Shown: positions 1 through 64,000 of the stretch, in pieces
How the letters are laid out: the number at the start of each line of letters is the position of its first letter
Position numbering within the stretch: position 1 is the first letter of the stretch
Assembly: GCF_008727775.1 (NCBI RefSeq)
Contig: NZ_CP044232.1
Location: forward strand, 2,170,001-2,234,000
DNA from: Microbacterium lushaniae
GTDB lineage: Bacteria; Actinomycetota; Actinomycetes; Actinomycetales; Microbacteriaceae
Reading direction: 5' to 3'
DNA: 64,000 nt
Notes under the pieces: model-generated
Told to the model about the DNA's origin: nothing
The model's database searches: none
The model's input: only the letters and a program-made list of their open reading frames with translations
Program-made: the position numbers and the translations under genes

Positions 1-1080
1 TTCAGCCCACGCGGAATCCCGGCCAACTACCGCACGATGCAGGGCTTCGGTGTGAACACGTACAAGTGGGTGAACGCCGCCGGCGAGACGGTGCTGGTGA
101 AGTACCACTGGTTGCCGCGCGCCGGGGTGAAGAGCCTCACCGACGACGACGCCGCCAACATCCAGGCCACCGACCTCGGCCATGCCTCGAAGGATTTGTA
201 CGAGGCCATCGAGTCCGGCGACTACCCGCAGTGGGACCTCTATGTGCAGATGATGAGCGACGACGACCACCCCGAACTGGACTTCGACCCGCTCGATGAC
301 ACCAAGGTGTGGCCGGAGAACGAGTTCGAACCCAAGCTCGTGGGCACCATGACGCTCACCGCCAACGTCAGCGACCATCACAACCAGAACGAGCAGATCG
401 CTTTCGGCACGGGCGTGCTCGTGGACGGCCTGGACTTCTCCGACGACAAGATGCTGGTCGGCCGCACGTTCTCGTACTCGGACACGCAGCGGTACCGCGT
501 GGGACCGAACTACCTGCAGCTGCCGGTGAACAGCCCGAAGAACGCCCGCGTGGCCACCAACCAGCGCGGTGGGCAGATGTCGTACGGCGTGGATCTCGGC
601 GAGGGCCAGAACCCCCACGTCAACTACGAGCCGTCGACCATGGGCGGCTTGCGGGAGGCCGAGTACGCGACCAAGGACGAGCAGGGACCGGTGATCAGCG
701 GGCGCCTCACCCGGGCGCGCATCCCGCGCACGAACGACTACATGCAGGCGGGCCAGCGCTACCAGCTGATGGAGCAGTGGGAGAAGGACGACCTGGTGCG
801 CAACTTCGTGACGCTGATCGGCGAGGCGACGCCGCAGGTCCAGCAGCGGATGGTGTGGCACTTCCTCCTGGCCGACGACGAGCTGGGCCTCCGCGTCGGC
901 GAAGGGCTCGGCATCACCGTCGACGACGTGAAGGGCCTTCCGCCCCTGCAGTCCCAGACGCTGAACGAGGAGGAGCTGCAGCGCCTGCAGAACCTCGGCC
1001 ACAACGGCCCACGCGACGTGTCGGGTCTGACGATGACGCACGTCGTGCCGAACGAGCACGTCGTCATCGAACGGGGCTGA
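1..1080 (+). CDS. Catalase, C-terminal part (gene starts before the window)
   Basis: Monofunctional haem catalase that breaks down hydrogen peroxide to water and oxygen. Frame 1 is open from base 1, so the true start and the N-terminal catalytic His lie outside the window; 359 residues are visible. The stretch GIPANYRTMQGFGVNTYKW is typical of the catalase core. The motif FSYSDTQRYRVGPNY holds the proximal haem-ligand tyrosine (codon 474-476). The protein ends soon after the catalase C-terminal helices, so it belongs to a small-subunit clade rather than the large HPII type. A strong hairpin follows the stop. The family assignment is firm; the exact clade is not. Confidence 0.95.
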   Translation, partial: FSPRGIPANYRTMQGFGVNTYKWVNAAGETVLVKYHWLPRAGVKSLTDDDAANIQATDLGHASKDLYEAIESGDYPQWDLYVQMMSDDDHPELDFDPLDDTKVWPENEFEPKLVGTMTLTANVSDHHNQNEQIAFGTGVLVDGLDFSDDKMLVGRTFSYSDTQRYRVGPNYLQLPVNSPKNARVATNQRGGQMSYGVDLGEGQNPHVNYEPSTMGGLREAEYATKDEQGPVISGRLTRARIPRTNDYMQAGQRYQLMEQWEKDDLVRNFVTLIGEATPQVQQRMVWHFLLADDELGLRVGEGLGITVDDVKGLPPLQSQTLNEEELQRLQNLGHNGPRDVSGLTMTHVVPNEHVVIERG

Positions 1081-1116
1081 CCCACCGGGCCTGTCCGCAC
1101 ACCCGCGTGGGGACTG

Positions 1117-1147
1117 GGCCCCGGGACCGGAAGACGGTCCCGGGGCC
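1117..1147. terminator. Perfect 13-bp hairpin between convergent genes
   Basis: The arms GGCCCCGGGACCG (1117-1129) and CGGTCCCGGGGCC (1135-1147) are perfectly complementary around a 5-base loop. The hairpin sits between the catalase stop and the opposing DUF6506 stop. There is no clear T-run on either strand, so it may be a bidirectional terminator of the GC-rich type. Confidence 0.6.
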
Positions 1148-1446
1148 TAGTGCTCTTCGTCGAACAGCTTCGCCAGGAGCGGTACCGATTCCATGCCGTA
1201 GGTGACTCCGCCGACGGGGACGCGGCCATCCACGGCGGCCGCGACCTCGGCCACCACCTCCGTTCCGAAGCCACCGCAGAGCTCGATCGACTGCGCTCCG
1301 TCATCGACGAGCTCGACCGCGACGGCCGCGGCGGCAGCGGGATCCGGGACGGCGACGATCGTCGTCTTCAGTCCACCCCGACAACGCCTCGCCGGGGAGG
1401 ACGATTCCTTCGCGCCGCCGAGAGCGGAACGCACCCGCGTCACCAA
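1147..1446 (-). CDS. DUF6506 family protein, N-terminus uncertain
   Basis: A small cytoplasmic protein of unknown function. The core VELVDDGAQSIELCGGFG and the end VPVGGVTYGMESVPLLAKLF match the DUF6506 pattern of about 100 residues. The first 30 residues (Arg/Ser/Gly-rich) do not look like the usual DUF6506 start. A second minus-strand frame just upstream encodes MTIAWAVGDAGAF, which looks more like a family N-terminus. A frameshift around 1385-1430 or a wrong start is therefore possible. It converges with the catalase gene. Confidence 0.7.
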   Translation of the reverse strand: MVTRVRSALGGAKESSSPARRCRGGLKTTIVAVPDPAAAAAVAVELVDDGAQSIELCGGFGTEVVAEVAAAVDGRVPVGGVTYGMESVPLLAKLFDEEH

Positions 1447-1620
1447 CCGCCCAGGCGATCGTCATGCAGCGTTCACACGTGGGGAACACCGTTGACGCAG
1501 GAGGTGCGGAGCATGGAGTCAACGTTTCGGGCTCTGGGGGCTCGGAACCTGGGGTAGGGATCCATGCGTGCCGACGGCGCTGCGGGTGGGGGCACCGCCG
1601 TCCATGGGGAAGGGAACCCA

Positions 1621-3335
1621 ATGGCACGCATTCCATCCACGCACCGACACCGCCACGGCCACTCGCCAGAGCATCCGGAGAAGGGCGGGGAGCCGACGCC
1701 CGTCATGATCCTGCTCGTGGTGATCGCGACCATCGGGGTGCTGGCGTACGCGGGGTTCCTGCTCGCCCCGGACAGCCGCGGCGATCTGCTGCCGTACGTC
1801 ATGATCATCGTCGCCGAGTCCATCCTCGTCGTGCAGGCGCTGCTGTCGATGTGGACGATCCTCTCCAGCGGCCGCAACCCCCGGGACTACGCCGCGCACG
1901 ACGCCGCCGCGCGCCTCCTGCCGCGTCTGGCCCGCGACGACGACCGCATCCACCTGAGTGGCCGCCCCGTCGTGATCGATGTGCTCGTGACGGTGTACGG
2001 CGAAGACCTCGACACCGTCCGACGCACGGTCACGGCCGCTGTGGGGATGCAGGGGGCGCACCGCACGTGGATCCTCGACGACGGTCGCTCCGACGATGTA
2101 CGGGCCCTGGCCGAGGCCGCCGGCGCCCGGTACGTCCGCCGGCTCAGCTCCCACGGCGCCAAGGCCGGGAACATCAACCACGCCGTGACGCTGGCCAAAG
2201 GCGAGTTCTTCGCCATCTTCGACGCCGATTTCGTCCCGGTGCCGACGTTCCTGCTGCAGACCATGCCGCTGTTCGTGCACGACGACGTCGCGTTCGTCCA
2301 GACGCCGCAGGTGTACGGAAACCTGCACACCGTCGTGGCACGCGGAGCCGCGTACATGCAGACCGTCTTCTACCGGTTCGTCCAGCCCGGACGCAACCGG
2401 TTCAACGCGGCGATCTGCGTGGGGACGAACGTGGTCTTCCGCCGGTCTGCGATCGACGAGGTCGGCGGCATGTACACCGATTCGAAATCCGAAGACGTGT
2501 GGACGTCACTCCTCCTGCACGAGCGGGGGTGGCGCTCGGTCTTCCTCCCCGACGCCCTGGCGGTCGGGGAGGCCCCCGAGACCATCGAGGCCTACAGCAA
2601 GCAGCAACTGCGCTGGGCGACGGGGGCTTCGAGATCCTCCTGCGTCACAACCCGCTGAGCCTGCGACGCCGGCTGACCATGGATCAGCGCATCCAGTACC
2701 TGGTGACGGCGACCTTCTACCTCACCGGCATCTGCCCGCTCCTGCTCCTGCTCGTGCCCCCGCTGGAGATCTACTTCGACCTTCGGCCGATGACCCTCGA
2801 GACCACCGTCTTCACCTGGGCGCTGTACTACGGCGGGTTCTACGCCATGCAGATCCTGCTGGCCTGGTTCGCCGTGGGATCGTTCCGGTGGGAGACGCTG
2901 ACCCTGGCGACGGTCTCGTTCCCGATCTACGCCAAGGCGCTGTGGAACGTCCTTCTGGGGCGGGACATCGGATGGCACGTCACCGGTTCCGCGTCGCGCC
3001 GCTCACCCTTCAACTTCGTCATCCCGCAGACCCTGTTCTTCGTCTTCCTCGCGCTGACGACCCTCGTGGCCGGCTGGCGTGACGTCGACAACGGCGCGCT
3101 GACCCTCGCGACCGCCTGGAACGCCACCAACACCGTGATCCTCGGTGCGTTCCTGGTGACGGCGCTGCGCGAAGCGCGCACCCTGGCGCGACCACAGGAA
3201 CGCACCACACGCTCCGCAGCGCCGGTCGCGACGGCGCCGCTGACGGTGGTCGCACGGCCGCTCCCCCTCGCTCCCCGCCCGGCGGAGCCCGCCGCCGACG
3301 AACCGGCCCTCGTCCCCGCGGGAGGTGCCCGATGA
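1621..3335 (+). pseudogene. Family 2 glycosyltransferase (cellulose/curdlan synthase-like), one-base frameshift
   Basis: A membrane processive beta-glucan synthase. The best start is ATG 1621, preceded by a GGGAAGGGA-type ribosome site; ATG 1564 in the same frame is an alternative. N-terminal membrane segments are followed by the GT2 domain with LDDGRSDD, FDADFVP, SEDVW and QQLRWATG, the four D, DxD, TED and QxxRW motifs. Right after QQLRWATG the frame breaks. The run at 2622-2626 has five Gs where six would continue as GGFEILLRHNPLSLRRR in the next frame, followed by four to five further membrane segments. With one base added, the product is 571 residues. No PilZ domain is visible. It overlaps the next gene by four bases. 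Either a sequencing error or a real inactivation or slippage site. Confidence 0.85.
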
Positions 3336-4063
3336 CGTGGGCGAACCGGCTGAAGATGACCGCCGGCATCCTCATCGTCCTCCTTCTCGTGGCCGCCTTC
3401 ACGGTCGTGTTCAACCAGCGGCAGCAGCGCGTTCTCTCCACGAGCGCGACGATCGTCGCGGAGAGCTACCCGGTCGGCACCGATTACGGCGGCATCGTCA
3501 CCCGGCAGTACGTCGAGGTGGGCGACGAAGTGGCGGTGGGCGATCCGCTCTTCGACGTGCGGAGCCTGCACCTGCAGCGCGACATCGCCTCGGGCCAGGT
3601 CGCGGATCCGGCGCTGGCTGCAGGCGTCTCCGCCGACGGCACCTCGACCATCGCGGCGACGGTGGACGGCACCGTGCGGGAGATCGCCGTCCCGCAGGGC
3701 GGCTTCGCCCAGGCCGGGGGCATGCTGGCGACCGTCGATGAGAATGCCTCGCTGTTCGTGGAAGCGGAGTTCCAGCTTTCCGCACGGGACTACGCGCGCA
3801 TCGACGAGGGAAACGACGTCGAACTGCTGCTGCCCAATCAAGCGGTGCTGCCAGGCGCGGTCGTCGGCATCGAAGTGACGACCGTCGACGGGCAGGCGCT
3901 GTCCACGGTGCGGATCGAGAGCGCGGAGCTGTCGAACAAGAGGGCCACCGGCATGTTCCAGGCCGGGACCCCCGTGCAGGCGACGCTGCAGCTGCGCCAG
4001 GACGGGCCTCTGGCCGGGGTCGGGGATGCGGTGCGCGATCTCCTGCGGAAGGTCGGGCTGTGA
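3332..4063 (+). CDS. Membrane-anchored HlyD/biotinyl-lipoyl-like protein
   Basis: 243 residues. One N-terminal membrane helix (about residues 9-26) is followed by an outside part. Two half-motifs, VGTDYGGIVTRQYVEVGDEV and ATVDGTVREIAVPQGG, look like split biotinyl-lipoyl (barrel-sandwich) halves of HlyD adaptors, and a beta-rich region follows. It starts with ATGA overlapping the synthase stop and ends overlapping the GH81 gene start. By position it probably helps the polysaccharide synthase export or guide the chain, as HlyD-like partners do in alginate and other exopolysaccharide systems. That role is inferred. Confidence 0.7.
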   Translation: MTWANRLKMTAGILIVLLLVAAFTVVFNQRQQRVLSTSATIVAESYPVGTDYGGIVTRQYVEVGDEVAVGDPLFDVRSLHLQRDIASGQVADPALAAGVSADGTSTIAATVDGTVREIAVPQGGFAQAGGMLATVDENASLFVEAEFQLSARDYARIDEGNDVELLLPNQAVLPGAVVGIEVTTVDGQALSTVRIESAELSNKRATGMFQAGTPVQATLQLRQDGPLAGVGDAVRDLLRKVGL

Positions 4064-6066
4064 CCGCCCGCCGGCTGATGGCGGCGCTGGCGTTCAGCGC
4101 GGCGCTCGTCTCCACCGGATGCACCGCCGCGACGCCTGCGGATGAGGCTGCCCCCGCCGGTGCGGGCGCGGCGGAGCCGTCGGCATCGATCGCCGCACTG
4201 CCGGTGGAGAGCATGGCGCAGATCGGCAAGGCTCGCCTCGCAGAGGATCTCATCCCGCCGACCAACCGCTGGTATTCCGGCCTGATCTTCGGCGCGGAAC
4301 CGCAGCCGGTCTACCCGTTCCCCATCGCCTTCGCCGCCGACGACGACGCGTTCACCGTCGACCTGCCAGAGGTGAGCACAACGGAGAAGACCATCGCCGC
4401 CTCCTTCGGCGGAGGGTTGCGCGTCGGGCTGGACGCCGACCGCTTCGCGGCGGTGCGGGCAGATCCGGTGTCGGTCACCCTGCGCTGGTCGGACGGTGAC
4501 GCTCCGGTCGGCGACGTCACCATCGCCGAGGGGTCGCCCGTCGTGGGCTTCACCGCCGCGCGCGACAGCGCGCTGGTTCCCGCCGCGCCGCTGCGCACGG
4601 CCGGCGATGGCGTGTGGACCGCCGCCACAGACGGAACGAGCTTCGGGGTCGTCGCACCCGGGGCCCGCTGGGACGGGCAGACGCTGACCGTCCCGGAGGG
4701 AGGTCATGCGCAATGGTTCGCCATGCCCGAAGGCGCCGACGTGACCGAGTGGGCAGACGCCCTGGACGCGCCGATCGAAGCGGTGCGCGTGGAGCCCGGC
4801 ACGACCGCCTCGGGTTCGTCAACAACCCTGACCTATGCCGGGACGGACAGCACCGTGCTCGTGCCGTTCCCGACCTATGCCGACGCGGGTTCGGACTGCG
4901 AGCTGGGCACTTTCTCTACGGCCTACGGCGACGCGGATGCCTGTCGCGGTACGGAGCTGGCGTGGACGGTGCCCGAGATCGCGCCGCGCGCGTCGTTCGA
5001 TCTGGACGGGATCGACGGCGACACCCGGGCGGCCATCGTGGCTCAGGTCGCCGCGGATCTGGATGCCACGCCCGCACTCCCCGCCGACACCTACTACGGC
5101 GGCAAGGCCCTCGCCCGGCTCGGCGCGCTCCTCACCCTGGCGCGCGACCTCGGCGACACGGCACTGACCGAACGCGTCGCAGACCGGTTGTGGACCGAGC
5201 TCGCACCGTGGGCAGAGGCGGATGGCTGCCGCGAACGTGACAGTCGCTGCTTCGTTTACGACGACGGATTGCGGACCGTCGTCGGCCTGACGCCGTCCTT
5301 CGGGTCGGAGGAAGGCAATGACCACCACTTCCACTACGGCTACTTCCTGGCGGCCTCCGCCGCCCTCGTCTCCGCCCAGCCGGACAAGGCCGCTGAACTG
5401 ACAACGGTGATGGACGCTCTCGCCGCCGACATCGCCGGCGGTGCGGCGGCGGACGCGCTCCCGCCCCTCCGCGTGTTCGACCCGTACCGCGGGCACTCGT
5501 GGGCGTCGGGGCTGTCCCCCTTCGCCGACGGGAACAACCAGGAGTCCAGCTCCGAAGCGGTCGCGGCGTGGAACGGCCTGGCGCTGTGGGCCGAGATCCG
5601 CGGGGACGATGGACTGGCTCAGACCGCGGCGTGGCTGCTGTCGGCGGAAGTGGCCGCAGCGCGCGCCCTGTGGCTCGAGCCCGACCCCGCCACCCTCGCC
5701 GACGGGTTCGCCCACCCCATCGTGTCGCTGACGTGGGGCGGCAAGCGCGACTATGCCACGTGGTTCAGTCCAGAACCGTCGGCGATCCTCGGCATCCAGG
5801 TGCTGCCCCTGACCCCCGTCACGCTGAATTACCTCGGGCAGGACCCGGATCGCGTCGCCGCGAACGTCTCCGACGCGGGCCCCCGCGCGTTCAGCGGCCC
5901 GCTGGGCGAGTACGTCCTGATGTATTCGGCGTTGGGCGGCGCCACCTCTCACGCCGCCGCGACGGAGACCGTGGCGGCGCTGCCTGCCGACGGCGTGGAC
6001 GACGGCAACTCCAAGGCCGTCATGATGGCGTGGCTCGCCGCGATCGAGGCCTCACCCGGACGTTGA
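4060..6066 (+). CDS. GH81 endo-beta-1,3-glucanase, lipoprotein
   Basis: 668 residues starting at GTG 4060, which overlaps the upstream stop (GTGA). A signal peptide ends in the lipobox LVSTGC, so the protein is probably anchored on the outer face of the membrane. The glycoside hydrolase family 81 signatures are clear: DHHFHYGYFLAASAAL, then RGHSWASGLSPFADG and NQESSSEAVAAWNGLALW, the last containing the conserved catalytic glutamates. GH81 enzymes cut beta-1,3-glucan. Its coupling to a GT2 synthase mirrors cellulose operons that carry their own cellulase, and points to a beta-1,3-glucan product. Confidence 0.93.
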   Translation: MTARRLMAALAFSAALVSTGCTAATPADEAAPAGAGAAEPSASIAALPVESMAQIGKARLAEDLIPPTNRWYSGLIFGAEPQPVYPFPIAFAADDDAFTVDLPEVSTTEKTIAASFGGGLRVGLDADRFAAVRADPVSVTLRWSDGDAPVGDVTIAEGSPVVGFTAARDSALVPAAPLRTAGDGVWTAATDGTSFGVVAPGARWDGQTLTVPEGGHAQWFAMPEGADVTEWADALDAPIEAVRVEPGTTASGSSTTLTYAGTDSTVLVPFPTYADAGSDCELGTFSTAYGDADACRGTELAWTVPEIAPRASFDLDGIDGDTRAAIVAQVAADLDATPALPADTYYGGKALARLGALLTLARDLGDTALTERVADRLWTELAPWAEADGCRERDSRCFVYDDGLRTVVGLTPSFGSEEGNDHHFHYGYFLAASAALVSAQPDKAAELTTVMDALAADIAGGAAADALPPLRVFDPYRGHSWASGLSPFADGNNQESSSEAVAAWNGLALWAEIRGDDGLAQTAAWLLSAEVAAARALWLEPDPATLADGFAHPIVSLTWGGKRDYATWFSPEPSAILGIQVLPLTPVTLNYLGQDPDRVAANVSDAGPRAFSGPLGEYVLMYSALGGATSHAAATETVAALPADGVDDGNSKAVMMAWLAAIEASPGR

Positions 6067-6121
6067 GCCATGTGTCCCTGACCTGGACCTGGATCCGGAC
6101 GGCAGAGGCGGCCGGAAACAG

Positions 6122-6157
6122 AAAAGCCCCGGAAACTGGCGAGAGTTTCCGGGGCTT
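6122..6157 (-). terminator. Rho-independent terminator of tRNA-Lys
   Basis: A perfect 14-bp stem (6124-6137 with 6144-6157, loop of 6). Read on the minus strand it ends in GGGGCTTTT. It lies just 3' of the minus-strand tRNA. It may also stop transcription from the GH81 operon. Confidence 0.85.
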
Positions 6158-6159
6158 CG

Positions 6160-6232
6160 TGCACCCCCAGGGACTTGAACCCTGAACCCACTGATTAAGA
6201 GTCAGTTGCTCTGCCGATTGAGCTAGAGGTGC
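6160..6232 (-). tRNA. tRNA-Lys (anticodon CTT)
   Basis: A complete cloverleaf on the minus strand. Acceptor arms GCACCTC and GGGGTGC, D-arm GCTC/GAGC, anticodon stem ACTGA/TCAGT with loop CTCTTAA (anticodon CTT), T-arm CAGGG-TTCAAGT-CCCTG, discriminator A. The CCA end is not encoded. Confidence 0.97.
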
Positions 6233-6336
6233 AGGTCGCCGATGCCGTTTCCAGCGGGGCGAACCGAGGGTTTACATTACCATCCGGATCCACCCCGCCG
6301 CGAATCGAGGGCGCCGCGCGCCTGTAGCCTGGACGC

Positions 6337-7182
6337 GTGTGCCCTGCCGCCGACGCGCTGCCTTCTCTGACCGGTCCGTACGCCGACGATCTCGTTCTCG
6401 CGCTCAGACTGGCGGATGCGGCGGACGCGGTGACGATGGCACGGTTCGATTCCGGCGACCTCGACGTGTCGGCCAAGGCGGATGAGTCGTACGTCACGGA
6501 GGCCGACCTGGCCGCCGAACGGGAGATCCGAGCGATCCTCGCCACCGAGCGCCCTGACGACGGCGTCCTGGGGGAAGAGTACGGATCCCGTGGGGCCGGT
6601 CTCCGGCGCTGGGTGATCGACCCCATCGACGGCACTCACAACTATCTGCGCGGCATCCCGGTGTGGGCGACTCTGATAGCCCTCACCGTCGACGGCGCGC
6701 CGACGGTCGGGGTGGTGAGCCAGCCGGCCATCGGGCGGCGGTGGTGGGCCGCGCGATCCGCCGGCGCGTGGACCTCCGCACCCGACGGCCGTGTGCGGCG
6801 CATCCATGTCTCCGACGTGTCGACTCTCGAGCGGGCGAGCATCAGCTTCCAGAGCATCGCGCAGTGGGCCGGTGCGGGGCACCTGCCCGCGCTGCTCGAA
6901 CTCTCCCGGAGCGTCTGGCGCGACCGCGGCTACGGTGACGCTCTCCCGTACATGTGGCTCGCCGAGGGGCGACTGGAGATGGTCGCCGAGTTCGACGTGA
7001 AGGAGTACGACATCGCCGCGCTGGCGCCGATCGTCACGGAGGCGGGCGGCCGGTTCACGGCGTACGACGGCTCCGACTCGCTCATCGAAGGGTCATCGCT
7101 CGCCACGAACGGCGTCCTGCACTCCGCCTTCCTCGACCTCCTGCACGCCACCGGCGCCCGCGACGTGAAAGAGCCCGCATGA
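6337..7182 (+). CDS. hisN: Inositol monophosphatase-fold phosphatase, probable histidinol-phosphatase HisN
   Basis: 281 residues, GTG start. The metal-binding motifs of the IMPase superfamily are present: LGEEYG (Glu), then WVIDPIDGTHNYLRG (DPIDGT), and near the end EFDVKEYDIAALAPIVTEAGG. The layout (LADAADAVTMARF at the N-terminus) is that of the actinobacterial HisN group, which removes phosphate from histidinol phosphate. A role on other sugar or inositol phosphates cannot be excluded. The stop overlaps the start of the next gene (ATGA). Confidence 0.85.
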   Translation: MCPAADALPSLTGPYADDLVLALRLADAADAVTMARFDSGDLDVSAKADESYVTEADLAAEREIRAILATERPDDGVLGEEYGSRGAGLRRWVIDPIDGTHNYLRGIPVWATLIALTVDGAPTVGVVSQPAIGRRWWAARSAGAWTSAPDGRVRRIHVSDVSTLERASISFQSIAQWAGAGHLPALLELSRSVWRDRGYGDALPYMWLAEGRLEMVAEFDVKEYDIAALAPIVTEAGGRFTAYDGSDSLIEGSSLATNGVLHSAFLDLLHATGARDVKEPA

Positions 7183-7754
7183 GAATCCCCCGCCTCGTGA
7201 CTTCCCTCGCGATCGCTGTGCCCCTCGTCCTGCTCGCGGGGTGCGCGAACGAGAACACGCCACAGACCACCCCCACGACGCCGGGTCCGCCGACGTCCGT
7301 GCCCACCTCCCCCGCTCCGACGCCCTCGGGCGATGGCGCCGACGTCGACCCGACGGAGCCGACGTGCGAGACGATCGTGCCCGCCGGCGTCGTGGCGGAG
7401 TTCGAGAAGGTCGGATGGAGCGCTCAGGCGCAGCCTTTCCGCATCGGCGGCATCGAGATCCCCGGCGGCATCCAGTGCACGTGGGGCGACTATTCCGTCG
7501 CCACCGACCACGTCCAGATCTACGGGTGGGCTCCCATCGAGGACGCGCAGATCCAGCGCGCCCAGTCCGAGCTCATCGGGTCGGGATGGCGCCGCGAGGA
7601 GGGCGAGGGCGGGTTCTACGTCACCGAGAGCACCGATACCGTCATCGCGCCGGATGAGAACGGGTACGGCTTCACGTACTTCTTCAGCGACGCGTGGGTG
7701 ACGATGGCCGACACCAAGCAGGGCCTCGTGCTCGTGGAGTGGCCCCCGAGCTGA
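7179..7754 (+). CDS. Hypothetical lipoprotein
   Basis: 191 residues starting at ATG 7179, overlapping the hisN stop. The signal peptide ends in the lipobox LLAGC, followed by a Thr/Pro-rich linker (PTTPGPPTSVPTSPAPTPS) of the kind that spans the cell wall. The folded part has two Cys (CETIVPAG and IQCTWGDY) that could pair. No family is recognised with certainty. Confidence 0.8.
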   Translation: MRIPRLVTSLAIAVPLVLLAGCANENTPQTTPTTPGPPTSVPTSPAPTPSGDGADVDPTEPTCETIVPAGVVAEFEKVGWSAQAQPFRIGGIEIPGGIQCTWGDYSVATDHVQIYGWAPIEDAQIQRAQSELIGSGWRREEGEGGFYVTESTDTVIAPDENGYGFTYFFSDAWVTMADTKQGLVLVEWPPS

Positions 7755-7831
7755 CGCGCCGCGGTGCGGGCGCCCGACTTCGCCGACGCACCCTCCCTGC
7801 GCCCCGTCGATCGTCCACCGGCCGCATCCGC

Positions 7832-7911
7832 CCGAACTCCTCAAAGCCCGCGCCTCCGCCGCCCCATCGGCCCGGTTTCGGCGCATCCCCGCCCGGATCC
7901 GAGGAGTTCGG
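7832..7911. repeat. 80-bp inverted-end repeat, copy 1
   Basis: It begins CCGAACTCCTC and ends GAGGAGTTCGG, an exact inverted pair of 11 bases. The interior holds GCCCCATCGGCCC. Copies 2 and 3 nearby are the same length and about 88-96% identical. It lies in the 635-bp gene-free stretch 7755-8389. Confidence 0.9.
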
Positions 7912-8071
7912 AACCGGCGCCGCCGCGCACTGACGCGCGGAGGCACCCATACGCGCAGCGCGCGGGCGGTGCGCGGTGTGCCTGTGCCCGGCATCCTTCA
8001 CGCCGCCGCCGTACCGTCCGACCCGCCGCCCCGCCCGACGCCGCCGCCGGCCGCCCGACCCGCCGCCCCGC

Positions 8072-8151
8072 CCGAACTCCTCAAAACCCGCGCCTTCACC
8101 GCCCCATCGGCCCAGTTCCGGCGCGTCCCGGCCCGGATGTGAGGAGTTCGG
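8072..8151. repeat. 80-bp inverted-end repeat, copy 2
   Basis: Same ends (CCGAACTCCTC and GAGGAGTTCGG) and length as copy 1, with about nine internal base changes. The flank GAACC(G/T)GCGCCGCCGCGCAC is shared with copy 1, so the duplicated unit is a little longer than the inverted-end element. Confidence 0.9.
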
Positions 8152-8185
8152 AACCTGCGCCGCCGCGCACCGACCGCCGCCCCGC

Positions 8186-8256
8186 CCGACCCCGCAACCC
8201 CGTCCGACCCCGCAACCCCGTCCGACCCTGCAACCCCGTCCGACCCGCAGCCCCGC
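8186..8256. repeat. 18-bp tandem repeat, three full copies and a part
   Basis: The unit CCGACCCCGCAACCCCGT occurs at 8186-8203 and 8204-8221, and with one change at 8222-8239. A degraded fourth copy follows. It lies between copies 2 and 3 of the 80-bp element. Confidence 0.85.
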
Positions 8257-8274
8257 CCAAGCCGGCCGCCCCGC

Positions 8275-8354
8275 CCGAACTCCTCAAGACCCGCGCCTCC
8301 GCCGCCCCATCGGCCCGGTTTCGGCGCATCCCCGCCCGGATCCGAGGAGTTGGG
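8275..8354. repeat. 80-bp inverted-end repeat, copy 3
   Basis: Nearly identical to copy 1 inside; the last arm is GAGGAGTTGGG, one base off the perfect inverted repeat. The rest of 7755-8389 is GC-rich, proline/arginine-coding low-complexity sequence with no supportable gene. Confidence 0.88.
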
Positions 8355-8389
8355 GACGGACCCGCGGCGCCAAGCGCGACTGAGAGCGC

Positions 8390-8506
8390 TCACTCCCCCA
8401 GGCGCAGGATGCGGGCCGCCATCGCATCGGGATCCCACCCGTGATGGCGGCCTGCGATGCGCTCGGCGACCCACCCGTCGCGGATGCGACCGTCGAACAT
8501 GGTCAT
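8390..8506 (-). CDS. Small 38-residue protein downstream of TetR
   Basis: A short minus-strand frame, MTMFDGRIRDGWVAERIAG at its start, ending ILRLGE. It has a good ribosome site (AGGGAAGGGC before ATG) and starts eight bases after the TetR stop, so it would be co-transcribed. The sequence is balanced and not low-complexity. No family is recognised. The case rests on position and the ribosome site. Confidence 0.5.
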   Translation of the reverse strand: MTMFDGRIRDGWVAERIAGRHHGWDPDAMAARILRLGE

Positions 8507-8514
8507 GCCCTTCC

Positions 8515-9207
8515 CTATAGCGACGTCCCGTCGGTGCCGGCGGAACGGGAGGCGGAGACCGCCGAGGGCGAGGGCGCCCGGCGCACTCCCGTGATGGCGG
8601 CTTCCACGACGACCTCGGCGAGCGCGTCCACCACGGCCGGCGGCTGCCACTGCAAGGGTCCGTGCACCGCGATGTCGGCGAAGCCGTGCACCGCAGACCA
8701 GCACGCCCACTCCGCGTGCGGGCGGTGTTCTGGAGCGAGCGCTCCGGCAGCGACCATCCCGTCGAGGGCGTCCAGCAGCAGGCGGAAAGGCTCGACGACC
8801 TCGTCGTCGAGGGTGACGATGGCGTCGCTGGGCGTCTGGTCGTGCACGGTGAACGCCAGCTCGAACCATCCGCGCTCCCGGCGAGCGAAGTCGATGTAGC
8901 CGAGACCGAGGAGACGCAGTCGCTCCACGGATGCGTCGTGCGCGGGCAAGCCGGCCGGCATGGTCTCCAGGCGGTCCGAGATCGCCTGGGCGAGTGCGAG
9001 CTGAGCCTGCGCCGCGGCGGCACGGACGAGCTCGCCGCGATCGGCGAAGTGCCGGTAGGCGGCATTGGGTGAGACGCCCACCGCACGCGTCACCTCTCGC
9101 AGCGTGACCGCGTCGGGGCCCCCGGAACGCGCCGCCCGGAATCCCTCCTCGATCAGCGCACGTCGGAGGTCCCCGTGATGATAGGCCCGCGTCTTGACAC
9201 TGGTCAT
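8515..9207 (-). CDS. TetR family transcriptional regulator
   Basis: 230 residues from ATG 9207 (MTSVKTRAYHHGDLRRALIEEG). The N-terminal helix-turn-helix is VTLREVTRAVGVSPNAAYRHFADRGELV; the C-terminal part is the usual alpha-helical ligand-binding core with a WHG-type end. It is divergent from the MFS transporter with a 113-bp shared control region, so it most likely represses that pump and itself until a ligand binds. Confidence 0.92.
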   Translation of the reverse strand: MTSVKTRAYHHGDLRRALIEEGFRAARSGGPDAVTLREVTRAVGVSPNAAYRHFADRGELVRAAAAQAQLALAQAISDRLETMPAGLPAHDASVERLRLLGLGYIDFARRERGWFELAFTVHDQTPSDAIVTLDDEVVEPFRLLLDALDGMVAAGALAPEHRPHAEWACWSAVHGFADIAVHGPLQWQPPAVVDALAEVVVEAAITGVRRAPSPSAVSASRSAGTDGTSL

Positions 9208-9225
9208 TGCATAGCTCCACCCCGG

Positions 9226-9256
9226 TGTGTACCGTATGACCACCGAATGTGTACGG
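9226..9256. promoter_or_regulatory. Paired TGTGTAC(C/G)G direct repeats in the TetR/MFS divergent region
   Basis: TGTGTACCG (9226-9234) and TGTGTACGG (9248-9256) are spaced 22 bases start to start, two helical turns. The outer CCGTA and TACGG parts also form an inverted pair. This is the best candidate operator for the TetR protein. Confidence 0.5.
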
Positions 9257-9320
9257 CGTCCACATCGAGCGTACTCCCCCTCCTGCCTCTTCCCACCCAC
9301 CACGCGGAAGGATCCCGCAC

Positions 9321-10706
9321 ATGACCGAACCCGTCGCCGTGACCAGACCGCCGGACGACGCGCAGGTCACGCCCGGGCCGCGGACGATGCGCGCGTTCGG
9401 CCATGTGCTCGCCAACACCGCGGTGGCCAACGTCACCTCCAGCTATCTGTGGTGGGCGCTGACCTTCTGGGCATACCTGGAGACGCGCTCGGTGCTCGCG
9501 ACGGCCATCATCGGCGGCTCCTACATGCTGTTGGTGGCCGCCCTGGGCGTCGTGTTCGGCGTGATCGTGGACCGCCTGAAGAAGAAGGCCGTCATGGTGC
9601 TCTCCAGCCTCGTGACGCTCACGACCTACCTCCTCGCGGGGGCGCTGTACCTGTCGTTCCCCGAGAGCGTGCTGGTGAACTGGGGCGGGCCGTGGTTCTG
9701 GGTGTTCGCGGGCGTGATCCTGGTGGGCGGGGTCGTGGAGAACATGCGCAACATCGCACTGTCCACGACGGTGACACTGCTCGTACCCGCCGACCGCCGC
9801 GATCGGGCGAACGGCCTGGTGGGCGCGGTGCAGGGCATCGCCTTCATGGTCACGAGCGTCTTCTCCGGCCTGTCCATCGGACTGCTCGGCATGGGCTGGA
9901 CGGTCGTCATCGCGATCGCGGCGACCGCCGCAGCGCTCGTCCATCTCCTGTTCGTCCCGCTCCCCGAGCAGGGCGTGGCGCATGTCGAGGGCGAGGCGCC
10001 CAAGAACGTGGGCTTCCGCGGGGTCATCCCCGCCGTCGTCGCCGTCCCCGGCCTGCTCGCCCTGATCCTGTTCTCCACGTTCAACAATCTCGTCGGCGGG
10101 GTGTTCATGGCACTCATGGACCCCTACGGACTCACGCTGTTCTCCGTCGAGGTGTGGGGCATCGTCCTGGGCGTCACGAGCATCGGGTTCATCCTCGGAG
10201 GCGGCCTGGTGGCGAAGTTCGGTCTCGGGAAGAACCCCGTCCGGACCCTGCTGCTCGTCAACGTCGGGATCGCCCTCCTGGGGATGACGTTCGCGATCCG
10301 CGAGTGGTGGTGGCTCTATGCGCTCGGGGTCCTCGTCTTCATGTGCCTCATGCCCATCGCGGAGGCTGCGGAGCAGACGATCGTGCAGCGTGTCGTCCCG
10401 TTCGAGAAGCAGGGGCGGGTCTTCGGCTTCGCCGCGAGCATGGAGTCGGCCGCGGCGCCGGTGTCGTCGTTCCTGGTCGGACCCCTCGCGCAGTTCTGGC
10501 TCATCCCGTTCATGAATTCGCAGCCGGGGCGCGACTCCTTCGGCTGGCTCCTCGGCCCGGGCGAGGCCCGCGGCATCGCGCTCGCCTTCGTCGGGGGAAG
10601 CGTGGTCCTGCTGGTGGTCGTGCTCCTCGCCTTCGTCTCGCCCCCCTACCGCCGGCTTTCCGCGGCGTACGCGGCGGCTCCGCCTTCGCTTCCCGCCGCG
10701 GATTAG
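9321..10706 (+). CDS. MFS transporter, probable drug exporter
   Basis: 461 residues from ATG 9321, with GGAAGGATCC as ribosome site. About 12 membrane helices. [13 protein letters not shown] between helices 2 and 3 is the MFS motif-A loop. It resembles macrolide-efflux type MFS proteins (MFS_3/NRE-like), but the substrate is unknown. Divergent from the TetR regulator. Its stop overlaps the end of the opposing regulator gene by four bases. Confidence 0.9.
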
Positions 10707-11485
10707 CCGCCTGCCACGTTCCGACCGGTCCGAAGCGCCCGCGCCGCGAGGTTGGGGCGGTAGTCGAGTTCCTCGATGGCCGCCTCCACGCGCAGCCGGG
10801 TGGCGGCGCCGACGTTCACGGCGCCGGTGATGACGTTGGAGACGGTCTTGGCCGACACCCCGGCCCGGGCGGCCACGTCGATCATGCGCGGCATCCTCGG
10901 GCTCTCGCCGGCCAGGGGTATGGCGTCCTCCACCGCGATCGCCGGCGCGTTGCGGCGGCGCATCTTCACGTAGTTGCCGCAGCCCGCCATCGAACACCAC
11001 CGGCCAGACCGGTTGCGGGATTCATCCCAGTACGCCCAGCGGCAGGAGTCGCGAGAACATGCCTTCAGTCGCATCCAGCTGCCCTCCGTCCGTGCCGTAT
11101 CGATCGCGAGCACGACCGCCGCCAGCGGAGACGATCCGTCGTCGCCGCGGGCAAGACCGGGGCGACCCTCCGCATCGAACGTCATCCGGAGAGGCACGTG
11201 GGTGAGCGCATCGCGGAGATCGGCCAGGGCGCCGGGCATGGCGTCGTGGCCCGCGTGCGCCAGCAGCACCTCACGCACTCCCTCCCGGATGCGGCGGGCC
11301 AGCGTCAGGTCGTCCCCGGTGAGTTCTCGGGCCACCGCGATCCCCTCGCCGTTGCACCACGCCGCCAGATCGGACGGCGTCTCCCATGCGTCGGCATCTC
11401 GCTGCCACTCCACTGTGTTGACGAACTCGCGCACGAGTCGCACCGCCGCCGGCACGGCATCGACCGCGTCCGCACCCGTCTTCAT
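10703..11485 (-). CDS. ABATE/CGNR zinc-finger protein fused to a LacI-type helix-turn-helix
   Basis: 260 residues from ATG 11485 ([21 protein letters not shown]). Residues 1-130 look like the ABATE stress-responsive domain, followed by a CGNR zinc finger ([20 protein letters not shown] with [12 protein letters not shown]). The last 60 residues are a LacI DNA-binding head, [19 protein letters not shown] and [17 protein letters not shown], after which the protein stops without a sugar-binding domain. CGNR proteins usually end at the finger. It could be a two-headed DNA-binding regulator or the result of a gene fusion. Confidence 0.88.
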
Positions 11486-11588
11486 GACACCAGTAAACGA
11501 CTGACGCCGGTGTCGCACAAGCGGAGTCCTGGGTCCCGCGCGGCATCGACGCGAGGAGCGAGGGGGCGAGCGTGAAAGGATCGATGAC

Positions 11589-12158
11589 GTGGTCGACAGC
11601 TCCTCCCCCGCCCCATCCGAATACATCGTCGCAACCGACGGCGCCTGCAAAGGCAACCCCGGCCCGGCGGGCTGGGCGTGGGTCGGGATGGACGGCGAGT
11701 GGGCCGCCGGCTCGGTTCCCGAGGGCACGAACAACATCGGCGAGCTGCTGGCTCTGCTTCGCGCGCTGCAGCACCACGCGGATGTGCCGCACCTGCGCGT
11801 GCAGGCCGATTCCAAGTACGCCATCGACACGTACGCCTCGTGGATGGACGGTCACCGCCGACGCGGGTGGAAGACGTCGACCGGTGCGCCGACGAAGAAC
11901 CGCGACATCCTCGAGCTGCTGATCGTCGCCCGAGACGCACGCAAGGCCGCCGGGCTCCCCCCGGTGACGCTCGAGCACGTGCGCGGCCACGCCGGGCACG
12001 TGTTGAACTCGTGGGCGGACAACCGTGCGGTGCGCGCGTCGCACCATGCCGCGGCGGGGCTCACCCGCGAGTGGTCGACGCGCACCGGTCAGGAGCGCAT
12101 CGACGTCGCTGTCCTGCCGCCGAAATCCGCGGAAGACAAGCCGGCCAAGCGCCGCTGA
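11589..12158 (+). CDS. rnhA: Ribonuclease HI
   Basis: Cuts the RNA strand of RNA-DNA hybrids. 189 residues from GTG 11589. The catalytic carboxylates are visible in order: [14 protein letters not shown] (Asp), NNIGELLAL (Glu), QADSKYAID (Asp) and [11 protein letters not shown] (Asp). The C-terminal extension of about 35 residues beyond the fold is Lys/Thr-rich. Confidence 0.95.
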
Positions 12159-12159
12159 G

Positions 12160-12414
12160 TCACCGGTACGGGTTGACCGCATCCTGCCCGGAGGCCGCGT
12201 GTCCCCGGTCCCACGCGTCGCCGCGAGCCTCCAGGTCGCGCGAGAGCGCGTCGGCGTCGAGGATGCGGCGCGCCAGCCGCACCCAGTCGCCCCAAGACGC
12301 GGCAACCGTCGGCGCGTCCTCTCCGCCGGCATGCACGTCCCAGCGCTCCGGCGCTTCGGACGGGCTCATCGAGAGGGCGCCCGCGTTGATCGGGCGCCTG
12401 CGCGGATCGGACAT
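12160..12414 (-). CDS. Hypothetical protein, 84 residues
   Basis: It starts MSDPRRRPINAGALSMSPSE with the ribosome site GGTGAGGAG directly before ATG. A helical WGDWVRLARRILDADALSRDLEARG stretch follows. It converges with rnhA. No known family is recognised. Confidence 0.6.
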   Translation of the reverse strand: MSDPRRRPINAGALSMSPSEAPERWDVHAGGEDAPTVAASWGDWVRLARRILDADALSRDLEARGDAWDRGHAASGQDAVNPYR

Positions 12415-12455
12415 CTCCTCACCCTAGTGACAGCGCACGCCGCAGCCGGGTACGA

Positions 12456-12674
12456 CTATCGCGGCGTCCGGCGCGCACGGGGCGCGGGGGCGGGCGGCAC
12501 GGGCTTGGCGGCGACGATGTCGCGCACGGCGATGCGCTCGACGCCCCGTTTGCCGTCGACGACGACCGTCTCCGCGTCGGCGCTGAGGAGTTCGCCGAGC
12601 GCATCCGTGGCCTGCCCCGAGGGCAGGAGATAGCGCACCACCACGCGGGCCCCGACGGCGGGGAGGTTCACCAT
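12456..12674 (-). CDS. Small SH3-like domain protein
   Basis: 72 residues from ATG 12674, MVNLPAVGARVVVRYLLPSGQ. The pattern (GxRVVVRYxLPSG, tDxLGELL, VxGxRGVExIxxxDIVAAKPVPP) resembles the N-terminal SH3-like domain found on actinobacterial GNAT acetyltransferases of the Rv0428c kind, here without the acetyltransferase. Its start overlaps the stop of the SDR gene by seven bases, so the two are translationally coupled. Confidence 0.65.
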   Translation of the reverse strand: MVNLPAVGARVVVRYLLPSGQATDALGELLSADAETVVVDGKRGVERIAVRDIVAAKPVPPAPAPRARRTPR

Positions 12675-14146
12675 GCGCCGGGGGCGTAGTCCTTGAGGAA
12701 GACGCCGAACACGTCCTCCCCCGCTTCGCCCCGCACGATGGGGTCGTACACACGCGCCGCGCCGTCGACGAGGTCGAGCGGCGCGTGGAACCCTTCCTCC
12801 GCGAGGCGCACCTTCGTGGGGTGCGGGCGCTCGTCGGTGATCCACCCGGTGTCGACGCTGGTCATCAGGATGCCGTCGGTCTCGAACATCTCGCGGGCGC
12901 TCGTGCGCGTGAGCATGTTCACCGCTGCCTTCGCCATATTGGTGTGCGGATGCCCCGGACCCTTGTAACCCCGGCCGAACACGCCCTCCATCGCACTGAC
13001 GTTGACGACATAGGTGCGTCGCGCGCTGCTGGCCGCGAGCGAGGGCCGGAGCTTGGACACGAGCAGGAACGGGGCGGTGGTGTTCGCCAGCTGCACCTCG
13101 AGCATCTCCAGGGGGTCGACCTCGCCCACGCGCTGGGTCCAGGAATTCACGTCGTGGAGATCGGGGATGAGCCCGCCGGCATCGATCGCGGTTCCCGCGG
13201 CGAGGCGCTCGAGCGAGCTCGATCCGGCCGCCATCGCCTGCTCGGTCAGCTCGTCGGCGCGGGCGGCCGCGGCGGCCAGGATGGGATGCCCGGCGACCGA
13301 GCGCTCCAGCGCCTGCGGGTGGCGGTCGTTCGTGTGACCGAAGGTCAGCAGCTCGGGGAGCGGCCCGTCCGGCAGGGGCGCGAGCTCGGCGTCGACGAGC
13401 GGCTGGTACGCACCGGGCGAACGCCGCACCGTCTGGGTCGCGTTGTTGATGAGGATGTCGAGGCTCCCCGCCGACGCGACGTCGTCGGCGAGCCCGATGA
13501 CCTGGGCCGGATCGCGCAGGTCGATTCCGACGATCTTGAGGCGATCGATCCACTCCGGCGCATCCGGCAGGCTGCTGAAGCGGCGCACGGCGTCACGGGG
13601 GAACCGAGTCGTGATGGTGGTGTGCGCACCGTCGCGCAGCAGGCGCAGGGCGATGTACATGCCGATCTTCGCCCGCCCGCCGGTCAGCAGCGCGCGCTTG
13701 CCGGTGAGGTCGGTGCGCGCGTTGCGCTTTTCGTGGCTCATCTCCGCGCACGAGGGGCACAGCTGGTGGTAGAACGCGTCGACGACGGTGTAGGGCTGCT
13801 TGCAGACATAGCAGCCGCGCGCCTTCTTCAGGGTGCCCGCGGTGGGCGCGGTCGTGGCGGTGCTGATCGGGATGCCGCGCGTCTCGTCGTCGATGCGGTC
13901 GGGCGCGCCCGTGGCGGTGGCCGCGACGACCTCGCGGTCGGCAGTGGCGATCGCCTCCCGGATCTCCCGGCGGCGCACCTTCTTCACGGCCTTGAACATC
14001 CGCGCGGTCGCCCGCCGGACGGCGACGAAGTCGGGGTGCGACTCGTCGAGTCCGGCCATGCCGTCCAGGACACGGAGCGTGACTTCCAGATCCACCGGAT
14101 CGATTCCGCTCGGGGACAGGGCAGCGGGAGGGGTCTCGGGAAGCAC
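12668..14146 (-). CDS. SDR family oxidoreductase with an internal zinc ribbon
   Basis: 492 residues from GTG 14146; upstream of this the frame only shadows the Nudix gene. The N-terminal 110 residues are helical. A CxxC-x(n)-CxxC pair, GCYVCKQPY and LCPSCAEMS, follows, and then a short-chain dehydrogenase domain: KRALLTGGRAKIGMYIALRLL (nucleotide-binding), LDILINNATQT (NNA), VVNVSAMEG, and GHPHTNMAKAAVNML, where His/Asn stand at the usual YxxxK position (only the Lys is kept). An active-site variant is therefore likely. Confidence 0.8.
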   Translation of the reverse strand: MLPETPPAALSPSGIDPVDLEVTLRVLDGMAGLDESHPDFVAVRRATARMFKAVKKVRRREIREAIATADREVVAATATGAPDRIDDETRGIPISTATTAPTAGTLKKARGCYVCKQPYTVVDAFYHQLCPSCAEMSHEKRNARTDLTGKRALLTGGRAKIGMYIALRLLRDGAHTTITTRFPRDAVRRFSSLPDAPEWIDRLKIVGIDLRDPAQVIGLADDVASAGSLDILINNATQTVRRSPGAYQPLVDAELAPLPDGPLPELLTFGHTNDRHPQALERSVAGHPILAAAAARADELTEQAMAAGSSSLERLAAGTAIDAGGLIPDLHDVNSWTQRVGEVDPLEMLEVQLANTTAPFLLVSKLRPSLAASSARRTYVVNVSAMEGVFGRGYKGPGHPHTNMAKAAVNMLTRTSAREMFETDGILMTSVDTGWITDERPHPTKVRLAEEGFHAPLDLVDGAARVYDPIVRGEAGEDVFGVFLKDYAPGAW

Positions 14147-14194
14147 ACACGATCTTACGACGGGGCCGATGGGCGGATCCTGTACCGTGCCACA

Positions 14195-14608
14195 GTGAGC
14201 TCCGTTCTCGACCCCGCCCCCGCGCGCCGCATCCACGTCTCGGCCGCGGTCATCCTCGACGCGGAGGGGCGCCTGCTGCTGGTGCGCAAGGCCGGGACGA
14301 CGGCGTTCATGCAGCCGGGCGGGAAGCCCGAGCCCGGCGAGTCGCCGAGCGAGACCCTCAGCCGCGAGCTCGCCGAGGAGGTCGGGATCCATGTGGCTCC
14401 CGCCGACCTGTCCGCCCTCGGCACGTTCACGGCCGCCGCCGCCAACGAACCGGGCTTCGTCGTGGTCGCCGAGGTGTTCGCCGCCGACATCGGCTCGCAG
14501 CATCCCACCATCGGCGCCGAGATCGCCGAACTCCGCTGGGTCGCCGCAGACGACGTGGATGGCATCGACATCGCGCCACTGGCCCGCGAGCACTTCCTCC
14601 GCCGCTGA
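14195..14608 (+). CDS. Nudix hydrolase
   Basis: 137 residues from GTG 14195. The Nudix box fits Gx5Ex7REUxEExGU: GGKPEPGESPSETLSRELAE followed by EVGI. Such enzymes hydrolyse nucleoside diphosphates linked to another group; the substrate is unknown. Divergent from the SDR gene, with about 48 bases between the starts. Confidence 0.92.
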   Translation: MSSVLDPAPARRIHVSAAVILDAEGRLLLVRKAGTTAFMQPGGKPEPGESPSETLSRELAEEVGIHVAPADLSALGTFTAAAANEPGFVVVAEVFAADIGSQHPTIGAEIAELRWVAADDVDGIDIAPLAREHFLRR

Positions 14609-14647
14609 GACGCCAGCGGCTTCGACGCTGCGCCTCCGGAGCCACAC

Positions 14648-14929
14648 CTAGGCCCCCTCGGCGCCCCAGCGTCCGAGCGCGACGATCGCCTCGCGCAGCG
14701 CAAGCCCGCGCTCGGTCAGCGCGTAGGCCCGCGTGTTGTGCCGGAGGGGCAGACGGGACAGGACGCCGGCGGCTTCGAGCTCGCGCAGGCGGGTCGCGAG
14801 GATGTTCGTCGGCACTCCGAGGTCGCGCTGCAGATCGCCGTAGCGCTGCGGCCCGTCGAGCAGCCGCTCCACGATGAGCAGGGCCCACCGTGCTCCGACG
14901 ATGTCGAGGGCCGCGGCGAGGTCGCTCAC
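14648..14929 (-). CDS. HxlR family transcriptional regulator
   Basis: 93 residues, GTG start overlapping the VOC gene stop (GTGA). A winged helix of the HxlR type: RWALLIVERLLDGPQRYGDLQ, PTNILATRLRELEAAGVL and the wing RAYALTERG. It is the second gene of a two-gene unit with the VOC protein, and most likely controls that unit through the palindrome at 15338-15356. Confidence 0.92.
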   Translation of the reverse strand: MSDLAAALDIVGARWALLIVERLLDGPQRYGDLQRDLGVPTNILATRLRELEAAGVLSRLPLRHNTRAYALTERGLALREAIVALGRWGAEGA

Positions 14930-15330
14930 GCGGTCGCGTCGGCGTCCGGCTTCATCCAGAACGGTGAGTAGTGGTAGCCGTCGGGGTCGTCGAACTGGCG
15001 CTGGTACATGAAGGGGTAGTCGTCGGTGTCACCGATCCGTCCGCCGGCGGCGCGGGCACGCTCGACGAGCTCGTCGACCGCCTCGCGGCTGCCGAGGTCG
15101 AACGAGACCGTGACCTTCGAGGGCGTGTCGGGTCCACCCACCAGCTCCGCCACGGCGCCGACGCTCGCGTACATCTCGCGGCTGCCGAGCATGACGTACT
15201 GCTCGGGCGCGATCGCGAAGCACGACACGTTGTGATCGGACATCTGGTCGTTGAGGGTCCAGCCGAGGGCGGTGTAGAAGGCGGTCGCGCGGTCGACGCT
15301 CTCGACCGGGCAGGTGATGAAGATGCTCAT
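14926..15330 (-). CDS. VOC (glyoxalase/bleomycin-resistance fold) protein
   Basis: 134 residues from ATG 15330 (MSIFITCPVESVDRATAFYTALGW). Two beta-alpha-beta-beta-beta halves; the end FDDPDGYHYSPFW matches the metal-site strand of VOC proteins. Function unknown: stress or small-molecule modification are options. First gene of a unit with hxlR. Confidence 0.85.
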   Translation of the reverse strand: MSIFITCPVESVDRATAFYTALGWTLNDQMSDHNVSCFAIAPEQYVMLGSREMYASVGAVAELVGGPDTPSKVTVSFDLGSREAVDELVERARAAGGRIGDTDDYPFMYQRQFDDPDGYHYSPFWMKPDADATA

Positions 15331-15337
15331 GCGGTAA

Positions 15338-15356
15338 CACTTGCAAAATACAAGTG
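15338..15356. promoter_or_regulatory. Palindrome CACTTG-N7-CAAGTG upstream of the VOC/HxlR unit
   Basis: Exact six-base arms around CAAAATA, eight bases before the VOC start. HxlR-family operators are short palindromes of related TACTT/AAGTA type. The AT-rich centre stands out in this GC-rich DNA. Confidence 0.6.
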
Positions 15357-15462
15357 AGCCGTCAAGGCCCGGCTGCGCGCTCCGGTCGTGGTCGGTGATG
15401 GACCCGCTGGCGCCGACATCGACCGCGCGTTCGTGGCCGTGGACGGAGCACGGACTCACCGC

Positions 15463-18400
15463 CTAGAGGTACACCTCGTCGGCGAAGACGAGCCGCTGCT
15501 CCCAGCGCCCCGGCTCGCCGCTGTTCGGGTCGCCGTCGGGGTCGCCCTCGAAGCGCTCCCACTCCTCCACGACGACGCGCCACGTCGCCGGGCGATCAGT
15601 GGGGGTGGTGAGCGGTATCGCCTCGGGCGAGTCGATGTCGGCAGCCCAGGCCCACTGCGCCGCTACCTCGCCGCTGCCGGCGCGGACGAGTTCCACGATG
15701 CGCTCGTTGCGCCATCCGAGGTCGCCCGGCACCGCCGCATCCGCCCGCTGCAGACGCGCGACGAGATAGCGGTTGAGGTCGGCGCCGGGCACCGGGACGG
15801 GCCGCGACGGCGCCCCGGACGTGCCACTGGAGGCCGTGCCCGACACCACGACCCGCACGTGGGTCGCATCGGTGCGGCTGACCGTGGTGGTGCGTTCGGG
15901 GGGAAGCTGCACGAAGTCCGCCTGCACGGGGTCGGACAGGTGCGCGCCGGGCACGCTGTCGGGCTGGAAGCGGGCGACGGCGAGCCGGACGAACGGCCAG
16001 AACGCCCCGCGCGGATCGACGGCGACATCGACGTACCACAGGCCGCGGTCGGGGTTGAAGCGCGGCCGATACCCGAGTATGACCACATCCGTCGCCGGCA
16101 CGTCCTTCGTCGCCGGCAGGGGCAGCGTGACCTGCGCGGTGACCGGTCGGGCGGGGCCGTGCTCGTCGAAGCCGAGGAACGGCATGAGCTCCTCCACGTC
16201 GATGAGCGTCATGGGCCGCAGCGGCATCGTGTTGCCGGTCCAGATGGGGTCCTGCCCCCACTTCGACACGTACGGATAGCCCGATCCGAGCAGGTCCGGC
16301 CCGTCGCCGGATGCCGGCGGTGGGCCGGGCAGGTCGTCCTTGGCTCCGAGGGCGAAGAGCACACCGAGCAGCTCCCCCTCCCCGCTGGTGTACCAGGGGC
16401 GCTCGAGGTAGATGCGCACTCCCGCCCGGCGGCGGTGCCGGATGGCCATCGGATGCTCCGGCTCCTCCGCGAGGCGGCCCTCGCCGGCGAGTTCCGAGGC
16501 ATCACCGGAGGCGGGAGCGTTCGGATCGGAGTGCGACCAGCGGAACAGCGGGAGCACCGAGTGGATGACCGGTGGTGCCGGCCGCGCCGTCGACGGGACG
16601 GACAGCTCGACCGCGCGACCCGCGACGCTGCCCGCCTCGGTCCCGGGCTCTCCCTCGAGCAGCTCCGGCGGGAAGTACTCGCGGAACCGTGTGCTCGCCA
16701 CGGCGTGATAGCGCACGCGACGATGGCGCGTGTCGCCGAATTCGTGCACGGCTCTGTGCAGCGACAGCGTGCCGAGCATCGGGATCGGCACGGTGGCGTC
16801 TTCGGCGGTCAGGATGGCGATGTCTTCGGACGGGCGGATCGGCGTCGTGAACGCCACGGCGGATGCGGGAGTGCGTCGCGTGCCCGCGACGGTGCCGGCG
16901 GCGGGGTCGTCGTCGACGGCGGGGTCGTCGGACACGTCCTGCCACTCGGCGCGCATCGTCACCTGCGCGGTGCTGGGTCCGTGAACGTCCAGCGCGCCGA
17001 ACAGCACGCACGACGTGGCACCGAGGGGTCGAATTGGGGTCAGTGCGGTGGCGTCGGGCCGCTCGAGCGGGCGCGGGACGGCGTGCACGAGCAGCACGTC
17101 CTCGGCGGGTGTGAACGCCCACAGCAGTCCGTCCGCGACCGCCTCCCGCACGATGCGATCCTCGCGGATGGCGGGATCGAGCGTCCGCCACACGCCGAGG
17201 TGCTCGAGGCGTGCGCGATGGAGGGCGCTGGAGAGCCGGAAGCTCTGGAGGTCGCCCGGCGGCAGGCGGAACACGAGGGACGCCGCATCCGCCGTCGCCC
17301 CCAGCCGGTCGGCACCCTCCAAGGCCAGCGACAGCGTCGACACCTCGGGCCAGCCGCGGTCCGACACCGCGAAGTCGACGGTGAACCCCTCGAACTCGCA
17401 GGGCGCGGTGAGGGCGCGATCGAGGCCGGCCTCGGGGAACTGCACGGAGATCCCCCGCACGATCGGATCGGGCAGATACGGCAGCGGGATGCGCGTGCCG
17501 GGGTTGGCGACGAACTGCCCGCCCGGGACGGGATCGCCCGGGTGTGCCAGCGGGAGGCTCAGCACGTCGGCGGGATCGACGCCGGGCTGGGCGACGATCC
17601 GCGGCGGAGGCTCGACGGGGATGCGCCCCAGGGGCGTGTCGAGGTCGGCGATGTCGAGGTCGGAGAAGGCGCCGTTCTCCCGCAGCGCCGCCGCCAGCGC
17701 ACGGCGCGGACCGTCGGGCCCGGTGACGATCCGGTCGAACGCTCCGTGCTGCTCCGCCTGCAGCTGGGAGGTCTTCGGCGGTGCGAGGTGGCGCCGGGCG
17801 GCGGCGGCGAAGACCCCCGCCGCCTCCGGATGCGTCGCCTGCACCGATGCCAGGTAGTCGGCCGGCGCGGTGACGGTGATCTCGCCGGTCGCGGAATCCT
17901 GCGTCACGCCGCTGCGGATCACGAAGACCCGCAGCGACTCGCCTTCGCTGTACGCCCCCGTGGGCACGATGGCGGGAGCGGGCGCCGGGTCCCACCGCAG
18001 GTAGGGGCGGAGAGGCGTGACCGTGGCCAGCGAGCGCCCGACGACCGCCGGCGCGAGGTCGCCGGCACGACCGACGTGGTCGACGAGCAGGTCGCGGTAC
18101 CGCGGGAGCTCCGCGCTGGCGAGCGGGGTCGCCAGCGGCATGCGCGGCGCCCGGGTGACGGCGTCGTGGATCGCGGCGGTCACCATCGCGCGCCGGCTGG
18201 GCGCGGCGTGCTGCGCCGTCAGGTCGGCGCGCACCCCGACCCCGAGCCGCCGCGTGGCGATGCGCCGGTTGACCTCGTCGGCGACCGGGTCGGGAAGCAG
18301 GGTCCGCAGCGCGGTGGCCGTCCCCGTCGGCGGGGTCGTCGCGGTCGCCGACCGTGCGGTCGAGATGGTGCTGACGGCCGCTGTGCGCAGCGCCGTGGCG

Positions 18401-20316
18401 ACGGGCCCGAACGAGCCACCGCCGATACGCCCGGCGCGCCGCTCGGCGTCGGCGCCGAGCACGCGGTCGGCGAGCACGCGCGCCAGCGCGCTCCTGAGGT
18501 CGCGGGCAGGCCGTCCGGGTTGCACGCGGCTGTTGCCGGCCAGGTCGACCTGCCATGCGCGGAACGCGTAGTCGCGCCCGAACCGCAGGACGGGGAGCGA
18601 CCCCGGCAGGACCGTGTGCGATGCGCCGAGCACATGGCTCGGCACGTGCCGCGGGTCGGCGTCGGGCTCATCGAACCCCCCGGGACGATAGGGCTGCTCG
18701 TCGTACCCGGACTCGTCATCCCCCGACGCCGGTTCGTTGCGGATGGTCGCGCCCGGGCGGGGGGCCGACAGGCTCCAGCCGTCCCATCCGAACAGCGCCT
18801 CGTGCACGTGCACCGGCGGGTCGGGAACGCCCGGCGTCTCGTGGGCTGTGGTGCCCTGCAGGTATCCGAGCGTCTCGGGGATCTTGACGGGCTCGTGCCC
18901 CTTGATCTCGAGCACGGTGCGGCGCCGGTGCAACGACGCCCAGCGCTTGGCGGTGTCATCCCACACCTCCACGCGGAAACCGCGCGTGACCTCCTCGGCC
19001 GACAGCGGCGCGAGCCCGCCGACGCCGGTGCCGAGATCGATGGATGCGCCCAGCGCGGTCTGCCGCGACATCCGCTGCTGCGTGTCGATCGCCCGTTGAC
19101 GCCGCGCGACGGTGAATCCGGAGGCACGGAGGGCGGGCGGGGCCGCCGAACCGGGTGCGCCGTTCGCCTCGATCCGGGCGAGCCGGGGCAGCGACCAGAG
19201 GTAGCGCTCGGCTTTGAGCGCCGTGCCATCCGCCTCCAGATCCAGCACCGTGAAGGTGGGGCCGCCCAGGGCGAGCGCGCCGTCCTGCCACTGGTCGGAT
19301 GCGGGGACGGTGAGCAGCGCGCCGTCGCGGGCGGCCCGCACCTGCACGCGCGGCGAGCGGCACGCGTCGGCCGGCAGGGTGGGCACGGTGATCGTGGCCG
19401 ACAGCACCGTCGACTGCGACAGCCCGGCGAGGTCGTCCACCTCGAGATCGACCACGAGCCCCAGCATCCGCATGAGCTCGGGATGATCTCCCACCATCGC
19501 CAGTCGCTCGTGGAACTCCTGCTCGCGCGGCCCGAGCGGCGTCGGCGCGACGGAGGGCTGCTCCGCGTAGGCGCCCACAGACTCGGGGCGCTCGTAGAAG
19601 CGGCGCGCGAGATGCAGCTGCAGCAGGCCCCGGTCGAACCCGGATGCGGCGGCCACGGCCTTCTCCTGCGCGGTGAGTGACCCGGCCAGCATCGTGTCGA
19701 ACCGCGCGGTCAGCGCCGCCTCGTCGGGGAACTCGCGCCGGATGTCGGTGTTGAGGTCACGGAGGATCTGATCCCGGTCGTCCTCACCGCGCCGGTACGG
19801 CCGCGGGGCGCGCAGTCGCTCCAGCTCTTCGCGCGTGGGCTTCGGATCGTGGCTCGGCTGCATCGGCATGACCCGGTTCATGTGGCGCGTGGTCGGAAGC
19901 GCCGACGGCAGCGGCGGGTCGGTCGGTGAGATGAGCGTCGCCTGCATCGTCAAGGCACGCCCGATCTCCTGCACGGCGGCCGCGTCGAAGCTGCGCCACT
20001 GCCGTCCGGAGAAATCCGGTGCGGCCGGCCCGGCGACGGAGGTTGCGGCAGGGAAGACCGCGGCCCACAGGGATGCATCCGCCACCGTCAGGCTCGCCTG
20101 CGCGGGGAGCTGACCGTGCTGATTGCTCAGCACGATCGTGGTGTCGGGATGCATGAGCGCACCCGCCCAGTCGGGGAAGCACGCGAAGTCGCCGAGGGTC
20201 GCGCCCTCCGCGGCATCCGGAACCAGCCTCGGTGCCACGAAGAGCGACACGTGCGGGCCCACGCCCGCGACCCACGCGCGCGGCAGGGCGATGACGGTGA
20301 AGATCTCCGTGGTCAT
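15463..20316 (-). CDS. Giant unrecognised protein, 1617 residues (second gene of the operon)
   Basis: The start ATG 20316 overlaps the stop of the upstream gene (ATGA). There is no signal peptide and no membrane helix. The sequence is rich in Pro, Asp, Arg and Val, with many short beta-like stretches and no long low-complexity run. An N-terminal section (about residues 1-130, beginning MTTEIFTVIALPRAWVAG) is followed by a helical, charged section (RREFPDEAALTARFDTMLAG). Many beta-rich blocks follow, for example RYLWSLPRLARIEANGAPG, FRAWQVDLAGNSRV and GYRPRFNPDRGLWYVDVAVD. The end is WEQRLVFADEVYL. No enzyme motif or family is recognised. The opposite-strand frame of 1430 codons is a GC-rich shadow. 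Confidence 0.85.
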   Translation of the reverse strand: MTTEIFTVIALPRAWVAGVGPHVSLFVAPRLVPDAAEGATLGDFACFPDWAGALMHPDTTIVLSNQHGQLPAQASLTVADASLWAAVFPAATSVAGPAAPDFSGRQWRSFDAAAVQEIGRALTMQATLISPTDPPLPSALPTTRHMNRVMPMQPSHDPKPTREELERLRAPRPYRRGEDDRDQILRDLNTDIRREFPDEAALTARFDTMLAGSLTAQEKAVAAASGFDRGLLQLHLARRFYERPESVGAYAEQPSVAPTPLGPREQEFHERLAMVGDHPELMRMLGLVVDLEVDDLAGLSQSTVLSATITVPTLPADACRSPRVQVRAARDGALLTVPASDQWQDGALALGGPTFTVLDLEADGTALKAERYLWSLPRLARIEANGAPGSAAPPALRASGFTVARRQRAIDTQQRMSRQTALGASIDLGTGVGGLAPLSAEEVTRGFRVEVWDDTAKRWASLHRRRTVLEIKGHEPVKIPETLGYLQGTTAHETPGVPDPPVHVHEALFGWDGWSLSAPRPGATIRNEPASGDDESGYDEQPYRPGGFDEPDADPRHVPSHVLGASHTVLPGSLPVLRFGRDYAFRAWQVDLAGNSRVQPGRPARDLRSALARVLADRVLGADAERRAGRIGGGSFGPVATALRTAAVSTISTARSATATTPPTGTATALRTLLPDPVADEVNRRIATRRLGVGVRADLTAQHAAPSRRAMVTAAIHDAVTRAPRMPLATPLASAELPRYRDLLVDHVGRAGDLAPAVVGRSLATVTPLRPYLRWDPAPAPAIVPTGAYSEGESLRVFVIRSGVTQDSATGEITVTAPADYLASVQATHPEAAGVFAAAARRHLAPPKTSQLQAEQHGAFDRIVTGPDGPRRALAAALRENGAFSDLDIADLDTPLGRIPVEPPPRIVAQPGVDPADVLSLPLAHPGDPVPGGQFVANPGTRIPLPYLPDPIVRGISVQFPEAGLDRALTAPCEFEGFTVDFAVSDRGWPEVSTLSLALEGADRLGATADAASLVFRLPPGDLQSFRLSSALHRARLEHLGVWRTLDPAIREDRIVREAVADGLLWAFTPAEDVLLVHAVPRPLERPDATALTPIRPLGATSCVLFGALDVHGPSTAQVTMRAEWQDVSDDPAVDDDPAAGTVAGTRRTPASAVAFTTPIRPSEDIAILTAEDATVPIPMLGTLSLHRAVHEFGDTRHRRVRYHAVASTRFREYFPPELLEGEPGTEAGSVAGRAVELSVPSTARPAPPVIHSVLPLFRWSHSDPNAPASGDASELAGEGRLAEEPEHPMAIRHRRRAGVRIYLERPWYTSGEGELLGVLFALGAKDDLPGPPPASGDGPDLLGSGYPYVSKWGQDPIWTGNTMPLRPMTLIDVEELMPFLGFDEHGPARPVTAQVTLPLPATKDVPATDVVILGYRPRFNPDRGLWYVDVAVDPRGAFWPFVRLAVARFQPDSVPGAHLSDPVQADFVQLPPERTTTVSRTDATHVRVVVSGTASSGTSGAPSRPVPVPGADLNRYLVARLQRADAAVPGDLGWRNERIVELVRAGSGEVAAQWAWAADIDSPEAIPLTTPTDRPATWRVVVEEWERFEGDPDGDPNSGEPGRWEQRLVFADEVYL

Positions 20317-23300
20317 GCCGGGAGTCCTTTCGTCAGGCTCTCGGTATCGAACGCGGCCCAGTACTCGTCCCAGTCGGGCCAGGCGCCGTCGCGCACCATG
20401 AGCTGCTCGAGGGAGGGGTCGCCGTTGGCTCCGGCGAACTGGCGCTCGGCCTCGATCGTCACCGACCCGGAGAAGACGAACACCTCGACCTCGACGGTGA
20501 TCCGCGCGCGCCCGAGCATCTTGCCGGTGTCGAACATGTACGTCAGTTCCATGTACAGCTCGATCGAGGCCGAGATGAGCCCGAGCACGTCGACCTCGCC
20601 GCGCAGCCGGAAGTAGCCCGTCAGCGACCCCTTGTCGGACTCGAGCCGCAGGTAGACGCCGATCATCGCCGAGATCGAGCCGCTGGCCACGCCGAAGTCG
20701 ACCGACAGGGAGGCCCCAGTCTCCAGGCCCAGTTCGAGCACCTCCAGGCCGTCGGGGGCGAGGCGGATCATGAACCATCCGCCCCCGCCGATGAAGGCCA
20801 CGGCGAGGGTGAACGGGCGCTCGCGCGTGCAGAAGTTGAATCCGACCGACAGGCTCTTGCCGAGGAACGGCACCTGCAGATCGGCACCCAGCGAAAGGTT
20901 GGAAAGACTGAAGACGCCGACGGCGAGCGAGGGCAGCCCGAGGCTGAACCCGGCCGTGAGCCCCTGCGGCGTCACCTCCAGGTGCGGCGGGTCGGAGAAC
21001 CCGTCGAAGGGGATGAGGTCCTTGATCGTCTCCACGAAGCTCAGCACGCCGACGAACTCGATCTCGCCGAGCACGACATCGACCTCCGCCTTGCCGTCTG
21101 CTCCGGCGACGAAGGCGATGCGCTCGAACGGCACGCGCATGAGCGGCTCGCTCGGGAACAGGTGCAGCGTGAAGTCGCGCAGCTCGGCGGCGGCCCTCGC
21201 CGTCGACGGGCCCGGGCCCCCGGTCTTGCCCTCCACCAGGATCGAGAGCGCGTCGTCGGGCATCGTGATGAGGGAGTTCGGCGCCGCCGGCCACCCCGTG
21301 ACGATCTTCGGCGACCACTCGAAGCGGAAGCGGCCGGCGGTGACCGCGTCGGCGAGGCCGGTCAGCGCGACGATCAGGTCGTCGACGAGGGAGGCCGCCG
21401 TGATCGCCGCGTCGAGCCCGTCGATGATGTCGGTGAGGGTGTCACGGAGGAAGGGCGTCTGCTCGGGCAGCTTCGGCCGCAGCGCCGCAAGCGGTGCCCT
21501 GACCTGTTCGAGCGCCGCCTTCAGCGTCGCCGCCAGGTCCTCGGGCTGGGCGCTCGTGACGTCGGCGAGTGCGTCCGCGAACGCCTGGGCTGCCCCGGAT
21601 GCCGCGGCCTCGGCATCCGCCATGAGGTCGCGCGTCACGACGTCTTCGACCACCCCGGCCGCGCGCTGGAGCCGTTCGGCGGCCCGCTGGAGGTCGTCGA
21701 GCAGCTGCAGCGCCGGTCCCAGCGACTGAGTCACGACCTCGGGGATGTTCTCGGCGACGTCCTCGATCAGGTCGGCGAGGCTGAAGATGCCGAACAGGCG
21801 CGGCATGACGCCGGCGAGGAACCCGGCCGGGTCGAAGTCGAGCCGCTCGACCTTCGCGAGGTCGTTGACCGGCCCGCTCGCGGTGGACAGTCCCCCGACG
21901 GAGAGACTCGGCGTGACGAACCCCCCGGCCCGGTCGCTCGAGGTCGACGGCGCGGTGCCGAACTCCATCACCGCGAGGGGTACGGGAGGATCGTCGGCAG
22001 CCCCCGTCCCGGGCACGACGGCGGGGATGGGCGTCGCGCCGTTGAGCACGGCGGCCCACACCTCCCCCGCGTTCTCGCCCTCCGCGACGTACGCGGGGTA
22101 ATAGCCGATGGTCGTCGCTCCCGTGCCGGTGAGGCGTTGCACGGCGTCGACCGAGACGTCCGCCGAGCTGAGGAACGGGGTGATCGCCCCGGGCGTGGCG
22201 CGTCCGCGCAGGCGGATGCGCCGGGTCTCGGTCGCGGAGGTGCCGGCGTTCGTCGGCGGTGTGTAGGCCACGGCCTGACCGTGGAGGTCGATGATGCGGT
22301 GCGGGCTGGCATCGTACACCTGCTCGACGGCGGAGACGCCCGCGGCGGTGCTGACGTGGTTCTCCGCCACCCACAGCAGCGGCGTGCTGAAGGCGACGGC
22401 GCGTCCCTCGCGGTCGACGGCGTCGATCGTGAAGCGGAAGTCGACGTGATTGATCGTCGGCCAGAAGAACTTCTCCTCGTCCTTGCCGGGATCGTCGAGG
22501 TTCGGGGTCACGAGCGGGCGGATGCCGACGCGCTGGAACGGCGAACCACGATGGGCCGGCAGGGGGTACTCGCGCACCGGTTCGTCGATGACGAGGAACT
22601 TGCGCTGGAACAGCGCCGCGACCGAGGGCGACCGGGTCTTCATCTTGCGCTCGGTGATCTTCACCAGCGCGGTGCGATGACGGAAGGGGAAGAGGAACCC
22701 GGGATACATCACCCGCACGTACTGGTCGCGGCCGAAGGGTGCGAGGTGATCCCACGCGAGGATCGAGGCGTACCCGGCGTCGGTGTAGGGCGTGGAGTTC
22801 CACGCACCGTGCAGTTCGAGCCAGGCACCCAGACCCGACAGCCACAGCTTGTCGGCCCGCACGGGGGCCGGCGGGATGGCGCCGGCCTTCCCTGGCCACG
22901 TCTCGGCGCTCTGACGCACGAGGATGTGCCGGTCGCGCCGGTTGAGCGACCCGCGGAACGGCCGGTCCTCCGCCTCGCTGGGAGAGCTGAGCGCGGCGGG
23001 GGCGACCTTCTGCCAGTCCGAGGGGTCCAACCCGTCCCGGTCCCGTGCCCAGATCGCGCGCACGGCGGTGCCCGTGGGTGGCTCGGGAGGCGCCGGCGGC
23101 GCGTCCGGCTCCGGGGGCATCCGCGTCAGCCGGCTGTGCCACAGCTCCACATGGCGGGTGTCGTCCCGTTCGGCGACGGGGCGCGTCGCGTGCTCCCACC
23201 GTCCGGTCCGGTTGGGCGAGATCACGAGGCGGTAGGGCGCCTCGATCGCGGTCTCCCGAGCACCGGGGGGCTCGCTGAACGTCCCGTCGCCCCGCCGCCT

Positions 23301-23903
23301 CAGCCGAGACGGTCGGGGGTCGCCGCTGTCGGGATGCGGCGGCATCCGGTCCGGCGGTGGTGGCGGGCCGCCGGGCAGGCTCACGTCGTCGTCGACGAGC
23401 CGGTGCAGGACGGGCCGCAACCGCGACATCGCGGCGAGCACCCCCTCGGTGGTCAGGTCGATCCCGTCGTCGTCGCCGATCTCGAACACCAGCCGGGTCG
23501 AGCGGGCGGGCCGGTAGCCGACGGGAGGGGTCGGCGTCGGCGCATCCGTGCCGACTTCGAAAGCCGCTTCCTCGTGCCCGTGCTGGTAGGGGTAGTCGAT
23601 GGCGAGCAGAGCGGTCTGGTCCCGCTTGGCGAGGAAGAGCCGCCCCTCCGCCTCGCCCTGCCACAGCTCCGCGCCGTAGAAGGTCGCGGTCAGCGCGAGG
23701 AGGTCCCGCGGGCGCAGGAGGTCGACCATGATGATGTCGCCATGCGCGTTCGCGACATCACTCGGCGTGCTGTAGCTGGTCACCCCGTCCGGCTCGGGGG
23801 ATCTCGGCGGCAGTGCGATATACCTCCAGCCGCCCAGGAACCGCTCCACGTGGGGCGGAGGAACGGCGCGAGCGCGCGTGTCCCGTCGACGCTTCGGCGA
23901 CAT
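20313..23903 (-). CDS. Giant unrecognised protein, 1196 residues (first gene of the operon)
   Basis: It starts at ATG 23903 with a strong ribosome site (GAGGAGGCGCC). There is no signal peptide. The first 550 residues are mixed and beta-rich. A central helical/coiled part (about 650-800, with LADLIEDVAENIPEVV and LQRAAERLQRAAGVVEDVV) comes next. The last 300 residues are long alternating hydrophobic, Gly-rich strands (GASLSVDFGVASGSISAMIG, YFRLRGEVDVLGLISASIEL) like a repetitive beta-sheet or solenoid. The final helix DWDEYWAAFDTESLTKG ends in ATGA with the next gene. The DUF6603-like feel of the strand region is only an impression. Function unknown. Confidence 0.85.
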   Translation of the reverse strand: MSPKRRRDTRARAVPPPHVERFLGGWRYIALPPRSPEPDGVTSYSTPSDVANAHGDIIMVDLLRPRDLLALTATFYGAELWQGEAEGRLFLAKRDQTALLAIDYPYQHGHEEAAFEVGTDAPTPTPPVGYRPARSTRLVFEIGDDDGIDLTTEGVLAAMSRLRPVLHRLVDDDVSLPGGPPPPPDRMPPHPDSGDPRPSRLRRRGDGTFSEPPGARETAIEAPYRLVISPNRTGRWEHATRPVAERDDTRHVELWHSRLTRMPPEPDAPPAPPEPPTGTAVRAIWARDRDGLDPSDWQKVAPAALSSPSEAEDRPFRGSLNRRDRHILVRQSAETWPGKAGAIPPAPVRADKLWLSGLGAWLELHGAWNSTPYTDAGYASILAWDHLAPFGRDQYVRVMYPGFLFPFRHRTALVKITERKMKTRSPSVAALFQRKFLVIDEPVREYPLPAHRGSPFQRVGIRPLVTPNLDDPGKDEEKFFWPTINHVDFRFTIDAVDREGRAVAFSTPLLWVAENHVSTAAGVSAVEQVYDASPHRIIDLHGQAVAYTPPTNAGTSATETRRIRLRGRATPGAITPFLSSADVSVDAVQRLTGTGATTIGYYPAYVAEGENAGEVWAAVLNGATPIPAVVPGTGAADDPPVPLAVMEFGTAPSTSSDRAGGFVTPSLSVGGLSTASGPVNDLAKVERLDFDPAGFLAGVMPRLFGIFSLADLIEDVAENIPEVVTQSLGPALQLLDDLQRAAERLQRAAGVVEDVVTRDLMADAEAAASGAAQAFADALADVTSAQPEDLAATLKAALEQVRAPLAALRPKLPEQTPFLRDTLTDIIDGLDAAITAASLVDDLIVALTGLADAVTAGRFRFEWSPKIVTGWPAAPNSLITMPDDALSILVEGKTGGPGPSTARAAAELRDFTLHLFPSEPLMRVPFERIAFVAGADGKAEVDVVLGEIEFVGVLSFVETIKDLIPFDGFSDPPHLEVTPQGLTAGFSLGLPSLAVGVFSLSNLSLGADLQVPFLGKSLSVGFNFCTRERPFTLAVAFIGGGGWFMIRLAPDGLEVLELGLETGASLSVDFGVASGSISAMIGVYLRLESDKGSLTGYFRLRGEVDVLGLISASIELYMELTYMFDTGKMLGRARITVEVEVFVFSGSVTIEAERQFAGANGDPSLEQLMVRDGAWPDWDEYWAAFDTESLTKGLPA

Positions 23904-24117
23904 GGCGCCTCCTCGCTGCATCGAGGTGGATCGGATTCCCAGATCGCCGTGGTGCTCGGCGCGGCCCGAACGGGCCCAGTATGCTCGCCATTCCAGCTGC
24001 CCGGTAGGGGTGCTCAGGCACGGCCCGCCGCACATCGAAAGCCGCGGCATCCGTGGGAACTCGGGGCGGATGCGTCCAGGCTGACCGCCGGCCGTCGCGG
24101 GGTCGTATGCGCCGCGG

Positions 24118-24144
24118 TGTCACAGATCGGCCCCCTCGGCGGTC
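24118..24144 (+). promoter_or_regulatory. ECF41-type promoter of the first SDR/sigma unit
   Basis: TGTCACA (24118-24124), a 16-base spacer, then GGTC (24141-24144), 43 bases before the ATG at 24188. This matches the -35 element reported for ECF41 sigma factors (TGTCACA) with a GGTC in place of CGTC at -10. Three more copies of the same layout occur in the next 4 kb. Confidence 0.75.
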
Positions 24145-24187
24145 ACTCCTGGCAGAGGTCCGCGTGGGCCGGATCGGAGACCGTGAC

Positions 24188-24955
24188 ATGAAGATCGTCG
24201 TCGTCGGAGGCACGGGTCTGATCGGTGCCCGCACAACCGCACTGCTCAGGTCGCGCGGCCATGAGGTGATCGCGGCAGCGCGGTCGACCGGGGTGGACTC
24301 GTACACCGGCGAGGGGCTCGACGACTCGCTGGCCGGCGCGCACGTCATCGTGGACACATCCAATTCGTCGTACGTCGACGAGGCCGCCGCGCGGGAGTTC
24401 TTCTACGCCTCGACCCTGAATCTGCTGACCTTCGGTGCTGCGCACGGAGTCCGTCACCACGCGACCCTGTCGGTGGTGAACACCGAACGGCTCGCGCGGG
24501 CTCAGGGCGGCTACTTCCAGGCGAAGGCCGATCAGGAGAGGCTCATCACGACGTCGGCGCGGCCGTACACGCTCGTCCACGCGACGCAGTTCTTCGAGTT
24601 CGTCCGCAGCATCACCGACTCCGCCACGCAAGGCGGAGTCGCGCGCCTGCCCGACGCGCTCATCCGGCCGATGGCCGCCGACGACGTCGCAGCGGCCGTG
24701 GCCGCCGCCGCGGAGGCGGAGCCTCGCCGCGGCATCGTCGAGCACGCCGGACCCGAGGTCTTCGAACTGCGCGACCTCGCCGTGCGGGAGATGAGGTCGC
24801 GGCGGGACGACCGCGAGGTGATCGCCGATCCGCTGGGCACGTACTTCGGTGCCCGGCTGTCCCGTCACGACCTCCTCCCCTCCCCCGGCGCGCACCTCGC
24901 CGCCACGCGGTTCGGCGACTGGCAGCAGCGGGGGCGCCTCGTCAGTTCGCGCTGA
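24188..24955 (+). CDS. NAD(P)-binding SDR/NmrA-like oxidoreductase, paralogue 1
   Basis: 255 residues from ATG 24188. The Rossmann motif KIVVVGGTGLIG is at the N-terminus; STGVDSYTGEGLDDSLAGAH and YTLVHATQFFEFVRS are shared with the two paralogues at 25831 and 28999. An atypical SDR of the NmrA/epimerase kind; no YxxxK is evident. Genes of this kind are common neighbours and targets of ECF41 sigma factors. The sigma gene follows 85 bases downstream and is probably in the same transcript. Confidence 0.88.
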   Translation: MKIVVVGGTGLIGARTTALLRSRGHEVIAAARSTGVDSYTGEGLDDSLAGAHVIVDTSNSSYVDEAAAREFFYASTLNLLTFGAAHGVRHHATLSVVNTERLARAQGGYFQAKADQERLITTSARPYTLVHATQFFEFVRSITDSATQGGVARLPDALIRPMAADDVAAAVAAAAEAEPRRGIVEHAGPEVFELRDLAVREMRSRRDDREVIADPLGTYFGARLSRHDLLPSPGAHLAATRFGDWQQRGRLVSSR

Positions 24956-25040
24956 GGCGGCCGAGGATTGCGCATGACGGCGTCTTCCGCGCCGAGGCGG
25001 GCGGGGTAGCGTGTCGGCCGGTGCAGGCAGCGGAGGTGAC

Positions 25041-25769
25041 ATGGGTACCCACGTCGCCGGCGACGACGCTGTGACGGTCTTCGACGCCGAACGGCGACGG
25101 CTGTTCGGCGTCGCCTACCGGATCCTCGGTTCCACGCCCGACGCGGAGGACGTCGTCCAGGAGACCTGGATCCGCTGGCAGAGCTGCGACCGTGGCGAGG
25201 TCAGGAACACGGCAGCCTTCCTGACGACGGTGACGACCCGCCTGGCGATCAACGAACTGCACAGCGCGCACGCGCAACGGGAGACCTACATCGGCCCCTG
25301 GCTCCCGACTCCCGTCGACACATCGAGCGATCCGACGCTCGGCGCCGAGCGCGACGAGGCTCTGAGCCTCGCCGTCCTGCTCCTCATGGAGCGGCTGACG
25401 CCGGCCGAACGTGCGGCGTTCACCCTGCGCCATGCCTTCGACTACCCGTACGGGCAGATCGCGGAGATCCTCGGCGTCACCGCAGTCCACACCCGTCAGC
25501 TGGTGAGCCGCGCGCGCGCCCATCTGGACGCCGCCCGAGCGCACAGCGTCGACGGTGAGAGACACCGGCGCCTCTTCCGGGTGTTCCTCGATGCCGCGCG
25601 CGGAGGCGATCGTGCGCGGCTGGAGACCCTGCTGGCCGAGGATGCGGTCAGCTGCACCGACGGCGGGGGAACCGTTCACCGCACGGCGGCGCGCGAGGAT
25701 CGGGTGTCCCAAGTCCTGTGGGTCATGGCTCCGGACAAGCTGCAGCCTCTGCTTCGAACGAACGCCTGA
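25041..25769 (+). CDS. ECF41-type sigma factor with a shortened C-terminal domain
   Basis: 242 residues from ATG 25041, chosen for its CGGAGGTGAC ribosome site over the upstream GTG 25011. Sigma-2 region FDAERRRLFGVAYRILGS and PDAEDVVQETWIRW; linker signature GPWLPTP (ECF41 WLPEP-like); sigma-4 region LTPAERAAFTLRHAF and YGQIAEILGVTAVHTRQLVS. The fused SnoaL/NTF2-like tail begins normally (LEAF-type helix, then TDGGG at 25659-25670). It then jumps after about 10 residues to QVLWVMAPDKL, the end of the domain. About 50 residues present in the neighbour sigma factor are missing. Confidence 0.9.
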   Translation: MGTHVAGDDAVTVFDAERRRLFGVAYRILGSTPDAEDVVQETWIRWQSCDRGEVRNTAAFLTTVTTRLAINELHSAHAQRETYIGPWLPTPVDTSSDPTLGAERDEALSLAVLLLMERLTPAERAAFTLRHAFDYPYGQIAEILGVTAVHTRQLVSRARAHLDAARAHSVDGERHRRLFRVFLDAARGGDRARLETLLAEDAVSCTDGGGTVHRTAAREDRVSQVLWVMAPDKLQPLLRTNA

Positions 25770-25830
25770 TTCGCCTGCGTCCCGCGGCCCGGGCCGTGCG
25801 GGGCGCCCGTGAGGACACCCCGCACAGCCG

Positions 25831-26592
25831 CTAACGACGGGGCGGATTGGCCGGAAGCCACTCGTCCAGGCTCGTCGTGAAGATCTGGGCGCCCTGGGCC
25901 GGGAGGAGCGTCTGCTTCGAGATGTGCGCGCCGTAGTACTGCGCGTCGGGATCCTGCACCACCTGTCGCGGATCGTTCCGGAAGGCCAGGCCCCGGCGCA
26001 CGAACTCGTCCATCGTGAACTGCTCCGGCCCGGCGATCTCGATATCGCCGTTGACGGGTTCGCCGGCCGCGGTGCGTGCCACGGCGGTGGCGACGTCCTC
26101 GGCGGCCATCGGCTGCATGAGCGCGCCGGGCAGGTGCACCGTGTGGTCGCCGTCGGTGGAGATGTCGGCGATGGATCCCAAGAACTCGAAGAACTGTGTG
26201 GCGTGCACCAGGGAGTAGGGGATACCGGATTCGCGGATGAGGGTCTCCTGCGCCGACTTCGCGCGGAAGTACGGGATGTTCTGCGGACGATCGGTCCCGA
26301 CGATGGTGAGCGCGACGTGATGCCCCACGCCGGCCGCCGCCTCGGCGGCGAGGAGATTCGTGGTCGACGTGGTGAAGAAGTGCATCACGTCGTCGTCCGC
26401 GAAGGAGGGCGAGTTCGAGACGTCCACGACGACCTGAGCGCCGGCGAGCGCCTCGGACAGCCCCTCGCCGGTGAGGCTGTTGACGCCGGTGTTGGGGGCT
26501 GCGGCAACGGCGTCGTGCCCGTGCTCCGTCAGCTTGGCGACCACCTTCGAGCCGATCAGACCCGTGCCGCCGATGACGACGATCTTTGCCAT
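25831..26592 (-). CDS. NAD(P)-binding SDR/NmrA-like oxidoreductase, paralogue 2
   Basis: 253 residues from ATG 26592 (MAKIVVIGGTGLIGSKVVAKL). It shares NTGVNSLTGEGLSEALAGAQ and YSLVHATQFFEFLGS with the other two copies. A lone gene on the minus strand with its own ECF41-type promoter 49 bases upstream. The substrate is unknown; such proteins often reduce or isomerise small carbonyl compounds. Confidence 0.9.
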   Translation of the reverse strand: MAKIVVIGGTGLIGSKVVAKLTEHGHDAVAAAPNTGVNSLTGEGLSEALAGAQVVVDVSNSPSFADDDVMHFFTTSTTNLLAAEAAAGVGHHVALTIVGTDRPQNIPYFRAKSAQETLIRESGIPYSLVHATQFFEFLGSIADISTDGDHTVHLPGALMQPMAAEDVATAVARTAAGEPVNGDIEIAGPEQFTMDEFVRRGLAFRNDPRQVVQDPDAQYYGAHISKQTLLPAQGAQIFTTSLDEWLPANPPRR

Positions 26593-26640
26593 GTTCTTGC
26601 CTTTCTCCAGTCGGCGCCCGGGCGGCGCCGTGCAAGTCAT

Positions 26641-26667
26641 GACCGGAGCAGTCACCGATGTGTGACG
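26641..26667 (-). promoter_or_regulatory. ECF41-type promoter of SDR paralogue 2
   Basis: On the minus strand, CGTCACA (26667-26661), 16 bases, then GGTC (26644-26641), followed by AT. It overlaps the stop end of the SnoaL-like gene by a base at 26667-26668. Confidence 0.75.
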
Positions 26668-27084
26668 TCACGACGACCTGTTCCAGCGGGAGAGCTTGTC
26701 GGGGTTCACCACGACCCAGACGGTGGCGATCCGACGCCGGCGAACCGCCGTCACGACGACCGCCATCACGCCCGCGCGACGCCGCAGGACCAGTGCCGGT
26801 GCACCGTTGACGGAGACGACCCTCGCCGTGGCGCGCGCGTCGGGGGGCAGCACATCGAGAAGAGCGGCCGCCACGGCGGTGCGCCCGCGGACCGGTGCCG
26901 TGGGCGCCGGGACGCGTCCGCCTCCGTCCACGACGAGGGTCACGGTCGCGTGGAGTGTCGCCGCCACGGCAGCCGTACGACCGCTCGCCACCGCATCCCG
27001 GAGAGCGTCGACGGCGGTGGGTCTGCCGCCGGTGGTCCGCTCCCGGGCACGCTTCCCGCACGTGGGTCCGCGCCCGGCCGTCAT
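26668..27084 (-). CDS. Stand-alone SnoaL/NTF2-like protein carrying the ECF41 tail motifs
   Basis: 138 residues from ATG 27084, overlapping the sigma gene stop as ATGA. The sequence has no sigma region. It carries the two signatures of the ECF41 C-terminal domain in the right order and spacing: VVDGGGRVPAP (DGGGR at 26914-26928) and VWVVVNPDKLSRW (NPDKL) at the end. The neighbouring sigma factors have changed versions (DGGGT/APDKL and DGNGV/SPDKL). It looks like a detached regulatory domain that could act in trans on a sigma factor; that role is inferred. Arg/Ala-rich in the first 40 residues. Confidence 0.8.
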   Translation of the reverse strand: MTAGRGPTCGKRARERTTGGRPTAVDALRDAVASGRTAAVAATLHATVTLVVDGGGRVPAPTAPVRGRTAVAAALLDVLPPDARATARVVSVNGAPALVLRRRAGVMAVVVTAVRRRRIATVWVVVNPDKLSRWNRSS

Positions 27085-27983
27085 GCTCCAGCCGGAACGA
27101 CGTGCCGCAGCTTGTCGGGGCTCATCACCCACAGAAGCTGCGCGATGCCGGCCCCGGCGGACGTGATGGTGACGATCGTGGTGACCTCGCCACCCTCGGA
27201 CAGCGTGGCCGCGGGCTGGCCGTTGACCTGCACCCATCCGACCGTCTTGCCCGTCCAGAAGTGACTCGAGAACGCCGCGACGAACTTCGCCACGCGCCCG
27301 CGGCCGTGCACCGGAATGCGCGCGGCGAGCTTGACGCCGTTGCCGTCGGTGTAGCTGACGACGTCCTCGGTGAACAGCTTCTCGAGCGCCGCGACGTCGC
27401 CCCCTCGGGCGGCCGTGAGGAACGCTTCGAGGAGTCGTCGCTGATCCGGAGCGGGCGCAGGGATGCGGCGACCCTCAGCCAGGTGGCGGCGCGCGCGGCT
27501 GACGAGCTGACGCGCGCTCGTGACGTTCGATCGGACGATCTCCGCGATCTTGTCGTACGGGTAGTCCAGGGCTTCCCGCAGCACATAGGCCGCCCGCTCG
27601 GTCGGGGTCAGATTCTCGAGCAGCAGGAGCACCGCGAACTGCAGGGCCTCCCCGCGCTCCGCGCCGAGCGCGGGGTCGTCCTCGGTGTTGACCGGCTCGG
27701 GAAGCCATGGGCCGATGTACGTCTCCCGGCGAGCGCGCGCGGACTGCATCTCGTTGATGCAGAGCCGCGTGGTCACCGTCGTGAGGAAGGCGGCAGGCTC
27801 TCGCACGACGCCGCGGTCGGTGCGCTCCCACCGGAGCCACACCTCCTGCAGGATGTCCTCCGCATCCGCGACGCTCCCCAGCATCCGATAGGCGATACCG
27901 AAGAGCCGCCGCCGCTCGGCGGCGAAGACGTCTGTCGGCGTGCGCGCCTCGGTCGTCTCCTGCGCCCGCGGTGTGTCGTCCAT
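27081..27983 (-). CDS. ECF41-type sigma factor with full-length SnoaL-like tail
   Basis: 300 residues from ATG 27983 (ribosome site GGTGGAGGG). Sigma-2: FAAERRRLFGIAYRMLGS, DAEDILQEVWLRW. Linker GPWLPEPVNT is the exact ECF41 WLPEP. Sigma-4: LTPTERAAYVLREALDYPYD and SARQLVSRARRHLAEG. The C-terminal SnoaL-like domain is about 120 residues, including DVVSYTDGNGVKLAARIPVHG and LLWVMSPDKL. Its own promoter carries the same ECF41 pattern, so it is probably self-activated. It is coupled to the SnoaL-like protein downstream. Confidence 0.93.
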   Translation of the reverse strand: MDDTPRAQETTEARTPTDVFAAERRRLFGIAYRMLGSVADAEDILQEVWLRWERTDRGVVREPAAFLTTVTTRLCINEMQSARARRETYIGPWLPEPVNTEDDPALGAERGEALQFAVLLLLENLTPTERAAYVLREALDYPYDKIAEIVRSNVTSARQLVSRARRHLAEGRRIPAPAPDQRRLLEAFLTAARGGDVAALEKLFTEDVVSYTDGNGVKLAARIPVHGRGRVAKFVAAFSSHFWTGKTVGWVQVNGQPAATLSEGGEVTTIVTITSAGAGIAQLLWVMSPDKLRHVVPAGA

Positions 27984-28039
27984 GCGCCCTCCACCCTTCT
28001 CTCTGCCGTGGGCGCACGCGACGGTGCCCCTGGACTGTC

Positions 28040-28066
28040 GACCGGACGGCGCGCCGTGTTGTGACG
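28040..28066 (-). promoter_or_regulatory. ECF41-type promoter of the sigma factor/SnoaL unit
   Basis: On the minus strand, CGTCACA (28066-28060), 16 bases, GGTC (28043-28040), 56 bases before the sigma ATG. It is back to back with the next promoter on the plus strand. Confidence 0.75.
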
Positions 28067-28121
28067 CGACACGCCGAACCCGCCTCATTCCCTCACCGGA
28101 TCCGACGGGGTCGATGGCGTC

Positions 28122-28148
28122 CGTCACATCCCGCCGGCCTGACCGGTC
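28122..28148 (+). promoter_or_regulatory. ECF41-type promoter of the hydrolase/SDR3 unit
   Basis: CGTCACA (28122-28128), 16 bases, GGTC (28145-28148), followed by AT as in the promoter at 26641. It lies 43 bases before the hydrolase ATG, the same distance as in the promoter at 24118. Confidence 0.75.
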
Positions 28149-28191
28149 ATATCTCTCAACGACCCGCCCCGACGAGAAGGAACACAGAACA

Positions 28192-28938
28192 ATGACCGAT
28201 CCCCAGCCCACCATCGTCCTGGTCCACGGCGCCTTCGCCGAGTCGGCCTCGTGGAACGGCGTCATCGCGCAACTGCAGGGTCACGGTGTCGCCGTCGTGG
28301 CCGCGGCCAATCCGCTGCGGAGCCTTGCCGGCGACGCCGCCTACGTGCGCGATGTCATCGCCTCCACCGGCGGACCCGTCATCCTCGTGGGCCATTCCTA
28401 CGGCGGAATGGTGATCACCGAAGCGGCCTCGCGCAACGACGCCGTCGTGGCGCTGGTCTACGTCGCCGCATTCGTGCCCGACACCGGGCAGAGCGCATTC
28501 GAGCTGTCGGCGAGCGAGCCGGGGAGCACCCTGGCCGACGCGCTGGACGCGTATCCCGTCCACAGCGGCGGTGACGAGTTCGTCATCCGGCAGGATGTCT
28601 TCGCCCAGCAGTTCGCCGCCGATGTGCCGTCGGCGCACGCGACGCTGATGGCGGCGACGCAGCGGCCCGTGACGCAGGCCGCCCTCACCGAGGGGCTCCC
28701 GACCGATCGGCCCGCGTGGCGGGACATCCCCTCGTGGCACGTCTTCGGCGAGTTGGACCGGAACATCCCCGCCGCCGTCCACCGCGCGGGAGCAGCACGC
28801 GCCGGCGCCCGCGAGACACGCGAGATCACCGGTGCGTCGCACGCGGTGTCGGTGTCTCAGCCGACGGCCGTGGCCGACACCATCGCCGCCGCGGGCAGGG
28901 CCTCCCGAGCCGGCCGCGCGGCAGCCGTCACCGTCTGA
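28192..28938 (+). CDS. Alpha/beta hydrolase
   Basis: 248 residues from ATG 28192. IVLVHGAFAESASWNGVI forms the oxyanion part; the nucleophile elbow is GHSYGGM (Ser); the acid is probably in VFGELDRNIP (Asp); the His is in GASHAVSVSQP. It resembles the small esterase-like hydrolases often found beside stress regulators. First gene of a unit with SDR paralogue 3, downstream of an ECF41-type promoter. Confidence 0.92.
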   Translation: MTDPQPTIVLVHGAFAESASWNGVIAQLQGHGVAVVAAANPLRSLAGDAAYVRDVIASTGGPVILVGHSYGGMVITEAASRNDAVVALVYVAAFVPDTGQSAFELSASEPGSTLADALDAYPVHSGGDEFVIRQDVFAQQFAADVPSAHATLMAATQRPVTQAALTEGLPTDRPAWRDIPSWHVFGELDRNIPAAVHRAGAARAGARETREITGASHAVSVSQPTAVADTIAAAGRASRAGRAAAVTV

Positions 28939-28944
28939 ACCCGT

Positions 28945-28977
28945 GGGCGGCGCCGGTCTCTTCCGCCGGCGCCGCCC
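28945..28977. other. Perfect 12-bp hairpin between hydrolase and SDR3
   Basis: Arms GGGCGGCGCCGG (28945-28956) and CCGGCGCCGCCC (28966-28977) around a nine-base loop. There is no T-run. It could lower read-through or protect the upstream message. Confidence 0.6.
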
Positions 28978-28998
28978 GCTCAGCAGAGGAGCAGAACC

Positions 28999-29781
28999 AT
29001 GAGAATCGTCCTCGTGGGCGGGACGGGCCGGATCGGCACCCGTGTCGCCGCCAAGCTGGTCGGGCACGACGTGGTCGTGGCCGCGCGCTCGACGGGGGTG
29101 GACTCGGCGTCGGGAGCCGGGCTGCGCGATGCACTGCGCGGCGCGGAGGTCGTCGTCGACGTGACCCGCCCACCCATCTCCGATGGTGCTCCGGCCGACG
29201 CCTTCTTCAGGCGGTCCACGGCCAACCTTCTCCGCGAGGGCCGGAACGCGGGCGCCCGTCATCATGTCGCGCTCACGATCGTCGGGACGCGCCGTCACAC
29301 CGACATCCCCTACTACGCAGCGAAGGCGATGCAAGAACGCCTGATCCGCGGGTCCGGCACCCCCTACACGCTCGTGCACGCGACGCAGTTCTTCGAGTTC
29401 GTCGGCGAGGTCGCCGACGCAGCCACGGCGGGCGGCTCCGTGCGGCTGCCGCGCGCGCTCGTCCAGCCGATGGCAGCCGGCGATGTGGCGGACGCACTCG
29501 TGCGCACCATCCTCGCGACTCCCGCGAACGACGACATCGAGATCGCAGGGCCCGAGCGCTTCCATCTCGATGACTTCGTGCGGCGAGCGCTCGTGGCACG
29601 CAACGACTCCCGCCTTGTCCTGGCGGATCCCCGTGCGCGCTATTTCGGCGGACGCATCGGGATGCGCACCCTTCTTCCGGGCCGGCGTGCCGCCATGTCC
29701 GCCACGCGCTTCGACACGTTGCTCGCCGAGCTCCGCACGAGTGCCGTGACGACCATCAATCCCCTACCCGAGGAGCTGTGA
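28999..29781 (+). CDS. NAD(P)-binding SDR/NmrA-like oxidoreductase, paralogue 3
   Basis: 260 residues from ATG 28999 with ribosome site AGAGGAGCAG. MRIVLVGGTGRIGTRVAAKL is the nucleotide-binding start; STGVDSASGAGLRDALRGAE and YTLVHATQFFEFVGE are shared with paralogues 1 and 2. It has no promoter of its own that I can see, and probably follows the hydrolase on one transcript. Confidence 0.9.
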   Translation: MRIVLVGGTGRIGTRVAAKLVGHDVVVAARSTGVDSASGAGLRDALRGAEVVVDVTRPPISDGAPADAFFRRSTANLLREGRNAGARHHVALTIVGTRRHTDIPYYAAKAMQERLIRGSGTPYTLVHATQFFEFVGEVADAATAGGSVRLPRALVQPMAAGDVADALVRTILATPANDDIEIAGPERFHLDDFVRRALVARNDSRLVLADPRARYFGGRIGMRTLLPGRRAAMSATRFDTLLAELRTSAVTTINPLPEEL

Positions 29782-29806
29782 TCCCCGTGGTCGAGGCGCC
29801 GACCGG

Positions 29807-30526
29807 TCAGCTCCTGACGGCGTGTGACGCACGTTCGCTCGTTCGGCCGGTCAGGGGCGGGAGGTCCCACTCCTCGTCGGGCGTGCGGAGGACGCGAAGC
29901 GCCAGGAACGCCATTCCGGCGGCGGTCAGCGACCAGGCCAGCAGATCCAGCCAGTTGTTCGCGAGCATCACCGCGGTCAGGTGCAACGGCTGTGACACGG
30001 CGAAGAGCAGGGCGAATGCCCTCGGCATCAGCCGAGCGCGGAAGCTGAGGATGCCGAGAAGCACGGTGCCGAGGATGTGCCCGATGAGGAACACGCCGAA
30101 GAAGACGGTGACGGTCGCGAGCTCGCCGACGCCGTCGTAGATCGCCGTGACCGCGGCGGGGTCGACCCCACGGCGGACGCCCGCGGGGGCGATACCATCG
30201 ACGACGGCCAGCCCGGCGAGGCCCAGATACCCCGGGATCAGGAGGGCCGCGACCCACACCGTGAGCACCGGCTGATAACGCCGCGTGAGGTGCACCGCGG
30301 CATACGCCCCCGGGACGAGGGTGAACGTCGCGACAGCGCCCAGCGCCATGACCACTTCGAGCCTGGCGGGGTCTGCGGCCGCCGCAACAGCCGGCGGGTC
30401 GAACGGGATGATGAATCGCAGCAGCGCGACGGCGAGCGGTCCGACCGGCATGAGGACGGCGGCGGCGATCCGGCTGAACCGCCGGGTGTCCCTCCGCGCA
30501 CGGGTGGCGCCTGCCGTGACGCTCAT
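29807..30526 (-). CDS. Multi-pass membrane protein (DUF4386-like)
   Basis: 239 residues from ATG 30526, overlapping the upstream stop (ATGA). About six membrane helices. The pattern with FFGVFLIGHILGTVLLGILSF and HLTAVMLANNWLDLLAW resembles small polytopic DUF4386-type proteins. No catalytic motif. Coupled to the gene at 30523. Confidence 0.75.
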   Translation of the reverse strand: MSVTAGATRARRDTRRFSRIAAAVLMPVGPLAVALLRFIIPFDPPAVAAAADPARLEVVMALGAVATFTLVPGAYAAVHLTRRYQPVLTVWVAALLIPGYLGLAGLAVVDGIAPAGVRRGVDPAAVTAIYDGVGELATVTVFFGVFLIGHILGTVLLGILSFRARLMPRAFALLFAVSQPLHLTAVMLANNWLDLLAWSLTAAGMAFLALRVLRTPDEEWDLPPLTGRTSERASHAVRS

Positions 30527-30918
30527 GACCGCTGCCCCTTCAGGAGGAGCAGCACGATCGCGACCACGGTGACGACGACGGTGACAGCCGCCGCGAGAAC
30601 AGCCGCCGTCGGAACATCCGGCACGAAGAACGCGGGCACTGCCGTCAGCGCCGACAGCGCGCGCAGCGCGGCCATCAGCCAGATCGACCACCGCGAACCA
30701 CGCCAGGCGATGGGGACGAGAACCGCGGTTCCGACTCCCAGGACGATCGCAACGACGGCGACCTCGGGCGGAAGGAGGGAGCCCGGAGCGAGTTGGGCCA
30801 CACCGCCTACGATGTCGACGAGGGCCAGGACGGCGGCGATCACGATGCCGGCTCGCGTCAGGTTCGGGGCGGTCTTTCGAGCGGTGTGCGACGCGGGGGC
30901 GCCGAGGTTGCTGGTCAT
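30523..30918 (-). CDS. Small membrane protein, four helices
   Basis: 131 residues from ATG 30918. Four hydrophobic segments (for example IVIAAVLALVDIVGGVAQLA and AVLAAAVTVVVTVVAIVLLL). No family recognised. First gene of a two-gene membrane unit next to the divergent two-component system. Confidence 0.75.
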   Translation of the reverse strand: MTSNLGAPASHTARKTAPNLTRAGIVIAAVLALVDIVGGVAQLAPGSLLPPEVAVVAIVLGVGTAVLVPIAWRGSRWSIWLMAALRALSALTAVPAFFVPDVPTAAVLAAAVTVVVTVVAIVLLLLKGQRS

Positions 30919-31108
30919 GGTCGTGCTTCCTTCTCGTGATGGCGGATACCGGCGGCGGTGTGCGCCGGACGTGATCGACCCTCGTCCTCCCTGCGCCGGG
31001 TCGGATGGGGCTGCACCCGCCTTCACTCGGCTCCGACCGGGATAATCTCCCGGTCAGGCTGGGGGTCTGCCCCTAACGCCGCCGCCGTGCCGCCGCGATA
31101 CTCGACTC

Positions 31109-31768
31109 ATGGGGGCTCGGGAGACGGACGGCACCTCCATCGGGGTTCTCATCGCCGATGACCACCCGATGGTGCGTCGCGGACTGCACTCCCTGCTCTC
31201 CACGCTCCCGGGGATCGATGTCGTCGGGGAGGCGGGCAACGGACACGAGGTGATGCGACAGGCAGCGCTGTCCCGGCCCGATGTCGTCGTGATGGACCTG
31301 CGGATGCCCGACCTCGATGGCGTCGAGACCACGCGCCGGCTCACGCGCGACCACCCCTCCGTCGCCGTCCTCGTCTTGACGATGTTCGATGAGGACGCGC
31401 TGATCTCGGAGGCACTCGACGCCGGCGCACGTGGCTATCTGTTGAAGGGTGCCGAGCAGAACGAGATCGAGCGCGCGATCCGAGCAGTCGCCGCCGGCGA
31501 CGCGATCTTCAGCGCGACCGTCGCGGACCGCATCCTGGGCCGGATCGCGTCGCCGGCAGCATCGGCCCTTCCTCCGCTGACTCCGCGGGAGAGCCAGGTT
31601 CTGGACCTCATCGCCGCGGGCTTGGCGAACGATGCCATCGCCGTCCGCCTGCACCTCGCGCCCAAGACGGTCGGCAACCACATCTCGGCGATCTTCTTGA
31701 AGCTCGGAGTGGCCACGCGGAGTGAGGCGATCGTCCTCGCGCGAGATGCCGGTCTGGGCCGGAAGTGA
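31109..31768 (+). CDS. NarL/LuxR family response regulator
   Basis: 219 residues from ATG 31109. Receiver domain with the acidic pair IADDHPMVRRG, phospho-accepting Asp in VVMDLRMPDLDG, and Lys in YLLKGAE. The C-terminal LuxR helix-turn-helix is LTPRESQVLDLIAAGLANDA and LAPKTVGNHISAIFLKLG. Coupled by GTGA to its sensor kinase. Confidence 0.95.
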   Translation: MGARETDGTSIGVLIADDHPMVRRGLHSLLSTLPGIDVVGEAGNGHEVMRQAALSRPDVVVMDLRMPDLDGVETTRRLTRDHPSVAVLVLTMFDEDALISEALDAGARGYLLKGAEQNEIERAIRAVAAGDAIFSATVADRILGRIASPAASALPPLTPRESQVLDLIAAGLANDAIAVRLHLAPKTVGNHISAIFLKLGVATRSEAIVLARDAGLGRK

Positions 31769-33786
31769 GGACACACTCCGACGGGGCGGCACCGGCGCGC
31801 CGGGCGCTTCAGCGGCCGATCCTCGTCGGGATGCTGGCGGTCTGCGCATCCCTCGCCGTCGCCGTCGTCATCCTTGCCGTCATGGTGCGGGCGACGTGGG
31901 CCGATGTCGTCTCCAGCTACACGCTCACCAACCTCAGTTTCACCGTCGGCTTCGTTGTGTCCGGCGCGGTGATCGCGTGGTTCCGGCCATCCAACGCCGT
32001 CGGCTGGATCTTCATCGCGTGCGGCGTCGGGCACCTGCTGACCCCGGCCTGCGGTCTCGGTGCCATCTACGGCGTGGAAGCGGGCTGGCCGGTGTGGGTG
32101 ACCAGGTCGCTGGGCACCTGCTCGACCGCCGGGTGGATCATCGGGATCGGGGGGCTCTTCCCGCTCGCGCTGCTGCTGTTCCCGGACGGCCGGCTGCCCT
32201 CGCGCCGCTGGGCGCCGCTGGCGTGGCTGATCGTGGGCTACACGGTCTTCCAGGTCGTCTCGTGGGTGCTCGCCGACGAGGCCCCGTCGCCTGCGCGGGC
32301 CACGACATCCATCCTCTCCATCGGGCTCGTCCAGCCTGAGCCGCTCATGGTGGCCGCCGGCATCGTCGGCCTCGGGGTGCTGGTGGCAGCGGTCGCGTCG
32401 CTGATCGTGCGCTACGTCCGCGGCGATGAGACCATCCGCCGGCAGCTGCTCTGGGTGATCCTCGCCGTCGTGATCATGCTGGTCATCAACTCGCAGCGCT
32501 GGCTCACCGGCGACGGGCCGGTCCTGCTGCTGCTGACATTCGGACTCGTTCCCGTTTCCATCGCGATCGCCATCGTGCGGTACGGGCTGCTCGACATCCG
32601 CCTGGTGCTCTCGCGCACGCTGCTCTACGTCCTTGCCGTGGGGGCACTGATCGCCGTCTACGCGGGCCTGGTGGCGGCACTTTCGGCGGTGGTGCCCTCG
32701 GACGCGGACCGCACGGTGTCCGTCGTAGCCGCCATCGTGGTGGCGCTCGGGTTCAACCCGCTCCGCCTCGCGCTTCGCCGGGTCATCGACCGCGCCTTCT
32801 ACGGCACGCGGTCGGATCCGGCGGCGACCGCGGGCCGTGTCGGGGAGGGCTTGGGTAACGCAGAGGATCTCGGCGACGTGATCGAGCGGGCGCGGATCGC
32901 CCTGCGTCTTCCCTATCTCGCGCTGACCACCACCGGCGGCGAGCGCCGATTCGAGTCCGGCGAGCTTCGCGACGGTGAGCAGGCGGAGATCCCGCTGCGG
33001 TATCGCGGATCCGAGGTCGGCCACCTCGTCGCCGGCCTGCGGCGGGGCGAACGCGTGATGCACGACGATGACCGCGTCTCGCTGGAACTGATCGCCGCAC
33101 CGCTCGCGGTGGCCGTGCACGCCTCGACGCTGGCCGAGCAGGTGCAGGCATCCCGAACCGCCGTCATCGAGGCCCGCGAAGAGGAGCGGGTGCGTCTTCA
33201 GCGGGAGCTGCACGACGGGCTCGGCCCGATCCTGACCAGCGCCGCGCTGCAGGCGGATGCGACGTCGAACATGCTGCGCTCCGATCCACCCGCCGCCGAG
33301 CTGCTGCTGACCGATGTCCGCTCCGACATCCGACAGGCCCTGGATGACGTCCGTCGTGTCGTGTACGGGCTGCGCCCGATCGAGCTGGACGAGCTCGGAC
33401 TGATCGGGGCGATCGAGCAGCGCACGCGACAGCCCATCGTGGCGGGCGATCGCACCGTGCGGTTCTCCGTCGAGGGCGGAGCGCTCCCCCCGCTCAGCCC
33501 GGCGGTGGAGCTCGCCGCTTTCCGCATCGCCATGGAAGGGGTGTCGAACGTGCTGCGGCACTCGGATGCCACGCACTGCACGATCTCGGTGGGCGCCTCC
33601 GGCGACATCCTCGAGCTCTCGGTGACGGACGACGGCTCCCCCACGAGCGGCTGGACCACGGGTGTGGGCCTTCGGTCGATGGTCGATCGCGCAGAGGAAC
33701 TGGGTGGCGCGGCGACCAGCGGCCCCACGCCCGAGGGTTGGCGGGTCCATGCGACGGTGCCGTTGACCCAGCCTCAGTCGATGTGA
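31765..33786 (+). CDS. Sensor histidine kinase (HisKA_3 type)
   Basis: 673 residues from GTG 31765, overlapping the response-regulator stop. An N-terminal membrane part with eight or so helices is followed by a cytoplasmic GAF-like region and a HisKA_3 dimer helix with the phospho-accepting His in EERVRLQRELHDGLGPIL. The HATPase part has EGVSNVLRHSDATHC (N box) and VTDDGSP with GWTTGVGLRSM (G boxes). It pairs with the NarL regulator and may respond to cell-envelope signals; the neighbouring membrane genes are possible targets. Confidence 0.94.
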   Translation: MRTHSDGAAPARRALQRPILVGMLAVCASLAVAVVILAVMVRATWADVVSSYTLTNLSFTVGFVVSGAVIAWFRPSNAVGWIFIACGVGHLLTPACGLGAIYGVEAGWPVWVTRSLGTCSTAGWIIGIGGLFPLALLLFPDGRLPSRRWAPLAWLIVGYTVFQVVSWVLADEAPSPARATTSILSIGLVQPEPLMVAAGIVGLGVLVAAVASLIVRYVRGDETIRRQLLWVILAVVIMLVINSQRWLTGDGPVLLLLTFGLVPVSIAIAIVRYGLLDIRLVLSRTLLYVLAVGALIAVYAGLVAALSAVVPSDADRTVSVVAAIVVALGFNPLRLALRRVIDRAFYGTRSDPAATAGRVGEGLGNAEDLGDVIERARIALRLPYLALTTTGGERRFESGELRDGEQAEIPLRYRGSEVGHLVAGLRRGERVMHDDDRVSLELIAAPLAVAVHASTLAEQVQASRTAVIEAREEERVRLQRELHDGLGPILTSAALQADATSNMLRSDPPAAELLLTDVRSDIRQALDDVRRVVYGLRPIELDELGLIGAIEQRTRQPIVAGDRTVRFSVEGGALPPLSPAVELAAFRIAMEGVSNVLRHSDATHCTISVGASGDILELSVTDDGSPTSGWTTGVGLRSMVDRAEELGGAATSGPTPEGWRVHATVPLTQPQSM

Positions 33787-33855
33787 CGAAGAGGGCGATC
33801 GATGGAGATGGAGGTTGCGGTCGACGTTCGGCTCGCGCTCCTCTAACCTCAGCGC

Positions 33856-34368
33856 ATGAGCGTTCCCCATGACGTCGCGGTGCCGGCCACCACCAGCGAG
33901 ATGATTCCTGGCGCAGCGGTGATCGCGCGGATCCGTCGCCTGATCTACGTCGCCGTCTCGGCAGGCGTGCTCTATTGCGTATTCAGCGGAGGAACCAAGG
34001 GCGGGTGTGCTGGGGGGATCACCGGAAATGGTGAATTCCTCGACGCCGATGGTGCTCTCACCGGGGTCGCACCCTCGTGCGTCAGTCTGTCGCTGCGCCC
34101 GAGTCCGGTCATGGTGATCATCTTCACGGGGATGGTGCTCTTCGCACTGCGACGGGTGCTGCGCCGTGCAGACGACGAGGCTTCCGCCATCCGCATCATC
34201 GATCGGACGGCGGTGTCTGTGATCGTCGTCGCGGTTGCGTCCGTCGTCATTGCGCAGGTCTGGTTCAGCCTGATCCCGCTGTACGGCATCGACGGTTCAG
34301 GCACCTACATCTGGCCGTTTCCGTTCGCCACCGTCGACCTGGTCACGTCACCGATGACGCCCTCTTGA
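33856..34368 (+). CDS. Hypothetical membrane protein
   Basis: 170 residues from ATG 33856. Three hydrophobic segments (near IYVAVSAGVLYCVFSGG, VMVIIFTGMVLFALRRVL and AVSVIVVAVASVVIAQVW). A Gly/Cys-containing loop between helices 1 and 2 would face outside. No known family. Confidence 0.7.
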   Translation: MSVPHDVAVPATTSEMIPGAAVIARIRRLIYVAVSAGVLYCVFSGGTKGGCAGGITGNGEFLDADGALTGVAPSCVSLSLRPSPVMVIIFTGMVLFALRRVLRRADDEASAIRIIDRTAVSVIVVAVASVVIAQVWFSLIPLYGIDGSGTYIWPFPFATVDLVTSPMTPS

Positions 34369-34587
34369 GCGGGCAGCACCTGAGACGCCGCGTCCGGACA
34401 TCGCACCCGGTGGTGGGCTGCAATGCCGATTTACGTGTCCTTTCAGGAACCCGCGAGACGTCCGTGGCTTCCGCGCGCGCTCGCGCTCTGAGCGGAGCTG
34501 TCCACATCGAGCTCAACACGCGAGGGAGATTGTCCTCCCGTGTCGAGTGCCCACCCACCCGCGAATCCCCCCGTGCGCGAATCGGCA

Positions 34588-35322
34588 CTACATCAGAAGA
34601 GACAGCGTCTCGGCGTAGGCGGCGTCACGCCGGTACATGGCCGCGTGGTCGCCAAACTCCAGGTTGCCCGTCTGGCGTAGTCGACCGTCTGTATATGTCG
34701 CGAGATCCAAGAGCCGCGCAGCAACGGTGTCGAGCACCTCACCGCGTCGGAACGGCAGCCCGTACGCCCCGACCAACCGGTCGAGGCGAGCCAGTCGCTC
34801 ATCCAGGGTGATATCGATCCCAGCGTCTTCCCCCAGAGGCGCCAGCCGATAGACCAGGTATGCGAGGTCCCAGATGCGTGGTCCAGGCGAAGCGGTGTCG
34901 AAGTCGAAAAGACCGGTCACGCGGCCACCAGAGAACGTCATGTTGTACGGCGCGACGTCGTTGTGACAGATCACCTCTTCCGGTTCGTGGCGCGGCAGAC
35001 TCCACGGCAGATCCCGACCGACAAGAGGCACGCTGGCGTCGTGGATCCGCCGGAGCAGCTTGCCCGTATCGTCCAGGATCGCCGGCGCCCAGAGCCAGTC
35101 AGGAAGAGGGTAGTTGCCGACGTCTCCGGGGAGGAACGAAAGGACTTCACGACCCAGATCGTCGAAGCCCAGTGGTTCCGGGACTTCGTACACGCCCGCC
35201 TCGCGCAGAGCACGCAGCAACTCGTGAACGGCCGGAGTCCACGAACCGGTCACTCGATGGACAGTCCCGCCGACCCTCACGACCGTGGTGGAGTTGCCGC
35301 CGTTGAGAACCTGCCCATCCAT
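34588..35322 (-). CDS. Aminoglycoside phosphotransferase-fold protein
   Basis: 244 residues. The APH/choline-kinase active site is complete: VICHNDVAPYNM (HxDxxxxN catalytic loop) and GLFDFDTASPGPRIWDLAYL (metal-binding Asp). The N-lobe nucleotide loop is short. This fold phosphorylates small molecules such as aminoglycosides, homoserine or choline; the substrate is not predictable here. Confidence 0.85.
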   Translation of the reverse strand: MDGQVLNGGNSTTVVRVGGTVHRVTGSWTPAVHELLRALREAGVYEVPEPLGFDDLGREVLSFLPGDVGNYPLPDWLWAPAILDDTGKLLRRIHDASVPLVGRDLPWSLPRHEPEEVICHNDVAPYNMTFSGGRVTGLFDFDTASPGPRIWDLAYLVYRLAPLGEDAGIDITLDERLARLDRLVGAYGLPFRRGEVLDTVAARLLDLATYTDGRLRQTGNLEFGDHAAMYRRDAAYAETLSLLM

Positions 35323-35580
35323 CTCGTCACCCTACGCGACGCACACCAGCACGCGAACAACGCCGAACAATCCCCGCAGTTCGGCCATCGTCGACTTCGG
35401 CACTGGAGCTGCTGCTACGGATGCCGCTCCTTCTTCGGGCATCATGGCGGGCGGGTCTTGCGATCATCGCGTATCGCGGGACGGCGTTGCCCTCTGGGTG
35501 TAGCGCAGGAACGAACCGATCGCGCGCTCGTTCACCTACTTACGCTTGTCAATACTATCGGCTCGCGTTAGCATGGCGGA

Positions 35581-35862
35581 GTGATCCACTCTTTCGCGGA
35601 CGAGCCGACGCGCAAAGTCTGGGCGCGCGAGCATGTCCGGCAATTCGGGCAGGAACTGCAACGTGCTGCACAGAAGAAGCTTCGCCTGCTCAACGCAGCC
35701 GAGACGATCAACGACCTGCGCATCCCGCCGGGCAACCGGCTCGAGAAGCTGGCCGGCGACCGCGACGGACAGCACTCGATTCGTATCAACGACCAGTACC
35801 GCATCCGCGTCGTCTGGACATCCGGCGGCCCAACCGACGTCCAGATTGTCGACTACCACTGA
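35581..35862 (+). CDS. higB: HigB toxin (RelE/ParE superfamily)
   Basis: 93 residues from GTG 35581. The HigB killer pattern is clear: LLNAAETINDLRIPPGNRLE, LAGDRDGQHSIRINDQYRIR, ending VQIVDYH. These toxins cut mRNA on the ribosome. The antitoxin gene follows after 13 bases in the reverse order (toxin first) typical of higBA. An AT-richer promoter region (TTGTCAATACTATCGG) precedes it at about 35548. Confidence 0.93.
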   Translation: MIHSFADEPTRKVWAREHVRQFGQELQRAAQKKLRLLNAAETINDLRIPPGNRLEKLAGDRDGQHSIRINDQYRIRVVWTSGGPTDVQIVDYH

Positions 35863-35875
35863 GGAGTGACCACCG

Positions 35876-36172
35876 ATGACGAAGGCACACGACCCGATCA
35901 CCCCGGGTGAGATTCTCCAGACCGAGTTCCTCGAGCCACTAGGGATCACGGCCTACCGCCTTGCGCAGGCGACCGGCCTGCCGCAGACCAGACTCAGCGA
36001 GATCATCCGCGGCAAGCGGCGGATCACCACCGACACCGCACTACGGCTTTCCCGCGCGCTCGGCCTCTCGGAGCGCTACTGGCTCAACATCCAGAACGAC
36101 TACGACATCGAACTCGAGCACGACGAGCATGACGCCGACCTCGCACGCGTCGAGCGCCTGATCCCGGCCTGA
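35876..36172 (+). CDS. higA: HigA antitoxin (HTH, XRE type)
   Basis: 98 residues from ATG 35876 with ribosome site GAGGAGTGACC. DPITPGEILQTEFLEPLGIT and TGLPQTRLSEIIRGKRRITT are the classic HigA/VapI helix-turn-helix; LGLSERYWLNIQNDYDIELE follows. It binds HigB and represses the operon. Confidence 0.95.
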   Translation: MTKAHDPITPGEILQTEFLEPLGITAYRLAQATGLPQTRLSEIIRGKRRITTDTALRLSRALGLSERYWLNIQNDYDIELEHDEHDADLARVERLIPA

Positions 36173-36248
36173 CTCTCCGATTCACGCGGGCCTGCGCCCA
36201 CACTAGGACCGGCAAATGAACCTTGGCCGCCCCGATCGATTGACGGAT

Positions 36249-36266
36249 GGTGCCAAAAGTGGCACC
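36249..36266. promoter_or_regulatory. Palindrome GGTGCCA-N4-TGGCACC upstream of hicAB
   Basis: Exact seven-base arms (36249-36255 and 36260-36266), eight bases before the GTG start of the hicA frame. Probably the site where HicB represses the pair. Confidence 0.6.
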
Positions 36267-36274
36267 ATCGTCTC

Positions 36275-36533
36275 GTGACCGGCGTCCGGCAGATAGAGCA
36301 ACACGCGAGAGATTCGCCGACCGGAGTGAGCTTCAGTGACGCCATGAAGCTCGCGATCGCACTACCTCGGCGAACCGCGCAGAGGAAGCGGAAGCCATGT
36401 GGCGATCTTCAAGATGCCGTGGGCGGGTGACCCGCGCATCAACCTGCAGAAGGGTGAGGGCGGGAAGGCCAAGCCCTACCAAGTGAAACAACTGATATCT
36501 GCGATCGAGAAGAAGAAGGAGATGGACGAATGA
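36275..36533 (+). pseudogene. hicA: HicA toxin, frameshifted by one inserted base
   Basis: The N-terminal part reads from GTG 36275 (TGVSFSDAMKLAIA). An extra C at 36362 breaks the frame. Removing it gives YLGEPRRGSGSHVAIFKMPW and GDPRINLQKGEGGKAKPYQV, matching the HicA mRNA-interferase fold including the GSH catalytic His. The repaired protein would be 85 residues. Its stop (36531-36533) overlaps the hicB ATG, the normal hicAB arrangement. As it stands the toxin is not made in full. Confidence 0.8.
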
Positions 36534-36871
36534 CCACGATCGAAGCGTCCGTCACGCACTACCGCTACGCGGTGCAGTGGTCTGCCGAGGACGAAGAGTT
36601 CGTAGCCACCGTCGCAGAGTTCCCGTCCCTCTCATGGCTAGCCGATGATCAAATCAGCGCATTGACCGGACTGGAGGAACTGGTGCAATCGGTCATAAGC
36701 GATATGCGCGATTCAGGTGAAGAGGTCCCTGAGCCTCTGGCCACGCGCACGTTCAGCGGTCGGCTCAACCTTCGTGTGACTCCCGAGCTCCATCGAAGGA
36801 TTGCCTTGGAAGCACTCGAGCTAGGCAAGTCCATCAACAAGCACGCGTCCGATCGGCTCGCTGCCGGCTAA
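36530..36871 (+). CDS. hicB: HicB antitoxin
   Basis: 113 residues from ATG 36530. YRYAVQWSAEDEEFVATVAE and PSLSWLADDQISALTGLEEL form the partial RNase H-like HicB domain; the C-terminal GRLNLRVTPELHRRIALEAL with KSINKHASDRLA is the Arc-type DNA-binding part. Intact, although its toxin partner is broken. Confidence 0.93.
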   Translation: MTTIEASVTHYRYAVQWSAEDEEFVATVAEFPSLSWLADDQISALTGLEELVQSVISDMRDSGEEVPEPLATRTFSGRLNLRVTPELHRRIALEALELGKSINKHASDRLAAG

Positions 36872-36995
36872 CGAATCCAGCGATGGCCCTCACCCCGATC
36901 ATGTGGTCGTCCGCGAAGCAGGCGGTCGCGCGTAGACGGACCGGCTTGCGGTCTCATCCGCGGAGACGAGATGCGATGCCCACGTTGACTGCACC

Positions 36996-37313
36996 GTGTC
37001 CGACTGGTGGAATCTGCCTATGGAGATTGTCGGCTGGCTCAGCGTCCTCATCGGTGTCGTGCTGCTGACGTGGTCCTCCCGGATCGTGAACCTTGCGAAC
37101 GCTGGGCGTCAAGTGCCGTACTGGACCAAGCCTGACGAAACCCCTAAGCGTTCCATCTGGATGCGGGTACTGGGTGTGTTCTTCCTGTTGGTCGGTGTCT
37201 TCATGTTCACGGCGACGCTGGGCTACTGGTCCGTGGCGGTAGTTCTCGCGGGCTTCGCTCCGGGAACCGCGCTCATCGCCCTCCACAACAGACAACTCGC
37301 CACGCCCGCGTAA
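36996..37313 (+). CDS. Small membrane protein
   Basis: 105 residues from GTG 36996. Three hydrophobic segments (IVGWLSVLIGVVLLTW, VLGVFFLLVGVFMFTA and VAVVLAGFAPGTALIAL). No family recognised. Confidence 0.65.
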   Translation: MSDWWNLPMEIVGWLSVLIGVVLLTWSSRIVNLANAGRQVPYWTKPDETPKRSIWMRVLGVFFLLVGVFMFTATLGYWSVAVVLAGFAPGTALIALHNRQLATPA

Positions 37314-37470
37314 TCCTCTAACGCGCTGCCTCAACTCCGGCCCGGCTACATCAGCGGGATCGCGCATCGCCCGCGTAGAGCAACCAGCTCGCGCGGGTAT
37401 CGTGCAGTGCATAAAACAGACCCCGCCGCACCGCCGGGTTATGCGCCTGTGCCGGTTCGGTGAATGACCG

Positions 37471-37689
37471 TCATTCGGCCAGATAGCCGGTGGCCGGGTC
37501 GATCCCAGACAAGAACGCGCGGATCTCGGAGCGAACCTCATCGTCCGTGCGCGCTGCCGCGCCCGATCCTCCTACCGAGAACCCGTAGCTCGCGTTCGGG
37601 CCGCTCACCCAGGTGTGGTGAATCGAGCTCCCGTCTCTCACAACGTCGAACTCTTCACCATCGACGACGAATCGCACGGGTTCGGTCAC
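37471..37689 (-). CDS. Hypothetical protein, 72 residues
   Basis: GTG start, TEPVRFVVDGEEFDVVRDG, then HHTWVSGPNASYGFSVGGSG. It looks like a small beta-rich cytoplasmic protein; the repeated Val/Asp-Gly pattern is coding-like. No family recognised. Confidence 0.6.
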   Translation of the reverse strand: MTEPVRFVVDGEEFDVVRDGSSIHHTWVSGPNASYGFSVGGSGAAARTDDEVRSEIRAFLSGIDPATGYLAE

Positions 37690-37799
37690 GGCGCCATAGT
37701 CTCACGACGGGAGATTTCTGGCACGGTGGCAGACCCCTCGTGGGCTCGAGATGGGCCGTCCCTGCGCCGGTCTTCCAGCGGGCGTGGCACGCTGGAGCC

Positions 37800-38708
37800 A
37801 TGAAGGGTCCCTCTCTCCGCGCGCGGCTGCTCACGGCGCTTTCGGGCGATCCGGACGGCACGCCCCGGTGGGTGCGTGAGCTCGCCGAGGGCGACGACGA
37901 CGGGTACTTTCCCGACGGGGGCGCGGTCTGGACGGTCCACGCCGGCACCGCGACCTTCGTCGCCGGCATCCGGGCGCTGCTCATCCAAGCCCTCCACCCC
38001 GGCGCGATGGCCGGCGTTCACGACTTCTCGCGCTACCGAGAGGATCCACTAGGCCGACTGACGGGCACCGTGCGGTGGATCATCTGCGTCACGTACGGCT
38101 CGACGACGCAGGCGAAGCAGGAGACGGCGCGCGTCGGCCGGCTGCACGAGCGCGTAGCGGGAACCTACACGACGGATGCCGGGGCTCACGCCTACTCGGC
38201 GTCGGACGCCCGTCTCGTGGAATGGGTGCACCTCGCCTTCGCAGACGCGTTTCTGGGCGCGCACGAGCGGTGGGGCGGTCCGATCCCTGGAGGAGCCGAC
38301 GGATACGTGCGCGAGTGGGCGACCGCTGGGCGCCTCATGCATGTGGAGAATCCGCCCGAGACCGAGGCCGACCTGAGGGAGAGGCTGCGGGGGTTCCTCG
38401 ACCGTGGAGAGCTCCGCCGCGACGAGCGCGTGGACGAGGTCGTGCGGTTCTTGCGTGACGTGCCCTTCACCGGCTCGATGCGACTCGCCTATCGCGTGCT
38501 GTTCGCCGCCGCTGTCGCGAGCCTGCCGCGGCCGTACCGACAATTGCTCGGGGTGCGTCGCACTGTCCTGCCCGTCGTGACGGCCACTCGCATCGTGCTC
38601 GCGGTATCGCAGCGCGCGCTCGGCGCGGGCCCTCGCGCACAGGATTTCGCTCGAGAGCGGCATCGCCGCCTCGCGCACGAACAAGCCGGGGCCCATCCCT
38701 CAGAGTGA
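37800..38708 (+). CDS. Oxygenase MpaB-like protein (DUF2236)
   Basis: 302 residues from ATG 37800. The DUF2236/MpaB pattern is present: ALLIQALHPGAMAGVHDFSRY (His in the haem/metal site), VRWIICVTYGSTTQAKQETARV, and LVEWVHLAFADAFLGAHERW. The family includes latex-clearing and mycophenolic-acid oxygenases; most actinobacterial members are of unknown substrate. Cytoplasmic. Confidence 0.9.
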   Translation: MKGPSLRARLLTALSGDPDGTPRWVRELAEGDDDGYFPDGGAVWTVHAGTATFVAGIRALLIQALHPGAMAGVHDFSRYREDPLGRLTGTVRWIICVTYGSTTQAKQETARVGRLHERVAGTYTTDAGAHAYSASDARLVEWVHLAFADAFLGAHERWGGPIPGGADGYVREWATAGRLMHVENPPETEADLRERLRGFLDRGELRRDERVDEVVRFLRDVPFTGSMRLAYRVLFAAAVASLPRPYRQLLGVRRTVLPVVTATRIVLAVSQRALGAGPRAQDFARERHRRLAHEQAGAHPSE

Positions 38709-38840
38709 GGCTTCGCCTCCCCGGGCGTTGAATCGCCCCGGCTCCCCATCGAGGAACCACGCCACGCGGCTTCACAGCGTGCAGGGAGCGTCCGTTTGAC
38801 GACCGGCTCGCGGGCAGCAACCAGCGCCCCTGATCGATCC

Positions 38841-39014
38841 CTACTTCGGTTGGCCGACCAGCCGAAGACCCACCAGCACGAGTCCGGCAGCAAAGGCCGC
38901 GGCTCCCAGAGTGAGGATCGCGACGCCGCCAATCGACGACAGTACCGCGCTGCCCCAGGCGACCAACGCGAGGCCGACAAGCAATAGCGACCAAACGTAC
39001 ACTTTCGCGCGCAC
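38841..39014 (-). CDS. Small two-helix membrane protein
   Basis: 57 residues from GTG 39014, VRAKVYVWSLLLVGLALVAW. A second helix, GGVAILTLGAAAFAAGLVLV, follows, then RLVGQPK. Below the usual length cut-off. Supported by two clean membrane segments with a positive N-terminus. Confidence 0.5.
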   Translation of the reverse strand: MRAKVYVWSLLLVGLALVAWGSAVLSSIGGVAILTLGAAAFAAGLVLVGLRLVGQPK

Positions 39015-39138
39015 GCAAATTAGCGTACCCAGGTCGGAACGGCGTGACGATGCGACGGCACCGCCGTGCGCGCTGAGCGACCGGATGCGTGCAGGCCGGA
39101 GGTGTGGGCATGATTGCGGTGACTGGACAGGAGCGTTG

Positions 39139-39783
39139 ATGCGATCGAGCAGACCGATCCCCGGTAGCCCGTGGCCACGCGACATGGGGATCACCGTGGA
39201 CGACCGACCCACCGCGCTGCTGGAGCTGCTGTGGATCCGCGAGGCCCACGACCTGCACCTGCACGGCACGGACCTGCCGCCTCTGCTCGTCGATACCCCC
39301 GCGGGCGCGAGTGGAGGGGGTGCGTCCGCAGCGGAACGGGTGTGGTGGGAGCGCGCGTGGCCACGCATGTGGCACGCTGCCGCGGAGCACGCCGGCCGTG
39401 GCCAAAATCCCCGACAGTTTGAACGGCTACAGCAGACCGCGGACGCATCGACCGAGCGCAAGCAGATCCTTCACGAGATGGTCGGCCCATCGTGGCGGGA
39501 CGAGTTCGGCGACGCCTTATTCGACGACAACTCCTACCAGGACTGGTCTCGCCGCGGCATGGATGCTCACCTCTCGTCGATGCGGCAGAGGATGTCCCAC
39601 TCGCCGGAACACAGGGACCTCGATGCACTCATCCGGGCATGGCATGCCGGGCTGACCAAGATCGTGCCCATCCCCTGCGAAGGCGAGTACTCACACAAGA
39701 TCACCCCCAACGCGCTGCTGATAACTGACGCCACTCGCAACGACAGCGACGGCTACCAGCGCGCCCTCGACTCGTTCCGCTGA
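39139..39783 (+). CDS. Hypothetical actinobacterial protein
   Basis: 214 residues from ATG 39139 (ribosome site GGACAGGAG). Acidic and Trp-rich (ALLELLWIREAHDLHLHG, WWERAWPRMWHAAAEH). The second half has SYQDWSRRGMDAHLSSMRQR and ends ITPNALLITDATRND. No family recognised; soluble. Confidence 0.75.
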   Translation: MRSSRPIPGSPWPRDMGITVDDRPTALLELLWIREAHDLHLHGTDLPPLLVDTPAGASGGGASAAERVWWERAWPRMWHAAAEHAGRGQNPRQFERLQQTADASTERKQILHEMVGPSWRDEFGDALFDDNSYQDWSRRGMDAHLSSMRQRMSHSPEHRDLDALIRAWHAGLTKIVPIPCEGEYSHKITPNALLITDATRNDSDGYQRALDSFR

Positions 39784-39924
39784 CGTCTCGGGGAGCCCCT
39801 CCGCGCGCTCGGAGGTGAGCGCCAGCTACGACTCTCGTGCGACGCCCGGAGACCGACCGACTACGGGCGTGCCTGGAGTTGAGTTAGTGCGCCGGACGCT
39901 GCGGCTACTGGATACGGTTGGCGA

Positions 39925-41187
39925 GTGGATCGACATCTTCGTCACCCCAGCCGACCGGCGCGCTGGGGTGGCGCCGGGTTGGTGCCTGTCCAGTCGTCGA
40001 GCGCGGCCGAAGTCGAAGTATGGACGGGGTGGATTGAGGACGAGGCCGAGATCTGGGAAGCGCTCATCGCAATCCCAATCGAACGTGGGGATGCGGTCCA
40101 GCTCCGTTCAGTCCCGGTATACGCGTACGGTCTGAATTACGGCGACGCCGTCGAGTGCGTGGCGTCGGCCGAGGGGCCGCTCGTTATCAGCCACGTGACA
40201 AGCGTCGGCGGGCAGGCCACGTTCCGAATCTGGTTGGGCAGCGACGCTGATCCGTCCGCCTGGCGCCGGATCGCGGAGGCCTACGCGAAACGAGGATGCA
40301 TCATCGATATGTCGACGATGAGCCTCATTGCCTTGTCATGCGCCGCCGAGGATGCGGAGCCCATTCGACACCTGCTCAACGAGGACGCCACCAGAACGGC
40401 CTCGCCTGGGAGCCGGCACACCGACGGCCTGACCTCCCAACGACACGACAGTCCGCTCCAGGGGCGGCACGTTCAACCACCATCGGGAGCTACGCGACAC
40501 AGAGCCCGGGCGGGCGATAACGTCGGGAAGGTGAGGGCCAATTCCATGGATGACGCACGCCCGAACGCGGCTGAGGTCCGGAGCAAGCGCGGCCCGGAAG
40601 CGGCGCTCGCCATCGTGATTGGCGGAGTCCTAGCACTAGCTTTCGGATGGTCGGCGCTCGGCCTCGTGCGCGACACGCTCCACTTCAACTGTTCGTGGGG
40701 CATCGGTGGTGAATGGGGCCCGGACGGCACATGGGTGTGCGCCGACGGTATCGGCTACCTCGGTGTGGCAGTCGTGCTCGGCGGGATGTCGGCTCTGATC
40801 ATCGTTGCCGGGCTCCTCGTTGCGACTGCGGCGCCGTCGCGCGGTCGCTCCGTCGTGTTCCTGGTTCTGGCTGCGATTCCGATCGGGTGGATCGGCTGGT
40901 GGACCTACTACGCCGCAACCCTCTACTCCGGCCCCCGACCCGCTGGCGAGACAGGATTGGGCCTCTGGGCCTCGACGGTGCTGCCCAGCATCATCCTGTG
41001 CACCGTGAGCCTGATAGTCGGAGCGGCCCGTCCCCTGATGATGCGCCGGTGGTCATTCGTCGCATTGTGGTGCGGTGTCGGCTTGCTGCTCATCGCGACG
41101 GTGCTGCAGCTCGGCATCGGCATCGCGACCTTCGTATCGGCCGGGATGCTGGCAGCCGCCGGAGTCGGGCGTGCTCCAGCACGGTGA
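39925..41187 (+). CDS. DUF4265 domain joined to a four-helix membrane domain
   Basis: GTG 39925 (GTG 39982 is an alternative). Residues 35-150 are DUF4265 (VPVYAYGLNYGDAVECVASA and GGQATFRIWLG). A 65-residue low-complexity, charged linker follows. From ATG 40548 (MDDARPNAAEVRSKRG) a membrane protein with four to five helices runs to the end. No stop separates them. This could be a true fusion or two genes whose intergenic DNA lost its stop; the ATG at 40548 would suit an independent membrane gene. Confidence 0.65.
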   Translation: MDRHLRHPSRPARWGGAGLVPVQSSSAAEVEVWTGWIEDEAEIWEALIAIPIERGDAVQLRSVPVYAYGLNYGDAVECVASAEGPLVISHVTSVGGQATFRIWLGSDADPSAWRRIAEAYAKRGCIIDMSTMSLIALSCAAEDAEPIRHLLNEDATRTASPGSRHTDGLTSQRHDSPLQGRHVQPPSGATRHRARAGDNVGKVRANSMDDARPNAAEVRSKRGPEAALAIVIGGVLALAFGWSALGLVRDTLHFNCSWGIGGEWGPDGTWVCADGIGYLGVAVVLGGMSALIIVAGLLVATAAPSRGRSVVFLVLAAIPIGWIGWWTYYAATLYSGPRPAGETGLGLWASTVLPSIILCTVSLIVGAARPLMMRRWSFVALWCGVGLLLIATVLQLGIGIATFVSAGMLAAAGVGRAPAR

Positions 41188-41342
41188 GCCACCCGTCAGC
41201 GTGCCGGACGCGAGTCTCTGTGCAATTTCGCTGGATTCGCTCGGCTCGAGGAAAGCGGCGGCCCACGATCCGCACGCTGGCTGACCGACCAGCAAGCGGA
41301 GCGCTCGGAGTGTCGTCCGCGGGCTCAGCGCCCGGAAAGAGC

Positions 41343-42077
41343 CTAGATCGGAGCACTGCGCGCAGGGTCCCAAAGCGCCCAACCGACATTGCGGCCCAGT
41401 TCCCCAAAACAGCCCTGCACGCCAAGCCGGTGCACCGCGAACCACCAGACCTCCAACTCCACTGCGATGGTGTCATTCAACCTCGCCAACAGAGCCTCTA
41501 GTTCATCTTCATCTCCGGGAATCGGCCCTCGCAGGCTCGCCTCGGTCTGCCCGATGTGGGTCTCGAGCCGCCTCCAGTGATCGAGTGGCGAGTCGAACGC
41601 GCCCGGGCGATCTGTCGCCAATATGTCGAGGTAGTGGAAGCGGCCCGATCTGCCGTACCGCGACAGCGTAGCGAAGAGCAGAGGTAGGGTTGCGCTCGAC
41701 TCGATGCGCGAGAGAAGAGTTCTCGCGTAGCCTGCCGCGGTCGCGCCCGAAGCTCCGTCGTGTGCTGTCCCGACTAATCGATCGGCGAGTCCGTCGATGT
41801 CGTGTCCCCAAGCCACGAGCGTGCTCTTGCTGGGCCACTGACCCGTCCGCTCCACTTCGGCGCACCCCAGTAGAAGCTTCATTGTTTTTTCGACGCCGAT
41901 GCTTCCAAGCGTGAATACGGCGTCCGTGTGCAGGATCGGGAATCGGATTGTGCGAATCGCCTCGAGCGCGTCGCGTAGGAGATTCTGTGCTGACTGCGCC
42001 TCCTGGATGAGAGCGAGTGCCTGCTGATTCGACAACGCGGGGTGCATCCGGCTCGTGGCGTTGGCCCATGCGCTCAC
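41343..42077 (-). CDS. Hypothetical protein
   Basis: 244 residues. Mostly alpha-helical (NQQALALIQEAQSAQNLLRD, IRFPILHTDAVFTLGSIGVE), ending VEVWWFAVHRLGVQ-like with two more helices. It resembles HEPN-like helical bundles in feel, but the RxxxxH motif is not evident. Unknown function. Confidence 0.7.
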   Translation of the reverse strand: MSAWANATSRMHPALSNQQALALIQEAQSAQNLLRDALEAIRTIRFPILHTDAVFTLGSIGVEKTMKLLLGCAEVERTGQWPSKSTLVAWGHDIDGLADRLVGTAHDGASGATAAGYARTLLSRIESSATLPLLFATLSRYGRSGRFHYLDILATDRPGAFDSPLDHWRRLETHIGQTEASLRGPIPGDEDELEALLARLNDTIAVELEVWWFAVHRLGVQGCFGELGRNVGWALWDPARSAPI

Positions 42078-42440
42078 GACATATCACCGCCGTATCTCGT
42101 CAACATGGATGTGGGGCGGACATGACTACGGCCGGCGGCGGACTGCACGTTCGCGACTCTAGCCGCGACTCGGACGTCGAACAGGGTCAGGACGACGCGT
42201 GCGCACAGTCAGTGGAGCTCGCAGCGGAGACTTACCAGCCATATCTGACTGGAGCCGTTTCGGTACAGGCGGGTGGACAGTCTGCGACGCTAAACCACCC
42301 GCGATCGTGCCGCCGTCTCCGCGGATCTGTCTTCCATGTAGGGCGCTCAACCGGTGGCTTGATCGTTGGAGTCGGAGCCTCACCCGCTTTTCCGGACACC
42401 TGAGTTGAGGCGATGATCGTCTCAGAGAGGAGTCCGTGAG
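42078..42440. other. Gene-free stretch before the IS fragment
   Basis: No supportable gene. It ends with TTTTCCGGACACCTGAGTT (about 42388-42406), which looks like the inner end region of an IS3-family element. The rest shows no clear structure. Confidence 0.4.
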
Positions 42441-42605
42441 ATGCCTGCTGCCCACCCGCCGGAGTTCCGGCGTCGAGCCCTGGATCTGGTCGCCCAGGGA
42501 AACCCCGTCGGCCAGACCGCCCGTAATCTCGGGATCAGCGAGTCCTGTCTTCGGAACTGGATGACACGGCCGCGAGCCTCGCGATCTCGTCGGGCGCGAA
42601 CGTGA
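42441..42605 (+). mobile_element. IS3-family transposase orfA, truncated
   Basis: ATG 42441 with AGGAGTCC upstream. MPAAHPPEFRRRALDLVAQG and TARNLGISESCLRNWM are the N-terminal helix-turn-helix of IS3-type orfA. After NWM (42561) the sequence turns into integrase coding sequence in other frames, so the rest of the element is gone. The reading frame itself ends at 42605. Confidence 0.85.
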
Positions 42606-42753
42606 GGCGGTGCAGCGGATGCCCGGACACAAGTCCGCGGCGATGACGCTCGACACGTACGCCGACCTCTTCGAGGACGACCTGGCCGACGTCGCCGCGC
42701 GTCTCAATCAGGGCGCTCTCGCCGCCGACGTCATCCGGATCGTTCAGGTATGA
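42563..42753 (+). pseudogene. Tyrosine integrase C-terminal fragment, frameshifted
   Basis: DTAASLAISSGANV (42563-42604) then, after a one-base loss (AAG read as AG at 42605), AVQRMPGHKSAAMTLDTYAD and LFEDDLADVAARLNQ to a stop at 42753. This is the end of a phage-type integrase: HTAAS-like box, GH box and the Tyr nucleophile in TLDTY. The N-terminal three quarters are missing, replaced by the IS fragment. It points toward the 3' end of ssrA 130 bases on. Confidence 0.88.
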
Positions 42754-42755
42754 GC

Positions 42756-42794
42756 TGTGGGCAAGCCCCGATTCTGTGGGCAAATTGTGGGCAA
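42756..42794. repeat. Three direct copies of TGTGGGCAA
   Basis: Copies at 42756-42764, 42775-42783 and 42786-42794, between the integrase stop and the ssrA end. Short direct repeats in this place resemble integrase arm-type sites. Confidence 0.6.
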
Positions 42795-42823
42795 ACGGCG
42801 AATCTGGCGTCGCCGGAGCGCAC

Positions 42824-42868
42824 GAAAAGGGCCAGAAATCCGCGTAATTCCGCGGGTTTCTGGCCCTT
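42824..42868 (-). terminator. Terminator of ssrA
   Basis: An 18-bp stem (42827-42844 with 42851-42868, one weak pair) around TAATTC. On the minus strand it ends GGCCCTTTTC. It lies 16 bases past the tmRNA 3' end. Confidence 0.88.
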
Positions 42869-42883
42869 CTCTGTGACAGCGGC

Positions 42884-43252
42884 TGGTGGAGATGGGGGGA
42901 ATCGAACCCCCGTCCATCGCTGAGATATCGCGTCTTCTCCGGGCGCAGTCTGTGCAGACGTTCTGCTCGGCTCCGACCTTTGTCACAGACACCTAAGTCG
43001 ACGAGCCCAGCCTGGGAAGAGTCCCGAGCGGCGTCCAGACGCCACCGCTCAGCAAGTCCCCTAGATGACGCCAGAATCCGTAGCGGGAACACCTACGGTC
43101 TGACGGAGTTCAGGCTCGCTTAGGCAGCGAGGGCGAACTCAGTGCGCTTGGTTTCGGCACTTATTGGTTTACAGGGAGCGTTTACGAGATAACCCTGTAT
43201 CCTCGGCCCGCTTCTCGCGAATTCACAGGCGATGTCGAAACCGATCATCCCC
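42884..43252 (-). ncRNA. ssrA: Transfer-messenger RNA (tmRNA)
   Basis: 369 nt on the minus strand. The 5' end GGGGATGATCGGTTTCGAC pairs with CATCTCC before ACCA at the 3' end; the T-arm is GGGGG-TTCGATT-CCCCC. The CCA is encoded. The tag reading frame ends at 43120 and would add AETKRTEFALAA to stalled proteins, ending in the ALAA signal for ClpXP. It works with SmpB, whose gene is 780 bases away. Confidence 0.97.
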
Positions 43253-43382
43253 GTGATCCTCCGTGTGGAGGGGCCACTGTCACGCTGTGGAGTTGTGTGT
43301 CCGGAAGCCGAAGCATCCGGCCTCACAGACTACAACGGATGCGCGGGCCTCGCCATTCCCGGGTTGGCCGTATGCTCGCGGC

Positions 43383-44033
43383 ATGAGCGAGGTCATCGTC
43401 ACCGTCCGGGGTGAGCAGGAGCGACGCGTCACACCCGAGCATGCGGTCATCCAGCTGTCGGTACGGGCAGACGGACCCGAGCGGGGGCCGGTGATCGAGC
43501 GGGTCACGGCCTTGGCCGAGCCGCTGCGCGACGACCTGGTCGCCCACCAGCGCTCCGGCGAGGTCGTGGAGTGGTCGAGCGGCCGCGTGTCGGTGTGGTC
43601 CGAACGCCCGTGGAACGCCGATGGCCGACAGCTGCCGCCCGTGCACCACGCCTCGATCGAGGTCACCGCGACGTTCCGCGACTTCGTCGCCCTGTCGTGG
43701 TGGATCGGCGAAGTGGCCGAGACGGATGCGGTCCAGGTGACCGACGTCCACTGGGAGCTCTCCCCCGCCACGCGCGCCGAGGTCGAGCGCGAGGTCGCCG
43801 CCGAGGCCGTGCAGGTCGCGGTCGAGCGTGCCCGCGCCTACGCCGGCGCCCTGGGTCTGGAGTCGGTGTCGCCGCTGGAGATGGCCGACGCGGGGCTGTT
43901 GCTGCCGCACCCCGACCGCGGTCCGCAGATGATGCGCGCGATGGCGGCGGAGTCCTCCGGTCCCGGGGTCGCACTCCAGCCGGCCGACATCGTGGTCAGC
44001 GCGGCCGTCGAGGCGCGCTTCCTCGCCCGCTGA
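43383..44033 (+). CDS. SIMPL (DUF541) domain protein
   Basis: 216 residues from ATG 43383. VIVTVRGEQERRVTPEHAVI at the N-terminus and the late ALQPADIVVSAAVEARFLAR match the SIMPL domain. Unlike many members it has no signal peptide, so it would be cytoplasmic. Convergent with smpB, two bases apart. Function unknown. Confidence 0.88.
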   Translation: MSEVIVTVRGEQERRVTPEHAVIQLSVRADGPERGPVIERVTALAEPLRDDLVAHQRSGEVVEWSSGRVSVWSERPWNADGRQLPPVHHASIEVTATFRDFVALSWWIGEVAETDAVQVTDVHWELSPATRAEVEREVAAEAVQVAVERARAYAGALGLESVSPLEMADAGLLLPHPDRGPQMMRAMAAESSGPGVALQPADIVVSAAVEARFLAR

Positions 44034-44035
44034 GG

Positions 44036-44512
44036 TCAGTCGCCGAGGCGGTTGCGCGAGCGCATCGCGCGCTCGGCCTCGCGCTTGTCTTCGCGTTCGC
44101 GGATCGTCTGACGCTTCTCGAACTCCCGCTTGCCCTTGGCCACCGCGATCTCGACCTTCGCGCGACCGTCGGAGAAGTACAGCCGCAGCGGCACGAGCGT
44201 GTACCCGCCGGCCGACACCGCATGGGAGATCTTGATGATCTCGTCCTTGTGCAGCAGGAGCTTCCGGGTGCGCTTGGTGGCGTGGTTGGTCCAGTGGCCC
44301 TGGGAGTACTCGGGGATGTGCACGGCGTCCAGGAACGCCTGACCGCCGTCGATGTAGGCGTAGCCGTCGGTGAGGTTGGCCCGGCCCTGCCGGAGCGATT
44401 TCACCTCGGTGCCGGTGAGGACGAGGCCAGCCTCATAGGTCTTCTCGATGGCGTAGTCATGGCGGGCGCGACGGTTCGTCGCGATCACCTTCTCGCCTTT
44501 TTCGCGGGGCAT
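44036..44512 (-). CDS. smpB: SsrA-binding protein SmpB
   Basis: 158 residues. [20 protein letters not shown] and [19 protein letters not shown], with [20 protein letters not shown] near the end, are diagnostic. Binds tmRNA and brings it to stalled ribosomes. Part of the prfB-ftsE-ftsX-smpB-ssrA order common in actinobacteria. Confidence 0.98.
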
Positions 44513-44601
44513 GTCCCACCTCCCTCAGCATCCGGGCACACGCAGCCGTTCAGTCTACAAGGCGCGCGACCGACCGTGCTGCGCCGCGGTCGCGCGCGCG
44601 G

Positions 44602-45516
44602 CTAGGTGCGCAGCCAGCGGCGGATGGCGAAGCCCGCCGACAGCGCCGCCAGTACGACGCCGATCAGCACGATCACCGGCACCACGAGGGCCACGTCCTG
44701 CGGGCCGACCCACGTCGTCACGAACGTGATCCGGTCGCGCAGGTACTCGCCGACGCCGAAGGTCACGATCGCCCACACCGCTGTGCTCGCCAGAGCCGAC
44801 CCGATGAGAGCGGCCAGCACGCCCTCGAGGATGAACGGCGTCTGGATGAACCGGTTGGATGCGCCCACCAGCCGCATGATGCCGATCTCCCGTCGCCGGG
44901 CGAACGCCGAGAGCCGGATGGTCGTGCCGATCAGCAGCACGGCCGCGATGAGCATCAGCGCCGCGATGCCGACGGCGATATACGTCGCGATCGTGAGGGC
45001 GTCGAAGAGTGGTTCGAGGTACTGCATCTGGTCCTGCACCTCTTCGACGCCTTCCATCCCGCCGAAGGCCTCGGCGATCACCTCCGACTGGCCCTGGTCC
45101 TTGAGGTTGATGAAGAAGCTGGCGTTGATCTGGTCGGGAGTCAGGATGTCGGCGTAGTCCTCGCCGAGCTGCTCCAGCGCGTCTTCGTACGCCTCTTCGC
45201 TGGTGACGAAGCGGTAGTCCCGGATGAGCGGGGCGAGGGCGTCACCATCGAGCCCGGCACGCACCTGCGTGACCTGGTCCTCGGTGGCCAGCCCCTCCAC
45301 GCACGTGTCGGAGTCGGACACGCTGGTGCACATGTGGACGGCGACCTGAGCGCGGTCGACCCAGAAGTCGCGCATCTGCGCGATCTGCATCTGCATGAGG
45401 ATCGCGGCGCCGACGAAGGTCAGCGACACGAAGGTGACCAGGACGACCGAGATCACCATGGACGCGTTGCGTCGCAGGCCCGAGAAGGCCTCCGACAGGA
45501 TGAGGCCGAATCTCAC
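44602..45516 (-). CDS. ftsX: Cell division protein FtsX
   Basis: 304 residues, ATG overlapping the ftsE stop. One N-terminal helix (MVISVVLVTFVSLTFVGAAI), a large outside domain with a Cys pair (HMCTSVSDSDTCVEG), and three C-terminal helices. With FtsE it forms the type-VII ABC unit that activates peptidoglycan hydrolases at the septum. Confidence 0.96.
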   Translation of the reverse strand: MRFGLILSEAFSGLRRNASMVISVVLVTFVSLTFVGAAILMQMQIAQMRDFWVDRAQVAVHMCTSVSDSDTCVEGLATEDQVTQVRAGLDGDALAPLIRDYRFVTSEEAYEDALEQLGEDYADILTPDQINASFFINLKDQGQSEVIAEAFGGMEGVEEVQDQMQYLEPLFDALTIATYIAVGIAALMLIAAVLLIGTTIRLSAFARRREIGIMRLVGASNRFIQTPFILEGVLAALIGSALASTAVWAIVTFGVGEYLRDRITFVTTWVGPQDVALVVPVIVLIGVVLAALSAGFAIRRWLRT

Positions 45517-46712
45517 GAGGTGGGCCCCACTTCATCCTTGCGGTCATCCAAACCAAGCCGGTCGGCCAGGCCCAGTTCGTCGATGTCAACCTGCGGCAAG
45601 TCGACGGCGACGGGGCGCGTGTGCGTCGAGACGGCTTCTCCGGCGTGCGCGGGTGCCTGGTCGGTCACCACCGGGGCGGATGCGGCAGCCACGGCGGCGC
45701 CCTCTCGCGGTGCGTCTGCGGCACTCTCCGCGGCGCGGGTCTGCTGACCGGCGCGCGACGCCTCGGGTGCCGGCGGCCACACGGAGGCGGGCTCTTCCGT
45801 GCGCCCGAAGTCGTACGACGTCTCGTGCGTGACGGGGCCCTCCGGGGCGGCGACGGGGCCGAGAGCGTCGGCGACGGCGGGGGCGAGCTCGTCGGCGGCA
45901 GCATCCAGCGCGGCACCCGCGGCGGGGGCCACTTGTGCCACCTCGCGCTGCACCTCGAGCACCGCGGTGAGGGCGGCCACCGCGGCGGCCCCCTTCTCGA
46001 CCTCGGGGGTCAGGCGCGGCAGGCCCGACGTGTCGCCGTATCCGCCGTGGCGTTCGTCGCGCATCATCTGCCCGTTCTGCAGTTCGATGACGCGGCGCTG
46101 CATCTGGTCGACGAAGGCGGCCTCGTGCGTGGCCATCACGACGGTGGTGCCGCCGGCGTTGATGCGGGCCAGCAGCCGCATGATGTCGATGGAGGTGCCC
46201 GGGTCGAGGTTTCCGGTGGGCTCATCCGCCAGCAGCACCTGCGGGCGGTTCACGAGCGCCCGCGCGATCGCGACGCGCTGCTGCTCGCCGCCGGAGAGCT
46301 CGTGCGGCAGGCGCTTCTCCTTGCCGCTGAGGCCCACGAGGTTGAGGACCTCGGGCACGGCCTGCTGGATGAACCCGCGGGAAGCCCCCGTCACCTGGAG
46401 CGTGAAGGCGACGTTCTGGAACACCGTCTTGGTCGGCAGCAGGCGGAAGTCCTGGAACACCGCGCCCACGTGACGGCGGAAGTAGGGCACCTTGCGGTTG
46501 GACAGGGTCCGCAGGTCGCGGCCGAGCACGACGACGCGTCCGCTGCTGGGAACCTCTTCACGGAGGATGAGCCGCAGGCACGACGACTTACCGGAGCCGG
46601 AGGCGCCGACGAGGAAGACGAACTCCCCGCGCTGCACCTCGAAGTCCACCGCATCAAGGGCGGGTTTGGAGGTGCCGCGATACCTCTTGCTGACGTTTTC
46701 GAACCGGATCAT
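45513..46712 (-). CDS. ftsE: Cell division ATP-binding protein FtsE, with long C-terminal extension
   Basis: 399 residues. Complete ABC ATPase: FLVGASGSGKSSCLRLIL (Walker A), HELSGGEQQRVAIARALVNR (signature), QVLLADEPTGNLDP (Walker B) and MATHEAAFVDQ (H-loop). FtsE is usually about 225-230 residues; here another 170 residues rich in Ala, Pro, Glu and Val follow, without a fold I can name. Forms the septal complex with FtsX. Confidence 0.96.
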   Translation of the reverse strand: MIRFENVSKRYRGTSKPALDAVDFEVQRGEFVFLVGASGSGKSSCLRLILREEVPSSGRVVVLGRDLRTLSNRKVPYFRRHVGAVFQDFRLLPTKTVFQNVAFTLQVTGASRGFIQQAVPEVLNLVGLSGKEKRLPHELSGGEQQRVAIARALVNRPQVLLADEPTGNLDPGTSIDIMRLLARINAGGTTVVMATHEAAFVDQMQRRVIELQNGQMMRDERHGGYGDTSGLPRLTPEVEKGAAAVAALTAVLEVQREVAQVAPAAGAALDAAADELAPAVADALGPVAAPEGPVTHETSYDFGRTEEPASVWPPAPEASRAGQQTRAAESAADAPREGAAVAAASAPVVTDQAPAHAGEAVSTHTRPVAVDLPQVDIDELGLADRLGLDDRKDEVGPTS

Positions 46713-46799
46713 GGCGCATCGAGCCTAAGCGCGCGTCTCGTGCGACCCGGCGTGACGCGCCGCCCGGTCACGATCGCGTCGCCGCGGGTGGAATCGAGC

Positions 46800-47909
46800 T
46801 CAGTCGTCGTCTTTGCGCTTGCGCCAGCGGATGCCGGCGGCGATGAGGCCGTCGAGATCTCCATCGAACACGGAAGCGGGGTTTCCCACCTCGTAGCCGG
46901 TGCGGAGGTCTTTCACGAGCTGCTGGCCGTAGAGGAAGTACGAGCGCATCTGGTCGCCCCAGCTCGCCGTGATGGTGCCGGCGAGTTCCTTCTTCTTCGC
47001 CGCTTCCTCCTCACGCTTGAGCAGGAGCAGGCGTGTCTGCAGCACGCGCATGGCGGCCGCACGGTTCTGGATCTGCGACTTCTCGTTCTGCATCGACACG
47101 ACGATGCCGGTGGGGAGGTGCGTGAGGCGCACGGCGGAGTCGGTGGTGTTGACCGACTGGCCACCGGGGCCCGATGAGCGGAACACGTCGACGCGGAGGT
47201 CGCCCTCGGGGATCTCCACCTCGACGGCCTCCTCCATGACGGGGATGACTTCGACGGCGGCGAAGCTCGTCTGCCGCTTGTCCGCAGAGCCGAACGGGCT
47301 GATGCGGGCGAGACGGTGCGTGCCGGCCTCGACCGACAGCGTGCCGTACGCGTACGGCGCGTCGATCTCGAACGTGGCGGATTTGATCCCTGCACCCTCG
47401 GCGAAAGAGGTGTCCATGACCTTCACGGGGTACTTGTGCCGCTCGGCCCAGCGCAGGTACATGCGCATCAGCATCTCGGCGAAGTCGGTGGCGTCGTCGC
47501 CGCCGGCACCGGAGCGGATCGTGACGACGGCGGCGCGGTCGTCGTACTCGCCGTCCAGAAGCGTCTGCACTTCGAGCTGGCCGATGACGTCCTCGAGCTC
47601 GGCGAGTTCACGACGCGCCTCCTCGGCGGTGTCTTCGTCGTCCATCTCGTTGGCGAGCTCCACGAGCACGTCGAGGTCATCGAGGCGCTGCTCGATTTCG
47701 GTGATGCGACGCAGCTCGGTCTGACGGTGGCTGAGGGCGCTGGTCACCTTCTGCGCCTTGTCGACGTCGTCCCACAGGTCGGGGGCGCCGGCCTCCTCGC
47801 TCAGGCGGGCGATCTCGGCGGTGAGCGCCTCGACGTCCACAACGGCCTTGATGTCGCCGAACGTGGAGCGCAGGGCCTGGATGTCGGCGGAGAGATCGAA
47901 TTCGAGCAT
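46800..47909 (-). CDS. prfB: Peptide chain release factor 2
   Basis: 369 residues. [20 protein letters not shown] has the GGQ motif and [15 protein letters not shown] the SPF stop-codon recognition tripeptide, so it reads UGA and UAA. The frame is intact from ATG 47909, so there is no programmed frameshift of the E. coli kind, as is usual in actinobacteria. Confidence 0.97.
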
Positions 47910-48043
47910 GGCAGTTCAGCCTACCGCCGCCGTGGTGCCGCCCGCGCGGACGGTCCTGCGCCGCCCTGCCGGCGACCGCCGCGGTTATCCACAGATACGA
48001 AATCGTTCGAACAAATGTCCGAAGGTCCTGCGAGAATCGAGGC

Positions 48044-49510
48044 ATGCCCAGCCCCACCGCCGCCATCGCCGAGGCCCTCTCGGCACTGGATGCGGCGTGG
48101 GGAGACGCGCCCGACACCAGCGCGCTCCCGGATGCGACGGTCAAGCTCATCAACGAACGTGTCGCCGACCTTCGCCGCCGCGTCGATGGGCTGCACGCAC
48201 GCGTCGCCGCGGAGGTGGCTGCGCGGTCACGTCCGGAGCTGGGGACGGAGGGATTGGCACGCAAGAACGGATTCCGGACGCCCGCGAAGCTGATCGCGGA
48301 GGCGACCGGCGGCCACACCGCAGACGCGGTGCGGCTCATCCAGGTGGGTCAGGCGACCGCTCCGCGCATGTCGCTGTCGGGCGAGATCCTCCCGGCGAAG
48401 CATCCGCACATCGCCGCCGCGATCGACGCCGGCAGCATCAGCGTGACCGCGGCCGGCGCGATCACGACCATGCTCGATCGGGTGTCGCTGCGCGTCGACG
48501 AGGCCATCCGCGACCATGCCGAGGAGACCCTCGCGCGAAAGGCTCCACTCCTCACCTACGACGAGCTTCTTGCCGTGCTGCGCCGCGCGGAAGCGCATCT
48601 CGATCCCGACGGCCTCGAACCGCGGGTCACCGAGCAGCACGGCGAGCGGTCACTGAAGATCGCGCAGGACGCCGCCGGAATGACGGTCCTCACGGCACGG
48701 CTCGACCCGGAGTCGGCCGCACCCGTCGTGGCCGCGATCGAGGCCATCGTCACCCACCAGCTCCGGACATCGCGCGGTCACAACGCGGCGCCACCGACGA
48801 CCGGGAACGGCGACCATGACGTGGCGGACCCTGTCGACGCAGCGGGCGACTCGGATGCCGGCGCGTCCTGGCGTCGCAAGGGCGCAGCCGTCGAAGAATC
48901 GCGCTCGCTCACACAGATGCGTGCCGATGCGCTGGCGGCGATCTGCCGTCACGCCATCGGCTGTGATCGTGACGCACTCCCGTCCTCGGCCGTGACCGTG
49001 GTGGTGCGGATGACGCTCGACGATGTGCGAGGCGGCGCAGGGGTCGCCACCATCGACGGGATGGAGGCGCCCATCGACGCCGGAAGCGCACGGCGTATGG
49101 CCGCTGCTGCCGACATCATCCCCTGCGTGCTCGGCACCGACAGCGAAGTCTTGGACTGGGGCCGGGCCAAGCGGCACTTCACGTCCGCACAGCGGCTCAT
49201 CCTCGTCGAGCGCGATGGCGGGTGCTCGTCGTGCCATCTGCCTCCTGCCTTCACCGAGGCGCACCACATCCGGTGGTGGGAGCGGGATTCCGGGCCGACC
49301 GACCTCGATAACGCGATCCTGCTGTGCACGTCCTGCCACCATCGCGTGCACGCCGACGGGTGGGAGATCCGCATCGACACCCCACCGGGAGCGCCACCCA
49401 GCGCAGGCTCGGTCTGGTTCATCCCTCCCCCGCACGTCGACCCGACTCGGACGCCGCGACTCGGCGGTCGACGTCGGTTCGATCCCCTCGCATGGGGCCT
49501 GACCGCCTGA
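48044..49510 (+). CDS. DUF222/HNH endonuclease-motif protein (13E12 family)
   Basis: 488 residues from ATG 48044. A long helical DUF222 part is followed by a C-terminal HNH: CSSCHLPPAFTEAHHIRWW and NAILLCTSCHHRVHADGWE with CxxC...HH...N...CxxCHH. This family is multi-copy in Microbacteriaceae and related to mycobacterial 13E12 repeats. Possible mobile or selfish origin; no intron or intein is seen around it. Confidence 0.92.
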   Translation: MPSPTAAIAEALSALDAAWGDAPDTSALPDATVKLINERVADLRRRVDGLHARVAAEVAARSRPELGTEGLARKNGFRTPAKLIAEATGGHTADAVRLIQVGQATAPRMSLSGEILPAKHPHIAAAIDAGSISVTAAGAITTMLDRVSLRVDEAIRDHAEETLARKAPLLTYDELLAVLRRAEAHLDPDGLEPRVTEQHGERSLKIAQDAAGMTVLTARLDPESAAPVVAAIEAIVTHQLRTSRGHNAAPPTTGNGDHDVADPVDAAGDSDAGASWRRKGAAVEESRSLTQMRADALAAICRHAIGCDRDALPSSAVTVVVRMTLDDVRGGAGVATIDGMEAPIDAGSARRMAAAADIIPCVLGTDSEVLDWGRAKRHFTSAQRLILVERDGGCSSCHLPPAFTEAHHIRWWERDSGPTDLDNAILLCTSCHHRVHADGWEIRIDTPPGAPPSAGSVWFIPPPHVDPTRTPRLGGRRRFDPLAWGLTA

Positions 49511-49628
49511 CGCGGTGGCTCTCGGAGCCCGCCTGCCGAACGCGCAGGGGACTGAGCCCCGTGGCAGGGCATGCGGCCAGGCATGCATACGGACGCCCGG
49601 TTCCCAGGGCCTGGCTAGGGTGGAAACG

Positions 49629-50903
49629 ATGACGGATTCGCCGCGGCACGTGCTCGGGCGCTTCGCCCCGATGATCTACGGGCCGACGCTCTTGTTCGCG
49701 CTCGGTGAGGGCGCGGTGCTGCCGCTCATCCCCGTCGTCGCGAAGAGCCTGGGCGCCGACGTCGCCGTCGCAGCACTCGTGGCCTCCGCCCTGGTGGTCG
49801 GCCAGTTGTGCGGCAACATCCCCGCCGGCTGGGTCGTCGCCCGCTACGGCGAGCGCCCGGCGATGGCCGGCGCCGGCTTCCTCGCCCTGGGCGCGATCGT
49901 GGCCCTCGCCCTCGCCCCCAACCTGGCGCTGTTCGCCACGTCGGTGTTCCTCATCGGGTTCTGCGCCGCCGCGTTCGGGCTCGCGCGGCACTCGTTCATG
50001 ACCACGCGCGTTCCGCTGGTCTTCCGCGCGCGGGCCCTGTCCCTGCTGGGCGGGACGTTCCGTCTGGGGATGTTCCTCGGCCCGTTCGTCTCGGCGGCGC
50101 TGCTGGCGATCTTCGCCGACGAGCACGTGGCGATCTGGTTCTTCGGCATCACGCTGCTCGGCGCCGTCCTGCTCGTCCTCTTCGGCCGCGACCCCGAGGA
50201 GGCGCTCGTCGCCGAGGAACGCTCGGCGCGGGCCAGCGCCCGGGATGCCGCGGCCGAAGACAGCGGCGAGGCGGTCACCGGTTCGATCCCCGTCGTCGAG
50301 CGTGCGGGCGTCTTCCGCACCATGTGGCGGTTCCGGGGAGTGCTCGGGCGGCTGGGACTGGCCGCGGCATCCCTGTCGGCCGTCCGTTCCGCACGGCAGG
50401 TGGTGCTGCCCCTGTGGGGCGTCTCGATCGGCCTGGACGCGCAGACCATCGCCCTCGTGGTCGGGGTCTCGGGTGCCATCGACTTCGCCCTGTTCTACGC
50501 CAGCGGTCAGGTGATGGACCGCTTCGGCCGGCTGTGGGCGGCCCTCCCGGCGATGCTGCTGATGGGTGCCGGATTCCTCGCCCTCTCCCTCACCCACGAC
50601 ACCGCAGACCCCGGCCTGTGGTTCGGGATGTTCGCCGCCGTCCTGGGCGTGGGCAACGGCCTGTCCAGCGGACTGCTCCTCACCCTCGGCGCCGACGCTG
50701 CCCCACCCGCCGATCCGGCGCCGTTCCTCGGATCGTGGCGCACCCTGACCGACGCGGGCGGCGCGGCGGCCCCGCTCCTGGTCTCGGCCGTGACCGCAGC
50801 CGTGTCGCTGCCGGTCGGGATCGCGCTCGTCGGCGTGATCGGGCTGCTCGGGGCGGCGGGGTTCGTGCGGTGGGTGCCCCGGTACGTCCCGCGCACCCCC
50901 TGA
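49629..50903 (+). CDS. MFS transporter
   Basis: 424 residues from ATG 49629. Twelve membrane helices; GWVVARYGERPAMAGAGFLA is motif A, with ARHSFMTTRVP in the helix 4-5 area. A central charged loop (RSARASARDAAAEDSGEAV) splits two six-helix halves. Substrate unknown. Confidence 0.9.
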   Translation: MTDSPRHVLGRFAPMIYGPTLLFALGEGAVLPLIPVVAKSLGADVAVAALVASALVVGQLCGNIPAGWVVARYGERPAMAGAGFLALGAIVALALAPNLALFATSVFLIGFCAAAFGLARHSFMTTRVPLVFRARALSLLGGTFRLGMFLGPFVSAALLAIFADEHVAIWFFGITLLGAVLLVLFGRDPEEALVAEERSARASARDAAAEDSGEAVTGSIPVVERAGVFRTMWRFRGVLGRLGLAAASLSAVRSARQVVLPLWGVSIGLDAQTIALVVGVSGAIDFALFYASGQVMDRFGRLWAALPAMLLMGAGFLALSLTHDTADPGLWFGMFAAVLGVGNGLSSGLLLTLGADAAPPADPAPFLGSWRTLTDAGGAAAPLLVSAVTAAVSLPVGIALVGVIGLLGAAGFVRWVPRYVPRTP

Positions 50904-50909
50904 CCGTGA

Positions 50910-51332
50910 TCAGCGCAGCGCGTTGCGGCTCGTCGCCGTCGCCGACAGCGCGACGCCGTCGGGGACGAACATCGTGATGACCGGCGGATGCCACGTCCCC
51001 GCCACCGTCACGCGGGCCGACAGCCCGTCCGCCGCCGTCGCCGACATGAGGACGGCCTCCTCCCCCACCGCGTCCACCATCTCCTGCGCCGCCGTGCGGA
51101 CGTGGTCGTCCGTGAGCGCGGTGCGCGGCTCGCCGGACTCCACGACGAGGGTGAAACCGTCGGCCGCGGCGAGCGCGGTGGCATCGGCGAGCGCATCCAG
51201 GCGCTTCTGCGCGAGGTACAGCGACGTGGCGTTCACGCACACGAGCACCAGCACGAGGGCGAGCACGGCGTAGCCGATCGTGAGGATCAGGACGCTCCCC
51301 CGGTCGTCGGCGAGGGGGCGGGCCGGCCTCAT
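50910..51332 (-). CDS. TadG-like pseudopilin/pilus-assembly protein (Rv3654c-like)
   Basis: 140 residues from ATG 51332, overlapping the upstream stop. DDRGSVLILTIGYAVLALVL is the prepilin-like N-terminus and membrane helix; DALADATALAAADGFTL follows, typical of the Rv3654c/TadE-like group. Last gene of the tad operon. Confidence 0.82.
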   Translation of the reverse strand: MRPARPLADDRGSVLILTIGYAVLALVLVLVCVNATSLYLAQKRLDALADATALAAADGFTLVVESGEPRTALTDDHVRTAAQEMVDAVGEEAVLMSATAADGLSARVTVAGTWHPPVITMFVPDGVALSATATSRNALR

Positions 51333-51802
51333 CCGTCGCTCCAGAACCGCGACACCTTCTGTGCCGACGATGCCTCGACCGGGATGCGGGCCAAGCGGTC
51401 GAGTCCCAGCACCGGTGGCACGAGCGGCAGCTGCACCTCGGTGCGCACCGTGACGACGACCGTCGCGCCGGCCTCGGGGCATGCCGCGCCCGCATCACGG
51501 CACGACACCTCCACCTCCACCCGATCGGCGTCCAGGCCGTACTCGGCCACGATCGTCGCCAGGATGCCGGAGGCCCGCGCGTCGGCCGCATCCGCACCCT
51601 CGGCCGTCGCCACCGCCCGCGCGATGTGGCGCGCGCCGGATTCTGCCCCCAGGCTCTGAGACTGGATCATCCCGAGCGCGATCACGAGGTACACCACGGG
51701 CACGAGCAGCAGGAGTCCGACGAAGATGAACTCCACGGCAGCCGATCCGGTGTCATCGGTGGTGCGCGTCCTGATCTCAGTCCAGGGATTCCAGCGGCGC
51801 AT
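51329..51802 (-). CDS. TadE-like protein
   Basis: 157 residues. DDTGSAAVEFIFVGLLLLVP is the TadE/TadG N-terminal region with Glu at the pilin +5-like position. Two Cys later (VSCRDAGAACPE) may pair outside the cell. Overlaps its neighbours on both sides in the tad operon. Confidence 0.85.
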   Translation of the reverse strand: MRRWNPWTEIRTRTTDDTGSAAVEFIFVGLLLLVPVVYLVIALGMIQSQSLGAESGARHIARAVATAEGADAADARASGILATIVAEYGLDADRVEVEVSCRDAGAACPEAGATVVVTVRTEVQLPLVPPVLGLDRLARIPVEASSAQKVSRFWSDG

Positions 51803-52193
51803 GGCCGGTCACCTCCAGCGCCCGGGCGACGCCCAGCAGTCCGAGAAGGGGCAGCGTGGTGCGCACGGTCACCCGCACCGCCGGAGAACCCGCATCCGCC
51901 GACTCCGCCACCGTGATGTCGCCGGCGTAGGCCTCACCGACGGCACGCGTCACGAGCTCCCGCGTGCGCTCGGCCCCCTGGGCCAGGGTCGTGTCGGCGA
52001 GCGCGGCGTGGAACGCGCCTTCGACGGCCGCGTCGTGCGCGACATTGCGCACATACACTCCGAGCGCCAACTGGATCACCGCGAGCGTCAGCAGGGTCAG
52101 GAGCGCGCCGACCAGCACGAACTCGACCGGGGAGGAGCCGGCGTCGTCGGCCAGGGCTGCCCGAACCCGGTGGCCGACCGACGCGCCGCGCAT
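51777..52193 (-). CDS. TadE-like protein
   Basis: 138 residues. DDAGSSPVEFVLVGALLTLL is the same prepilin-like start as its neighbour, then a beta-rich outside part. It overlaps the next gene by 26 bases. Confidence 0.85.
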   Translation of the reverse strand: MRGASVGHRVRAALADDAGSSPVEFVLVGALLTLLTLAVIQLALGVYVRNVAHDAAVEGAFHAALADTTLAQGAERTRELVTRAVGEAYAGDITVAESADAGSPAVRVTVRTTLPLLGLLGVARALEVTGHAPLESLD

Positions 52194-52200
52194 GAGCGGC

Positions 52201-52398
52201 CTACAGTCCCGACACGCGCGAGATGGCCTGCTCGAACAGCTGCGCGAGCGCCGGCCCCGCCAGCGCCCAGATCACCACGACCAGCCCCGCGGTCATGAGC
52301 GTGATGAGCACCCAGCCCGGCACGTCGCCGCGTTCATCCGATACCGCGTCGCCCCACGCCGTGCGCAGACGCTGCATCCCGCGATGGATCCGTTGCAT
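52201..52398 (-). CDS. Flp-like pilin (small pilus subunit)
   Basis: 65 residues from ATG 52398 with an excellent ribosome site (AAGGAGGGTCC). SDERGDVPGWVLITLMTAGL runs into one long hydrophobic helix, then SRVSGL. Size, place between tadC and tadE genes, and the single helix suggest the major pilin. The strong ribosome site fits a highly made subunit. Confidence 0.8.
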   Translation of the reverse strand: MQRIHRGMQRLRTAWGDAVSDERGDVPGWVLITLMTAGLVVVIWALAGPALAQLFEQAISRVSGL

Positions 52399-52418
52399 GC
52401 GGACCCTCCTTTCCGGCG

Positions 52419-53348
52419 TCAGCCGATTCCCAGTCGAAGCAGAAAGATCCCCGGAAAGACGGCGTAGAGCACGCTCAGGGGCAGGATCAGAAAAACCAGC
52501 GGGATGAGCATCAAAATCTCCTTCCGTCCCGCCTGCTCGATCAGCGCGCGCTTGGCGCCTTCCCGCGCGTCGGTGGCCTGCGCCTGCAGCACATGCGCGA
52601 GCGGTGCGCCCCGCTCGAGGGCGGCCACCACCTGATCGAGTGCCCGGGACAGCGCCGGCACCTCCAGCCGTCGGCCCAGCGCGGTGAGCGCGTCGGGAAG
52701 GGGTTCGCCCGTACCCACGGCCAGCAGGGCGCGACGGATCTCTCCGGTGAGCTCGCCCGACCCGATCTCGCCCACACGCCGCAGCGAGTCGAGGATCCCC
52801 TCCCCCGCCGAGAGGCACAGCGCGAGGAAGTCGAGCACCGTGGGCAGCTCCTCCTCGATCCGCCGCGTGCGGCCGCGCGCCGCCCAGGTGAGGCGCGCAT
52901 CGCACAGCACGACCGCGGTGCCGGCGAGCACGGGCGCCACGATCACGGCCGGCGGCGTGAAGCGACCGGCGAGAGCTGCGGCGACGATGAGAAGTCCTCC
53001 CGCCGCGAGTCCGGCGAGCGCCCACGCGAGCTGACGGGCCCGGAAGGCCGCCGCATCCAGCCGCCATCCCGCCTGGCTCAGTCGCCGGTCGAGCGACTCC
53101 GAGCCGCCGACCGCCCCCGCCACACGCGCGAAGGTGCTCCGGACGGCCTCACGGAGCGTCGGCACGGGCGAGAGCGCCGGCCCGAGTCCGAGCGGGTCGG
53201 TCACATCCCGGAGGTACGGGGCCACCCGCCGGACAAGACTGGGTGCGCTGACCCGCGGCGCAAGCGAGACCAGGAGGCACACGCCGACGCCGAGCGTCGT
53301 GCCCAGGATGACCGCGAGCGCCGGTTCGGTGAGCAGGCCCGGGCTCAT
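52419..53348 (-). CDS. tadC: TadC-like pilus-assembly membrane protein (GspF family)
   Basis: 309 residues from ATG 53348, overlapping tadB. The T2SSF domain is visible: LPTVLDFLALCLSAGEGILD, GEPLPDALTALGRRLEVPAL and LIPLVFLILPLSVLYAVFP. Inner-membrane platform protein with TadB. Confidence 0.9.
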   Translation of the reverse strand: MSPGLLTEPALAVILGTTLGVGVCLLVSLAPRVSAPSLVRRVAPYLRDVTDPLGLGPALSPVPTLREAVRSTFARVAGAVGGSESLDRRLSQAGWRLDAAAFRARQLAWALAGLAAGGLLIVAAALAGRFTPPAVIVAPVLAGTAVVLCDARLTWAARGRTRRIEEELPTVLDFLALCLSAGEGILDSLRRVGEIGSGELTGEIRRALLAVGTGEPLPDALTALGRRLEVPALSRALDQVVAALERGAPLAHVLQAQATDAREGAKRALIEQAGRKEILMLIPLVFLILPLSVLYAVFPGIFLLRLGIG

Positions 53349-54205
53349 CCGAACCACCTCCGGGGCTCGGGAAGGCGCCCGATCCGCAGCATCAGCCGGA
53401 ACGCGACCACCGAGACGAGGCCGCCGGCGAGGATGAGGCCGACGCCCTCGGGGCTCGCGTACGCCTCGGCGCCCTCGGGCCGCAGCGCCAGGAGGACGAG
53501 GATCACCCACGGCGCGACCACCCCGAGCACGGCAGCACCCCGGATCCACGATTGGCGCGCCTCGACCTCTCCCCGCAGCAGCGCGTCGGCCCGCACCGAG
53601 GTCGCCAGCGCCCGCAGCACCGTAGGCAGCTCGGTGCCGCCGACCTGCCGCGCCATCCGCAGGGTCTCGATGATGCGGTCGGCGACCGGGTCGGCGAGGG
53701 CCGTCTTCAGACGCCGGATGCTGGAGTCGAAGTGGCCCGAGGCGTGCACGTCCACCGCGAACGCCGCGAACGCTGAGCGCAGCGGCGGCGGTCCGGCCGT
53801 GGCGAGGCTGGAGACCGCGTCGGGCAGCGACATCCCCGCGCGCACCGACGCGATGAGCAGATCGCACACATCGGGCCACAGGGTGCGCCGCGACCGGAGC
53901 AGGCGCACCCGCCGCGCGCGCAGCCACACGAACGGCGCCGCAGCGCCGGCAGCGGCCACCACGGCGGCGAAGGCGGGCACCGAGGTGACCAGCCACGCGG
54001 CCGCTGCGGCGATGAGCGCGCACGCGGCCGCCAGGATCAGCACGACGCGCGGCCGGACGCCGCCGAAGCCGGCGGATTCGAGGAGTCGCGACACCGCTCC
54101 CGCCGAGACGGGCTTCTCCGTCGGGTGCCGCGCGGGCGGCCACAGCCACGGGGAGGCCATCAGCAGGACTCCCCCGGCGAGCAGCGCGCCCAGCAGGAGG
54201 GTCAT
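53345..54205 (-). CDS. tadB: TadB-like pilus-assembly membrane protein (GspF family)
   Basis: 286 residues from ATG 54205. T2SSF domain: WPDVCDLLIASVRAGMSLPD, LADPVADRIIETLRMARQVG and TELPTVLRALATSVRADALL. Four to five membrane helices. Overlaps tadA and tadC by four bases each. Confidence 0.9.
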   Translation of the reverse strand: MTLLLGALLAGGVLLMASPWLWPPARHPTEKPVSAGAVSRLLESAGFGGVRPRVVLILAAACALIAAAAAWLVTSVPAFAAVVAAAGAAAPFVWLRARRVRLLRSRRTLWPDVCDLLIASVRAGMSLPDAVSSLATAGPPPLRSAFAAFAVDVHASGHFDSSIRRLKTALADPVADRIIETLRMARQVGGTELPTVLRALATSVRADALLRGEVEARQSWIRGAAVLGVVAPWVILVLLALRPEGAEAYASPEGVGLILAGGLVSVVAFRLMLRIGRLPEPRRWFG

Positions 54206-55362
54206 CGCCTGCTCCCCGGAACGACGCGGCGCACCTCCGGCGCATCGCCGAGGATCCGCCCGGTGGGCTCCACGATCTCCGCGACCCGCCGCATGCCGGT
54301 CGCGTCGCGTTCGCAGTGCACGACGAGGTCGACCGAGCGCGCGACGGCTGCCGTCACGAACGTCGCATCGATGTTCCGCCCCGCCAGCAGCGGCAGCGCG
54401 GCGAGCTTCACGAGCGCCTCCGGAGCGGAGTTGGCGTGGATCGTCGCGGCGCACGGGACGCCGGTGTTCAGCGCGAGTACGAGGTCCAGCGCCTCGGCAT
54501 CCCGCACCTCGCCCACCACCAGCCGGTCGGGCCGCATCCGCAGCGCCTCCTTCACCAGGCGCCGTAGGGTCACTTCGCCCGTGCCTTCCAGACTCGGCTG
54601 CCGACCCTGCATCGCCACGAGATCCGGGGCCTCGACCCCGAGTTCGAAGGTCTCCTCCACCGTGACGATGCGCTGGGCGGGAGCGGCTGCGGCGACGAGT
54701 GCGCCCAGAAGTGTGGTCTTCCCCGCGTGCGTGGCGCCGGAGACGAGGATGCTGCGCCCCGCGCGCATCGCCTCGGCCAGCATCTCGGCGGTGGCCCGGC
54801 TGAGCGATCCGGCGGTGACGAGGTGGGCGAGGTCGCGGTAGGCGGGCGAGAACTTGCGGATGTTCACGGCCCAGTGCCGGCGGGTGATGTCGGGGATCGC
54901 CACGTGCAGGCGTGATCCGTCGGGAAGCGACGCGTCCACGAACGGCTGACTGAGGTCGACCCGCCGCCCGGTGGTGTGCAGCATCCGTTCGACGAGATCC
55001 CGGACGATCGCGTCGGTGAGGGTCAGCGGGACCCGTTCGGCGCATCCGCCGCGCGCGATGAACACCCGGTCGGGCGCGTTCAGCCACACCTCCTCGATCG
55101 TCGGATCGTCCAGGTAGGGCTGCAGCGGGCCGAACCCGGACAGCTGCGCGAGCACGTCGCGCACGCACCCCGCTTCGTCGTCCACGGGCTCGAGGCCCCG
55201 GGCCAGGGCGTAGTCGTTGTGCCGTCGCACCTCGTCCGCGGTGATGCGGGCCGCCAGCTCCGGGTCGCGCGTGGGATCGGCCTGCTCGGCGCGGAGCCGC
55301 TCACGCACACGCTCGGCCACCGCGGCGGCCGCGGGAACGGGGGAAGCGTAAGCCAGGCTCAC
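54202..55362 (-). CDS. tadA: TadA/CpaF secretion ATPase
   Basis: 386 residues from GTG 55362 (ribosome site GCGAGGATG). ATPase motifs: SILVSGATHAGKTTLLGALV (Walker A), VTVEETFELG (Asp box), ALRMRPDRLVVGEVRDAEAL (Walker B region) and CAATIHANSA (His box). It powers tad/Flp pilus assembly. The gene that usually precedes it (ssd/cpaE) is absent; instead there is an unrelated segment flanked by a copy of this gene's first bases. Confidence 0.95.
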   Translation of the reverse strand: MSLAYASPVPAAAAVAERVRERLRAEQADPTRDPELAARITADEVRRHNDYALARGLEPVDDEAGCVRDVLAQLSGFGPLQPYLDDPTIEEVWLNAPDRVFIARGGCAERVPLTLTDAIVRDLVERMLHTTGRRVDLSQPFVDASLPDGSRLHVAIPDITRRHWAVNIRKFSPAYRDLAHLVTAGSLSRATAEMLAEAMRAGRSILVSGATHAGKTTLLGALVAAAAPAQRIVTVEETFELGVEAPDLVAMQGRQPSLEGTGEVTLRRLVKEALRMRPDRLVVGEVRDAEALDLVLALNTGVPCAATIHANSAPEALVKLAALPLLAGRNIDATFVTAAVARSVDLVVHCERDATGMRRVAEIVEPTGRILGDAPEVRRVVPGSRR

Positions 55363-55409
55363 GCGGGCATCCTCGCAAACCCCCCGACGGCTCGCGGAAG
55401 TTGTCCACA
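55335..55409. repeat. Direct repeat A: tadA 5' end and leader
   Basis: 75 bases around the tadA start (including AAGC(C/G)AGGCTCACGCGGGCAT). They match 58838-58911 at roughly 80% identity in the same orientation. Confidence 0.8.
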
Positions 55410-55427
55410 CCCCGCAGATGCGGAAAC

Positions 55428-55460
55428 GCCGTGGCCGAGCCGTTCAGGCTCGACCACGGC
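55428..55460 (-). terminator. Hairpin upstream of tadA
   Basis: Arms GCCGTGGCCGAGCC and GGCTCGACCACGGC (one mismatch) with loop GTTCA. On the minus strand it is followed by GTTTCC, so it may stop transcripts from the peptide gene before tadA. Confidence 0.5.
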
Positions 55461-55692
55461 GCGTGGTGTCCGCTGCTCGCCCGGAGCGCCGGGCTCAGCG
55501 GTCAGACCGTGACCAGTCGGTCCTTCTCCGTGTACACCTGGTAGGCCGCGACGGCGATGTCGCCGCGAGCGACAGGGCCGACACGACGAACAGGGCGGTC
55601 GGGTCGTGCGAGGGTTCCACGGCGAACGGCGACGTGGAGACGAACGTCGGAACCGCCATCGACGAGCTTCTCGCGCGACTACGGGTGTGACG

Positions 55693-55905
55693 TCACAGAG
55701 CGATCCAGGTGTTGTCGGTGTTCCACCAGTGGGTGATGGCGCCATCGGCGGTCTGCCAGAAGACGACGCATTGCGTGCCCGTGTCGACGACGATGAGCTC
55801 ACCCTCGGAAGCGGATGCCATCGTCGCGCCCCCCAAGGTCAAAGCACCAGCGAGCCCGACGGCTGCCGCCGTCTTGATGGCCAGTCGGCGAAGCGAAACA
55901 GACAT
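55693..55905 (-). CDS. Small secreted peptide, 70 residues
   Basis: ATG 55905 with a perfect ribosome site (AGGAGGAATC). The signal peptide is LAIKTAAAVGLAGALTLGGA, with cleavage likely after ASA. The mature part of about 38 residues is SEGELIVVDTGTQCVVFWQ followed by TADGAITHWWNTDNTWIAL: acidic, with four Trp and one Cys. It sits 142 bases downstream of the large LuxR gene on the same strand. No family recognised; a secreted signal, inhibitor or cell-wall peptide are options. Confidence 0.75.
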   Translation of the reverse strand: MSVSLRRLAIKTAAAVGLAGALTLGGATMASASEGELIVVDTGTQCVVFWQTADGAITHWWNTDNTWIAL

Positions 55906-56047
55906 GATTCCTCCTATGATCCCCAGCGCGAGCCGGCTGCGCGCACTATCTCTCCTCGACACTAGGAAGTCGGACTCGGGCGTTGCACCCGTGGTTTCCG
56001 GGGTGGCCCGCTCCCTGCCGCGTGGCGCCTCGACAGGCACGCACGAC

Positions 56048-58531
56048 TCACCGCGCCCGGAGGGCGTTGCGCGGATCCAGCCGGCTGAGCACACCACCGA
56101 TGGCGGCTCGGGAGGGGGCGCCGAGCTTCGCGCGGATACGCGCGACGTGCTCCTCGACTGTTCGCACGCTGATGCCGAGCACCGCCGCGATCTCTTTGTT
56201 GGCCCGCCCATCGGCCACGAGCCGCGCGACCTGCGTCTCTCGGCTGGTGAGCACTGTGAGCGCACTGGCCGCCGCGCGATCCGAAATGACTCGCTCGGCT
56301 CGCTCGGCGATGACGCGGGCTCCCGGCATCCCGGCGGCTTCGAAGTCGTGTCGCGCGCGTCGCATTCGTTCAGCGGCGCGTGCGAAGTCGCCGAGCATCA
56401 GGTGGGTACGCGCGGCTGACAGGCCGAGCCACCCTGATGCGATGGACCCGCCCGTGCGCTCGTGCGCGGAAAATGCTGCGTCGAGGAGTCGCGTCGCAGC
56501 TTCCGCGTCGCCTTCGGCCGCGCGCGCTTCGGCCGTTGCGGAGTAGCGAAGCGCCAGCCCCACTCCTCGCCACGCAGGACTGGGCGCGTCGGCGGCGGGC
56601 CGGCCCCGTCGCGCGCCGAGCGAGATCGCCGTCGGGGCGGACAGCCGGGCGATCCAGCCCGTCATGGGCGCGGGAGCATGGAGCACGAGTGACGGCTCCG
56701 CCGACCGTGCTCCCCCGCGCACGTCGTCCGCGAGCACACACGCGACGGCAGTCAGGCGCAGCGTGTCGGTGTCGCGAGCGGTGGAGGCGATCTCATGCGC
56801 GGTCCGCGCCATCCGGTAAGCGGACTCGCCCGCACCACGAACCGCGTGCACGTACGACAGCAGCGCTTGCAGGATCGCGTAACGCTTGAGATCTCCGTCG
56901 GCTCGCGCGGCGAGCGCCCCCCTCTCCAAGAGATCGTTCGCGTCGCCCCATCGCTCAAGCTGCACGGCTGCGGCTCCCGCCCACACCAGCGCGGGTAGCA
57001 GATCGGGATCGTCACACGATGCGAGCGCCGTCGTCGCGCGGGCGAGAGCCTTCACCGCATCGGCAGTATGGGCGAACTCGGTGGTTTCGAGCGCGCGCAG
57101 CGCCAACTCCGCAATCCGGTCTCTCGCATCTGCCCCCAGCTGAAGGACGCGTGCGGCATCCGACCAGTCGTCACGGGCGAGCAGGGCGTCGGCGCACTCC
57201 GTCCGTACGCAGAGGTATTCCCGCCCGCGGTCGACGTCACCTTCGGGTCGCTGAGTGAGGCGCAGCCGTTCCCGGCGCCGCGCGGGACCATCATCGTCAC
57301 GGGAGGACCCGAGGGCGCGCATCGCCGCTTCGGGGCGACCGACTGCGGCGAGCGCACGCACCCGGATGAGATCTCGCCGTTCGTCCACGACGTGCAGGGT
57401 CGCCCCCGTCCAGCGGACGGCGTCTTCGGGGTCGTCGATGAGCCGCTCGTGCGCGAGTTCGCGCAGTTCCACCACCTCCGCGGCGGAGAGCTCGTCGCCG
57501 ATCATCGACAAGTGCTCCGCGCGTGCAAACGGGTCGGTGCCGAGCGGATCCTCCATCAGGATGCGGTGCATACGGCGACGTTCGCCGAGCGTCAGGTTGC
57601 GATACACCGCGGCCCGAAGAATCGGATGAGCGATGACCACTTCGCCGTCGTTGCGTGTCGACAGGATCGCCATGCCCCTCAGTTCGGCCTCGGCCGCCCG
57701 CACGACCTGCGCATCGAGTCCGACGAGTCGTTGCACGGTTGGAACACGAGACGACCCGCTCATCGCAACGGCGCCAAGCACGATCCGCTGCGTCGGCGTA
57801 AGCCGCTCGATGTCGGTGCGTAGCGCTCCGTGGGCTGAGGGCAGCTCGCCGAGCCGAACGCCCTTGAGAGAAGATCGAAAGGCGTTGGCCTCTGGGGCGC
57901 TGCGCCACACCTGAGTCAGCAGCGTTGCGAACAAGGGGTTGCCGTCGGCGTGCGCCGCGATCATGCGACGACCCTCCGCCGATACATCGACGAGAAGCGA
58001 CTCGATGCCTTCACCGGACAGGGGCCGCAGGGCGAGTCGGTCCAGACGCGCACCCGACCGACGTGCCGCCTCGAGCAGCCGCAACGGAACACCGGTCGGG
58101 CGATGGACGAGGATGACCGTGAGCGGGCTCGGGGTCGCTGCGATCAAAAGGCGCTCGATGGTGTCGAGAAGATCGTCATCGGCCCACTGCACGTCGTCCA
58201 CCACGAGAACGGCCCCCGGACTCAGCACCCCGAAGTCCGCCCGTCCGTGCCGTTCGCAGGATCGCGGATGTCCCGCGCTGATCCAGCGGACGTCGCGTGG
58301 CTGTGTTCGGTCATCCTCGGCCTGGCGGCGCAGCACGCCGACCGCCCGGCGCACAAGGGCGGACTTGCCGGCCCCGAGCGGGCCATCGACGAAGAACACA
58401 GAGCGGTCATCCCGCCCATGCATGGCCGCGAGCAGGGTCTCGAGCTCCTGCTCTCGCTCGACGAAAGTCGGCACGCTCACGCCGGCGCGTCCTTCCTCAG
58501 GCGACGCGGTGGGCCGAACCGGTGCAGACAT
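56048..58531 (-). CDS. Large ATP-binding LuxR (LAL/MalT-like) transcriptional regulator
   Basis: 827 residues from ATG 58531 (ATG 58540 is an alternative). N-terminal AAA/STAND-type ATPase: FFVDGPLGAGKSALVRRAVG (Walker A) and GAVLVVDDVQWADDDLLDTI (Walker B). A long helical repeat middle follows. The C-terminal LuxR helix-turn-helix is LTSRETQVARLVADGRANKE and VLGISVRTVEEHVARIRAKL. Likely needs ATP and a ligand or partner to activate transcription. The secreted-peptide gene is the nearest candidate target. Confidence 0.93.
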   Translation of the reverse strand: MSAPVRPTASPEEGRAGVSVPTFVEREQELETLLAAMHGRDDRSVFFVDGPLGAGKSALVRRAVGVLRRQAEDDRTQPRDVRWISAGHPRSCERHGRADFGVLSPGAVLVVDDVQWADDDLLDTIERLLIAATPSPLTVILVHRPTGVPLRLLEAARRSGARLDRLALRPLSGEGIESLLVDVSAEGRRMIAAHADGNPLFATLLTQVWRSAPEANAFRSSLKGVRLGELPSAHGALRTDIERLTPTQRIVLGAVAMSGSSRVPTVQRLVGLDAQVVRAAEAELRGMAILSTRNDGEVVIAHPILRAAVYRNLTLGERRRMHRILMEDPLGTDPFARAEHLSMIGDELSAAEVVELRELAHERLIDDPEDAVRWTGATLHVVDERRDLIRVRALAAVGRPEAAMRALGSSRDDDGPARRRERLRLTQRPEGDVDRGREYLCVRTECADALLARDDWSDAARVLQLGADARDRIAELALRALETTEFAHTADAVKALARATTALASCDDPDLLPALVWAGAAAVQLERWGDANDLLERGALAARADGDLKRYAILQALLSYVHAVRGAGESAYRMARTAHEIASTARDTDTLRLTAVACVLADDVRGGARSAEPSLVLHAPAPMTGWIARLSAPTAISLGARRGRPAADAPSPAWRGVGLALRYSATAEARAAEGDAEAATRLLDAAFSAHERTGGSIASGWLGLSAARTHLMLGDFARAAERMRRARHDFEAAGMPGARVIAERAERVISDRAAASALTVLTSRETQVARLVADGRANKEIAAVLGISVRTVEEHVARIRAKLGAPSRAAIGGVLSRLDPRNALRAR

Positions 58532-58944
58532 GACCCTCATCCAACACGATGGGGCACGTGGGCATCGGCAAGATGACGCCTGTGCGCAGAAGTGCCCGCC
58601 GCGCCGCAGCCTCCCTGATCGTGACCACGCCACTCGACCGCGACGGCGCAGGGAATTGGAAGGCTCGGATGGATGTCACCAAGCGATTGATCAAGAAAGG
58701 CAAGAAACAGCTTCGCCGCGTGGACCGAGTATTGCTGCGACGCACAAAGGGTCCTCGGCGGCACGCCGGAAGTACATCGAGGAGGCATCTCGCCTGGGCT
58801 GGTGACGGCTCATCCTCAGGTGACCACGGCAGTGACCGAACCGGGGGACGCGTAAGCGAGGCTCACGCGGGCATGCTCGCAACCCCGGCGGACCCGCGGA
58901 AGCTCTCCACAGCTGGAGAGCTCCGCGCGGGAGGCTCGGCCGGT
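58532..58944. other. Gene-free stretch with a tadA remnant
   Basis: No convincing gene. A basic Lys/Arg-rich frame (MDVTKRLIKKGKKQLRRVD, plus strand) has no ribosome site and runs into repeat B. The tail holds a copy of the tadA 5' end. Confidence 0.5.
58838..58911. repeat. Direct repeat B: partial copy of the tadA 5' end
   Basis: On the minus strand it still reads GTG-start VSLAYASPGSVTAVVT then stop; tadA itself begins VSLAYASPVPAAAAV. Same orientation as repeat A. The two copies bracket 55410-58837, with the LuxR and peptide genes. Confidence 0.8.
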
Positions 58945-59355
58945 TCAGGCGGAGACGCGTGTGGGCGTGTCGGCGACGCCGGGAAGCTCACACAGCATGG
59001 TGCCCGAGGTGAGATCGGCCAAGGCGTCGCGGAGGTCGCGGATCCGTTCGTGCACCTCGCGCTCGATCCGCTCGCCGAGATCCGCCCAATCGGACACCTC
59101 GGCGCGGCCAGAGGTGGGAAGGGTCGTGAGCAGATCGCGGATCTCGGCGACCGAGAGCCCGACCCGCTGACACACGCGGATCATCCTCACCCGGCACGGG
59201 GCATCGGCGTCGAACCTGCGCTGGTTGCCGTGCGTCCGGCGGCCGGCGATCAAGCCGTGCGCCTCGTAGAACCGCACCGCCGACGCCGCGACACCCGTCG
59301 CGGCCGCGACCTGTCCCACCGTCATGCCGTCTTCCACGCCCTGAATGCCGGACAT
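58945..59355 (-). CDS. MerR family transcriptional regulator
   Basis: 136 residues from ATG 59355. DGMTVGQVAAATGVAASAVR and FYEAHGLIAGRRTHGNQRRF are the MerR winged helix; a dimer helix and LTSGTMLCELPGVAD follow. One Cys near the end; the SoxR CIGCGCLS cluster is not present. It faces the monooxygenase-fold/FMN-reductase unit across a palindromic operator. Confidence 0.93.
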   Translation of the reverse strand: MSGIQGVEDGMTVGQVAAATGVAASAVRFYEAHGLIAGRRTHGNQRRFDADAPCRVRMIRVCQRVGLSVAEIRDLLTTLPTSGRAEVSDWADLGERIEREVHERIRDLRDALADLTSGTMLCELPGVADTPTRVSA

Positions 59356-59368
59356 GTCGGTCACCGCC

Positions 59369-59392
59369 TTGACTTCAACCAATGTTGAAGTC
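59369..59392 (+). promoter_or_regulatory. MerR operator with perfect 9-bp palindrome
   Basis: GACTTCAAC (59371-59379), CAAT, GTTGAAGTC (59384-59392). TTGACT at 59369-59374 would be the -35 box and the palindrome would lie in the stretched spacer before TAGCGT, as in MerR-controlled promoters. Confidence 0.82.
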
Positions 59393-59407
59393 TTAGCGTA
59401 CCGAGGC

Positions 59408-60052
59408 ATGAAGAGATTCGCCGCCCCGAACATGCGGGATCCCCGCGCCACCGCCGCGTTCATCAGCTGCTGGAGACTTCGAGACCGACAGCATCAGTCC
59501 GACGCCGCCGAAGCGGCACTCGCCACCATGCCGGCAGCGCCCGGGATGGTGAGGTTCTCCGTTCTCCGCGCCCTCGACGACGACACGCTCCTGGTCCTCG
59601 CGCAGTGGACCGACCCGGCCACCCGCGATGTCTACCTCGCCGACACCCGGAGTCCCCGCGGCACGGTCGATGCGCTCGTGCCCGGAATCGAGCGGCTCTG
59701 GCGCGTGACGGCGCTGCCGCATCGCGTCGTGACAGGCCCCGCCATCGACCAGGAGCCCGGATGCATCGTCATCACCCGGCAACCCGTCCCCCCGGCGGAG
59801 CGGGCGGAACAGAGGATCTGGATCGACGCCGAGATCGCCGCCCTCACAGCCGCCGCCGACGGACTCGTGGCGGCGACCTTCTATGCCACCGATGACGGCT
59901 CACCCGCGCTGGCCCTCGCCGAGTGGACCACCGAGGACGCCCACCGGGCGGTGTCGGGCGCCCAGACGATCTCCGGACGGCAGGAGGGCGCGCCCGAACC
60001 GCCCACCGGTCGCCGCTACGCCTTCGTCGGCGCGGTCGGAGTCGAGCCGTGA
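59408..60052 (+). CDS. Two-domain antibiotic-biosynthesis-monooxygenase-fold protein
   Basis: 214 residues from ATG 59408; no leader longer than about 15 bases if the promoter above is right. Two ABM-like ferredoxin folds: MVRFSVLRALDDDTLLVLAQ with WTDPATRDVYLA, and GLVAATFYATDDGSPALALA with EWTTEDAHRAV. Such pairs can act as cofactor-free monooxygenases or binding proteins. Coupled (GTGA) to the FMN reductase. Confidence 0.75.
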   Translation: MKRFAAPNMRDPRATAAFISCWRLRDRQHQSDAAEAALATMPAAPGMVRFSVLRALDDDTLLVLAQWTDPATRDVYLADTRSPRGTVDALVPGIERLWRVTALPHRVVTGPAIDQEPGCIVITRQPVPPAERAEQRIWIDAEIAALTAAADGLVAATFYATDDGSPALALAEWTTEDAHRAVSGAQTISGRQEGAPEPPTGRRYAFVGAVGVEP

Positions 60053-60672
60053 GCGCCGCCGGCACGGCGGAGCGCCGCCCGGATGACGCGGCTGCACGGC
60101 CGCGCATCGCGGTCATCGTCGGCAGCATCCGGCGCGGCCGGAAGGGTGATTCGGTCGGCCGGTGGGCTGTGGATCACGCCCAGAGCAGGCGCGACGCCGA
60201 TTACGTCCTCGTCGATCTCGCCTCGATCGGTCTGCCGCGCTTCGATGCGGAGACCCCGCCCAGCTTCGGCCGGTACCGCGACGAGCACACGCAGCGCTGG
60301 TCGCACCTGATCGCCGGCTTCGACGCGTTCGTGTTCGTCACCCCGGAGTACAACCGCTCCATCCCCGCCGCGCTCAAGGACGCCATCGACCACCTCTACT
60401 CCGAGTGGAACGACAAAGCGGCAGGGTTCATCGGGTACGGGGTCGTCGGCGGCGTGCGCGCGGTCGAGCACCTCCGGCTCATCTGCGGTGAGCTCCACCT
60501 CGCCGACGTCAGTACGAGCCTCGCCATCGATCTCACCGACATCACGCGTGAGGGTGTCCACGCGACGGGTCGGTACGAGGCGGAGCTCGACGTCATGCTC
60601 GACGAGCTCGGGGCATGGGCGAGGGCGCTGCAGCCTCTCCGCCGTCACCGCGCTTCGACGAGCGCAGCGTGA
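60049..60672 (+). CDS. NAD(P)H-dependent FMN reductase
   Basis: 207 residues from GTG 60049. Flavodoxin-like fold: IAVIVGSIRRGRKGDSVGRW (phosphate loop) and FVTPEYNRSIPAALKDAIDH. It supplies reduced flavin or reduces quinones/azo dyes. Its end overlaps the opposing CPBP gene by 80 bases. Confidence 0.92.
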   Translation: MSAAGTAERRPDDAAARPRIAVIVGSIRRGRKGDSVGRWAVDHAQSRRDADYVLVDLASIGLPRFDAETPPSFGRYRDEHTQRWSHLIAGFDAFVFVTPEYNRSIPAALKDAIDHLYSEWNDKAAGFIGYGVVGGVRAVEHLRLICGELHLADVSTSLAIDLTDITREGVHATGRYEAELDVMLDELGAWARALQPLRRHRASTSAA

Positions 60673-61432
60673 GGCCGTAAAGAACGGCCACCACCGCCGC
60701 GGTGAGCGCCGCGGTGACCCACGGGTCGTACCCGCTGCCGGCGGCCGGCGACAGCGCCCACGCGAGGTTGGATGAGGCCTGGCAGATGACCGCCCACCAC
60801 ACCGATCCGCCGGCCACGGTCAGCCGCACCAGGAGAAGCATCAGGACCACCGTGAACACGCACTGACCGACGATCCAGGATGCCGCGTGTCCGGCCTGCA
60901 CCAAGGGGATGACGTGCCACACCGCCCACACCACCCCGATGAACAGGCCGCAGCGCAGCTCGCCGGTGATCGCGAGCAGGCGAGGGAGCAGGAACGCGGT
61001 CCAGCCGACCTGCTCGGCGAACGCGCTGACCAGGAACACCCCGGCCAGCCCGAGCGCCGCGGTTCCCGGCGCCTCGAACCCGTCCCCGTGCCGCGTGACG
61101 ACGGCTGAGACGACCAGCACGACCGGCATCGTCACCAGCGCGACCACGCCGGTGAACACACCGCGCGGCCGAGCCGTCAGCCGGGCGCCCAGCTGCCGCA
61201 GAGACCGCGTCCGCGCTGCCACGACGACCGCCGCGATCGCCGGGCAGACGAACATGAGCGCCGCCGCCGGCACATTCGCCCGTGTCACCGACGACAGACT
61301 GCCGATCAGCGGACCCACCACGTAGAACACCGCGCTGGTGGCGAAGAGGATCGCCAGGAACCATCCGATGTCGGCGACCTCGCGCCGTACCGGCCGGGTC
61401 GGGCGGTTGGCAGAGCGCCGGATGAGTCGCAC
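60593..61432 (-). CDS. CPBP-family intramembrane protein
   Basis: 279 residues from GTG 61432. Seven to eight membrane helices. The motif-1 place reads AEQVGWTAFLLPRL, where active CAAX-type proteases have EExxxR; the second Glu is Gln and the Arg is Thr. Motif 2 GVVWAVWHVIPLVQAG keeps the His. Protease activity is therefore uncertain. The gene runs 80 bases into the opposing FMN reductase. Confidence 0.85.
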   Translation of the reverse strand: MRLIRRSANRPTRPVRREVADIGWFLAILFATSAVFYVVGPLIGSLSSVTRANVPAAALMFVCPAIAAVVVAARTRSLRQLGARLTARPRGVFTGVVALVTMPVVLVVSAVVTRHGDGFEAPGTAALGLAGVFLVSAFAEQVGWTAFLLPRLLAITGELRCGLFIGVVWAVWHVIPLVQAGHAASWIVGQCVFTVVLMLLLVRLTVAGGSVWWAVICQASSNLAWALSPAAGSGYDPWVTAALTAAVVAVLYGLTLRSSKRGDGGEAAAPSPMPRARRA

Positions 61433-61559
61433 GGCCCCGAGCGTAGAACCGGCGGTGTCGCGTGGGAAGCCCGAGCGCAGCCCTGACACCGTGGTCGCGG
61501 CGGGTGTACCGTGCTCACGCAGGCCGAGCGCTGGGGCTCGGCCGATGGGTAGGTGCTCC

Positions 61560-62381
61560 ATGCGTCTCCGTGCTCTCGCAGCCATCGCCATCGCAGCTGT
61601 CGCCGTCGTCGGCGGCGCGGTGCATTCACCGCCGGCACACGGGGCCACAGCGGACTGCCCCACGGTGTACTACCGCGCGACGAACACCTCCGAGTCGTCG
61701 CAACGAGGGACGCTCGACGCCGACGATCCAGGGTCGGACCAATACCTGGGCGAGCTCCGGTGGTGTGTGGCGACCCGGTTCAGTCAGCTCACGAACGACT
61801 CCGGAGCCGTGTGGGTCGTCGGTGCTGTGGCGGCCCCCACCGGGTCGACAGCTCTCATGAGGGCGATGCGGATGCAGGTGAGCCTGGCGTACCGCGACGC
61901 GGGTCAGTACGCCCCCGCGTTCGTCCTCCCGGGTGAAACAGTCTCGCTCGACCGGAGCAGATTCACCCTGAGCATCGACCCTGCGCTGACGCGCCAGTGG
62001 CTGGCTTTCAGCGCGATCGGCGCTCCGCTCATCGAATTCGTCGATCTCTTCACGTCCCAGGCGACCCCGAAGTGGAACGCCGCGTGGAAGTGCGCGCAAG
62101 GCGCGGTGGAGTTCGTCGAGACGGCCGCCCTGGAACAGATCACGATCGAGGAGGTGATCGAAGCCGCCTATGCAGCGCCCGACACAGCGAAGAGTTGCGG
62201 CGAGCTGGCATCCGAGGCCAGGAGGATCACGGGAAAACCCCCCGCACGACGCGCCGTACTCACGACAGCCGACGACCTCATCAGGGCATCCTCCGAACTC
62301 GACGAGGTTCCTCGCCCCGCCGCTGCACGTTCGCTGCTCGACGCGTATTGCCGCGTGGCGCCCAGCCGACTCGGCTGTTGA
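61560..62381 (+). CDS. Secreted hypothetical protein
   Basis: 273 residues from ATG 61560. A classical signal peptide (RALAAIAIAAVAVVGGAVHS, cleavage near AHGA) is followed by a soluble domain with several Cys (TADCPTVYY, LRWCVATRF, KCAQGAVEF, KSCGELASE, AYCRVAPSRLGC). Some of these may pair outside the cell. No family recognised. Confidence 0.8.
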   Translation: MRLRALAAIAIAAVAVVGGAVHSPPAHGATADCPTVYYRATNTSESSQRGTLDADDPGSDQYLGELRWCVATRFSQLTNDSGAVWVVGAVAAPTGSTALMRAMRMQVSLAYRDAGQYAPAFVLPGETVSLDRSRFTLSIDPALTRQWLAFSAIGAPLIEFVDLFTSQATPKWNAAWKCAQGAVEFVETAALEQITIEEVIEAAYAAPDTAKSCGELASEARRITGKPPARRAVLTTADDLIRASSELDEVPRPAAARSLLDAYCRVAPSRLGC

Positions 62382-62545
62382 GGCCGGAGCCGCATCTCCA
62401 CGGTCTCGTCAGGCCGGCCGGCCGGGTGCACGGAGCGGCTTGCGGCGGCACGCGGGAAGAGAGACGCAGCAGCGTCGCTCCCCCGTCCGACGGTCGGGTT
62501 ATCCCCCTGTCGGTGTCACAGCGCTCGCCTAGACTGAAGCCACTC

Positions 62546-62627
62546 GCGGGAGTGGTGGAATTGGCAGACACGCAGGATTTAGGTTCCTGTGCCTCCGGGC
62601 ATGTGGGTTCAAGTCCCACCTTCCGCA
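62546..62627 (+). tRNA. tRNA-Leu (anticodon TAG)
   Basis: Acceptor GCGGGAG/CTTCCGC, anticodon stem CAGGA/TCCTG with loop TTTAGGT (anticodon TAG), a short class-II variable arm, T-arm GTGGG-TTCAAGT-CCCAC, discriminator A. A TAGACT -10 box lies at about 62530. Confidence 0.96.
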
Positions 62628-62679
62628 CGGGGACGCTCTGTACCCGCCCTCTCCGCCGACCGAAACGACGGGACAATCC

Positions 62680-63450
62680 GTGATCACGCACGCCGCGCTC
62701 ATCCCCTGGCTCGACCCCGAGACGATCATCACGGCCGCCGGGCCCTGGGCACTGCTGGTGGTGTGCCTCATCATCTTCGCCGAGACGGGGCTCCTGGTCG
62801 GGTTCCTCCTTCCCGGCGACACGCTGCTGATCATGGCCGGCCTGCTCTCGCACCCGTCGGCCATCGCCCCTCACGGCGTCTTCGGCATCAACGTGTGGGT
62901 CGTGGGGCTCCTGATCGGCCTGGCCGCCTTCGTCGGCGGCGAGGTCGGATACCTCATCGGCCACAAGGCCGGCCCCGCGATCTTCGAGCGCAAGGAATCG
63001 GGCCTGTTCAGCGTGAAGAACGTCGAGCGCACCAATGCGTTCTTCGAGCGGTTCGGCGGGCTCACCGTCATCCTCGCCCGCTTCGTCCCGATCGTGCGCA
63101 CCTTCGCCCCGATCGCGGCCGGGGTGGGCCACATGAACAAGTGGAAGTACACCCTCTACAACCTCGTCGGCGCGCTCATCTGGGGCTTCGGATTGACGGT
63201 GCTCGGGTACGGCATCGGCCTCATCCCGGGCGTCGGCGACTTCGTGGCCGAGTACATCGACGTGATCCTGCTCGTCGCCGTCGCCGGCACGATCGGGTTC
63301 GTCGCGTTCCACTACTTCCGCGAGCGCGCCGCCGCCAAGCGGGCCCCGCACGGCGGCGACCCCGAGACGGATGCCGCCGAGGCGCGGTCGCTCACCCTCG
63401 ACGCCGACACGTTCGAGCAGCCGCACTCCCCCGACGCCCCGAAGGGCTGA
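62680..63450 (+). CDS. DedA family membrane protein
   Basis: 256 residues from GTG 62680. ETGLLVGFLLPGDTLLIMAG and ILARFVPIVRTFAPIAAGVG, with the membrane-reentrant hairpins of DedA/SNARE-associated proteins. These flip polyprenyl or phospho-lipid carriers. An acidic C-terminal tail of about 40 residues. Confidence 0.93.
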   Translation: MITHAALIPWLDPETIITAAGPWALLVVCLIIFAETGLLVGFLLPGDTLLIMAGLLSHPSAIAPHGVFGINVWVVGLLIGLAAFVGGEVGYLIGHKAGPAIFERKESGLFSVKNVERTNAFFERFGGLTVILARFVPIVRTFAPIAAGVGHMNKWKYTLYNLVGALIWGFGLTVLGYGIGLIPGVGDFVAEYIDVILLVAVAGTIGFVAFHYFRERAAAKRAPHGGDPETDAAEARSLTLDADTFEQPHSPDAPKG

Positions 63451-63452
63451 GC

Positions 63453-64000
63453 TCAGGAGGCCTTCGCGGCCTTCTTCTTCGCGGGCGTCTTGGACGCCGG
63501 GCTCTTGGACGCAGAGCTCTTCGACGCCGTGCTCGTGGACGTCGAAGACTTCGATGCGGGCTTGCTCTTGGCGCTGGACGACTTCCCCGACGTTCCCGAC
63601 TTCGACGAGTCGGATGCGGCGGACCCCGGCTTCTTGGCAGCCGAGCCCCCCTTGCCGTCCCGCGCGGCGCGACTGCGCTCCACGCTCGCACGCAGGGCCT
63701 CCATGAGGTCGATGACCTCGCCGCCGGAGTCCTCTTCCTCGGCTTCCCCGAAGGTGGCTGCGGTGTCCAGCGCGTCGCCCTGCTCCAGCTTGGCGTCGAT
63801 GAGGGTGCGCAGCTCCGCCTGGTACTCGTCGGTGAACTCCTCCGGGTCGAAGTCCTTCGCGAAGCTGTCGACGAGTGCCGCCGACATCTCCAGTTCCTTT
63901 GCCGAGATCCGCACCGACTCATCCAGCGCCGGGAAGGATGCTTCGCGCACCTCGTCGGCCCACAGAAGGGTCTGCAGCACGAGCACGTCGCCGCGCACGC
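63453..64000 (-). CDS. ku: Ku protein, C-terminal part (gene continues past the window)
   Basis: The frame is open to base 64000, so the N-terminal beta-barrel lies outside. VLQTLLWADEVREASFPALD and DFDPEEFTDEYQAELRTLID match the end of the Ku core, which binds DNA ends in non-homologous end joining with LigD. The long Ser/Lys/Ala-rich tail (KSGTSGKSSSAKSKPASKSS and on) is an extended basic tail like those seen on some actinobacterial Ku proteins, which help hold DNA. Confidence 0.93.
   Translation of the reverse strand, partial: VRGDVLVLQTLLWADEVREASFPALDESVRISAKELEMSAALVDSFAKDFDPEEFTDEYQAELRTLIDAKLEQGDALDTAATFGEAEEEDSGGEVIDLMEALRASVERSRAARDGKGGSAAKKPGSAASDSSKSGTSGKSSSAKSKPASKSSTSTSTASKSSASKSPASKTPAKKKAAKAS

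Follow-up and report, generated by a model that had tools for sequence, protein, structure and literature searches.

A detached ECF41-type tail gene overlaps an ECF41 sigma factor gene in Microbacterium

Organization of the locus

The window, i.e., the whole 64-kb stretch of Microbacterium lushaniae DNA that was analyzed, contains a locus with two ECF41 sigma factors (sigma1 and sigma2), a detached ECF41-type tail, genes for NAD(P)-binding proteins and a hydrolase, and matches to the ECF41-type promoter pattern (Table 1). The preliminary description of this locus had the coordinates of the tail gene, its length of 138 residues and the absence of a sigma region correct; the gene is located on the minus strand. 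Its ATG (27084-27082) overlaps the TGA stop codon of sigma2 (27083-27081), so that the ATGA start described earlier is indeed seen in the window. The start of sigma2 was picked downstream of its promoter, the longest open reading frame beginning at 28265.

Table 1. Features of the detached-tail locus, with positions in the window
Feature	Position	Strand	Remarks
ECF41-type promoter, SDR1	24118..24144	plus	pattern match
SDR1, NAD(P)-binding protein	24188..24955	plus	start MKIVVVGG
sigma1, second ECF41 sigma factor of the locus	25041..25769	plus	APDKL; ~52 tail residues deleted in frame
SDR/NmrA-type NAD(P)-binding protein	25831..26592	minus	start MAKIVVIGG; likely target gene
ECF41-type promoter, SDR gene	26641..26667	minus	pattern match; directly after tail-gene stop
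Detached ECF41-type tail, 138 aa	26668..27084	minus	DGGGR and NPDKL; no sigma regions
sigma2, ECF41 sigma factor, 300 aa	27081..27983	minus	from MDDTPRAQ; complete own tail
ECF41-type promoter, sigma2/tail operon	28040..28066	minus	pattern match
ECF41-type promoter, hydrolase/SDR3 unit	28122..28148	plus	pattern match
Alpha/beta hydrolase	28192..28938	plus	likely target gene
SDR3, NAD(P)-binding protein	28999..29781	plus	behind hydrolase

Family and fold of the detached tail

No Pfam match to sigma regions 2 and 4 was obtained for the tail protein, and the two motifs reported for it, DGGGR and NPDKL, are both present in its sequence. DGGGK is a signature of the ECF41 tail. NPDKL is given as a signature of the ECF41 extension in the available text of PMC7730460. 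When general conservation was examined, the ECF41 tail signatures were the most conserved residues of the detached tails. Where such tails are named in public annotation, they appear as hypothetical protein, RNA polymerase sigma-70 factor or siderophore-interacting protein.

The preliminary description had considered a better fit to SnoaL enzymes as evidence against its reading; the outcome was the opposite. Against Pfam SnoaL_2 the tail protein scored 20.6 bits, below the cut-off of 27, and in NCBIfam it aligned to the SigJ tail, i.e., positions 174-290 of the 293 of profile PRK09636, with 71.2 bits, a value far beneath the whole-protein cut-off of 271, as expected of a tail alone. The top PDB profile match was likewise the SigJ tail (5xe7, residues 174-298, E 1.6e-11). 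Because the SigJ-tail match lies far above that to SnoaL_2 and is joined by the PDB profile match, the protein is, judged from its sequence, an ECF41-type tail, and an ordinary SnoaL enzyme as the best family was rejected on the three profile matches.

The fold of the protein was predicted with confidence and is NTF2-like, as in SigJ. Structure comparison indicated that this fold is common to many enzymes; the comparison re-aligned matches supplied by Foldseek itself, so that it gives no information on whether anti-sigma or enzyme folds are lacking. Such a fold would suit a protein that serves the SDR/hydrolase pathway as an enzyme or by binding a ligand and makes no contact with a sigma factor, but the top-conserved residues are those of ECF41 and the SigJ tail fits far better than SnoaL_2; we regard this alternative as unlikely.

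The two sigma factors

Sigma2 was matched by Pfam region 2 (48.8 bits) and region 4 (41.3 bits), with SnoaL_2 slightly below its cut-off of 27 (24.4 bits), and it exceeded the cut-offs of the family models TIGR02957 (335.2 bits) and PRK09636 (289 bits). By these matches sigma2 is an ECF41 sigma factor. The linker that joins regions 2 and 4 of sigma2 has an intact WLPEP motif, which is present in 70 of the 72 paired sigma factors. The canonical DGGGx and NPDKL are absent from its tail, which has DGNGV and SPDKL instead, a variant common to its clade. Since sigma2 retains a complete tail of its own, the locus is, from its gene content, an extra tail added to a complete sigma factor and no split protein.

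Altered signatures had been claimed for both sigma factors. This holds for sigma2 and for APDKL of sigma1, while DGGGT of sigma1 is not an alteration, the fifth residue being variable. An in-frame deletion, seen by comparison with the full-length ortholog in L061, has removed about 52 residues from the tail fold of sigma1 but left both end motifs. Disrupted tails are also found in four to five other unpaired ECF41 factors (L112, L131, L151, L152, L153). No conserved link between sigma1 and the detached tail was found among the loci compared, and sigma1 was rejected as its conserved partner in favor of sigma2. Two more ECF41-type fused tails (L002, L003) exist elsewhere in the M. lushaniae genome.

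Distribution in Microbacterium

The preliminary description had proposed a profile search for stand-alone tails beside sigma genes. A profile built from nine detached tails was searched against 366 Microbacterium genomes, of which 207 matched. We read 80 regions, selected by score and including one short frame (L140), and left weaker matches unclassified. Together with the window these gave 81 loci, of which five contain ordinary fused tails and 76 (75 of the 80 regions plus the window) a tail without an in-frame sigma core. The 76 loci come from 75 genomes, G313 having two, and the detached tail is thus present in at least 75 of the 366 genomes, a lower bound. In 74 of the 76 loci the gene immediately upstream of the tail encodes an ECF41 sigma factor or is what remains of such a gene. 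The sigma core is in frame in 72, including L064 with a 62-codon remnant only; the sigma frame is broken in L090 and L102, and no sigma gene is directly upstream in L127 and L128. The exact RTGA overlap between sigma stop and tail start was found in 69 of the 76 loci, and with this degree of conservation it is not due to chance. In L077, L088, L129 and L132 the sigma stop likewise lies within ATGA, the tail frame not being read from there.

The reverse search with sigma2 in 198 Microbacterium genomes gave 44 matches above 385 bits, followed by a gap down to 326 bits. For 40 of these 44, a tail adjoins on the same strand, the exceptions being G001, G144, G019 and G102. In G102 a tail lies near the sigma2-type gene on the opposite strand; for G001 and G144 no detached tail was noted in the tail-profile search of the 366 genomes.

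G019 has both halves of the pair at separate places. Its single sigma2-type gene (L142) is followed by ATG AGC CGC TGA at the expected start of the tail gene, i.e., a vestigial frame, and an intact detached tail lies beside a sigma remnant (L064) on a different contig. According to the trees, the two halves derive from different sublineages. Each locus has lost the opposite half, which we take as a natural hint that the tail may act in trans.

Promoters and putative regulon

According to the available text of Wecke et al. 2012 (PMC3426412), the ECF41 promoter TGTCACA-n16-CGTC lies ahead of COE and sigma genes. The pattern YGTCACA-N16-SGTC matched four sites in the 64-kb window, in comparison to 0.38 expected; all four end in GGTC instead of the published CGTC and are otherwise nearly identical to it. 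Each stands before a different unit, namely SDR1, the SDR gene that follows the tail gene, the sigma2/tail operon and the hydrolase. Because all four lie at this locus and only 0.38 were expected, the locus is, on the promoter pattern, a putative small regulon of its own. Nine sites were found genome-wide, five of them outside this locus. SDR-type neighbors also belong to published ECF41 systems, as the 'epimerase' class of COE genes in the available text of PMC3426412.

For the survey of the 76 loci a slightly looser pattern was used, which matched 8 of 380 random stretches in a control. Relatives of the downstream SDR are preceded by it in 74 of 77 cases and those of SDR1 in 36 of 44; for relatives of SDR3 the count is one of three and for those of the hydrolase 13 of 29, with two of these 13 (L071, L079) at impossible distances. 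Among the paired sigma genes, 42 of 71 are preceded by an ECF41-type promoter.

An SDR is encoded within about 4 kb in 75 of the 76 loci, and in L111 the detached tail reads in frame into the SDR, both of which would fit a pathway enzyme. However, the SDR is directly downstream of the tail in only 39 of the 76 loci, in contrast to the sigma overlap in 69. The shared frame of L111 looks accidental: its linker is the SDR promoter region, which the fusion thus crosses, and the SDR retains its own start. A functional fusion was rejected on these grounds.

Selection and co-divergence

In the 21 closest pairs of detached tails (dS <0.5), dN/dS ranged from 0.11 to 0.39; over all 2617 pairs, where synonymous sites are near saturation, the median was 0.66. 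Judged from the close pairs, the detached tail is under purifying selection, and a pseudogene was rejected. A functionless tail, decaying as the leftover of a second sigma factor, appears very improbable to us. Partners with decayed cores in other genera (see below) would agree with such decay, as would L077, L129 and L132, where the open tail frame does not reach the overlapping ATG, and the divergence of the partner, which is much faster than that of the sigma factor (mean distance 0.63 vs 0.27-0.29). Against it stand, besides the dN/dS of the close pairs, the open frames with conserved overlap across many species, the confidently predicted fold, and G019, which retains the tail beside a deleted sigma.

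Partner distances tracked those of the sigma tail (r 0.67; partial 0.52 after SDR) and of the sigma core (r 0.56; partial 0.46). They also tracked the SDR (r 0.58; partial 0.48 after sigma core), as a pathway enzyme would predict. Since the SDR is followed almost as well, these correlations do not decide between partnership with the sigma factor and with the SDR.

Motif pattern in sigma/tail pairs

The changes in the sigma2-type tail are from DGGG to DGNG and from NPDKL to S/APxKL. Among the 72 aligned paired sigma factors, 69 carry DGNG and only one has the N of NPxKL, which is retained in 65 of the 73 detached tails of the genus. For the 69 genus pairs with both sides aligned, N is in the partner alone in 62, in both tails in one and in neither in six; at the third residue of the first motif, N in the sigma factor is combined with G in the partner in 62 of the 69. 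In L098, where the paired sigma lies outside the sigma2 clade, NPAKL is retained and N is found in both tails.

As a control, we used 49 unpaired sigma factors of the genus and order, from which those with disrupted tails, five without the second and four without the first motif, were dropped. Of these unpaired fused ECF41 proteins, 42 of 44 retain N, the two that do not being sigma1 of the window and its ortholog, and 45 of 45 have the third G. Four sigma factors of the sigma2 clade that are unpaired and carry altered motifs (L127, L142-L144) had been excluded from this control beforehand.

Some of these data count against the two-protein switch that is proposed below. The altered sigma factors are mainly one clade (support 97, in trees that are quick searches with SH-aLRT support, the window sigma2 being missing from the sigma tree owing to a duplicate filter), and the motif pattern, since it follows mainly this clade, represents few independent events. 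The four members excluded from the control have no tail directly behind them despite their altered motifs. In other genera, furthermore, the partner has lost N and the sigma retains it in 15 of 22 pairs, the motifs of which were read by eye. A strict rule, i.e., that exactly one tail per pair retains N, fails: of 91 pairs, 79 have it in one tail, six in both and six in neither.

A putative two-protein ECF41 switch

Based on conservation, gene overlap, motif pattern, promoter pattern, predicted fold and purifying selection, we lean towards the detached tail being a separate regulatory subunit of sigma2 in a two-protein ECF41 switch, most likely an inhibitory one; translational coupling, binding, inhibition, the signal and the direction of evolution are the parts that we infer. 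The tail protein would be translated right after sigma2 from one message, via the ATGA overlap. It may then bind sigma2 in trans, at the altered NTF2-like tail and/or the WLPEP linker, and provide the NPDKL-type contact that is altered in sigma2. On a signal, the tail protein would release sigma2 or change shape, and the freed sigma2 could direct transcription of the sigma2/tail operon, the SDR genes and the hydrolase gene at the YGTCACA-N16-SGTC promoters. With an inhibitory tail encoded in an autoregulated operon, negative feedback would result.

The sign of the regulation was considered in the light of two ECF41 factors with fused tails. According to the available text of PMC3426412, Ecf41Bli and Ecf41Rsp became about 20- and 120-fold more active when the distal tail was removed, and lost their activity when the entire tail was taken away. 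We favor an inhibitory role because the distal motif is altered in sigma2 and kept in the detached tail, and the distal tail inhibits in both of these factors. The same source reports Ecf41Bli to be functional without a partner in B. subtilis, a host that by its account lacks ECF41 factors, which counts against the two-protein switch.

Instead of inhibiting, the tail might pair with that of sigma2 and hold the sigma factor in an active, polymerase-competent shape. NTF2-like domains often dimerise, and several dimeric entries are among the NTF2-like structure matches. The motif nearest the proximal part is the one changed in sigma2 (DGNG), with G kept by the partner in the 62 pairs mentioned above, and the proximal ECF41 tail is required for activity in the available text of PMC3426412. 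Such a positive partner nevertheless seems rather unlikely to us: a tail gene directly behind the sigma gene is lacking for four members of the sigma2 clade, with none noted in G001 and G144, which is not compatible with a strictly needed partner unless those sigma factors are inactive.

Comparison with known systems

ECF41 is a widespread group, the tail of which is regarded as a regulator acting in cis, with no second protein involved. Members with a fused SnoaL_2-type tail (Ecf41Bli, Ecf41Rsp and SigJ of M. tuberculosis) share the tail fold, the signatures and the WLPEP linker with the system described here. In the available text of PMC3426412 the regulation of ECF41 is in cis, with no second protein; by contrast, this locus combines an extra tail gene with a sigma factor that has altered tail signatures. 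We found no detached ECF41 tail in the literature searched, the key papers on SigJ structure and on ECF classification and evolution being beyond its reach.

The nearest two-protein case found was ECF56 SigG1-RsfG of Streptomyces tsukubaensis (PMC7730460). In the available text of that source, however, RsfG lacks any Pfam domain and is not presented as a detached tail, and SigG1 belongs to another ECF group and lacks NPDKL. SigO-RsoA of Bacillus subtilis (PMC8103513, available text) resembles the present pair in that a single sigma function is spread across two co-encoded proteins, but there it is the sigma regions that are divided, whereas in the present pair nothing is missing from the sigma factor and an extra regulatory domain has a gene to itself. 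A conserved tail that is naturally separate would allow the role of the tail to be tested by addition or removal of one gene, with the sigma factor untruncated, and the altered versus retained signatures point to residues worth testing.

Origin of the detached tail

In a tree of 191 tails, 73 detached tails form a single clade (SH-aLRT 99) that is joined with 19 canonical fused tails (97) and lies apart from the tails of their own sigma factors. A tandem copy of sigma2's own tail was therefore rejected. The preliminary description had suggested a split, trans-acting version of a regulator usually found in cis. Splitting does not agree with the whole tail of sigma2 and the separate clade; trans action fits the motifs, the promoter type and G019. 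In a second tree of 109 tails, which includes 30 of the 73 genus tails, the 58 partner tails and the 51 ordinary fused tails fall without exception on opposite sides of one branch, which has moderate support (88).

A family search matched 118 of 398 genomes, genus mates included, and 30 regions were read, picked for short frames or high score. Six contain detached tails with a sigma factor, 12 'type 2' detached tails with a sigma factor, five detached tails without a directly adjacent sigma and three ordinary fused tails. In the remaining four, all from other genera and one of them from Herbiconiux gentiana (L191, L224), the downstream partner is an ECF41-like protein of 299-306 residues with a detached-type tail and a decayed sigma core; in three of these loci the partner start and the sigma stop overlap. 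In the three that were scanned, region 2 scored 16.5 or 16.0 bits or was not found (cut-off 24) and region 4 barely passed with 26.1-27.5 bits (cut-off 25.7), compared with 39.5 and 49.7 bits for regions 2 and 4 of the sigma factor next to one of these partners. The partner in L216 has lost the WLPEP linker too.

The same kind of tail was observed with weak or partial sigma cores in Streptomyces (L222, L226, L235, L239, L241, L243) and Nonomuraea (L238). These cores scored 20-62 bits with the core profile, in comparison to about 260 for the neighboring sigma factors of L222 and L226, which have DGNG and NPSKI or EPSKI and adjoin the weak-core proteins.

Because the four partners in other genera are full-length ECF41-like proteins with a decayed core, the detached tail is probably the remnant of a second ECF41 sigma factor, once located downstream of sigma2, that has lost its core. 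A step-by-step loss of the core is the simplest reading, with the direction of evolution being our inference. Extended to function, a series is possible, though somewhat doubtful, that leads from two neighboring ECF41 proteins to a weak-core partner, a partner without region 4 and finally a bare tail that controls its neighbor in trans, the two tails dividing the signature residues. If this is true, ECF41 would be a two-protein system in much of the Microbacteriaceae and perhaps in Streptomyces, and the graded partners would be a clear case of a transcription factor that loses its DNA- and polymerase-binding part and survives as a regulatory subunit. According to the available text of PMC8103513, the sigma-like domain of PhyR has degenerate promoter- and polymerase-binding parts and acts as a regulator. 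We see in it a parallel to the decayed-core partners; PhyR, however, binds an anti-sigma factor by sigma factor mimicry, whereas here the core vanishes and the tail persists.

Further arrangements of such tails were observed in the regions read. The 'type 2' detached tails (L201-L212) belong to other Microbacteriaceae, are about 125 aa long and have a DSGD-like first motif and mostly APxKL or SPxKL; they sit behind canonical ECF41 sigma factors, with RTGA at the sigma stop in 10 of the 12 by eye. A third type with a WIRL...HWN-like end (L200, L201, L203, L206, L213, L214) has no ECF41 sigma gene directly ahead. In Glaciibacter superstes (L220) the order is reversed, and the detached tail lies just before an ECF41 sigma factor with canonical DGGGV and NPGKL.
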